From: a virus
Direction: 5' to 3' (one strand)
DNA: 38,620 nucleotides
IMG/VR virus record: IMGVR_UViG_3300025141_012030
Location: 1-38,620 of that record
The notes under the pieces are model-generated. The model did not search any database. It had not been told where the DNA came from and saw only the letters and a list, made by a program, of their open reading frames with translations. How positions within the stretch are numbered: the stretch's first letter is position 1; every line of letters starts with the position of its first letter. This document shows positions 1 to 38,620 of the stretch, one piece after another. The translations under genes were made by a program, and so were the position numbers.

Positions 1-138
1 GCCCCGCATACAGCAGATGGGGTGATCAAGGCTCAGGAGATCTCTCGAGAACTGCTCTCCCACAGCCAGCTGGAATGGGCTGATGCTGTGCGAGATCGTA
101 TCCTCGATTATGCCAAGGAAAACCTGCGAAAGGGATAG
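1..138 (+). CDS. C-terminal end of an unknown protein (partial)
   Basis: A reading frame is open from the first base and stops at TAG 136-138, giving 45 residues. The start lies outside the window. The visible part is charged and predicted helical (for example LEWADAVRDRILDYAKENLR). I recognise no domain. It lies only 3 bases before the next start and is in the same orientation as the replication genes, so it is probably the preceding member of the same operon. Confidence 0.6.
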   Translation, partial: APHTADGVIKAQEISRELLSHSQLEWADAVRDRILDYAKENLRKG

Positions 139-141
139 AGC

Positions 142-447
142 ATGAAAAGTGGACTACCTTCAAACTTAACCCGTGCATTCGTTATGAAACTGGACTTAGT
201 CTTTGGCCCTGACCAGCAAGCAGGAGGAACGCTTGGTTTCGGGCTTCTCGGGAAAGACGACTTTCTAGTACCCGTAAACTTCCCTCTCCCGAGGGAGCTA
301 GCTCCCGCAGTAAACGCCTTCGTGGCTGAGGCGGAGAAATGGGTGGCTAAGCAGGAAGTTCTGTTTGCGCCGCAGAGCAACAACGAGATCAAGGTCGTAA
401 CCCTGGATGCCGAGGAAATACCTTCCCTCGTAACAGAGGGGGATTGA
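142..447 (+). CDS. Hypothetical protein, 101 residues
   Basis: The ATG at 142 follows a good ribosome site (AAGGGA near 130-135) that sits inside the end of the preceding gene. The protein begins MKSGLPSNLTRAF, has a Gly-rich middle (FGPDQQAGGTLGFGLLG) and an acidic C-terminus. There are no cysteines, membrane segments or recognisable motifs. The next start (ATG 450) is 2 bases after the TGA, so it is probably co-translated with the helicase. The position suggests a replication-linked accessory protein, but the function is unknown. Confidence 0.7.
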   Translation: MKSGLPSNLTRAFVMKLDLVFGPDQQAGGTLGFGLLGKDDFLVPVNFPLPRELAPAVNAFVAEAEKWVAKQEVLFAPQSNNEIKVVTLDAEEIPSLVTEGD

Positions 448-449
448 CC

Positions 450-1877
450 ATGAGTGCTTGGGGGCTACAACTCATCACCTCGATACTCACTGCGGATAAC
501 CCGCGGGAGGCGTTTGAGTATGTAGTAGAGACAAAAGCCATCACGCCCCAACACATGCTTAACATGGAAGCCAAGCTGGCACTCGAGTTTATGATAACCT
601 GGTATGAACGCCCTCTGGAGTTTGGGCGGGTGCCCTCCAAGCAACGAGTGGAGGAGCAGCTACCGCATATCATGTTACCCGAACCGCGAGAACCACTAGA
701 GGACTTAACCGAAACTGTGAAGCACGAGTTCCTGCGCCAGCAACTAATGGCGGCACATGAGGAGTTCGGCCTACAGTTAGCGGAGGCACCAAATCCTCTG
801 GAGGCCCTGGAGTTCATAAGGACTAGCGTTGCGCAGATCGACGAGCAGCATGTCATTGACAGTGACATCGATTTCGCAACCTCCGGCCCGACGATTGTGG
901 CTGACTACCTGAAACGGATACAAGAAAATGACGGTCTCCTGGGAGTACCCTGGCCCTGGACCGAACTAAATAAGGCCACACAAGGTATTCAGCCCGGCGA
1001 CTTGATCGTCTTCTATGGGCTCCCAAAAAGCATGAAAACCTGGCTCGTACTGTATCTCGGTGCGTGGCTGGTGGACACAGGGCACAAGGTATTGGTCTTC
1101 TCGAGAGAGATGACCGCTACCACGATGTCTCTACGTTGCACATCAATCTTCGCCAAACTAGCGTACGGCCGGCTTCGCGCGGGTACCCTCAACCTGGAGG
1201 AGTACACCCGCCTGATGCACGCCAACGCCAAGGTGGAGAAGACTCTCAAAGATGGCCTACTAACTTTCACAAAAGCGTCGAAACCCGACGGCAGTCCTGG
1301 TGGAGTCTCCGATATCCACCGAAAGATTCTGCGGTACAAACCCCAATTGGTAATCCTGGATAGCGCGTACATGATGACTAACGATCGTGCGGGCGCGCAT
1401 TCCTTGAAGTGGGGAGACCTCGCAGCTATCTCACAGGACGTCAAGCAGATGGCTACTTCTTCTGGTGTACCCACTATCATGGTGTGGCAAGAGAACGAGT
1501 CTAAGGCACTGAAGCATAAGGGTTCCGGCGCGCGAGGCACTGCTTCACTGGCGATGGCCTCGCAGCTGATCTACTACTGCGACATGGCTGTGCGGTGCAT
1601 ACTGCACCCCAGCACCAGCGAAATGACATTGCAATTCGCTGCTACCCGTGAGTTTGAGTTCGACGGGTTTACTATCCATGCGAAGCCCGGCTACAACTTC
1701 ACCTTCTCTAAGTGGGAGATGTACGACGTGGCGGAGAAACCGCAAGAGCCTGCACCCGGGGCTACACCCACTACCCTTCCCGGGGCAGACGAACTGACGG
1801 CTATATTCACGGAGAGCTTGGGAACCCCAACTCCCCCTGACCTAGTAGGAGGTGGCAGTGAGACTCCTACAGACTGA
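450..1877 (+). CDS. dnaB: DnaB-like replicative DNA helicase
   Basis: This is a 475-residue protein with the layout of DnaB-type hexameric helicases, which unwind DNA at the fork using ATP. Residues 1 to about 135 form a helical N-terminal part. The RecA-like motor follows, with a P-loop at 190-197 reading GLPKSMKT (K196 and T197 present, the usual Gly before Lys replaced by Met), a Walker B strand LVILD with D304, and a later ARGTASLAMASQ segment like the DnaB loop that precedes the arginine finger. The C-terminus is Pro/Thr-rich and probably flexible. ATG 450 was chosen over an in-frame TTG at 444 because AGAGGGGG at about 436-442 is well spaced from it. The primase gene follows and overlaps its end by 20 bases, so the two are likely made together and act as a helicase-primase pair. 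Confidence 0.88.
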   Translation: MSAWGLQLITSILTADNPREAFEYVVETKAITPQHMLNMEAKLALEFMITWYERPLEFGRVPSKQRVEEQLPHIMLPEPREPLEDLTETVKHEFLRQQLMAAHEEFGLQLAEAPNPLEALEFIRTSVAQIDEQHVIDSDIDFATSGPTIVADYLKRIQENDGLLGVPWPWTELNKATQGIQPGDLIVFYGLPKSMKTWLVLYLGAWLVDTGHKVLVFSREMTATTMSLRCTSIFAKLAYGRLRAGTLNLEEYTRLMHANAKVEKTLKDGLLTFTKASKPDGSPGGVSDIHRKILRYKPQLVILDSAYMMTNDRAGAHSLKWGDLAAISQDVKQMATSSGVPTIMVWQENESKALKHKGSGARGTASLAMASQLIYYCDMAVRCILHPSTSEMTLQFAATREFEFDGFTIHAKPGYNFTFSKWEMYDVAEKPQEPAPGATPTTLPGADELTAIFTESLGTPTPPDLVGGGSETPTD

Positions 1878-2925
1878 GGTACTTAACGTACTACAGGGGA
1901 GACTAAAAGTGGTGTCCTCCACCGGGGACAACATCTCCTGTATCTGCCCTTTCCACAAAGGTGGGATGGAGACTCGGCCTTCCTTCTATGTGTACGTCGG
2001 CCCGCCGCATGGCCGTAAGGTACCGGGAATGGCCTTCTGCCACACGTGTAACAAAGGGTGGTCCCTTAAAGGGCTACTCTCCGAGCTTGGGATGCCCCGG
2101 GCTAGAGTTGACGCGGTCACGAAGCATTTGCCGGAGCCCCCGAAAAAGGTAACGGCGCTGCAACAAACTCGTGGACTCCAGTTTGGAAACCCGGTGCTGC
2201 CGGAGATCCTACTCGGTGTCTACGACCGATGCCCCGCACTGCTGCTAAACGCGGGCTTTGAAAAGGAGGTGTTGAAGGGTTTTGAGATAGGGTTTGACAA
2301 TGCGCTAAACCGGATCACGTTCCCTCTCCGAGATCATTTGGGCAACCTCATTGGCATATCAGGGCGAGCAGTTGAAAAGAAGAACTACCCGCGGTACCTC
2401 GTGTACACCGGGAATGAACTTCGCCTGGCTGGTGATGATGACAAAGAATTGCTGCGGGCGTGCTCCGGGTACAAGTTGCTAAAGGGTAGGTTCCTTTGGA
2501 ATCTACATACTTTCTACCCAACCGCCTTGATGGGCAAAATACCATACGTCTTTGTAGTTGAGGGTTTCAAGCAAGCTATGTGGATGGCGCAGGCAGGCTA
2601 CCCGTATGTAGTCGCATTGATGGGGTCGCACATGACCCTGGAGCAGGTTACTCTGCTAATGCGACTCGGGGCTCCTATCTTCCTCTTCCTCGATAACGAC
2701 CTCGCGGGTAACCAATCCACGAAGAAGTTATTGCCATGGCTGCGCAAACAGAGCCCTGACGTATACCAAGTACAGTACCCAGAAGAAGCAGCAGCGGGGA
2801 TATCCCCAGATGATCTCACACCGGAAAGGATCCGGTCATTACTGATGGAGCAAAACTATGGGCAACAGATTAGACGAGTTCTCGAAACGGATGAACAATG
2901 CCAGAGCGCGACAGCAGAAGCTTAA
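1858..2925 (+). CDS. dnaG: DnaG-type DNA primase (CHC2 zinc finger plus Toprim)
   Basis: This 355-residue protein should make RNA primers for lagging-strand synthesis. A CHC2-type zinc finger is visible as C30-P-F-H33 and C61-H-T-C64. The Toprim catalytic core shows the conserved glutamate in VVEGFKQ (E235) and the metal-binding DND at 279-281 (LDNDLAG). The protein is shorter than bacterial DnaG (about 580 residues), as is common in phages, and no separate helicase-binding domain is obvious. The start is GTG 1858, placed 5 bases after AGGAGG at 1847-1852; the in-frame GTG at 1852 overlaps that site and is unlikely. Its first 20 bases overlap the helicase gene and its last 68 bases overlap the next gene. 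Confidence 0.9.
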   Translation: MRLLQTEVLNVLQGRLKVVSSTGDNISCICPFHKGGMETRPSFYVYVGPPHGRKVPGMAFCHTCNKGWSLKGLLSELGMPRARVDAVTKHLPEPPKKVTALQQTRGLQFGNPVLPEILLGVYDRCPALLLNAGFEKEVLKGFEIGFDNALNRITFPLRDHLGNLIGISGRAVEKKNYPRYLVYTGNELRLAGDDDKELLRACSGYKLLKGRFLWNLHTFYPTALMGKIPYVFVVEGFKQAMWMAQAGYPYVVALMGSHMTLEQVTLLMRLGAPIFLFLDNDLAGNQSTKKLLPWLRKQSPDVYQVQYPEEAAAGISPDDLTPERIRSLLMEQNYGQQIRRVLETDEQCQSATAEA

Positions 2926-3934
2926 AGCTAAGGTTTCCGGCGACGGGGGTGGACGTACAAATGCTCCGCCGTGGGCCATGCGTCGAGAACAAATCAAACT
3001 CACAGCAACACCAGTTACCGTGCGCCTGTACGCGGGTGACTACGAGGACATGCCGATCTACGAGTATTGGGCCACCTGGATCAAACGTGGTGACCTGCGG
3101 TTCGTCCTTTGCAACTGCCACGGGGGTTCCCGTGACGTGCCGTGCGCACTCTGCTACACGTGCGTGACGGAGAAGAACGATAACTACCTGGCTAAGCCCA
3201 GAGTAGCAATCAACGCCGTCCAACTCGCTGACTTCCATCGTATCGAGAAGACTAGTGAGCGCGGCACTGTGTGGCATGAGTTGGTGAAGTGCGATGGCTC
3301 GGATGCCCTCGGACGAAACCTGTGTAAGTATTGTGATGCTAACGTCCCAACAGTGTATGGCAAGCGCGGGTACCTGAACCTGGGTCCCGGGTATTGGAAG
3401 AGCTTCAAGAAGATTATGGCAGAGGTCCAGCAGACGTGTGCTACCTGTGCCGGAGGACTACATGTACTTCGTTGGAAGTGCAGTGAATGCGGTGAGATTC
3501 TCCTCGATCTCGATAAAACAACTGCCTCCCAGGAGCAACGGGCGCGGATGGAGAACGAGGATATACTGTGCCCCGTTTGTGTTCACACGGGGCCGGCGGA
3601 TAAGGATGTTGGGTGCTTCCACCATGATCCGGAAACGGATAAGTACCTGGAAGGATGCGACAACCCTACCCCCGCCACTATCTTTGGAGTGGACCTCACC
3701 TTCCGCATTGATGGTGAAGGGGCCAACAGTACGTTGGTTTGCCAGGACATCAAGGTAGTCACACCCACAGAAGGGGACGATCCTATTAAGGAAATCTCCC
3801 TACCTTATGACTTCGAATCCTTCCTCGGCAGCATGTCTTTGGAAGAACAAGCAACAGCCTTAGGGTTGAAGGAACTTCCCGCCGAACTACTAGGGGGAGA
3901 GAAGGAACCCAACAAGACTGTGAATTACGAGTAG
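2858..3934 (+). CDS. Cysteine-rich multi-zinc-ribbon protein, candidate single-strand DNA-binding protein
   Basis: The protein has 358 residues and at least 16 cysteines arranged in pairs: C85/C87, C96/C99/C102, C156/C159, C194/C197, C208/C211 and C238/C241, with C145, C253 and C267 nearby. This is the pattern of several zinc ribbons set in a beta-rich core. The N-terminus (1-45) is basic. ATG 2858 is preceded by GGAG at 2847-2850, although this makes a 68-base overlap with the primase; the later in-frame ATG 2891 has no ribosome site. Its position between primase and polymerase is where many phages encode their single-strand DNA-binding protein, and T4 gp32 also binds zinc. The role is inferred from position and zinc content only. 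A zinc-binding replication or transcription factor is the main alternative. Confidence 0.7.
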   Translation: MGNRLDEFSKRMNNARARQQKLKAKVSGDGGGRTNAPPWAMRREQIKLTATPVTVRLYAGDYEDMPIYEYWATWIKRGDLRFVLCNCHGGSRDVPCALCYTCVTEKNDNYLAKPRVAINAVQLADFHRIEKTSERGTVWHELVKCDGSDALGRNLCKYCDANVPTVYGKRGYLNLGPGYWKSFKKIMAEVQQTCATCAGGLHVLRWKCSECGEILLDLDKTTASQEQRARMENEDILCPVCVHTGPADKDVGCFHHDPETDKYLEGCDNPTPATIFGVDLTFRIDGEGANSTLVCQDIKVVTPTEGDDPIKEISLPYDFESFLGSMSLEEQATALGLKELPAELLGGEKEPNKTVNYE

Positions 3935-3943
3935 GAGGACGCA

Positions 3944-5830
3944 GTGCTCCACGCGGGATGTCTCATACCACCGCCAGTAACCGTTAGGACTGAGGAGCAA
4001 TTTGGCAAGGCTATGGAAGAGCTGCGTGACGTCGAATGGATAGCGTACGATACGGAAACTACCGGTATCCAGCGACCCAAAGACGTTGCGCGCTTCCTGG
4101 CCCTGTCGGATGGGGTCAAGCGCTACTGTATCGGCCCAGAATTTATACAGCGGCCGGAAATAGCGGAGCTCATGGAGGACCCGAGTAAAAAGTTGATTGC
4201 GCATGTGGCAAACTTCGATGCGTGGATGATGCGCAACGTAGGGACCCACGTGTACAAGACCGCGGGCAGAACCTATGACACCGCCGTAATGCACCTGTTG
4301 CACGATGACCTCTCGCCACACAGTCTCGACTTCGTTGCTGCGCAGATCTGTAACATTTACAAGTACTCATTTACCACAGCGTTCCCCGAGGTAAAGCGTG
4401 GGGAGACACCTGGAGAGGTGCTCGATAGGGTCTGGGAAACTGACCCCGAGCGAGTGAGCCACTACGCCTCCCTGGATGCCTACGCTACCTACAAGGTGTT
4501 TATCCGCTTACGGGAGTTACTGCGCGCGGAAACTACATTGCCGGGGATGACCCTTTGGGATTACTACACCACGTACGAGGTCCCGTTCACGGATGTTTTG
4601 CTGGACATGGAACTCACCGGGGTGCTGATCGACAAGAAGAACTTGCTGGGTCTGGTCCCGCAATTGGAGCAGAAGCAGCATGACTTGAGCCGTTGGTTTA
4701 CTAAGGAGGCGGGAACTATTATCCGCCCGACGGGGAAGAAGGTCACCGAGTTCTTCTACGAAACCCTCAAGCTGCCCCCCATCAAGTACTCCAAGGAGAC
4801 GAACAAACCCTCCATGGATAAGGAGACTTTGAAGGTATGGGCTGCAGCCGGGTACGAACACGCAGCCAAGCTCCTGGAGTGGCGGCAAACAGAGGACATG
4901 CTCTCTCGGTATGTGGGTAACCTCTGGGACCTGGTGGACCATAAGACTGACCGTTTGCACACCACCTTCAACCAGCACGTGGTTAAGACCGGTCGTCTTT
5001 CGTCAGCTAGCCCAAACCTCCAGAACCAGCCTAAGGAGTTCCGCTCCATCTTTATCCCGGGCCCTGGAAAGCGTTTCCTGGTCATGGACTATGGCCAGGT
5101 TGAGTGGCGCATTGCTGCGCACCTCTCAGGTGATGTGCGAATGATTGCGGACATTAGGGCAGGGAAAGATGCCCACTCTAGCACCGCGGCGATCATGTTT
5201 GATGTTCCCTACGAAGAGGTCATGGAGGCTAAGAAGGTAGACGACGACGCCGATCTTACTCCACGCCAACAAGAGCTGCTGAAGCTACGCTCCTTTGCTA
5301 AGACTTTGAACTTCGGGATCCTATACGGAGAAGGTCCGCACAAGCTATCGCAGCAACTTGGGATAACGAAGGATGAAGCGAAGGGTCTACTGAAGAAGTT
5401 CCGGATCACCTACCCGCAGCTCCACCAGTACTTCCGGGACACTATCAACCTGGCTACCGCGATTGGCCACTGCCAAACGCTACTGGGCCGTCCTCGTCGG
5501 TTACCGAACCTTAGGTCCACCAATCGCGCACTTGCCGCAGGGGACCAACGAAAGGCCAAGAATAGCCCCATTCAGGGGTCAGCGTCCGACCTTATTAAGG
5601 CTGCGATGTTGAACCTCCACAAGAATTCCTTTTTCACCTCGGGGCAGGCCAAAATACTCTTGCAAGTTCACGATGAACTTGTTATCCAATTAGATGCGCA
5701 CTTAGAACATGACGAGCAGTTTAACCGCGAAGTAAATTGGCATATGCGACACCCTCTCGGGGTCGATACGTTGGTGGTCAATCTGACTATCGATAAGTCG
5801 TATGCTGACAACTGGAAGGAGGGTAAGTAA
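3944..5830 (+). CDS. polA: Family A DNA polymerase with 3'-5' exonuclease domain
   Basis: This 628-residue replicative polymerase resembles the Klenow part of DNA polymerase I. The proofreading domain shows AYDTETTG (Exo I), AHVANFD (Exo II) and YASLD (Exo III). The polymerase domain shows TGRLSS followed by SPNLQNQP, motif A MDYGQVEWR with D382, motif B beginning at K453 (KTLNFGILYG), and motif C HDE at 576-578. All catalytic residues are present and no 5'-nuclease domain is attached. The start is GTG 3944, 5 bases after AGGAGG at 3933-3938. Its stop overlaps the start of the next gene (TAATG at 5828-5832). It is the only polymerase in the window and sits among helicase, primase and recombinase genes, so it is probably the phage's own replicase. 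Confidence 0.95.
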   Translation: MLHAGCLIPPPVTVRTEEQFGKAMEELRDVEWIAYDTETTGIQRPKDVARFLALSDGVKRYCIGPEFIQRPEIAELMEDPSKKLIAHVANFDAWMMRNVGTHVYKTAGRTYDTAVMHLLHDDLSPHSLDFVAAQICNIYKYSFTTAFPEVKRGETPGEVLDRVWETDPERVSHYASLDAYATYKVFIRLRELLRAETTLPGMTLWDYYTTYEVPFTDVLLDMELTGVLIDKKNLLGLVPQLEQKQHDLSRWFTKEAGTIIRPTGKKVTEFFYETLKLPPIKYSKETNKPSMDKETLKVWAAAGYEHAAKLLEWRQTEDMLSRYVGNLWDLVDHKTDRLHTTFNQHVVKTGRLSSASPNLQNQPKEFRSIFIPGPGKRFLVMDYGQVEWRIAAHLSGDVRMIADIRAGKDAHSSTAAIMFDVPYEEVMEAKKVDDDADLTPRQQELLKLRSFAKTLNFGILYGEGPHKLSQQLGITKDEAKGLLKKFRITYPQLHQYFRDTINLATAIGHCQTLLGRPRRLPNLRSTNRALAAGDQRKAKNSPIQGSASDLIKAAMLNLHKNSFFTSGQAKILLQVHDELVIQLDAHLEHDEQFNREVNWHMRHPLGVDTLVVNLTIDKSYADNWKEGK

Positions 5831-6003
5831 TGGAAAAGTATGGGGTCCACACAGACCCGAAGACTAAGACCGCGAGCACAGAAGATACGTGCCCTGACTG
5901 CGGTGGGAAAACTGAGAACCACGGTGCGGTGATTAAGTGCGCCGGGGCCTGTGGCACCAAACCCTTCGAGCAGGAAACCGATGGCGAAGAAAAAGAAGGC
6001 TAA
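5830..6003 (+). CDS. Small zinc-ribbon protein, 57 residues
   Basis: A short frame starts at ATG 5830-5832, sharing an A with the polymerase stop, and ends at TAA 6001-6003. The product begins MEKYGVHTDPKTKTASTED and carries CPDCGGK followed about 20 residues later by CAGACG, two CxxC-type knuckles of a zinc ribbon. Its tail is acidic (FEQETDGEEKEG). It overlaps the start of the recombinase gene by 23 bases in another frame. The zinc-binding pattern and seamless coupling on both sides argue that it is real. The function is unknown; small zinc ribbons in such places often bind nucleic acids or a polymerase. Confidence 0.65.
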   Translation: MEKYGVHTDPKTKTASTEDTCPDCGGKTENHGAVIKCAGACGTKPFEQETDGEEKEG

Positions 6004-7126
6004 ACCTATTAGCGAGCAGAGTCTCGAGGAAGTCATGTCCGGCCTTGCCGCTAAGGCTCCGAGCATTACCTTCCGACCCGCCAGTGAAGTAGTGACCAGC
6101 TACAGCCTGCGTAGGCGTTTTGGTATTCCGCGCCTGGACATTGGGCTCCGTGGTGGCATCCCTGCTGGTACCTTGAACCAGATCTTCGGTCCAGAAGGTT
6201 CCGGGAAGGACTACCTGGTCAACCTCATGATTGCGGAAGTGCAGCGAGCATACGGCGACGACGCAGCAGTATTCATCGCCAGCTTTGGTTACAAGATGGA
6301 CCGCACCGCGATGCTTATGGCCGGGGTGCATATGGAACCCTCACCGGAACTTGCAGCCCAGGGCATTACCCCGGACTCTCCAGGGTACGAGGACCTGCTA
6401 GTGCCGAAGGGACAAATCTACAATCTCGAAGTGAAGAAACTCGCAGAGGAGGGCCATCCAGCGGAAGCTATCCTGGAAGCGGTCCTCGCCTGCGTGGAAT
6501 GCGGAAAATTCCAACTCGGTATCATCAATGAACTCCCAGCAGCGGAGACCGGGTATCATAAGCGGGCGTCACTGTTGGACGACGCGCGTCCTGCCTCGCT
6601 GGCCTCGTTACTTGCTGATTTCCAGCGTAAGTACTACAACGCCATGAAAGTGCTACCTGACAACGAGACCACGGTAATGGTCATCAACCAGGTCCGCGCT
6701 AACATGGGCGCACAAGGCCCTTATGCAAAGAAGACCTCCGAAACTGGGGGCTTTGCCCTGAAGCATCTGAAAGCTGCGGACATCCACATCAAGCCTGTGG
6801 GTACCCTGAAGAACAAGGCTGGAACCGCGATTCTCGGTAAAGAGATAGCGTGGAAGGTGCAGAAGGGTAAATGTGGGCTAAGCGAAGGTGCGGAGGGGAA
6901 ATTCCAGTTCCACTACTACCAGGGAGCAGACCGTATACGTGACCTTGTAGAAGCGGCTGTTGAGTACAACTTGATGGCCCGCGGTGGAGCCTACTATTAC
7001 TATGACGACACCAAGTTTCTAGGGATGGGGAACGCCCGGGAGTACTTCTCCGACGAAGAGAAGTTCAACACCCTGTATACCGCAGTACTCGAGGCCGCTG
7101 GGCTGAAGGGGATACGGTACAAATGA
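5981..7126 (+). CDS. RecA/UvsX-like recombinase
   Basis: This 381-residue protein resembles RecA-family strand-exchange ATPases. It has a lysine-rich start (MAKKKKAKP), then PRLDIGLRGGIPAGTLNQI leading to the P-loop GPEGSGKD at 70-77. A later strand VMVINQVRANMG (N236) matches the RecA segment that ends in INQ and an arginine, and GGFALKHLKAADIHI matches the RecA stretch after loop L2. The P-loop ends in Asp (D77) where the family has Thr or Ser. ATG 5981 has AGGA about 5 bases upstream; an earlier GTG at 5951 lies inside the zinc-ribbon gene and lacks a site. The stop overlaps the next start as ATGA. It probably drives recombination-dependent replication and repair with the nucleases that follow. 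Confidence 0.8.
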   Translation: MAKKKKAKPISEQSLEEVMSGLAAKAPSITFRPASEVVTSYSLRRRFGIPRLDIGLRGGIPAGTLNQIFGPEGSGKDYLVNLMIAEVQRAYGDDAAVFIASFGYKMDRTAMLMAGVHMEPSPELAAQGITPDSPGYEDLLVPKGQIYNLEVKKLAEEGHPAEAILEAVLACVECGKFQLGIINELPAAETGYHKRASLLDDARPASLASLLADFQRKYYNAMKVLPDNETTVMVINQVRANMGAQGPYAKKTSETGGFALKHLKAADIHIKPVGTLKNKAGTAILGKEIAWKVQKGKCGLSEGAEGKFQFHYYQGADRIRDLVEAAVEYNLMARGGAYYYYDDTKFLGMGNAREYFSDEEKFNTLYTAVLEAAGLKGIRYK

Positions 7127-7557
7127 GCGACCGGGCGAAGCGAGAAAGAAGAGTAGCTAGGAAGCACGGAGGTAAGGCTTGCCCTGCCTCCGGTGCTTTC
7201 TGGGGTATGAAACGGGATGTACGTAAAGCCGGCCACTACCTCATGGAGCACAAGGATACCGCGGCGCCAACCTACCGGTTCGATGCCCGGGACTTCGTGT
7301 ACCTCGAAAAGCAATGCTCTGACCCGTTACCTGTATTCCTCGTCGAGTTCCAAGGACGGGGGTCCCTGTATGTACTCCCGGCCTGGACCGATGACTCGGA
7401 GCGAGAGATTATCACATTGAAATATTTCTCGACCGATCTCGACCCTGTGAAGCACCGAGGTAAGAAACTCGTATTCACGAAACTCAACAAGACCGTCATT
7501 GCCGTCGACCGGCAAGAGTACCAGAGTATCTGTGAGGGATTAGATGTCGAAACCTAA
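7123..7557 (+). CDS. PD-(D/E)XK nuclease, resembles phage Holliday-junction resolvases
   Basis: The protein has 144 residues. Its N-terminal half shows the spaced acidic-lysine pattern of a small PD-(D/E)XK nuclease: E8 in a basic helix, GGKACPASGAFWGMKRDV with D32, then MEHKDT with E42 and K44. A second half with PVFLVEFQGRG and a C-terminal beta part follows. The SGA...D...ExKxT order is typical of phage Holliday-junction resolvase-like proteins. The gene is coupled to the recombinase by ATGA and overlaps the next gene by 14 bases. I see the motif directly; the resolvase activity is inferred from family pattern and from its place beside a RecA-like gene. A different DNA-end nuclease is possible. 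Confidence 0.65.
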   Translation: MSDRAKRERRVARKHGGKACPASGAFWGMKRDVRKAGHYLMEHKDTAAPTYRFDARDFVYLEKQCSDPLPVFLVEFQGRGSLYVLPAWTDDSEREIITLKYFSTDLDPVKHRGKKLVFTKLNKTVIAVDRQEYQSICEGLDVET

Positions 7558-8275
7558 GCCGACATACATCGGCGCCAAGAACCCATTGGAGTACCGCTGC
7601 TTCATGGATAAGCTCCCGCTGGAGCACATCGACTTTTCCTTGAAGGAAGCTATTGATGCCCACCTCAACGCGAAGGGGCACCAGGTAAAGGATAGCAACG
7701 GGTGGATCTACCCATCGTCTATCGGCAGCTGCGATCGCCAGGTCCTGTACAACCTGAAGAAAGGTACGCCGGGTAGGGAGATGTCTCAAGCCCCTGCGTT
7801 AAAGCTTTCCGGGATTGGGAATGCCTTACACGACATGTACCAGGACTGGGCCATCGAAGCATTGGGTGCCGAAGAGTTCGAGGCCGAGAAGTCATTCCGC
7901 CTGGAAACCCAAAAGCTCTCAATGAGAATAGATGGGGTCATGGCCGCGAAGGATTGGATTATCGAGTTCAAGACTTTGGGCGAAACCGGGTATAAAAACC
8001 TTAGGAAGCCACGGGACTACGACCTGCTACAAGTCCACTGCTACATGTTCACGTTGGATATGCCGCGGGCCATCCTTTACTACATCAACCGAAATACAGG
8101 AGAAGATTGCGAGTTCAAGGTCTACTTCGACCCGAGTATTTGGCAGGAGATTCTGAATACCATTGCCAGGGTAATGCAGCACGAGCAGGAAGGTACGGTG
8201 CCACCGCGAATCAGTAACACGTTCTGGTGCTCCCGTTGCCGGTACTTCGAATACTGTATGGACGATAAAGCGTAA
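7544..8275 (+). CDS. Cas4/RecB-like PD-(D/E)XK exonuclease with Fe-S cluster cysteines
   Basis: The protein has 243 residues with the complete Cas4-type pattern. The first cluster cysteine is C63 in SSIGSCDRQ; then come H96 (GNALHD), D130 (MRIDGV), E141 and K143 (IIEFKT), and the QxxxY motif at Q163-Y167 (LQVHCY). Three C-terminal cysteines C229, C232 and C238 complete a likely 4Fe-4S site. Such enzymes chew single strands at DNA ends to prepare them for recombination. There is no CRISPR locus or cas1/cas2 in view, so this is most simply a replication/recombination nuclease of the phage. It follows the resolvase-like gene with an overlap and precedes an unknown helical protein. Confidence 0.88.
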   Translation: MSKPKPTYIGAKNPLEYRCFMDKLPLEHIDFSLKEAIDAHLNAKGHQVKDSNGWIYPSSIGSCDRQVLYNLKKGTPGREMSQAPALKLSGIGNALHDMYQDWAIEALGAEEFEAEKSFRLETQKLSMRIDGVMAAKDWIIEFKTLGETGYKNLRKPRDYDLLQVHCYMFTLDMPRAILYYINRNTGEDCEFKVYFDPSIWQEILNTIARVMQHEQEGTVPPRISNTFWCSRCRYFEYCMDDKA

Positions 8276-8285
8276 GAGGTCTCTT

Positions 8286-8834
8286 ATGGAAGACGAAACC
8301 CCCGGAATCCTTGATCAATTGGACGCCAAGATCAAGCTCTACAACAAAGTGCCTAAGTCCGTCGCTAAGGCATTGGCTGACGCAGGCCTGGAAGTTAACC
8401 CGAAGGAGCGGCCGGCAGCAGCACCGACGTTGCCCAAAGACATTTCGGTGTTAGACGAGAAACAGCTGAGCAAGTTGTACGACAGCTTTGCTCTCTACTA
8501 CGATTACATCTCCCGCGAACTTTCGAAGGCGGAGACTAACCTCACTACGGTAAAGCGACTACGCAAACTGCTAGACGCCGCACTGCACTTCAAGTACAAA
8601 GACGACCCTAAGTGCACCTCCGCGAAGGATCGCTCGAACGCTGTAATCCTCGATTGGGAGTACGTACGGGCAGACGCCCAGGAATGTCACTTCCGTGGAC
8701 TGGTTGATGCCTTGAAGCACCAAAGCTCTATGACCGCGCAAGGCCGGGACCGGACTTACCGAGAGATTAGCCGGCGCACCCAGAAGGAGCGCTCCTTCTC
8801 CCAACCCACCCGTAGCTTGCTGAAGGGGGACTAG
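8286..8834 (+). CDS. Hypothetical helical protein, 182 residues
   Basis: ATG 8286 follows AAGAGG by about 6 bases. The protein is rich in charged residues and predicted helices, with a possible coiled coil in the middle (ISRELSKAETNLTTVKRLRK). The C-terminus is basic (RSFSQPTRSLLKGD). No conserved domain is recognised. The gene sits between the Cas4-like nuclease and the RusA-like resolvase, and its stop TAG shares a base with the next start, so a role in recombination or as a nuclease partner is possible but unproven. Confidence 0.7.
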   Translation: MEDETPGILDQLDAKIKLYNKVPKSVAKALADAGLEVNPKERPAAAPTLPKDISVLDEKQLSKLYDSFALYYDYISRELSKAETNLTTVKRLRKLLDAALHFKYKDDPKCTSAKDRSNAVILDWEYVRADAQECHFRGLVDALKHQSSMTAQGRDRTYREISRRTQKERSFSQPTRSLLKGD

Positions 8835-9268
8835 TGGAGTGGGCTGCTACAGTTGATCTGGTCGATTCCTTCGGGGCTGTTTCCGTCAACCGCTTGTACA
8901 TCACCCGCAAGCAAGATGGACGTAAGGCCTTGAGTAAGGTAGGTCGCGCATTCCAGCGCACGGTGATTAACGCCCTAATTCAAGAGTGGGGATTGCTGCT
9001 TGAGCCCGACCCGGATAAAGAGTACCGCCTGATACTACACTTCTACTTCCCGGCCGTGTTCTCTAAGGGATGGCCCAAGAAGGCGAAGAGTAGATTCCGC
9101 AAGATCGATCAGACCAACTTTGTTAAGTTCTTCCAGGACTGTGTAGCTACAGCCTCTGGGGTAGACGACGCTAACCACACCCTCGTGCTCACTACTAAGA
9201 GGGAAGACCCGGAACACCCTCGGGTCGAAATCCATTTGGAGGAGTGGGAATGGCCGATATCTATGTAA
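8834..9268 (+). CDS. rusA: RusA-like Holliday-junction resolvase
   Basis: The protein has 144 residues, close to the size of RusA (about 120). RusA enzymes cut four-way DNA junctions as dimers. The key residues are visible in order: D92 and N95 with K98 (KIDQTNFVKFF), D102, the DD pair at 111-112 (GVDDANH), and K122 in VLTTKRE, followed by the typical final strand PRVEIHLEEW. The start is GTG 8834, with AAGGGGGA just upstream and one base shared with the preceding stop. It overlaps the next gene by 19 bases. With the recombinase and two other nucleases in the operon it probably clears recombination or replication branches before packaging. Confidence 0.82.
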   Translation: MEWAATVDLVDSFGAVSVNRLYITRKQDGRKALSKVGRAFQRTVINALIQEWGLLLEPDPDKEYRLILHFYFPAVFSKGWPKKAKSRFRKIDQTNFVKFFQDCVATASGVDDANHTLVLTTKREDPEHPRVEIHLEEWEWPISM

Positions 9269-9567
9269 GCCGCGGAGAGCTGCTCGCCATTACACGGCGG
9301 GAAGGCTTCCCGGTAGACGCAACTGTCCCAACTACTGTGCTCCGCACGTTGCTCGGCGGGGTCAAAGTCCACCCTGGCACACCCACTCCTATTCGGGATG
9401 CCGCGGTGGAAATGCAAGCCTTTGTAGATGAACACCGGCATATCCTGAACATTGAATGTGATGGAGCCTGCCTTGAATGCACTGACGTTATCGCTGCTAC
9501 CTGTTTTGTACAACTCCCAATAGTGAGGCACGAAATCAATGAAGCGAGTCGCGAAAAAGACCTTTGA
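9250..9567 (+). CDS. Hypothetical protein, 105 residues
   Basis: ATG 9250 is 5 bases after GGAGGAG at 9238-9244, which favours it over the in-frame GTG at 9244. The protein begins MADIYVSRGELLAITRREG and has a cysteine cluster in the second half (ECDGACLECTDV). It has no clear domain. The gene overlaps the RusA-like gene by 19 bases and the next gene by 29 bases. It may bind a metal through C-x3-C-x2-C, but this is a guess from spacing alone. Confidence 0.65.
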   Translation: MADIYVSRGELLAITRREGFPVDATVPTTVLRTLLGGVKVHPGTPTPIRDAAVEMQAFVDEHRHILNIECDGACLECTDVIAATCFVQLPIVRHEINEASREKDL

Positions 9568-10375
9568 TGCGCTTAGTAATCTGGAACTCCGGGTGATCCT
9601 GGCCAACACAGTACGCCTCGACCCTACAGAGGTTATGCTGCTGAACACCCCTGAGCACCTTGTCGGCGCCCTCCTGGAACACCAGGACAAGCTCATGGAG
9701 ACCATCCAAAGCGAAGGGTTCACGGCAGGCTACTGGGAACGTCTCCCGGATGACATCGCAGACTACCTTACCCTGTGCCTACGATTCTCGCTGGGAGAGA
9801 TTCGTAAGGTTCCCGACCGCGCAGAGATCTCAACCGCGGAGGTAGTCCTAACCAAGAAAGGTGAGCAAGCCCAGGAGGAAGCTCCGGGGGCCGATGCAGC
9901 GGAAGAACCCGCAGAAGCTGCTGTAGAGGAACCGGTGGCGGAAGAGCCGGTGGACCCCCCGAAGCGTAAGCTGCGTACCAAGAAGCTCGGGGCGGCGAAG
10001 GCAGAGGAAACTCCCGCGCTTGCGGTAGTACCCGAGCCCGAGGTGGAAGTTGTTGTGGAACCCGAGGAAGAGCTAGCTCCCATCCCGGAAGAAATGCAGC
10101 CCGTCGAAGTAGCCCCACAGGCCCCGGCACCGGATTACAACGCGTTGTTCAAGGGACTGACGAAGGAAGTTATTGGGCTCGGCGAAGATATCAATGACCT
10201 TGCGGGAACAGCTAACGATACCAACGGCACAGTTGACGAGCTGCAGACCGAAGTCTCCGGCCTCGTAACTAGCATTAAGGGCATCGAGAAGGTCCTGCTG
10301 TTCATCTGCAACGAAGCGGTTCTTGACGGTGAAGATGAGATCAGTTCTTTCAAGGAATTGGTAGACCAGGTGTAA
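9539..10375 (+). CDS. Acidic protein with Pro/Glu/Ala-rich linker and C-terminal coiled coil
   Basis: The protein has 278 residues in three parts. Residues 1-95 look folded and helical. Residues 105-200 are a disordered stretch with repeated EEP, EEPV and PEPEVE units, interrupted by one basic patch PKRKLRTKKLG at 140-150. Residues 200-278 show heptad-like spacing (LGEDINDLAGTANDTNGTVD) that suggests a coiled coil. It is the last gene of the plus-strand operon, 6 bases before the terminator hairpin. The upstream ribosome site is weak (GAGG). I do not recognise the family; a scaffold or tether for replication proteins would fit the shape. Confidence 0.7.
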   Translation: MKRVAKKTFDALSNLELRVILANTVRLDPTEVMLLNTPEHLVGALLEHQDKLMETIQSEGFTAGYWERLPDDIADYLTLCLRFSLGEIRKVPDRAEISTAEVVLTKKGEQAQEEAPGADAAEEPAEAAVEEPVAEEPVDPPKRKLRTKKLGAAKAEETPALAVVPEPEVEVVVEPEEELAPIPEEMQPVEVAPQAPAPDYNALFKGLTKEVIGLGEDINDLAGTANDTNGTVDELQTEVSGLVTSIKGIEKVLLFICNEAVLDGEDEISSFKELVDQV

Positions 10376-10381
10376 GAGAGG

Positions 10382-10404
10382 GAGGGGCGCAAGCCCCTCT
10401 TTTT
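10382..10404 (+). terminator. Rho-independent terminator of the replication operon
   Basis: A perfect 7-bp stem GAGGGGC/GCCCCTC (10382-10388 with 10393-10399) encloses a GCAA tetraloop and is followed by five T residues at 10400-10404. It lies 6 bases after the last plus-strand stop and just before the stop of the converging minus-strand spike gene at 10410. Read from the minus strand the stem is the same but is followed by CCTCTCTT, a poorer U-tract, so it may work weakly in both directions. Confidence 0.9.
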
Positions 10405-10409
10405 ACCTA

Positions 10410-13400
10410 CTAAGTACTTACGTTACTCCCTGCTACATAGATGCTCGACCCCCCTGCGTCGGCATAAAGCTGCCCCCCAGCGTTATTCTCGAAGCAATTG
10501 CCGATAATGACATACTTGGTACCGCCCACGCGCAGCATTTCTCTCCCGACAGTGTCGTACAGACCACTCAAGACGTTACCGGAAATTGTGCCTTGAGCCC
10601 CACCAGCGTACAAGCACGGTACATTCGCCCCTGCCGCCTGCTCAGTGCAGACGATAGTGTTCCCCGTAATAGCCCATTCCTGCCCAGTAGTGTCAACATC
10701 CACAATGGATTGGTCGTGAGACTGGCCTTCCACGTAGTTCCCGGAGAACACCCCCACCTGCCCGTCGAGCCGCACCACGGGGTCGAGGGGTACTGCGTGA
10801 GAGCTCACAATCGTGTTATTGCAAATCACTGTGTTTGTTGCAGACTGATCTACGGCAAGGGCAACGGTTGTTGGCGGACCGCCTCCCCCAACACCAGGAG
10901 CGTCAATGCTGTTGTCCGAGAACGTAGTGTAGCCGCCATCCAAGCGGACTACTTCGGCCGTGTGCGTGTTATCCAAATTGGCGAAGGAATTTCCCCGGAT
11001 CTTCGCGCGAGTGGCGGCAGCAGCTACACCCAATGCGCTAGTGGCGTTGGACGCACCATTAACTTCCAAGTGGTTATTGGCGAAAGTTACGTCGGTGCCG
11101 TCTAAGGTCACCAGGTCTACTGTTTGCGGGGAAGCGAGATTCAAAAACATATTACCGGAGATAACGGCCCGCAGGGTAGCGGCGTCCATATTTAACGCGC
11201 TTGCGGAAACCCCATTAGCCTCGATGTGGTTCCCGGAAAAGGTAACAAAGGCCCCGTCGAGCTCTACGACATTTGATGTCTGGGTACCGTTCGTGTTCAG
11301 GAACCGGTTACCCGTAATGGATAGCGTCGCCACAGCAGCGCCGACGCTTAGAGCTTCCCCTGTATCTTGCGCGCAAGATATGTGATTGTCGCTGATACGA
11401 GCATTGGCAACACCCACGTTGGCCAAGGTAATGCCGTTGCCTTCCGCGGGCAAGAACGTATTACCAGTGGCTAGTAGACCGTCCACCGCAGCCGTAACCG
11501 AGAGCGCCGGACCGTTACACGTACCGTCCACTGAGTTGTTCGAAATGACAACGTAATCTGCGGTCGCCGAAGTAAGAGCAATCACACCAAACCCTGCGGC
11601 CTCCCACCCAGTAACCGTATTGCTGGTGACTACTGTTCCCGAGCTGTTAGCTAGAATGGCCTGCTCCGCTGCGTCGCCCACCCTACCTACAAACGTGCAC
11701 CCGCGTACCTCGCATCCCACGGAACCGTCAACGTACACACCAATGGTACCCACGGAACCGGACGACTGGTCTACTCTAGTATTGAGAATCTTGCTATTCC
11801 CGGCTGAAGTTAAGTAGATGCAGGCGAGCGCACCGTTATGGCCCGCTACAGTAGCCCCATCAACAACGCATCCCGTGGCGTTGACGGAGATCGCGCGACC
11901 CGTGCTCACGGTGCCACCACCGGTGTGGTCCACCAGTGTCTTACCTGAAACGGAACAATTGGGTGCACCTAGAGTGATCCCGTCAATCTTGTAATCGTAA
12001 ACCGAGCAATCGCGGATGACCGTGTGATCCGCTGTAGGGCCCCCTACGAGGATACCGTAGTCGAACTCGTCCCCACCACCCGCTGGGTTGGAGTCAAGCC
12101 GCAGGTGGCAGCCGGTTATCTCCCGTCGGGCGAGAGGTGTATTCTGTGTTAGAGCGTCCGCAACCAGGTGAATGTAAATGCCGTAAGCCGCCGCTGTGTC
12201 CCCAGCCACAAAGAAGAAGTTCTCAATAACATACTCACCGAGGTAATGTGTACCGGCAGCCCCACTCACGTGGATGCCCGTCAGCGCCGAAGTCCAATAC
12301 ACATCCTCAATATGCAGTTTTTTTACTAGAGTTGTGCCAACGCCATCCTGATAGTAAAAATGGTCTGAGACGCTGGATCCGACCTCGCGGACGGATTGTA
12401 TGTGTATACGTTCTAGGGTCCCCCCTCCCGCACCGGGGGGTGTTACCCGCAGGAAAGCGAAGCCGTTGTTGCCCGCCCAGGAAGAAAACACGTCGAAATT
12501 TCGAATGGTTACATTCGCAACATCATTCTCGACCTTGAAGAAAGAACGGGCGGCTCCACCGGGAGTCCAGGTATGGGTGTGGCTCCCACCGTCGATAACC
12601 AGGTCGACGTCAAGGTCGGTCAAATCGATCTCGGTAACAACCGTCGTGTCGGAGATAGCTCGAAGTTCGTACTTGAAGTTGAAGTCGGAGGTAACACCAC
12701 TGTTGGCCAGGAATACGTTGTACTGTCGTACGAACGCCACCGCCGAATTCCACCCACTGAAGTTAGCTTCGCCGTCAGTGCCTACTGTGATCGGGAGTAC
12801 GGAATCGATCCGCGCGACCGCCTTAGACGAACCGATTGAGGTAACATTCGACCCGGCGTCAGTGGTAAACCACCCAAGTATGACATCCCCACCTGTTGGG
12901 TAGGGAGCCGCTCCGGCTGCGTAGTAATCCGAGAAGGTTATGTTAGAGGCGTCAAAGTGGGCCTTGATATCCCTTGAGGAAGCTTCGTAGTAGACGAAAA
13001 AGGTTTTACTAGCGGCGATGGTGTAGTCCACCCCAGCGGTTAATACTGGGCTAGCAGCGGCTACCTTATGGGTGAGGCCCGCTGTGGATAACCAAACATC
13101 CTCCAGGAAGTTAATGTTATTGCCGGTAAAAGTCATACGCCCCTGATTGAGTAGCCGCGCTGAGTTGACTCCTTCATTCTGGAGTTGGCCCATAATGATA
13201 TTCTTCTGGACGCTAACTGCTGTCGAGAGGTACGCGTCGTATGGAGCCACGGACTCATCCGCAGAAGCATTACCGTTATAGATCCAACCAGTGTCCGACA
13301 CCCACATCATCGGTACCGCGGTGGATTCCTCGTAGACCGCTATCTGCGGCACGTTATAAGCATCGGCGCTGTGGTTGGTAACTCGAACCTTCAAGTCCCC

Positions 13401-14723
13401 TGCGCCCGACCGCTGGGAGATCTCCGCCAGGTCTGAGCGAGCGTTAAGATGTTGCATAGCGGGGGCCCGAAGAGCTAGCCCCGAAGCGGTGAGGGAGTTG
13501 TAAATGTCTTCGGTGGGAGCATGGATACCAATATTAAGGAAGTACCTGTCGGTTGCACCACCCGCATTATCCAGGGCAGCGGTGAAGTCGATAGTGCACG
13601 CATGCGTACCCGAGGTGCCCATAGGCACAAAACCTGGCGGGCAGTAAATGTCATACGTACCAGTCCCTGCACCCGTGTCCATAACCAGGGGTTCCCCAAC
13701 ATCCTCAATAGCTCGACCGGTGAAATCAACAGCGAAGCTGTCCCCCGACGCGGCGTTGGTGAGTACAAGCCCATCGGTAAGAGCATAGATATCGTTAACT
13801 GACCCAGCAGCCCAGTTTGGCCCGGTAAAGGTGTGGACGTACACCCACCCATTGGCGGTGTCTACGTCGAACACGTAGAAGCCCTGCCCGCCTGGCGTAG
13901 TAAACAGTGTGCCCAGGTGGCCCGTCCATGCGGGAGCCCCACCATCAACAAAGGTGCCCGCAGGGATTCGCTTAGCAGCGTTCTTCATGAGGGTAGCTGT
14001 CGTACCTGCCGCGTCGATAGAGGCAATCTGATACCAGCCGCGGTTCAGTACGTCACTAACCCGAATGAACGCGCCAGGTAATGCGTGGTAGTTAGCCCAG
14101 GTAACCCCGGAGATGGAATCGCGATTGAAAGTAGAACCCGCAGCCGCCAAGGAGGACTGTAAGTTCGCAAGCGGAGCTACCTCCGTAGGGAGAGCTAAAG
14201 TCGTGCTGACCGTTGATGCCGCCGCGAACATAGGCGCCGCATCGTAGGTAACGGTATCAAACACCTGGCGAACCCGGGCGTTGGCGCGAACAGCGTGCGC
14301 GGGGTTGTGCGAAACATTGAAAGGCATTCCGTGGAGCGTTAGATCCTTCACCATGCCGATATAGGCATACATGACACCCGCAGCTGAGGTATCAATGTCG
14401 ATCGTAGCACCACCCGCTGCCGACATGTCGAGCCCCAACCCGGGGCCCGCTGCGGCGTTAAGAATCGTGTAGTCGAAAGTACACGGCACCACATTCGGCT
14501 GCGAGAGAGTCATCTGCTGGAGATCATTCTGCGCGGACACCCCGGCGAATGCCCGGTTAAAGGCGTCAGAGGTTCCCGACTCACCGTAGGCCATGAACTT
14601 CGTGCCCGTTGGCTGCGCAGTACCCGGAAGGTAACCACCTACGCGGTTAGCCGGCGTCGCACCAGTGAGATTCTCGGGAGTGTTACCTACTAGCTTTCCA
14701 GTCGTGTCGTAATTCCGTGGCAT
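10410..14723 (-). CDS. Large beta-helix tail spike / fibre protein, 1437 residues
   Basis: ATG 14723 follows AGGAGG by 6 bases. The N-terminal 80 residues (GTPENLTGATPANRVGG) look like an attachment segment. The middle is Gly/Ala/Thr/Asp-rich beta sequence. From about residue 700 onward, NNxF, GNxF and SGN turns recur in a right-handed parallel beta-helix pattern, with clear 52-58 residue repeats near the end. The protein ends after about 90 more residues with SSIYVAGSNVST. Such proteins bind and often degrade host surface sugars. No catalytic residues can be assigned by eye, so recognition versus cleavage is open. It is the last gene of the structural operon, where phages usually put receptor-binding proteins. 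Confidence 0.82.
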   Translation of the reverse strand: MPRNYDTTGKLVGNTPENLTGATPANRVGGYLPGTAQPTGTKFMAYGESGTSDAFNRAFAGVSAQNDLQQMTLSQPNVVPCTFDYTILNAAAGPGLGLDMSAAGGATIDIDTSAAGVMYAYIGMVKDLTLHGMPFNVSHNPAHAVRANARVRQVFDTVTYDAAPMFAAASTVSTTLALPTEVAPLANLQSSLAAAGSTFNRDSISGVTWANYHALPGAFIRVSDVLNRGWYQIASIDAAGTTATLMKNAAKRIPAGTFVDGGAPAWTGHLGTLFTTPGGQGFYVFDVDTANGWVYVHTFTGPNWAAGSVNDIYALTDGLVLTNAASGDSFAVDFTGRAIEDVGEPLVMDTGAGTGTYDIYCPPGFVPMGTSGTHACTIDFTAALDNAGGATDRYFLNIGIHAPTEDIYNSLTASGLALRAPAMQHLNARSDLAEISQRSGAGDLKVRVTNHSADAYNVPQIAVYEESTAVPMMWVSDTGWIYNGNASADESVAPYDAYLSTAVSVQKNIIMGQLQNEGVNSARLLNQGRMTFTGNNINFLEDVWLSTAGLTHKVAAASPVLTAGVDYTIAASKTFFVYYEASSRDIKAHFDASNITFSDYYAAGAAPYPTGGDVILGWFTTDAGSNVTSIGSSKAVARIDSVLPITVGTDGEANFSGWNSAVAFVRQYNVFLANSGVTSDFNFKYELRAISDTTVVTEIDLTDLDVDLVIDGGSHTHTWTPGGAARSFFKVENDVANVTIRNFDVFSSWAGNNGFAFLRVTPPGAGGGTLERIHIQSVREVGSSVSDHFYYQDGVGTTLVKKLHIEDVYWTSALTGIHVSGAAGTHYLGEYVIENFFFVAGDTAAAYGIYIHLVADALTQNTPLARREITGCHLRLDSNPAGGGDEFDYGILVGGPTADHTVIRDCSVYDYKIDGITLGAPNCSVSGKTLVDHTGGGTVSTGRAISVNATGCVVDGATVAGHNGALACIYLTSAGNSKILNTRVDQSSGSVGTIGVYVDGSVGCEVRGCTFVGRVGDAAEQAILANSSGTVVTSNTVTGWEAAGFGVIALTSATADYVVISNNSVDGTCNGPALSVTAAVDGLLATGNTFLPAEGNGITLANVGVANARISDNHISCAQDTGEALSVGAAVATLSITGNRFLNTNGTQTSNVVELDGAFVTFSGNHIEANGVSASALNMDAATLRAVISGNMFLNLASPQTVDLVTLDGTDVTFANNHLEVNGASNATSALGVAAAATRAKIRGNSFANLDNTHTAEVVRLDGGYTTFSDNSIDAPGVGGGGPPTTVALAVDQSATNTVICNNTIVSSHAVPLDPVVRLDGQVGVFSGNYVEGQSHDQSIVDVDTTGQEWAITGNTIVCTEQAAGANVPCLYAGGAQGTISGNVLSGLYDTVGREMLRVGGTKYVIIGNCFENNAGGQLYADAGGSSIYVAGSNVST
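10683..11330 (-). repeat. Four 52-58-residue beta-helix coding repeats
   Basis: Residues about 1132-1347 of the spike hold four consecutive copies of a unit with the pattern xxITGNxF...VVxLDGxxVTFSGNxIE...; each begins with an I(S/T)GN-like turn and has LDG then FSGN at fixed distances. The first two are the most alike. They diverge enough at the DNA level that they are old duplications rather than recent slippage. Confidence 0.75.
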
Positions 14724-14733
14724 CTAAAGCCTC

Positions 14734-15453
14734 CTACTTGAAGGTAATCTCCCAGATTACTTCGAGTTCGACATTCGGTGTCTTTACAATCGGAGAAAGC
14801 AAACCGTACGCAATCATCCCCGGGACGTCTCCTGTATGAGTAGTGATGTCGGGGGAGAGGAAGGGGTCGGCCGCTGAAGTGAATAGGCCTACTTCCGAAA
14901 TCGGAACTGACGTCCCGTACGTCGGATTGCTGGCATGCACAAAGGATACATCTGTCTCTGCGAAGAGAGTATGGAACACAATGGTACCCTGATCCGGGAA
15001 GTCGGCGGGGTAGGCCTGCGGCTCCGCTTGCTTCAGCCACTCTTCATTAGAAGCCCCAACTGTAGAGACCTTCACAATAGACGGGGACTCCAAACCTGTT
15101 ACGGAGGGGAGCTCTACGTAGCCACCCGGAGTGCCGATACTTTGCAGAACACCACCGGTCCCTACCCCTACCCAACGTACTCGGTACGTTCGCGCAGGAG
15201 CTGCAGGCACCCACGAAGTCTCGATAGAGTAATCTGTACCCGCCCCATCGTCGGTGGGCAGATCAGTATCCCGCATGTTGGCGATGGAAGTTAGAGCGGG
15301 GTATGCCGCAGCGCCGATTAGTTTGGAAAGCCAAATGCGTCCGTTATACGTGAAAACATTATGTTTTTTACGCTCATCGATAACCTTGTCGCCGCGCTTG
15401 GTCCGGAGGTACAGGTTATCTTGAATACGTAAGCCATCTCGTTTATACACCAT
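14734..15453 (-). CDS. Phage baseplate/tail-fibre-type structural protein, 239 residues
   Basis: ATG 15453 follows AAGGGGG. The N-terminus is basic (KRDGLRIQDNLYLRTKRGDK). The middle is beta-rich and Thr/Val/Pro-rich, and the C-terminal part runs SEVGLFTS...GMIAYGLLSPIVKT..ELEVIWEITF. The sequence order of an xEVGLF segment, then a final strand of the type ItWeItF, is seen in virion proteins of large phages that sit at the fibre attachment. The gene lies between two beta-helix spikes, 10 bases before one and 16 bases after the other. A fibre-connector role is inferred; the exact family is not certain. Confidence 0.65.
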   Translation of the reverse strand: MVYKRDGLRIQDNLYLRTKRGDKVIDERKKHNVFTYNGRIWLSKLIGAAAYPALTSIANMRDTDLPTDDGAGTDYSIETSWVPAAPARTYRVRWVGVGTGGVLQSIGTPGGYVELPSVTGLESPSIVKVSTVGASNEEWLKQAEPQAYPADFPDQGTIVFHTLFAETDVSFVHASNPTYGTSVPISEVGLFTSAADPFLSPDITTHTGDVPGMIAYGLLSPIVKTPNVELEVIWEITFK

Positions 15454-15469
15454 GCAGCCCCCTTCGCGC

Positions 15470-17293
15470 CTACGATGTTACAGCAATCACCTGGTCGTTG
15501 AAAATAGTTGATTCACCATTCTGGTTAATTATCTCAATGTAATAATCATCCGCCGGAGTACCAGTCGGTACCCCTACGTGGATAACCCGAGACCCCGTTC
15601 GTGTGAGAGTCGAGTACCTATCCATAACTGTTAACGCCCACCCGGGCAAGACCGCCCACTTCATGGACCCATTAGTGGGGTCGAGCATAAACGACTTAGC
15701 GCACTGCACTACCGTAGGAGAAACATACGTGAGTATTTCAGTAGTGCCCCAATTCGCGTAGTCACAGTCGTACACGTAGAGAGTCTTCCCTTCGTCTGCA
15801 GCCTGGAACACCGCTGACGCATGCTGGAAGAGATCGCCACCCACGGAAACGTACCCACCCGCACTGCCTGTCACCAACCCGTACTGCGCTATAAAGTCTG
15901 TTACGTGAGTAACTGTAGTAGCCGCGACCTTGGTCGCTGGGTTACTCACCAACACAAAATTAGCTGCCAGAGTACCTGTGCTACCGAGCGCCATGTGTGA
16001 CCCGAGCACAACCACGTACTGCGTACCTGGGTACTCATACGCCCCACGGTCGTAAGCAGCCCCCTGCGGCCGGGAGAGCCCCTCGTGGTCATAGGTGGTT
16101 GCCGCCAACGTCATCCCACTGTTAATCGCGGGGGAGCCGAAAGCCAAACTGAAATCGAGACCCACGGGGTCCGCCAATGTCGGGTCTGTGGTTACGTCGC
16201 TCCCCCCGGTAGTCCAATTGGGGCCGAAGTTGGTGTTGCTGTTGTAGGCAACATTAAAGTTGCTGGTGTGTGGTAGGGCAGCGATTTTGCCCGCAAACCC
16301 GGCTAGCGTACAATCTACCGCTATATTGTTGTAGACCAGCAACGGGGTTTCCGGTACCCGGTTGTACTGGAATACACCGTACCCTGTACCGTGGAAAGTA
16401 TTGTTGTAAATCAACGTACTCGGGTTAGTCGGGTCGGGGTCAGCGGAGTAGCTGAGGATAGCCCTACCCTCGGTACCGTAAGTGAGATTGTAACAGAGGT
16501 TGTTGAACATCTCGTAGCTCCCAATCTCCAGGCGGAAGCCGTACGCAAACGAGCCGCTGGTCATATCGTACACCGAGCACTGCGCCACACGACTCATCTG
16601 CCCTGCTGTGGTGGCCGGGCCTGTTAGCCGCATCCCTCCGCACCAGTCCGTAGCTGTACACCCCCGGATCGTTGTCCTGTATATCTGGATGTTCTCTGCG
16701 TTACCTACTAGGTGGATACCCCAAAGGTCGTTCCCCGCGCCCGTTGTGGTCAGCGTTGTAATGCTGCACCCGTCAACGATGCTATCCTTAACGCCGTTAA
16801 AGTACATGCCCACACAAGCTGCAGCGGCTGCGACACTCGGGTCCACGTTAGCAGTGACAGTGATCCCTTTGAAACGCAAACCTGTACTACTCTGCGCGTA
16901 TATCTGATTGATGCCCGTTCCCGCCACGCCGTTACCGGTCAGAGTAAAGTTCTCGAAGGTGCAACTATCGGCCAGGACATCCAGCACAGGGCCCGTGGTG
17001 TAACCCGTAACCTCCAGGAAATCCCTCCCGTTGATAGTTAAGCCGTCAGCTACAGCGCCGCCGGGCACATCGAGCCATTGCGCTGTACCCGCCTGCCCGT
17101 CGAAGGTATAGGTATCCGCAAGCACGTTAATAGTAGCCCCGGTGAGGTTCCAGGTGATGCTCTGCGACAACTCAGTATGGGGCCCGTATAGCTCAAACAC
17201 AGCGGCTCCGTCCACCGCCGCAACTGCCGCCCCGTGGGCAGCGGAAAGCCTTGTATACATATACCCGGCAGCCCCAACTGTGTAAGTCGCCAT
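15470..17293 (-). CDS. Beta-helix tail spike-like protein, 607 residues
   Basis: ATG 17293 directly follows the stop of the upstream gene, with AAGAGG 8 bases before it. Residues about 30-380 show irregular parallel beta-helix turns (FENFTLTGNGV, IYNNTFHGTG, VYNNIAVDC). Residues about 389-423 carry SPAINSG and a later AYDRGAYEY, the signature at the end of many secreted or surface beta-helix proteins. A separate beta domain covers 425-607 and contains one copy (491-550) of the module shared with the baseplate proteins. It is probably a host-surface recognition or sugar-cleaving spike. No active-site residues can be named. Confidence 0.78.
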   Translation of the reverse strand: MATYTVGAAGYMYTRLSAAHGAAVAAVDGAAVFELYGPHTELSQSITWNLTGATINVLADTYTFDGQAGTAQWLDVPGGAVADGLTINGRDFLEVTGYTTGPVLDVLADSCTFENFTLTGNGVAGTGINQIYAQSSTGLRFKGITVTANVDPSVAAAAACVGMYFNGVKDSIVDGCSITTLTTTGAGNDLWGIHLVGNAENIQIYRTTIRGCTATDWCGGMRLTGPATTAGQMSRVAQCSVYDMTSGSFAYGFRLEIGSYEMFNNLCYNLTYGTEGRAILSYSADPDPTNPSTLIYNNTFHGTGYGVFQYNRVPETPLLVYNNIAVDCTLAGFAGKIAALPHTSNFNVAYNSNTNFGPNWTTGGSDVTTDPTLADPVGLDFSLAFGSPAINSGMTLAATTYDHEGLSRPQGAAYDRGAYEYPGTQYVVVLGSHMALGSTGTLAANFVLVSNPATKVAATTVTHVTDFIAQYGLVTGSAGGYVSVGGDLFQHASAVFQAADEGKTLYVYDCDYANWGTTEILTYVSPTVVQCAKSFMLDPTNGSMKWAVLPGWALTVMDRYSTLTRTGSRVIHVGVPTGTPADDYYIEIINQNGESTIFNDQVIAVTS

Positions 17294-17662
17294 CTACTCG
17301 ACCTCTTTGTCCGGCAGTTCAAGGGTAAGCTGCTTCCTCTCCGGGAGAGCCCACTTGGTCTTTGCGCGCCGCAGCGTCCGACTCTTCGGGTAGTACTTCA
17401 ACCGCATGTGCGCTACGTCGACCACTGAGTACCGCCGCTCAAGTGCAACTTCCACCACCGCGAACCACAGATCGCCCTGCGCGTTCGCCGCAGTAACCCC
17501 GCGCTCAATCGAGCTCCAGGAGCAGCCCACAGGGCACATGGCTACCACTAAACCTGTCTGCCCCTTTTCGGGGCCTACAGCAATGTAACAGACGCTGACT
17601 TGTGTAGTGACTTCAGCTTGCTTCGTAGCCTTCTTTCCCTTCGTTTTTGTTTGCTTAGGCAT
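17294..17662 (-). CDS. Hypothetical basic protein, 122 residues
   Basis: The frame is open further upstream, but ATG 17662, right after the stop of the giant tail gene (TGATATG), is the likely start and gives MPKQTKTKGKKATKQ. A lysine-rich N-terminus precedes a compact alpha/beta core with CYIAVGPEKGQTG and three cysteines (C-x16-C-x3-C), then a basic tail. The ribosome site is weak (GGCGGTG), consistent with translational coupling to the upstream gene. Placed between the large tail protein and a spike, it may be a small tail or chaperone protein; no family is recognised. Confidence 0.65.
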   Translation of the reverse strand: MPKQTKTKGKKATKQAEVTTQVSVCYIAVGPEKGQTGLVVAMCPVGCSWSSIERGVTAANAQGDLWFAVVEVALERRYSVVDVAHMRLKYYPKSRTLRRAKTKWALPERKQLTLELPDKEVE

Positions 17663-17663
17663 A

Positions 17664-20600
17664 TCACACCGCCGGAGAAACAATGATTGCCACCACCCAA
17701 GGCTCCTGGTACCACTGATCGGTGCGGAACCAGGTGTGGCCATGCGTTATATTCGGCATACGGTCCCCAGCCAGGGTGTATCGGTATACTACCGCATCCC
17801 TGTGGACGTAGTCCACCTTTACCGGAGTCCAGGTATTCGTGTACCAGGAAGGGAGGCAGCACCAACGAATGTTGCCGCTACTCGCGTCCGGGGACGTAAG
17901 CGTCGCTGGGGCGAAGGTGAGGGTAGCTCCTACCCCCAGTATAGTGTGCCAAGCGTTGTTGGCCGGATTCGTAGCGTCAACCATGATAAGCCAATCGCCC
18001 GGTGCTACGCCGTTGTACGAGTTAGCTGCGCCGGAAACAGAGCTAAACTCCGCTGCAGAGACTACCGTCCCGTCGTCCGCGTTAGTAGGCCCTACGTCAT
18101 TCCAGTAGTCTATCGCCGCGAACTTCGACACGATGTGCCAACGGATAGCTCCGTCATTGGCGTCGGGCGCGGTAAACGAAGCAGCCGCAAACCCCAACAC
18201 CCCGGGAGCCCCTGGGGTATTCGAGACGATGGTGAACGACCCATTGTTGGCGGCTGTCGCAGCACCAGTTATGACCAGCAGATCCCCGGGCGCGGCACCG
18301 TAATAGTTAACCAAGGAGTCACCACCGGTCGGCGAAGTGAAAGTAGCATTGGTGGCGAAGGTGCCGTCGTACCCCTCCGAGTAGTCGTCAGTTAGAGGAG
18401 TGTCTAACCACCAGTATTGCCCGTAATCGAAGCTGGGCACCAGGTTAGGTAGCGCTACAGCCGGTGCCGGGTTAGCAATCAGAATGGGGTCGTAGAAAGG
18501 CTCTACGTCATCCAAAGTTAGACCGTAATCCACAGTAGGCAGGATTGCGGCTGTTGGTGCGTAGAAGGAAGTAGTTGGGCCCGGGTGTGAGTCGGGTCGC
18601 ATGAGTCCTGCGTCTACCCCAAAGATGTAATCAGGGTATGTGCGAATGCTGTCGACTACCGCGGTCTCACCACTGGTCCCACCAGTGATTGTATCTCCTA
18701 CCACGAAATCCAGCTCGGAGAGGAGCCCCATCTCTACTTGCACCGTGTCGTCCTCCGGTCTCCGCTGGACCAGGATAAAGGACTTAGGGTGGTTCTCCGG
18801 GTGGAGTAAATTCTGTACGTATAGGACTCTAGCTCTACCTTGCGTTGCGCCGACAACCCACTCGTTGGGTGTGAACCCGTGCGGCGCGCTCGGAGTAAGT
18901 GTTAATTCCAACCAGGTCACCGACTTGCTGTGATCCTCATCACTATCCAGTTGGTTGACCTTCACCACTGCGCTGGTCGGGGTGTAGATCTCGTAGGCGG
19001 TAGCTGCCGGGGGATCCACGTAAGGGAGCCATGTGGCATCACGCGTGTAAGTAAAGGTCGTTGGGGTACTGGAATCGATTTCTGCCCACAACCCGTAAGG
19101 GCCCATCGTTGGGAAGCGCGCGAAGTACCCGGTTAGGTCGCCCCACGCAGCCCCACCATCAGTGATTCGTATCGCAGGCCCGACAGCGAATAAGGCCGTG
19201 GTTGCCCCCGAATCGTGCAGTACCACACCAGGCGCGTTGGGGTGCCAGCTCCCGTCACCGCTGTAGTCATCCAGGTGCCCGGGGAGATAACAGGACTCAT
19301 ATACCTCGAGGTTCTGCATCGGGAGCGCAGAGTACCGCGGGGGGAACGCTATCGCGGTAGTGGCTATGGCCGCGGGGGTCAGCTCCACTGTTGGGGTGGC
19401 ATCCGTATAGACAGCCTGGGCCGGACTATCCGCCATTCGGACGGTAGCAGAAATCGTGTGCGTTGCTACAACATCAACATCATCCTTCTGCTCCACGACC
19501 ATTACGAATATCACATCTGTATATTGCGGCTTCAAGAGGTCGATTTGCGCGAGCAACTGATCGATTTGTGCGGCAGTTACACCAGTGCCGGAAGCAATCT
19601 TCAAGGTGAAGTAGAAGTACCGCTTAACTATATCCTGCCCGACTAAGTACCGGTCAAACCAATCAGGATCGGATTTGTAGTCGTCTACGGTAATGCCGCC
19701 GTTGATGGGCCAGTAGCGCTCTACCGTGTCCCCCACAGCGAGTGCAACATCGGTTTCTGGGTTTATCGCTATCCCGGCTGTCTTGTCGTAGGCATACGCG
19801 TGGACGAGGCCAGTAGCAGAATCCTGTAGAAAGATGCGTCCCTCGGAAGCGTTATACGTTGCGTCGATGGAGAGTATCGTTCCCTCAGAGAGGAATAACG
19901 CACGATCCATAATCGCATTCGCAGCGATCTCCAGGTTGGCGAGCGTAGGCCCATTCCACAAACAGAACCAGAGGGCAGTAACATCCGACTTGTAATTGTT
20001 CTGGGCAACCTTAGGCATCCCGACTACAGCCCCAAAGTTGGTAGAGATGGTCTCGTCATTATCGAAGTAGACGACTTCCGCCCACTCGATCTCCGGGACA
20101 TCCGTCGCGGCCTTGAATACAGTAGGGTGCCAGCCTGTGTAGCTGCCGCCAGTTGGCGGTTCGTAGTCAACCGCAGCGGTACCCAGCGTAGCGTCGAAGT
20201 TGTACACCTTCAGCGCATCGCCATTGGCCAGGTAGATTACGCCCGGATCAACAGTTAGGCCCGAAACGACGGTACGAGACCAAGTAAACGTGACAGCGGT
20301 TGTGTCCCAAGCAATGTACTGCTGTGTGTCTATAGTTGGGAGGGTGAAGTCCGCAGGGAACTCGTAAGTCAGGTCGCCAACGATAGTGTCCTTAAGTAAC
20401 GGGATCTCCAGAATAGAGGAGTCGATCGGCACGTAGGACGTAGCTATGTACCCCAGTAAGGTCGGGGCTAGTTCTGAAACCGTGGCGAATAAGTTCGGGT
20501 AATTCGGGTTCCCGTCCACATTAGCTACAAGCGCTCGGCCGAGGCCCCCGGAGAACCCGGATCGGTAGATATCTCCCGTATCCAAAGAGGTAAGATCCCT

Positions 20601-23060
20601 AAAGAAGCTGTACCAGTCTAAGAAGACCTTCGAGTCAGTGGCATACCGAATAGGGACGTAAGAGTAGTAAATGGTGTTGTTCACTGTGTACTGGAGCTTC
20701 GCCAACCCGTTTAGCGGTGGCGTCTCCTCGATCTCGTAGTAAGGGGTGCCCCACATCTGGTAGGCGGTCTCGACTTGCTCGAGGATGGACCATTCCAGGA
20801 ACTTCCCGGTTACCGGCAATCCCGTCCAATCGTAGGTTTTGGTGCAGTAAGGTGCGTTGTTGTAGGGGTGCTCTACAGGTTCAGCGTTGATGCCCCAGGG
20901 GATATTCTCCTCGGCAACCCAAGCACCGGCCCCACCGCATGTCACAAACCCGAAAACAGGATCCACCAAAAGGATTGGGAAGATGCCACTATTGCCTGGA
21001 AGAGCACCGCGAAGGTGCAAGTTGTCCCCAGGGTTTACCCCGGCAAACGGGGCAGAGTCTACTACGAAGTCGGCAGAAGCCAAGGTACACTCCCCACCTA
21101 GCAGGATCGTGGCAGTCGTGCTATCCGTAGCACTTAGGGAGCTGATGTAATAAGAGCTCGTCCCTATTTGCAGAATCTTAGCGGCGCTGGTGGCAGGAAG
21201 AACACCGTACGCTGTGTGGAACTCAGAGGTGGTGTTCGCCAGCCCAGAGGAACCACTGCCGAGAGTATCGTATGCCGAATGCTCGGTAGCGAGTAACAGG
21301 TACTCCGCAGTCCCTGTAGTGGGCAGCTTCTGGGCAATAAGGTCGTCGAACATCCCGTCGGCGTTAGAGAACAACGAGTAAGCCCCGGTCTCTACCAGAG
21401 AGTAGTACTCCGCGCCCCCGGCAAGTAGGAAGGTCTGGGTAGTCGTGTCCGTATCGTCATCATCCTGCAAAGTGGCAGATATCGCCGAGTAATACTCGGG
21501 GCCCGTGAGATCCCCCGTCGCGTCTATCAGCGTCGGGAAGCCGACCCACTTACGTTGGTACTTCACAGGAATATCACGAAGTGATTTTGCGTAGTCATCT
21601 TGCCAGGCACGTATCGTGTCGCCGGACATCACTTGCATGAAGGAAGACCATATCTTCGAAAACACCGAGCGCTCTTCCCGAGACACCCGGGACCAGAAGT
21701 CAGGTAAGGTGTCCCAGATGAACTCTGCATCCGGAACAGTCTCGAGCAGTGCGTCGACCGGAGATACCTCGAGAGTATGTAAGACCTGGGCGCTGGTAAA
21801 GATGCCATCGCTAACCGCCAACCCAATAACGTACGTCCCACTAACCATGGGGATGAAGCCGGGGTTAGGGTTAGTCGAATCCGAACCACCGGAAAAGCTC
21901 GTCAACGCAGTCAGGGGAACGACGTCGGTCCCGTTACCAGACGTAAGCTCCGCCGAAAAGACAGCTGAGATTGCAGCCGGCTGCCCATACTTGGTCGCGT
22001 CATTAATCATGAACACGAACTCAGATAACGTGGTCGCGACTGGGACCGTTACCGTAAAAGCATACCCGGTAAGGTCGAAGTCGAGGGTTCCATTCAGGAC
22101 CTCTATTGTGTACAGGTTCCCCTCGGTGCCTTTGTACGAGGTGCTCACGGTCACTGTGCTCAGCCAATTGGTAAGGGCTACAGTCGCTGGCACCAGACCG
22201 CCGAGGATAGGGGTGGCACCAGCGGGAACGGTCTCCAACTCCCAGTCGTAGGTGAGCGCCTTACCTTCAGGATCGTAACTCGAAGTACCATTCAACTGGA
22301 GAGCTCGCCCTGCAATAGAAGCTGCTGGTGCATCTATTTGTGCAACGGGGATGACGTTCGCGGCAAGCTGTAGACTACTCAGCCGCAGGGACTCCAACAC
22401 CGCGGTTGCTCCAGTACAGTAGAAATCGGCGACATTCGCGATAGGACCAGTGACTTGGGGCGCTGTCACCACCCAGGCAGCGTTACCTATCTCAGCGCCA
22501 GCTGCATCCTCAGACGTTGCGTAGACTGTGACGTCGCCGCTGGTACCGTCGGATACCAGGTGGAGGCGGAGGTGGAAGGGATACTGAAATAGGTCAGGGG
22601 ATCCCGAGAGGATCTCCACTGCTGCTGATGGATCGTTCTGCGGGAGGTACCCGATTCCCTCTTGCGATACGAAAAGACGGAGCCCATAAGACTGCGCGTC
22701 AAAGACGCCTACACCAATCTTGCCCGCGGTGAAAGTAGCCGGCAGCCAGGCTTGCGCGTCAACGTAAAACTCGACCTCGTAGGTGTACTGCGTTGGGACT
22801 GCTGTGGACAGGACCAGCTGTGCCGGGTCCCCGGCGCCACCGGAAACCAGCTGCAGGAAATTGCTCGTGGGAACTAAGTATGGCTGAATTGTACCAGTGT
22901 GGTATATTAGGGGTCCGTAGTTGGCAATGATGCCGTCGGCGGGAGTCGTTTGATCATTAGGGAAAGCATCCCCGGCTGGTGTCAGGTTGGCTAACCGGTA
23001 CCAGTCAAAGATGTCATACCCGGCTCCGCCGTTAGCCTTAGTTGATATGGGGATCGCCAT
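17664..23060 (-). CDS. Giant tail/baseplate protein with PKD domain, 1798 residues
   Basis: ATG 23060 is preceded by TGAGGAG at 8 bases; a GTG three codons earlier touches that site. Residues about 17-232 look like a jelly-roll (LamG-like) domain. A PKD-type Ig domain begins at about 240 (QLNGTSSYDPEGKALTYDWE) and ends at about 432 (GTYVIGLAVSDG); it is interrupted by an inserted beta domain of roughly 108 residues. A helical stretch at 440-510 (LPDFWSRVSREERSVFSKIW) resembles helical starts of baseplate proteins such as gpI. A long beta-rich region follows, ending in two tandem modules at 1564-1737. Position after J suggests an enlarged gpI-like or fibre-anchoring protein; this is inference. 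Confidence 0.78.
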   Translation of the reverse strand: MAIPISTKANGGAGYDIFDWYRLANLTPAGDAFPNDQTTPADGIIANYGPLIYHTGTIQPYLVPTSNFLQLVSGGAGDPAQLVLSTAVPTQYTYEVEFYVDAQAWLPATFTAGKIGVGVFDAQSYGLRLFVSQEGIGYLPQNDPSAAVEILSGSPDLFQYPFHLRLHLVSDGTSGDVTVYATSEDAAGAEIGNAAWVVTAPQVTGPIANVADFYCTGATAVLESLRLSSLQLAANVIPVAQIDAPAASIAGRALQLNGTSSYDPEGKALTYDWELETVPAGATPILGGLVPATVALTNWLSTVTVSTSYKGTEGNLYTIEVLNGTLDFDLTGYAFTVTVPVATTLSEFVFMINDATKYGQPAAISAVFSAELTSGNGTDVVPLTALTSFSGGSDSTNPNPGFIPMVSGTYVIGLAVSDGIFTSAQVLHTLEVSPVDALLETVPDAEFIWDTLPDFWSRVSREERSVFSKIWSSFMQVMSGDTIRAWQDDYAKSLRDIPVKYQRKWVGFPTLIDATGDLTGPEYYSAISATLQDDDDTDTTTQTFLLAGGAEYYSLVETGAYSLFSNADGMFDDLIAQKLPTTGTAEYLLLATEHSAYDTLGSGSSGLANTTSEFHTAYGVLPATSAAKILQIGTSSYYISSLSATDSTTATILLGGECTLASADFVVDSAPFAGVNPGDNLHLRGALPGNSGIFPILLVDPVFGFVTCGGAGAWVAEENIPWGINAEPVEHPYNNAPYCTKTYDWTGLPVTGKFLEWSILEQVETAYQMWGTPYYEIEETPPLNGLAKLQYTVNNTIYYSYVPIRYATDSKVFLDWYSFFRDLTSLDTGDIYRSGFSGGLGRALVANVDGNPNYPNLFATVSELAPTLLGYIATSYVPIDSSILEIPLLKDTIVGDLTYEFPADFTLPTIDTQQYIAWDTTAVTFTWSRTVVSGLTVDPGVIYLANGDALKVYNFDATLGTAAVDYEPPTGGSYTGWHPTVFKAATDVPEIEWAEVVYFDNDETISTNFGAVVGMPKVAQNNYKSDVTALWFCLWNGPTLANLEIAANAIMDRALFLSEGTILSIDATYNASEGRIFLQDSATGLVHAYAYDKTAGIAINPETDVALAVGDTVERYWPINGGITVDDYKSDPDWFDRYLVGQDIVKRYFYFTLKIASGTGVTAAQIDQLLAQIDLLKPQYTDVIFVMVVEQKDDVDVVATHTISATVRMADSPAQAVYTDATPTVELTPAAIATTAIAFPPRYSALPMQNLEVYESCYLPGHLDDYSGDGSWHPNAPGVVLHDSGATTALFAVGPAIRITDGGAAWGDLTGYFARFPTMGPYGLWAEIDSSTPTTFTYTRDATWLPYVDPPAATAYEIYTPTSAVVKVNQLDSDEDHSKSVTWLELTLTPSAPHGFTPNEWVVGATQGRARVLYVQNLLHPENHPKSFILVQRRPEDDTVQVEMGLLSELDFVVGDTITGGTSGETAVVDSIRTYPDYIFGVDAGLMRPDSHPGPTTSFYAPTAAILPTVDYGLTLDDVEPFYDPILIANPAPAVALPNLVPSFDYGQYWWLDTPLTDDYSEGYDGTFATNATFTSPTGGDSLVNYYGAAPGDLLVITGAATAANNGSFTIVSNTPGAPGVLGFAAASFTAPDANDGAIRWHIVSKFAAIDYWNDVGPTNADDGTVVSAAEFSSVSGAANSYNGVAPGDWLIMVDATNPANNAWHTILGVGATLTFAPATLTSPDASSGNIRWCCLPSWYTNTWTPVKVDYVHRDAVVYRYTLAGDRMPNITHGHTWFRTDQWYQEPWVVAIIVSPAV
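17850..18371 (-). repeat. Two tandem 76-82-residue beta modules at the C-terminus of the giant tail protein
   Basis: Residues 1564-1645 and 1662-1737 align with each other: DGT at the start, then APGDLLVI or APGDWLIM, a NNG or NNA turn, a hydrophobic strand ending in FAxA, TAPDA or TSPDA, and finally IRW. The same module with lower similarity appears about 800-1000 residues earlier in this protein (about 20890-21072, FAGVNPGDNLHL) and in the adjacent J-like protein. Confidence 0.75.
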
Positions 23061-23289
23061 GAAAAACACTCCTCAAAAGTTTGCGCCGGAAGAACTCTAT
23101 TCCCTGGTTGCCGAAGCAGAAGATATCCTCAGCCCTCTTGTCGACCAGGCCATGTTGTCTCCCAAACCATGCCCGAAGTGCGACTCCAAGATGGTTTGTG
23201 TAGTAGACCCCGACAACCCTTTTACCTCAGGAAAGCTCATCCAGAATTTCATCCTCCAGTGCCCAGCGTGCTGGACGCGTTCGTCTTAG
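23059..23289 (+). CDS. Small zinc-ribbon protein encoded antisense within the structural operon, 76 residues
   Basis: ATG 23059 is preceded by GGGGA at 23049-23053. The product begins MKNTPQKFAPEELYSLVAEA, a helical acidic segment, followed by a zinc ribbon with CPKC at residues 37-40 and CPAC near the end, separated by about 30 residues; the frame closes at TAG 23287. It runs opposite to every other gene in the right 28 kb. Its first codon and that of the 1798-residue protein overlap on one CATG (23058-23061), and its stop and that of the J-like gene overlap on TTAG (23286-23289), so it fills the space between two genes exactly. No convincing promoter is visible. The function is unknown; it could bind nucleic acid or a host protein. 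Confidence 0.72.
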   Translation: MKNTPQKFAPEELYSLVAEAEDILSPLVDQAMLSPKPCPKCDSKMVCVVDPDNPFTSGKLIQNFILQCPACWTRSS

Positions 23290-26200
23290 CCCTTCGTTAG
23301 AATCGTCCCGACCTCCAGGAAAGCCCCATTCTCTGGCATCTGGTACTCTTCGGTAACACTGTACAGCTGGTGGACCCGGAGATTGTTAGGGGCGATCACG
23401 AATATTGTCGGTGTGCCTTGAATCAGGATCCCACTAGTCTTCATCGCTGAGGTAAAGGCCCGGACTGTGAAGAGCGTACCATGCGGCAAGCTGCGGAAAT
23501 AATCCACCACCACCTTACGTGCGCCCTCGAGCGATGTCGAGCTCTTGAAAGTAAACTGCACCGAGACTTCCAGGGGGATCGACACCTTGGCCAGAGTGTT
23601 ACAGGTTACCGTGCGCTCCGTCTTGTTCTGCATGAAGTAGTGCACGGCCTCTACGTCCGGGGCATGCGTGTATACGATCTGGGCACTTGTGCCCAGCACC
23701 GGAGTGGGGTACTCGATTGCACTGTAAGTCCCGTTAGTGTGGAGCTTCATGTCCTCCAGGATACTGTAAGCATGGTCCTCGTCGGCAACGTAAGTAAAAC
23801 CGTTCGTCACAACCCCCGTGAAAGCTGTAGCCGCGGTAGCCTCAACCAGTATCTGCGTGGGGCCCGGATAGTACGATGAGATGTCGAGGTCCACGTAGTA
23901 GTAATTCCCGTACGTAGTCATAGCAGTTTGCTCGAAGACCTGAGTTCCCGGACGTAGGATACGAACATGCAGTAGCTTTCCGGTAAGAGTGCCTGCTACA
24001 GGAGTATCTGTCCCCCGCTGCACGATACTGATGTAGGAAAGGTTTGTGGCTGAGATTGGTGGTGCCTCGCTCTCTATGCCGATCCCGTTCCAACGGATCT
24101 CAAAGGGACCGCGAAGACCCGCGGGAACGACGGTAGTGTCGCCCGTGGTCAGCCCTAAGTCGGCATTAGCAGTACCAGCACCCACTACTACATCCTCAGT
24201 GGAATATAGGTGCAGCAAGAAGTTACCGGGCACAGCTGGATCCTCAAGGACCTTAGCCTCCACCTGGGGGAAGCCGGCCTCAATGTACTGCGGGAGAGAC
24301 GTATACGGAAACGAAGCCACCGAGAAAGTGTACGTAGCCGTAGCCCCGTTAATTACAAGGATCAGGGTCTTACCCGCCATAGCCGTTAGCGTCGCCGCTA
24401 GCACTGTGCCTACGATGTCCTGGTGGTCAATGTACACCAAATCCGAATCTGCGCGCGTACCCATAGCCAACGCAGAGTTCTCCTTTATTCCCCGAACCGA
24501 CCAGTCGTTAGTCGCCAACTCCGAAGTCAACACAGACATGGGGTTCCCATCGTCAGAAATACCCCACTCCAGAACATTGGAGTCCCCGCCCCCAATACCG
24601 GCCGCTAAGGTTATCTCCGTCGTACTAACAACTGCGTTAATCAGGTGTACCCCGGCGTTCGCCGCGGGTGCAAAGATATGTAGGTACTTGTTGGCGTGTT
24701 GAGCATCGGTGAAGAATGGAGTCAGACTATGAAACGTCGTTGAGGCCGCCGCCAGGAACCACCCTTCGTCGTCCAAAGTTGGCGGGGCCAACGTAGTTAG
24801 CTGAATGTCCGTATCCGACGTGTTTTCGGTAAACATGGTCGCATGGGTATCTGGGTCGGGCATGTACGCTTGGCCCACCCCCACGCCAATACGCGTATCC
24901 TTATCGAAAGTAGCACGTACGGCCGACTTGAAGTAACACCGAGCAGTTCCCTGCGTAGGGGCCCCTATTTCAAAGGTAAGCCCAGTCTCGGCGGCCCCTA
25001 CGTCGAACCCGTTAACAAGGTCCACCGAAGAAGTGGCTCCGGCAACTACGTTAGTGACTGTGTATGCCTCCCCGGAATGATCTCCCGAGGTGAATAGGAA
25101 CCTATGGCCCTCCCTGACACCGATTACGTCGAAGTCAACGGTAGTGCTGTACACTCGGTAGGGCCGCGCAAGGAGAGTGTACGCCGTTGCGCTCTCCACA
25201 CCCTCCGCCGGGAAGACAAGCGAATTGCCAGCCATCGCAGCGGCTCGCACTGTAGCACCAAGTGGTCCCCCGTAGGGCAAGGACACAGCGACTGCTGCTC
25301 CGTTGATATCCATCCCCTCGATGCGTTCCACGGCTGCAATGGGCAGTGACGCGAATCCACTAGAGGTGAACACCTCAAAAGAGACATTAGTCTCTCCGCC
25401 GTTCAAGGCGGCAGTTAGCTCGATTTGCGACGTAGTCGCATCAGCAGCGATGGTGTGATAACCCAAGTCCCCGCCCTCGGTGATGTACAACGTATCCCCA
25501 GCAGACACCCCAGCAGACACGAAGTTAGAAGCGACAGATGTCACATACTCCGAGCCAATATTGGTCTTGAGGTCAGTACCGTTTCGTATCTTGTATAGCT
25601 TAATGGGCGTAAGGTCCGTGGTTACACCGCGCAGGACCACGTACGAGAGGCCCGCGTGGACAGCTGCGTCTGGGAATGGTGGATAGACGCGTATCTGGTT
25701 CTTTGTGTAGCGCTGCTGATCAACAATCGCGTAAGAGGTATTGTAGTAATCGTGCGTGGCGGGGCCGGTAATCACCAGAAGGTCGCCAAACTCCCAGGTG
25801 TAACTGTTGAGGTCGGCTCCGGTAAAGATACCATCATCCTCGGTGACTGCCCCGAACGCCTCAGCTTGCCCGCCTGTAGCGGACGCACCCGTAAAGCTAG
25901 CGGGCACAACCACGTCGTCATCCTCAAAAGAAACCCAGGGGGACGTGGCAAGGGTGGTCGTCGGAAGGGAAGAGGGATTACAGTACACGTCCATCATCCC
26001 GCCGATGTGGATCTCGTCCGGGGGAATCTCGACTTCCTCTGCAATTTCAGGCAATTGCGATAGGACAATACCTAGCTCAACGTCATCCGACGTAGCCGGC
26101 TTCCGTAAAGCCCACTGCGACATAAAGGGTGCGATGGCCCAACTGGAATCCGTTACGAGCTGGGTTGCCCAATTATCGGTTCTGTATATTAAGGTTCCTG

Positions 26201-28589
26201 GTGGATCCTCGTGGACCGGATCCCCGCAATCAGCCAAGCCCCAAGTGTACCAACTTCCATAAAAGCGAATGGGGTACGTAGCGTCAGTCCCCAGGGCAAC
26301 ACCAGATTCTATGGCCTCATACCCATAGGGCGGGGTATTGCTGTTCGGTGACCAATCAGCGTCCAGGGCCGGTAGCTTCGCCGTGGGAATACGTAGGATC
26401 GCCCACTCCGTGGTAGTCCAAGGCTCGTAAGCTGCCGCCTGGTTCGCCACTGCTACTGGTATAACCGTGTCGTGCGCTTCCGGGTGAGACTCCCCGAATT
26501 GTCTGTGAAAGTCGACAGCCCCAGCTGGAGTAGCTGCAGCCCAACCAGCATGGTACACGTAAGTGAGCCCCGCACCAGGCAACTGCCACGAGGGCATGAA
26601 GCTAGTGGGCCAACAAAAGGTACTATCGGGTGTAGTTGTTCCCGAGCCATTGCCCCTGCGGACAGTCCAGTAACAGGTGTACAACGCCAATGTCACCTCA
26701 CCGGCTGGGTTGTAGGGGCCGCCCGCGTCGAATAACGTCGGGAACATCGCCCCAGCCCCGTTGTACAACCAATTCCGATCCTGGACGCACACTAGTTGGC
26801 CCGAACCGTTGATGCTCTCGATAATAAACTCACACCACAAGTCCACCTCGAAGGGGCTAGTCGCCTCTACCGCGAGGATTGTAATTATATCGCCCGGAAG
26901 TACGTTCTCACCGGCAAAGTCAACGTCGACGTTTGGCATCAGGAGTATTTTATCTGTGGCCGCTGCCCCTACGAAGTCGATCCCGATTCCCCGGTTAATC
27001 GCCGTAACGTCGCCAGTCTTAAAGGTCTCCCAGTTTGCAGTGCCTGCAACATCAGGTGCTCCCCAGGCAATCCAGTCCACTACCCGTGGCGTGTAATTGA
27101 CGTTTTGGGACTGGATGGTAAACGTAGTGTTCCCCCCGCCATCCTCCTCAGCGGCTAAAATCGGGAAGTACTTAGTTCGTTGGTACTTATCAGCAGTGCC
27201 GGACCCACCCAGGCCTACGGAGAAGTTGTTATCTAGTACAAGGAGCCAATCCGTATCTGGGTCGATTGAGTTCTTAATTACCTCAGGAACTGGGACGGTT
27301 AACCCAAAGGTATCCGTAAAGAACATGGGCGCACAGGTAAATCGGTTTGCCCCGTCCAGAGCTTGAGGCATGTAGGGCTGCCCGACGGCCGTGAGCGCGG
27401 TTCCACCCAGACCGTAGTCGTCGCTAGAAGTGACAATAGAACCCTCCAGCTCCACCTCAGCGCCGGGGAACGGCGAGTTAACTGCGCTAATGTTGTACCA
27501 GTGCCCAAGAGTAGTTACCTGGTCTCCCACGGCAACTGCGTTACTGTACCAATCCGCGTACACTTGGTTGGGGACCAACGCTGGTGGGGGTGTCAAGGTA
27601 GTTGCCATGTTGTACATTACGTTGTTGATCGGGAATCGTTGTGTTGTCCAGATATTCCAAGTAGTGGAGAGGCCGAAGTACCCGTAGGCCCCAGCTGCGT
27701 ATACGCCACCATACCCAAGGCCGGATACTTCCGTATTCCCGCGGATGATGTCGCGAGTCATGGCGTCGTCGCCTGTTCCGATTACAGAAACGCCTTTGAG
27801 CTCTGGGTACTCCTGCAGCAGGGATGTACGAACTCCACGCTGGGTAACCAACGAGCGTTCGGTAATGAGGTCACCCGCGCGTAGGAGCAACGCACTGTTA
27901 GTCTCCTGCGTTACACCACCCGCAAAGCTCTCGGCATTGGTGACCTTAACGTACCCGGGGAGACCGCTTGCACTCAACAGCTGGCCCGCGCTGATATTCG
28001 CATCGTCGCTCTCGATTACCGCGAGTACAGGAATATCAACATAGTATAAATCTCCCTCAACCTGGGAAGACATAAGTGCTACGGTGGTGTCGAAGGTCCC
28101 GTCCACAACGTAGAGTTGGCCGTTTGAAGCGGTGAAGGAGACAGTGGGGTCTGCCTGGATGGTGGTGGGCGCGGCGTAATACACGCGAGCGTCACCAGCT
28201 GCGCGGGACCCGGGGCGGCGAACAACGAAGACGTTCGCGAGCAGGGCGTCCAACTCTTCTGTGCTTAGGGTGCTCGACTGATTCAAACTCTGCGCTTGCC
28301 GGATAACCTCCAACTCTCGCTTAACTGCCTGGAACAACAGAATAGCCGGATTAACAAAAACATCTCGAGCCACGGAACCGGCGGTGTCGATGTCCAACTC
28401 CGGGAACTCATCCCGAATGCGCTGGGCTACAAAACTATCAATATCCGTCTCAAAGAGGTCGTCCCCCAGACGATCGAGGATCGGCTGCACGATCTCCGAG
28501 AACAGGTCAGAACCCTCAGTGGCTTCCAGCTCAGGGAAGTAGTTTTGCAGCAGAGTGACGATGAAGTTTTGGATCGACGTTGTAACCAT
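23286..28589 (-). CDS. Baseplate J-like protein with very large internal expansion, 1767 residues
   Basis: ATG 28589 has TGGGAG 8 bases upstream. Residues 1-100 form the helical start (QNYFPELEATEGSDLFSEIV), and 110-285 show the baseplate J pattern: GDARVYYAAPTTIQADPTVSF for the first strand set, then FAGGVTQETNSALLLRAGDL and a further helix (SLLQEYPELKGVSVIG). The C-terminus at about 1640-1760, with IPLEVSVQFTFKSS and VVVDYFRSLPHGTLF, resembles the last J domain. About 1300 residues of beta modules lie in between, including four repeats at 917-1345. J proteins (P2 gpJ, T4 gp6) form the wedge ring of contractile tails. The gp25-like gene precedes it by 3 bases, as in P2-like baseplate operons. 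Confidence 0.82.
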   Translation of the reverse strand: MVTTSIQNFIVTLLQNYFPELEATEGSDLFSEIVQPILDRLGDDLFETDIDSFVAQRIRDEFPELDIDTAGSVARDVFVNPAILLFQAVKRELEVIRQAQSLNQSSTLSTEELDALLANVFVVRRPGSRAAGDARVYYAAPTTIQADPTVSFTASNGQLYVVDGTFDTTVALMSSQVEGDLYYVDIPVLAVIESDDANISAGQLLSASGLPGYVKVTNAESFAGGVTQETNSALLLRAGDLITERSLVTQRGVRTSLLQEYPELKGVSVIGTGDDAMTRDIIRGNTEVSGLGYGGVYAAGAYGYFGLSTTWNIWTTQRFPINNVMYNMATTLTPPPALVPNQVYADWYSNAVAVGDQVTTLGHWYNISAVNSPFPGAEVELEGSIVTSSDDYGLGGTALTAVGQPYMPQALDGANRFTCAPMFFTDTFGLTVPVPEVIKNSIDPDTDWLLVLDNNFSVGLGGSGTADKYQRTKYFPILAAEEDGGGNTTFTIQSQNVNYTPRVVDWIAWGAPDVAGTANWETFKTGDVTAINRGIGIDFVGAAATDKILLMPNVDVDFAGENVLPGDIITILAVEATSPFEVDLWCEFIIESINGSGQLVCVQDRNWLYNGAGAMFPTLFDAGGPYNPAGEVTLALYTCYWTVRRGNGSGTTTPDSTFCWPTSFMPSWQLPGAGLTYVYHAGWAAATPAGAVDFHRQFGESHPEAHDTVIPVAVANQAAAYEPWTTTEWAILRIPTAKLPALDADWSPNSNTPPYGYEAIESGVALGTDATYPIRFYGSWYTWGLADCGDPVHEDPPGTLIYRTDNWATQLVTDSSWAIAPFMSQWALRKPATSDDVELGIVLSQLPEIAEEVEIPPDEIHIGGMMDVYCNPSSLPTTTLATSPWVSFEDDDVVVPASFTGASATGGQAEAFGAVTEDDGIFTGADLNSYTWEFGDLLVITGPATHDYYNTSYAIVDQQRYTKNQIRVYPPFPDAAVHAGLSYVVLRGVTTDLTPIKLYKIRNGTDLKTNIGSEYVTSVASNFVSAGVSAGDTLYITEGGDLGYHTIAADATTSQIELTAALNGGETNVSFEVFTSSGFASLPIAAVERIEGMDINGAAVAVSLPYGGPLGATVRAAAMAGNSLVFPAEGVESATAYTLLARPYRVYSTTVDFDVIGVREGHRFLFTSGDHSGEAYTVTNVVAGATSSVDLVNGFDVGAAETGLTFEIGAPTQGTARCYFKSAVRATFDKDTRIGVGVGQAYMPDPDTHATMFTENTSDTDIQLTTLAPPTLDDEGWFLAAASTTFHSLTPFFTDAQHANKYLHIFAPAANAGVHLINAVVSTTEITLAAGIGGGDSNVLEWGISDDGNPMSVLTSELATNDWSVRGIKENSALAMGTRADSDLVYIDHQDIVGTVLAATLTAMAGKTLILVINGATATYTFSVASFPYTSLPQYIEAGFPQVEAKVLEDPAVPGNFLLHLYSTEDVVVGAGTANADLGLTTGDTTVVPAGLRGPFEIRWNGIGIESEAPPISATNLSYISIVQRGTDTPVAGTLTGKLLHVRILRPGTQVFEQTAMTTYGNYYYVDLDISSYYPGPTQILVEATAATAFTGVVTNGFTYVADEDHAYSILEDMKLHTNGTYSAIEYPTPVLGTSAQIVYTHAPDVEAVHYFMQNKTERTVTCNTLAKVSIPLEVSVQFTFKSSTSLEGARKVVVDYFRSLPHGTLFTVRAFTSAMKTSGILIQGTPTIFVIAPNNLRVHQLYSVTEEYQMPENGAFLEVGTILTKG
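24555..25841 (-). repeat. Four divergent copies of a 63-72-residue beta module in the J-like protein
   Basis: Copies lie at residues 917-988, 1012-1075, 1142-1208 and 1283-1345. The shared pattern is a hydrophobic strand with F, then GV or similar, GD or GH, L-x-I or F-L-F, an NxG or SGE turn, YxI or YxV, a strand rich in V and L, and a closing FEI or WGI. For example, the second has FVSAGVSAGDTLYIT and the third has FDVIGVREGHRFLFT. Identity between copies is low, so they are ancient duplications. Confidence 0.6.
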
Positions 28590-28592
28590 GAG

Positions 28593-29282
28593 CTATACTC
28601 CCATTTTAACGACTGCCTGCCTTGCCGCGGTCTGGACATTCAAAATAACCGAAATCGAGAGGGCTTCTGCATCGAACCCCACGTCGACGGGTATCACGTC
28701 GAGCAGTATCTCGTCGGGCGGCAGTTTCCACTCTCTACCACGCTGGCTTTTCTTAATGTCATCTGCACACCGACGAATCGCCAGATGCAGCTTAGCTATA
28801 AATCCCTGGGCATTGGTACGATCCAGGGTCATCCCCACGAACTCTTGTAACCCGCCACCTTGATCCGGTTCGAAGAAATCGGAGCCAGGAGTAGTCCGCA
28901 GCAACTTGCAGAAATGCTGCATTACCTTCGTCATCCCACCAACTGGCTTGAAGTTGTTGAACCCAAAGGATAGCTGTGTAATTTCATTCAGTTGGACAAC
29001 GTCTTCGCCTAGTACGAAGATTCGCTCCAGGCGCTTAGACCACAAAGATTTCGGGCACACTACCCGTATAGTATCCGGCGAAATTATCTGGAAGGAACCA
29101 GTGGTGTCCGCGATACCGTCCACATCAGGCCCACTAGGGATCGTCACGTAGTTAAGGACTACCTGCGCCGCGAAGTCGAAGTTGTGGCCCGTTAGAACAA
29201 CCACTAACGGGTACAGCGACTCGATGTCCGCCGAAGTAACCGGTAGAGAATCCACCGCGTTTATGAGTTTCAGGTCAAACAT
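28593..29282 (-). CDS. gp25-like baseplate wedge protein with N-terminal extension, 229 residues
   Basis: ATG 29282 shares one base with the preceding TGA, and GAGGA lies 6 bases before it. Residues 112-229 match the W/gp25 family of contractile-tail wedges: the helix VMQHFCKLLRTTPGSDFFEP, followed by Gly-rich GGGLQEF, then alternating strands (EILLDVIPVDVGFD and LSISVILNVQTAA). Family members are usually about 110-130 residues; here about 110 extra residues precede, beta-rich and Ig-like (LVVVLTGHNFDFAAQVVLNY). It probably sits in the inner baseplate next to the J-like protein encoded just downstream. The fold assignment rests on the motif around LRTTPG and on gene order. Confidence 0.72.
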   Translation of the reverse strand: MFDLKLINAVDSLPVTSADIESLYPLVVVLTGHNFDFAAQVVLNYVTIPSGPDVDGIADTTGSFQIISPDTIRVVCPKSLWSKRLERIFVLGEDVVQLNEITQLSFGFNNFKPVGGMTKVMQHFCKLLRTTPGSDFFEPDQGGGLQEFVGMTLDRTNAQGFIAKLHLAIRRCADDIKKSQRGREWKLPPDEILLDVIPVDVGFDAEALSISVILNVQTAARQAVVKMGV

Positions 29283-29569
29283 CAGAGGTCCTCATTCTCA
29301 GGAATTCCATCTAGGATAGCCTGCACCGTCTCCCGCATACCTTTCAGGCGGTCGAGAACGCTGGTGCGCCCTTGCGTGATGGTGCACCCGAAGTAAGTGG
29401 TAGCTGCTGAATCCCCTGTGAGGTAGGCGATTTCCTCGTCTACCATATAGGCGATGGAGAACTCCCCGACGTACCGGTCAACTACCTCTCGTTGAGCGAC
29501 CAGGCCGAGTAGGTCAGCATACACACCACCCAATTTGTCGAGTAGTTGGTTCTGCTTTACCTGGTCCAT
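29282..29569 (-). CDS. Hypothetical protein, 95 residues
   Basis: ATG 29569 is preceded by GGGGGTG. The protein is mostly helical (MDQVKQNQLLDKLGGVYADL at the start, VLDRLKGMRETVQAILDG at the end) around a short middle segment with one cysteine. It is coupled to the gp25-like gene by TGATG. Its place suggests a small baseplate or tail-assembly protein. It is the first gene after the 65-base gap that contains a promoter candidate, so it may begin a separate transcript. No family is recognised. Confidence 0.7.
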   Translation of the reverse strand: MDQVKQNQLLDKLGGVYADLLGLVAQREVVDRYVGEFSIAYMVDEEIAYLTGDSAATTYFGCTITQGRTSVLDRLKGMRETVQAILDGIPENEDL

Positions 29570-29599
29570 ACCAGACGCACCCCCGGTTCTTTAGCCAAA

Positions 29600-29628
29600 A
29601 GTGTATCACCGCAGCCAACTACTCACAA
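29600..29628 (-). promoter_or_regulatory. Candidate promoter for the baseplate genes
   Basis: On the minus strand TTGTGA (29623-29628) and TACACT (29600-29605) are separated by exactly 17 bases, with TG one base before the -10 box (extended -10, TGATACACT). It lies in the 65-base gap 29570-29634, one of two sizeable unassigned spaces in the minus operon, about 30 bases before ATG 29569. The match is 4 of 6 to each bacterial sigma-70 box. The layout is the same as in the candidate at 37748-37776. Confidence 0.4.
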
Positions 29629-29634
29629 CATAAA

Positions 29635-31737
29635 CTACAGAGAGTTAATCAGGAGATTCAGCTGATTTAGGACGCTCGAAGCGCCAGAAGCGTCTAACGC
29701 CGTCTGCGGTATGAATTCAAATATATCGCCCCGGCGCAAAGACTCTTCCGCCCGATCGTAACCATGCTGGCGCAGCATAGTAATCACCCACGGCAACCGC
29801 TTCACTGAAAACTGTGCGGCACTCAGTACTGTGGACAAGTCCGAAATGTCAGTTAGTAACTGATCCGCCGAATTGCTGAAAGCGGAAAAGGATGTCCAGG
29901 TGGTCGCCGCCATCAGATCGTGCAGACGGCCCAGAATCGAGGAGCTCCCTAGAGCTATCTCCTTCCTTAAGGCGTCTCCCATGGGCAAGGCACCTAGCGC
30001 GTCGCCAAGTCCCGAGGAGATAGTCACCGAAGTTACCTCCGTCGATATACCTGTCACTACGCGAATGGGGTCCAGCCCAGAGACTACATCTGTAGCCCCC
30101 GAACTTCCGTACGCCACAATATCCCCAACCCGAACCGGTACATCCGGTGTCGTAGCCGGGACTACGGAGAACCCAGTGGCATACGCAGTAGCTGCTGCGA
30201 CGTCCAATTCCACCTCGCCAGCTACGTCCAGATAGCTGGCATCCTCAATGAAATTATTCACTCGTGATATTTCTACTTCCACAGACTCGGGTACTGTTGC
30301 TACCGTAGTCGGTATAGCTCCAGAGGTTGCGAAATCGGCTGGACTACTGTGGCCCGCGGTCACAGTGATAGTGAGGCCGGCCACAATCGAGTCGATGCGG
30401 TACGTAGCGCGATGCGGCTGCCCGAACCCAGTGAGGTAGTTCACTGTGATTAGGTCGTCAGCCAAGATCGACGTATTAGCGGTAGCCAGCGTGATCGTCC
30501 CCGCGGCATTCAGCGTAGCAGCCAGAGGTTCTTGCCCCACAGGGAAAGAGGATTCTTGCACGATAGTGGGAGCATTAGTGCTTGTCAGCAACCCTGGTGC
30601 GTACGCGCCTTGGTACCACCCTTCTTGTGCGGCATCGCAATGGGAATTGAAGCTCGCAGCACCCCCGGCGAAGTACAGTTGCATCCCTGGGGAGCGGTTA
30701 GCGTCTAACATCTGGATGAGTATGTTAGTGCCGCTAACCACAAAATCGAAGGGGCGGGGAAGCGCGCCCGTTACCTGCGCGTCGAGGTGGATACGCATAT
30801 CCACGCTGTTGCGTGTTCCCGCCAGGAGAACCCCAGTGTAAACCTCGTTGTTGGCGCGGCATTCAAAGTTGAGGTTAGCCGCCGTAACCACCCACTGGTT
30901 CGGAGTGATGGGGCCCACGGGGTTACACCCGTCACCGAGATCGATCTCCGCGGGGGTAGCCGTGGGTATGGTCCACACGGTGTAGGGAACCGCCACGTCG
31001 GGGTCGTTTTTCCACCCCATGGTAGTCCCCCCGGGAACGGCATAGACTGGTGAACCGATCTGTATTCGCGCCGGCTCCGTGGTCCCTAGTGTACAAGCCC
31101 CGGTGTACTTGATCGACGGGGTCTCTAACCCAGTCTGCGACATCAACACTAACTGGTGTATAGCGCCCAGTTGTTCAACTGCCTCCAGGTCCGACGGGGT
31201 TTTCTCAATTACTTCTGTAACCCAGGCTTTGATACGGTCTGCGAAGTAACTGGTGAATAGGCGCATCCGGATGTTCGGGATGGACTTAAGAACCAGGGCG
31301 GATTTAAAGCAAAGCAGCAGGGAGTCGCGCAATGTCTTTAGACCCGCCTGTACATCGTATACCTGGGCTGACGATAGGTCTCGGCGCGGGAACTTCTTTA
31401 GCAGGGTTTCCAACTCCGTGGCGTAGACCTGCGAGGAGGGGGAAATCTCCAGTAACGTATTCGCGACCACCGTTTTGGGTGGCGTTACCTGTTGCGGCTT
31501 AGTCGCGCGGAAGGCCGCGGTTAACGTATCCATTGCTGTGTCGACTCTGGCCGCAGCCGCTATAAACTCACGAGACGCGAGGTAAGAGGCCTCCCACAAA
31601 GTATCCGGATCCAGGTACGCGGTAATGCCCAGAACTAGCTTGATGTCATTCAGGAGACGGGTGCGGTCTGAGCGGACAGTGTTTCGCGAGGTATCCAGAA
31701 TAGTGGATAGCAACTGCTTGGCGGCGTTAGTATACAT
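29635..31737 (-). CDS. Large structural protein with helical ends and beta middle, 700 residues
   Basis: The protein starts MYTNAAKQLLSTILDTSRN. Residues 1-215 are helical and charged, 215-600 are Thr/Val/Gly/Ala-rich beta sequence, and 605-700 are helical again (FSVKRLPWVITMLRQHGYDR). No signal peptide or membrane segment is seen. ATG 31737 has only a modest ribosome site (GGGG) and lies inside the last codons of the upstream gene (11-base overlap), suggesting coupling. The gene order before gp25 and J, and the helix-beta-helix plan, fit a baseplate hub, wedge or tail-assembly protein. I do not recognise a named family. Confidence 0.7.
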   Translation of the reverse strand: MYTNAAKQLLSTILDTSRNTVRSDRTRLLNDIKLVLGITAYLDPDTLWEASYLASREFIAAAARVDTAMDTLTAAFRATKPQQVTPPKTVVANTLLEISPSSQVYATELETLLKKFPRRDLSSAQVYDVQAGLKTLRDSLLLCFKSALVLKSIPNIRMRLFTSYFADRIKAWVTEVIEKTPSDLEAVEQLGAIHQLVLMSQTGLETPSIKYTGACTLGTTEPARIQIGSPVYAVPGGTTMGWKNDPDVAVPYTVWTIPTATPAEIDLGDGCNPVGPITPNQWVVTAANLNFECRANNEVYTGVLLAGTRNSVDMRIHLDAQVTGALPRPFDFVVSGTNILIQMLDANRSPGMQLYFAGGAASFNSHCDAAQEGWYQGAYAPGLLTSTNAPTIVQESSFPVGQEPLAATLNAAGTITLATANTSILADDLITVNYLTGFGQPHRATYRIDSIVAGLTITVTAGHSSPADFATSGAIPTTVATVPESVEVEISRVNNFIEDASYLDVAGEVELDVAAATAYATGFSVVPATTPDVPVRVGDIVAYGSSGATDVVSGLDPIRVVTGISTEVTSVTISSGLGDALGALPMGDALRKEIALGSSSILGRLHDLMAATTWTSFSAFSNSADQLLTDISDLSTVLSAAQFSVKRLPWVITMLRQHGYDRAEESLRRGDIFEFIPQTALDASGASSVLNQLNLLINSL

Positions 31738-32065
31738 CCCCTAGCCCCGATTTTCGTAGACCACGTAAGCCTTCGTCAGAGATATTGGGCAGGTGTTCAA
31801 GAAGACGGTCGCCGTCGATATCGAGTATGTGACATATTGACCGGTAACTCCCAAAAGCATCACTTGGGTCGTTGAACCAGACATCCAATTCTTCGTCTAC
31901 AGCACCATCCTGCATGACAGTCACGTAATCCTGGAGAGCTCGCTGCAACACTGCTAACCATAGTCGGCGAACCTTTGGACCCTGCTCTAGGTCCAGGTCC
32001 CGGCGAATGTAAAACCGGAAGACGGACTCAGGAAGCAATTGGTCCTGCAGTGTTTGAACTTCCAC
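31727..32065 (-). CDS. Hypothetical phage protein, 112 residues
   Basis: The start is GTG 32065 with GGGGGT 8 bases upstream. The protein has a helical core with LWLAVLQRALQDYVTV, then a tryptophan segment LDVWFNDPSDAFGSYRSICH and LDIDGDRLLEHL. The order of an RxW helix, a W-x3-DP loop, a C after GSY and a closing D-x-D-x-L helix is like a small family of phage and prophage proteins of unknown role in which the second helix pair resembles a helix-turn-helix. It might regulate or might be structural. It overlaps the next gene by 11 bases. Confidence 0.68.
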   Translation of the reverse strand: MEVQTLQDQLLPESVFRFYIRRDLDLEQGPKVRRLWLAVLQRALQDYVTVMQDGAVDEELDVWFNDPSDAFGSYRSICHILDIDGDRLLEHLPNISDEGLRGLRKSGLGDVY

Positions 32066-32066
32066 T

Positions 32067-32984
32067 CTACGTAACCCCCACAGTTAAGGTACCCGAAATT
32101 GTCGGCTCTGGCAAAAGAAAATTATCAACAATTGATAATGGGACCATAGAGTAGGTGCCGGCCGTTATCCCAGTAACCGTCAAAGTGGCAGTCTCACCTG
32201 AGTCTGTGATGCTAAAAGAGTAACCCGCAGTAGGTGTCGCGTACTGCAGGAATGTAGTAATCGGGGCAGCAGCTACTCCGGACCTGAGGAGGCCCGAGAG
32301 CGCTACAGTCTTCGTTGCTCCAGCAGCTACAGAGATAGTGGTAGTCGGTGTAACCCCGTCCACGTAGGTGACGCTGGATAGGTAAGGAAGTACCACGTCC
32401 ACGAGGTTTGCACTCGCTGCATCAGGAATGTGGATCTCTTGCGGATCATCGATGAAGTCGGGAAGCATAACGTACAGCTCGGCCCCTCGAGGCAAATCTA
32501 TCTCGGCATACCCGGCGGCACTCAATGTAACCTGGTAAGTACCCCCTAGAATACCAAGCGCCTGGGAAGAACTGATGGTACCTGCTGGAATGTGCTCCGG
32601 TCGTGAGAAGTACAATGAACGTCCTGCTGCAGCTGCTCCCACCAGATCGGTGAAGTAACCACTGCAACGGCAGTAGCGTGCGTCACTCGACGTAGGCGTA
32701 GTCACCGATGCGCCAGTTACCGTTACTGAGACGTCGGATCCTGCTACAGTGACCGCCTGTGTAAGCCCGGCAGGTACGGTAAAGGGGTTACCGGCAGGAA
32801 CGCGTACCCGAACCAAGTAATCGTCATCCGCGTACCCAACAAAAGAAGCGAGGCCATTAGCGTCAGTAGTATCCTCCGCCAGGTAGACCCCGAACGCCCC
32901 GTCGTCCTCGTACAGCTTTACAACTACCCCCGCAAAGGGGGACAGCAGCGAGTCGACCAGGGTTACATAGATATCACCAGCCAT
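32067..32984 (-). CDS. Ig-like virion protein, 305 residues
   Basis: ATG 32984 follows the upstream TAA directly (TAAATG), with AAGGGA about 9 bases before. The first 85 residues resemble a carboxypeptidase-regulatory or SpaA-type Ig domain (GVVVKLYEDD...TTDANGLASFVGY...YLVRVRVPAG). A second segment (100-200) contains two cysteines (YCRCSG) and IHIPDAASANLVD, and the last 100 residues form another Ig-like sandwich (GETATLTVTGITAGTYS). Such domains decorate virions or link tail parts. The gene is between two basic disordered proteins and baseplate genes, which fits a tail or decoration protein. Confidence 0.72.
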   Translation of the reverse strand: MAGDIYVTLVDSLLSPFAGVVVKLYEDDGAFGVYLAEDTTDANGLASFVGYADDDYLVRVRVPAGNPFTVPAGLTQAVTVAGSDVSVTVTGASVTTPTSSDARYCRCSGYFTDLVGAAAAGRSLYFSRPEHIPAGTISSSQALGILGGTYQVTLSAAGYAEIDLPRGAELYVMLPDFIDDPQEIHIPDAASANLVDVVLPYLSSVTYVDGVTPTTTISVAAGATKTVALSGLLRSGVAAAPITTFLQYATPTAGYSFSITDSGETATLTVTGITAGTYSMVPLSIVDNFLLPEPTISGTLTVGVT

Positions 32985-34715
32985 TTATTTTAGTCCCTTT
33001 AGGTGGGCGGCCCACTCTTTAGCGAGCTCCGGATTCTTAGCTAATTGCGCACTGAACTGCTCCCGCTCCTGGGAAGAGAGGTCGTCAAAGTATTGCTTGG
33101 GTATAGCTGCTTGGAGGTCGGCGTACTGCTTGTTTGCCTCCGCCGCTGCCGGTTGGGGTTCAGCTGCCGGTTGGGCTGCCTGAGGTTGGGCTTCCGCTGC
33201 GGCCGGGCTAGCTTTCGGCTGAGCTTCTTCTACCTTAGCCTGTGCTTGAGCCCTCGTAGGTATCGGTTGGGGCTTCTCCGGTGGAATAGTAGAAGGCTTC
33301 TTATCCGTAGGCTCCTGCGGAAGCGGTGGCCGGTCGTTCTGGTCTCCTACTGCGCCCTCCGATCCCGGGCCCCTCTGCGGCTTGCCACTTAGATCCTCCT
33401 TAGCCCAACGATCGCCATCCTTGAGAGGCGGCTTGGTCGCCTCCCCTGTAGGCGGAGGCTTGAGTCCGTCGGTAGTTGCAGAACGCCCCGTTCGCGCAAG
33501 GTCGTCTACCATGTTGCTGCGCATCCCCTCAAACGTCCTTTCTCCTTCAGGTTGGCGCCTATAGGCATCCAGTCCCCATGCCGCGAGGCCAGTGCCAGCC
33601 ACCCCAAGTGCGGTACCTTTCGAAGGTACAACCGACCCAACCGCCCGTTGGAGTTTACCGCCTATGTTCTTAGCCTTGCCCCAGGTACGGGCACCCACCC
33701 CAGGTTGGGAAACTGCATCTGCACCAGCAGAGGCGGCATTCACGGCATCGTCGGCGCTAAGTCCGGTGTCGACTGCTTCACGAGTAGTTACCTTACTGCC
33801 CGTTGTTGCTGCTGGCTTGCTCGCAGGGGCTTTAGGTGTGACCTTGCCTTTAGAGATTACACGCTTAGCAGAGTCCACTGCGGGCTTTACGTTCATTGCG
33901 CCCGGAGAACCGAGGGAGGCTGGGTCTCCCGCCGCCGGTCCCTTAACGGCTGGCGGGGACGCAGGTGGTGTCCCTTGCACCGCGGGGTTCGGTACTCGTG
34001 TTGCGCTGGTAGCGGAGTTTTGTACCACGTTCTTTCCACGAGATATGTTCTGGAAAGCAGTCCTAACTGCGGGCCAGGCTTTCTTTGCTCCCGACAGCGC
34101 TCCCGCCATTGCGCCGGCCTTCAGTTCGTACTTTACCAAGCCACCGGGGGAGGCGGACGCTGCCATTCCGGCTACGTTAGGGTTAGCGCCCTCTACTGCC
34201 TTCGTAACGCGCTGGTTGAACTCGTAACCTGGGGTAGCGTCGCCCATCGCCGCGCGCTCCATCCGCAATCGCTTAAGGTCCCGCCCGGAGCTCGCCTGAT
34301 GCGCGGCAGCTCGGTTACTGTGCGCCGTCCACTTGTTGCCCGCGTCGGTACCAACTGCGGCATGCCGCCAATTGTAGTCCTGGCGAGGGGGAGCATACTT
34401 AGGTGTCGGGGAGCTGTACCCGAGCTGGTTCCACTCCTTTCCCTGCACGTCCCGCATGTCCATACCGGTGCGGCCACCAGCTACTCGCTTGGATTCCGTC
34501 CAGTTCTTAGTGGCCTCCCCCGCCGGCTTCGCAGGTGCCGCGGGCTTATTACGATTATCCCACGCAGAGAAATCCTGCTTCTTCTTAGGTTTCCCAGCAT
34601 TGGGGTCGAACCCCTTCGACGGATCGCCAAAGCCGGAGGCTGCTCGCTTCTCTAACTCGGTCACCACTGCGGGGTCTAATAGGCCCCGCAACTGGTTTAG
34701 TATCTCTCTGCGCAT
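32985..34715 (-). CDS. Long basic, largely disordered protein, 576 residues
   Basis: The start is ATG 34715, 7 bases after AGGAG; the frame is open a little further upstream but lacks a site there. The N-terminal helix MRREILNQLRGLLDPAVV is followed by long stretches rich in Ala, Pro, Lys, Gly and Gln, with two short hydrophobic segments (LKAGAMAGALSGA and GTALGVAGTGLAAWG). Near the end is a Pro/Ala/Gln/Glu repeat, then a helical tail (YFDDLSSQEREQFSAQL). No enzyme motif is visible. It is similar in character to the neighbour upstream. An internal or ejected virion protein is a reasonable guess, not a demonstrated one. Confidence 0.68.
   Translation of the reverse strand: MRREILNQLRGLLDPAVVTELEKRAASGFGDPSKGFDPNAGKPKKKQDFSAWDNRNKPAAPAKPAGEATKNWTESKRVAGGRTGMDMRDVQGKEWNQLGYSSPTPKYAPPRQDYNWRHAAVGTDAGNKWTAHSNRAAAHQASSGRDLKRLRMERAAMGDATPGYEFNQRVTKAVEGANPNVAGMAASASPGGLVKYELKAGAMAGALSGAKKAWPAVRTAFQNISRGKNVVQNSATSATRVPNPAVQGTPPASPPAVKGPAAGDPASLGSPGAMNVKPAVDSAKRVISKGKVTPKAPASKPAATTGSKVTTREAVDTGLSADDAVNAASAGADAVSQPGVGARTWGKAKNIGGKLQRAVGSVVPSKGTALGVAGTGLAAWGLDAYRRQPEGERTFEGMRSNMVDDLARTGRSATTDGLKPPPTGEATKPPLKDGDRWAKEDLSGKPQRGPGSEGAVGDQNDRPPLPQEPTDKKPSTIPPEKPQPIPTRAQAQAKVEEAQPKASPAAAEAQPQAAQPAAEPQPAAAEANKQYADLQAAIPKQYFDDLSSQEREQFSAQLAKNPELAKEWAAHLKGLK
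33130..33230 (-). repeat. Low-complexity Ala/Pro/Gln/Glu repeat
   Basis: This part of the preceding gene codes for short imperfect repeats of the type EAQPxA and AAEPQPAAAE. It is a flexible linker before the C-terminal helix. The bases are correspondingly rich in repeated GCTGCC-like triplets, which makes the opposite strand look open. Confidence 0.6.
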
Positions 34716-34725
34716 ACTAACGCTC

Positions 34726-36216
34726 CTACTTTGCCACAACAGGTGTAGCTTGTTGCTTCTGCTTATTCATGGCTTCCGTAATTCGCCTACCAGTGTACGA
34801 AGACTCTCGCTGTACCTTCGGTACAACTTTAGGTGCCGGCGGTGCGACTGGTGCTGCTTGAGCCTGCCGCACCCGTTTAGGTGCTCCACGGTTCCGCGTG
34901 ACGATAGTGTTGTAATTCTTGTCGAGTTTTGCCTGCTCAACGGGTTTTGCCTTCCGACCTCGAGCGTCGAGTACATCCATCCGAGCGTAGTCCTGCCCAA
35001 ACCGGTTTGGGGTATACTCGTTTACCTTCCAATTCTCTTTCTTCGAGAAGTCCTTGTCAGACATACCCACCAAGCGTTTCCGCTTTGCTCTGTAGTCTGC
35101 TACACGTGCATCGCGAGACTTGCCTCCGTAGGTGTATCCTTCCTTCCCCGGTGCGTTTAGCCGAGTAATCATAGCGTCAATTCCCGCCATAGTATTCGCG
35201 CGGGTATTCGGTGCCTTTGCTCCCGGAGTCTTAGGGCCGCTACTCGGCGCCACGGGTGCCTTAGGCGTATTCTTGTCCGCCGCAGGCAAGGTCGGTGAGG
35301 TACTATCTCCCCGCTGCGGTGCTTCGCCCGGGAGCTTCTTCTTGAATCGTTGCATAAAGTCCAGTGGGGTAGCTGCCGGCGGCTGGGGCTCACCCCGTAC
35401 CGCCCTACCCACGGTATCCTTTACCTTTGTAGCCGTCGCTGTAATCTTGTTCCCCAAACTTCGCAGTGGGCCGGCCGGTTCGGGGTTTGCTTGCCGTTGT
35501 TTGTCTCGGATCTGGGTAAGGATTCTGCTGGCGCGCTGCATCCTACTAGGGGTGCGGATGTTCCTGCGGCCCGAGTACGGAATCGAAGACCGGTTCCTTC
35601 GGTAGAACTCCTGCTTGCTATCCGAGGTTAGCGGCTTCAACTTCGTAGGACGCTTCTTAAGCTTTTGGTCGGTCACGTGTCGCTGTTGCTGTTTGAGACG
35701 TTCTTTCTTGTCCGCGGCGTACTCCGGTTTCTTGTGGCGATTATACACAAAGACGGTGTTTCCTTGGATGCGGTGTTTCCGCGCGGCATCCCACTGGTCT
35801 ATCTTGTCCGCCTCGGCGGGCCCAGACCCGGAGGATCTCGAGGGCTGCGTTCGTCCCGCTGTAGCCTTATTGCGCTTCTCCTGGTCCTGTGCCCGGAGGG
35901 TGCGATAGTCTAAGTTGTCTGCGTAGGACACGGCCCCATACCGCTTATTGCTTCTATCGGCATCAGCTAGATCGCTACTATAGCCCACCCGCGTATCCTT
36001 GGGGGGAGCAGATTTCCCAACTACGGCTTCGCGCCCAGGCTGCTCTTTTACCCCGGCTGCGGAGGTACTGGGTGGAGCCTTTATTCCGCCGACATTCGCT
36101 GCGATCCTAGCCTCCAGTGCCTTCTTAGCCTTAGTTAACTCATCCGCCTTCTGCTCGTCGGCAGACGGGCCGGCCGCGACCTTCTCAATGTAACCCATCA
36201 AGTTTTTTATGCTCAT
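34726..36216 (-). CDS. Long very basic, largely disordered protein, 496 residues
   Basis: ATG 36216 has AGGTGG 7 bases upstream and shares one base with the preceding TAA (TAATG). The short helix MSIKNLMGYIEKVAAG begins the protein; the rest is dominated by Lys, Arg, Gln, Pro and Ser (KKERLKQQQRHVTDQKLKKR, RNRSSIPYSGRRNIRTPSR), with few hydrophobic stretches. It looks able to bind DNA or RNA nonspecifically. The small N-terminal helix is like that of the next gene, which suggests related proteins. In a structural operon it could be an internal head protein, a DNA-condensing or a tail-chamber protein. No family was recognised. Confidence 0.68.
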   Translation of the reverse strand: MSIKNLMGYIEKVAAGPSADEQKADELTKAKKALEARIAANVGGIKAPPSTSAAGVKEQPGREAVVGKSAPPKDTRVGYSSDLADADRSNKRYGAVSYADNLDYRTLRAQDQEKRNKATAGRTQPSRSSGSGPAEADKIDQWDAARKHRIQGNTVFVYNRHKKPEYAADKKERLKQQQRHVTDQKLKKRPTKLKPLTSDSKQEFYRRNRSSIPYSGRRNIRTPSRMQRASRILTQIRDKQRQANPEPAGPLRSLGNKITATATKVKDTVGRAVRGEPQPPAATPLDFMQRFKKKLPGEAPQRGDSTSPTLPAADKNTPKAPVAPSSGPKTPGAKAPNTRANTMAGIDAMITRLNAPGKEGYTYGGKSRDARVADYRAKRKRLVGMSDKDFSKKENWKVNEYTPNRFGQDYARMDVLDARGRKAKPVEQAKLDKNYNTIVTRNRGAPKRVRQAQAAPVAPPAPKVVPKVQRESSYTGRRITEAMNKQKQQATPVVAK

Positions 36217-37718
36217 TAGATATCCACCTGTACCGCTGCGGGGGCCTGTAACCGAACAATGTCGAACAGATCATCCTGGGTAAAGTAATCCAGCAAGTTA
36301 AACTCCGACAAAGCTGGGACCGTTAAGTATCTCCGGATAGAAGTGCCTTCGACAGACACCTCTACTGTTACACCGCGAATCAAGGGTTCTTCTATCGCAC
36401 CCATGCCGTCCGTGAAGAGAGTAAGCGGGTGGCCCGACACGGCTACTGCAGTACCAGCAACTGAAGTAACCTGGTACGGCACGTAGTTATGCGAGACAAG
36501 CACACGAATACCCGCCAAAGGCCTACCCTGCATGTCGATAAACTGCGCCTTCATAGTGGAGAAGGATGTTTGGCCGACAATCGGTGCATCTGAGAAGTTC
36601 GGCCGTGTGAAGTTAGTCGACAGCGAGAAGTCATTGGTGGCCAGGGTAGAGTGCCTATCCTGCACGTTGATGGTGAAGTTGTTGATACCAAAGACACATC
36701 GGTCCCGGCGAACGGTCGCGATATAAGTACCCGGCTCCAGCGAGGTGCTGAATATGCCGTCGACTCCCGTAAAGCCTCGGCGCAGGGTTACACCAGCGGT
36801 GCTCATAACCACGACCTCTACCCCGGTAAGCGCATCCGAAGTAGTGCTCTCTACAACCTCAAACGTGCAGTCGGCATAAGTGTGGTCCGAGTAGACAAAC
36901 ACGTCCTCAGCCAACTGCACCGTGGTGCCGTCAGTCCAGAGGAATAGGTAGTTCCCTTCGTCCAATTGGACAAACTTGGAGGTTTCGTAAGCTAGCGTGC
37001 TATCGACTGCGGTTAGCGTAATGGGCGGGTCATCGAAGGTAGCAGTGTACGTCCCCGCTGTAAGACCTAACTCAGTTAGGGTTGCCGCGTGTCCGCCGAG
37101 TACCACCTGCGTGGCCTCACCCTCGTAGTCAGATTCAATACGAATACTTCCTGCTGAAGTTAGGGCTCTACCATAACGAATGGCCGAGTTTATCTCGTCG
37201 AGCACGAACAATAATGTCTGCACGCCCGCGGTAAGACTCACTGTATACGTAGGCGACGTAGAATCAAAGGCCACCGTAATCGAAGCCCCGGCAGGGATAG
37301 TAAATGTAGCTACTGCTTTCGAGGAGGTAACGGACGCCGCTAGGGCGGTGAACGCGCAATCCTCCTCTGCAGCGAGATCGCTATCCAGCACGTATAGCCG
37401 TGGGGCGGCCCAGCTAGCACCTTCCACTACGTACTTACGGGAGACTCCCGGGTGCTCGTCCGCAGGTGGGGTAGTGGTTACTATGCACTCTTCCCAATCC
37501 GTGTACCCTGTAGCAGTCCACTTCAACCGGTACGTACCAGTCGTAGTGAATGTATAAGCCGCGGTAATCCTTAAGTAATTCACCACAGCAGAGACCGCGG
37601 TAGTGACGATCGGAGTTAAAGCCGTACCGTCCGGCTCGTAGATCGTGAGGGTCAGGTCGGTGTGGTCCGACGTCGAGTAATGCCAGAACTTCTTTGGTTG
37701 GGACAACTTAACAAACAT
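36216..37718 (-). CDS. Multi-domain Ig-like virion protein, 500 residues
   Basis: ATG 37718 has GGGAG 5 bases upstream. Residues 1-80 form a beta sandwich (LTLTIYEPDGTALTP...GTYRLKWTATGY). Residues 134-225 hold a module with VAFDSTSPTYTVSL, an INSAI helix and LGLTAGT. Residues 284-340 look like a carboxypeptidase-regulatory domain (LTGVEVVVMSTAGVTLRRGF...LEPGTYIATV). A last domain at 385-470 ends YLTVPALSEFNLLDYF. This plan fits a tail or decoration protein that makes contacts on the particle surface. It begins the long structural run after a promoter candidate. Confidence 0.72.
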   Translation of the reverse strand: MFVKLSQPKKFWHYSTSDHTDLTLTIYEPDGTALTPIVTTAVSAVVNYLRITAAYTFTTTGTYRLKWTATGYTDWEECIVTTTPPADEHPGVSRKYVVEGASWAAPRLYVLDSDLAAEEDCAFTALAASVTSSKAVATFTIPAGASITVAFDSTSPTYTVSLTAGVQTLLFVLDEINSAIRYGRALTSAGSIRIESDYEGEATQVVLGGHAATLTELGLTAGTYTATFDDPPITLTAVDSTLAYETSKFVQLDEGNYLFLWTDGTTVQLAEDVFVYSDHTYADCTFEVVESTTSDALTGVEVVVMSTAGVTLRRGFTGVDGIFSTSLEPGTYIATVRRDRCVFGINNFTINVQDRHSTLATNDFSLSTNFTRPNFSDAPIVGQTSFSTMKAQFIDMQGRPLAGIRVLVSHNYVPYQVTSVAGTAVAVSGHPLTLFTDGMGAIEEPLIRGVTVEVSVEGTSIRRYLTVPALSEFNLLDYFTQDDLFDIVRLQAPAAVQVDI

Positions 37719-37747
37719 ACCGGCTCCCGCCTATAGTCCTGTTGGGA

Positions 37748-37776
37748 ATTGTAACAACCCCCACGCGGCCACGCAA
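37748..37776 (-). promoter_or_regulatory. Candidate promoter at the head of the long structural operon
   Basis: On the minus strand TTGCGT (37771-37776) and TACAAT (37748-37753) are 17 bases apart, and TG lies one base before the -10 box (TGTTACAAT, an extended -10). The -10 box matches the consensus in 5 of 6 positions, the -35 in 3 of 6. It lies in the 62-base gap 37719-37780, with the predicted start of transcription about 23 bases before ATG 37718. The layout matches the other candidate at 29600-29628. Confidence 0.45.
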
Positions 37777-37780
37777 TGTA

Positions 37781-37990
37781 CTACGCCTGGGGCTCCTCCC
37801 CAAGTAGAGAAACGATGTTCTCATCAATAGCGGCCTCCCACCCAGTGAGTGTGTCGGCGAACGGCGAAAATGCCTCCGCCTCCTTCAACTCCTGGAGCCA
37901 GGTGGATAGCGTCTGCACCCGGGCCTCTTCCTTATCTACATGCTCATTTAGCAGCTGCTGTAGCTGTAAAACTTTGTCTTTGAGACTCAT
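37781..37990 (-). CDS. Small coiled-coil protein, 69 residues
   Basis: ATG 37990 is preceded by GAGG at 5 bases; an in-frame GTG two codons earlier has no spacing to a site. Residues 1-40 are a continuous charged helix with leucine heptads (LKDKVLQLQQLLNEHV), then a short Trp-containing helical end. It overlaps the end of the sigma-like gene by 47 bases in another frame. Likely roles include a partner of the sigma-like factor or a small assembly factor. Neither is shown by the sequence. Confidence 0.65.
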   Translation of the reverse strand: MSLKDKVLQLQQLLNEHVDKEEARVQTLSTWLQELKEAEAFSPFADTLTGWEAAIDENIVSLLGEEPQA

Positions 37991-38618
37991 AAGCACCTCG
38001 TGGTGATGTGCTATCCACGTATGACTTCAGCTTCTTCGCTATACTCATTCTGATGCGGTAGACCTTATGCTGCGGCAACTTGAGCTTACCAGCCAGCACC
38101 TGGACATCCGTTATATGCTCGCGCCCGAGGCCGGTCAGGTAACGGTAAACTTCCTGCTCCTCATCCTTCAACTCGTAGAGGAAGAGTTTCAGCAATTCCT
38201 TCTCCGACGCCGGCATAACCGCGGTGGGGTCCGATTCAAACTTCGAAGTAGAGAGGTCCTTTCGAAGTTGGTTGTCCATCTTGATAACCTTAGCTACCGG
38301 CCACTTCAACCGCTCAGCGAGCTCCGCATCCGTAGGGGCTCTTCCCTTCTCCTCGCCCAAATCCGCGCGAGCGGTCTCGAATGTGCGAATCAAACGGATG
38401 TCCTCCTCCGGGATACGCGCAGTGTTCTGGTAGGTCATGATAAAGCGCTGGGCTTTCTTCATGTACCAAACCAAAGCAGTGCTTAGCGCCGCGCCCCTTG
38501 TCGGATCATAGGCCTTTAGCCCGGCAATTAGATGCTTAATGTATTCTGCACGGATGGCCTCTGGGGGGATCTGGACACGGTTGGTATACACAGATGCCTG
38601 CTTGTTCACCAGGGGCAT
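37944..38618 (-). CDS. Phage sigma-70-like factor, start possibly beyond the window
   Basis: At least 224 residues are visible, from an ATG at 38618, 2 bases from the window edge. Residues about 30-72 match sigma region 2.2-2.4 (LKAYDPTRGAALSTALVWYM then QNTARIPEE), residues 92-112 match region 3 (GRAPTDAELAERLKW), and 141-202 match region 4, with a helix-turn-helix at about 170-196 (LAGKLKLPQHKVYRIRMSIA). Region 2.1, the main polymerase contact, is almost absent, so the true start is probably further upstream outside the window. It would direct host RNA polymerase to phage promoters. Its place ahead of the structural genes suggests control of late transcription. Confidence 0.75.
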   Translation of the reverse strand: MPLVNKQASVYTNRVQIPPEAIRAEYIKHLIAGLKAYDPTRGAALSTALVWYMKKAQRFIMTYQNTARIPEEDIRLIRTFETARADLGEEKGRAPTDAELAERLKWPVAKVIKMDNQLRKDLSTSKFESDPTAVMPASEKELLKLFLYELKDEEQEVYRYLTGLGREHITDVQVLAGKLKLPQHKVYRIRMSIAKKLKSYVDSTSPRGAYESQRQSFTATAAAK

Positions 38619-38620
38619 AA

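Follow-up and report, generated by a model that had tools for sequence, protein, structure and literature searches.

The plus-strand frame at 23059-23289 of our window (the whole 38,620-base virus record, itself a fragment) is, judged from comparison with related genomes, a true protein gene that is under selection in a set of tailed phages of roughly 180-200 kb. It encodes 76 aa with the cysteine pairs CPKC and CPAC (translation MKNTPQKFAPEELYSLVAEAEDILSPLVDQAMLSPKPCPKCDSKMVCVVDPDNPFTSGKLIQNFILQCPACWTRSS) and lies against the direction of the two structural genes on either side. By the same comparison the gene is old and selected, i.e., neither a chance frame nor a recent insertion. For its role we favor, with a probability of about 0.42, a small zinc-ribbon protein that would act as an adaptor or regulator and be expressed from a plus-strand transcript of its own while the late operon is quiet, such that the two programmes would tend to be mutually exclusive; here, timing and partner are purely what we infer. 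The comparison set comprises three genomes, all metagenomic contigs: the window, the nearer relative G001 (IMGVR_UViG_3300009008_000004, 182,719 bases; reached via J) and the more distant G002 (IMGVR_UViG_3300035210_000132, 199,134 bases; reached via a conserved fragment of T). That is, both relatives were found through the neighboring J and T proteins. Feature coordinates are collected in Table 1.

Table 1. Features of the zinc-ribbon gene and its surroundings, in window coordinates unless stated otherwise.
Feature	Position	Strand	Remark
Zinc-ribbon-like protein gene	23059..23289	+	76 aa, 8.4 kDa, pI 4.8 (calculated)
Predicted N-terminal helix, CPKC...CPAC after it	residues ~10-31 of the 76-aa protein		AlphaFold helix ~9-31
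CATG, start codons of T and zinc-ribbon gene both within	23058..23061	.	kept in G001, not in G002
TTAG, 4-bp convergent stop overlap, TAG (+) / TAA (-)	23286..23289	.	common to 3/3 phages
GGGGA, possible weak Shine-Dalgarno of zinc-ribbon gene	23049..23053	+	within T codons 2-4; kept in G001; inference
GAGGAG, likely Shine-Dalgarno of T	23069..23074	-	within zinc-ribbon codons 4-6; from sequence; inference
26-nt block in T, no change window vs. G001	23008..23033	.	possible overlapping signal
Tail/baseplate gene T, 1798 aa	17664..23060	-	ATG overlaps zinc-ribbon ATG
Baseplate J-like gene (J), 1767 aa	23286..28589	-	Baseplate_J 27.4 bits, cut-off 21.1; stop overlaps zinc-ribbon stop
Phage sigma-factor gene (phrog_351), upstream end of structural block	37944..38618	-	85% identical in G001
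Terminator hairpin, convergent junction of plus-strand replication operon and minus-strand structural block	10376..10404	.	similar hairpin at the same place in G001
Second zinc-ribbon-like ORF	5830-6003	+	G001 114104-114280; G002 about 22476-22637

The left 10 kb of the window form a plus-strand replication module (helicase, primase, DNA polymerase, UvsX-like protein, Cas4-like exonuclease), while the right 28 kb form a minus-strand structural block with a phage sigma-factor gene at its upstream end. Right of 10.4 kb, the zinc-ribbon gene is the only plus-strand gene, as the original prediction had stated, and the strong terminator at the end of the replication operon is 12.6 kb away from it. 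A second plus-strand candidate on this side (37776-38006) was rejected because it covers a conserved minus-strand gene (37781-37996). The latter is small, 77% identical in G001, and overlaps the end of the sigma-factor gene.

Frame, cysteine motifs and coordinates are exactly as originally claimed, and the proposed start overlap with T and stop overlap with J are both present in the sequence. Neither overlap is special. Four-base convergent stop overlaps are also found elsewhere (three further called pairs in G001, one in G002), and four tetramers permit them, TTAG among these (PMC2174442). An in-frame start further upstream (ATG at 23044) was discarded; it is without a Shine-Dalgarno sequence and reads GTG in G001, so that an ATG is not found in both phages.

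On its own, an open 76-codon frame is weak evidence for a gene, since its chance from a given start is about 5% by base composition and the window holds 206 ORFs of at least 50 aa, antisense ORFs this long being common. It is the conservation across phages that identifies 23059-23289 as a gene. The entire window is colinear with G001, where J is 62-64% identical, and the J/T joint of G001 carries on the opposite strand a 76-aa homolog (71% identical) with both overlaps the same. The zinc-ribbon frame is the only one open at the joint in both phages. Differences between the two genes number 16/9/46 at codon positions 1/2/3 (chi-square p 8e-8), with a dN of 0.18 at saturated dS compared to higher dN values for J (0.28) and T (0.29). 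The Shine-Dalgarno sequence of T lies in the same bases as the codons of MKNTPQ and may account for part of the conservation of this stretch between window and G001. Given a frame that is kept in three phages with coding-type substitutions, we regard a chance open frame without product as extremely improbable, however common antisense ORFs of this length are in the window.

The third phage is much more diverged. G002 has the replication-then-structural layout in common with the window at low identity (about 25-31% for the J-like protein). Directly after J, it carries on the opposite strand an 86-aa frame (MIFKPMPKEEILKALRGHEDIIDRAVKEHEAFFKRLSCPSCGGEVMPVVNPKRLFRESSVLPSYLGKCRSCGVEFEPYTGIQVTLR), again with the TTAG stop overlap. 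When a profile was built from just the two nearer proteins, this joint ORF ranked first among 4,675 G002 frames (E 1.7e-5, next 0.49), and the four paired cysteines (C38, C41, C68, C71) are invariant in the three homologs. The search for homologs with retained cysteines was thus successful in both relatives, and the comparison bears out the earlier claim in that the gene is real, keeps its paired cysteines and runs antisense where two structural genes meet. In each of the three phages (for G002 by simple ORF calls) the counter-strand gene stands alone in a structural block of ~28 kb.

On the T side, the neighbor in G002 is different (a 298-aa gene past a 52-nt gap), so that the conserved unit is J plus the zinc-ribbon gene in convergent orientation. 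This would fit a helper or assembly factor of the J-like baseplate protein that is kept beside J for functional linkage, since the J side of the joint and the 4-bp stop overlap are conserved in 3/3 phages and the T side is not. But the gene is transcribed against J, such that co-transcription provides no coupling, and overlaps of this kind recur in these genomes; we therefore deem a J-specific factor improbable.

An inserted accessory gene (moron) had been among the explanations first offered, with an empty joint in relatives as its expected mark. Such empty joints are confined to very distant phages, namely Bacillus phage G (next gene 24 nt after J) and Vibrio phage D181 (next gene 5 nt after J), both with 23-27% identity in the J domain; the gene after J in D181 shows weak similarity to T. 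In G001 and G002 the joint is filled. Since both relatives with the joint carry the gene, its gain would date back at least to the divergence from the 199-kb phage, where gain in an ancestor of the three phages and loss elsewhere would fit the data alike. Morons are independent transcription units set among structural genes of tailed phages, and like them it is a small opposite-strand gene in such a place. In contrast to morons, it is old and syntenic in three related phages, and it was not found elsewhere as mobile cargo: the protein alone as query found nothing or only G001 again, and the phage collection holds no matching sequence. With regard to other queries, the sigma factor and a 239-aa gene returned G001 alone, and J found nothing among genome contigs. 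Despite the counter-strand position and the empty joints of phage G and D181, a recent insertion is very unlikely given the gene's presence in both closer relatives, down to the low J identity of G002, and since the scans used here found no promoter or terminator of its own.

For the protein, searches of Pfam, NCBIfam, PHROG, PADLOC and PDB gave no match at a curated or credible level, and weak sub-threshold matches of the homologs are to generic zinc ribbons. A PDB profile match to a cytochrome trimer (E 1.6e-4) was rejected as three weak repeats summed over haem-type CxxC. As in zinc ribbons, two CxxC pairs are conserved among the three homologs. In the structure prediction originally called for, two AlphaFold models (pLDDT 59-62) agree on the N-terminal helix, while the beta-hairpin fold of a zinc ribbon is not resolved in the cysteine part (pLDDT about 41-61), a low confidence that is to be expected with a shallow alignment and no metal. 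A helix at the N-terminus and, after it, a zinc site of four cysteines are strongly indicated, and the protein probably binds zinc.

Known ribbon families describe the protein poorly. Lar, FmdB and other small zinc ribbons (TIGR03655, TIGR02605, PF09723) are likewise small proteins with two CxxC pairs, but the matches all score under the curated cut-offs and align to only a small part of the protein, with its acidic N-terminal helix and VDPxNPF segment left unaccounted for. A Lar-like protein that would be made early for host takeover or anti-restriction is rather doubtful. It could draw on sub-threshold matches of the G001 homolog to phrog_599 (E 0.014) and of the G002 homolog to TIGR03655 (E 0.016), but the latter reaches 15.5 bits against a curated cut-off of 39.6 with no match for the window protein, FmdB, rubrerythrin-like and other ribbons match equally well or better, and PADLOC gives no support. 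All three homologs also match the C-terminal stretch of phrog_1467 (about 137-202 of 226), which spans helix and ribbon, with E-values of only 0.03-0.25; this model matches in 11/14 control genomes and is thus not specific. Apart from the gene at the joint, 3/3 phages have a second small zinc-ribbon-like ORF (M(E/D)KYGV..., CPxC...CG), flanked by the genes for DNA polymerase and UvsX.

Next, we consider signals for transcription. A scan for sigma-70-like consensus, with other promoter types outside its reach, revealed no promoter near the zinc-ribbon gene, and no terminator was found downstream of it. In G001, the motif GGTATAAG is strand-biased (27 plus vs. 2 minus), is mostly found upstream of plus-strand nonstructural genes, often as CGGGTATAAG, and probably serves as an early or middle promoter; the bias recurs in G002 (8 to 1). 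Upstream of the zinc-ribbon gene, GGTATAAG is absent in the window and G001, and none was seen in the G002 upstream sequence examined. Both nearer phages share TGTGGTATATT ~155 nt upstream of the gene; this is a possible promoter, but chance alone would be expected to give matches this short. At the two joints (start and stop), RNA folding is not stronger than in shuffled sequences, and Rfam has no match in the window. The minus-strand structural block of G001 also holds a plus-strand unit (100829-101252; L012:829-1252) with its own GGTATAAG, a Shine-Dalgarno sequence, two tiny ORFs (acidic, hydrophobic) and a terminator-like hairpin; this unit is moron-like, unlike the zinc-ribbon gene.

The first 20 codons of T are among its most codon-conserved stretches (13/17 vs. 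40%, binomial p 0.0025, not corrected for the choice of region). A coding extension upstream of the zinc-ribbon start was ruled out as the cause, since the wobble positions of the T frame and the zinc-ribbon frame face each other at the 5' end of T. This pattern suggests an overlapping nucleotide-level signal. The minus strand of the unchanged 26-nt block in T contains CGGGTATGAC, which is near the promoter motif CGGGTATAAG, possibly by chance.

Codon conservation in T beyond the need of its protein is also what would be expected if cis-antisense control were the main function, i.e., if the plus-strand transcript or a transcriptional collision shut the J-T joint early and the protein were secondary. 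The joint position and orientation kept in three phages agree with this, and Pseudomonas phage PAK_P3 provides a precedent with early antisense RNAs, mostly in the structural region and nearly all within genes (PMC4933390). If expressed, the zinc-ribbon gene would likewise be transcribed against late structural genes, but we deal here with a conserved protein gene at a joint, known from sequence alone, rather than with antisense RNAs. We consider such control unlikely as the main function, since selection is clearly on the protein (codon-position pattern, cysteines) and the different T-side neighbor in G002 argues against the T joint as the conserved target.

The zinc-ribbon adaptor or regulator that we prefer would bind protein or nucleic acid. 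It would not be part of the virion, since co-transcription with the late genes is impossible for it, and its expression would come from a separate plus-strand transcript while the late operon is quiet. This transcript would be antisense to the ribosome-binding site of T and, if running past the stop, also to the 3' end of J, such that either programme would tend to shut out the other; the exclusion would act as a secondary damping of leaky late transcription. Early expression exclusive of late transcription, as had been proposed originally, is plausible, with the early antisense RNAs of PAK_P3 as a precedent (PMC4933390). A built-in early/late switch, in which transcription of the conserved antisense coding gene would mask the J-T joint and its zinc-ribbon product would regulate transcription in trans, is quite improbable.

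The zinc-ribbon protein would represent a new protein family beyond those in Pfam, NCBIfam and PHROGs. Conserved synteny is usually put down to co-transcription. Here, a gene without possible co-transcription with its neighbors has stayed in place and in reverse orientation as neighboring proteins diverged to about 25-31% identity, which suggests that the antisense position itself may matter.
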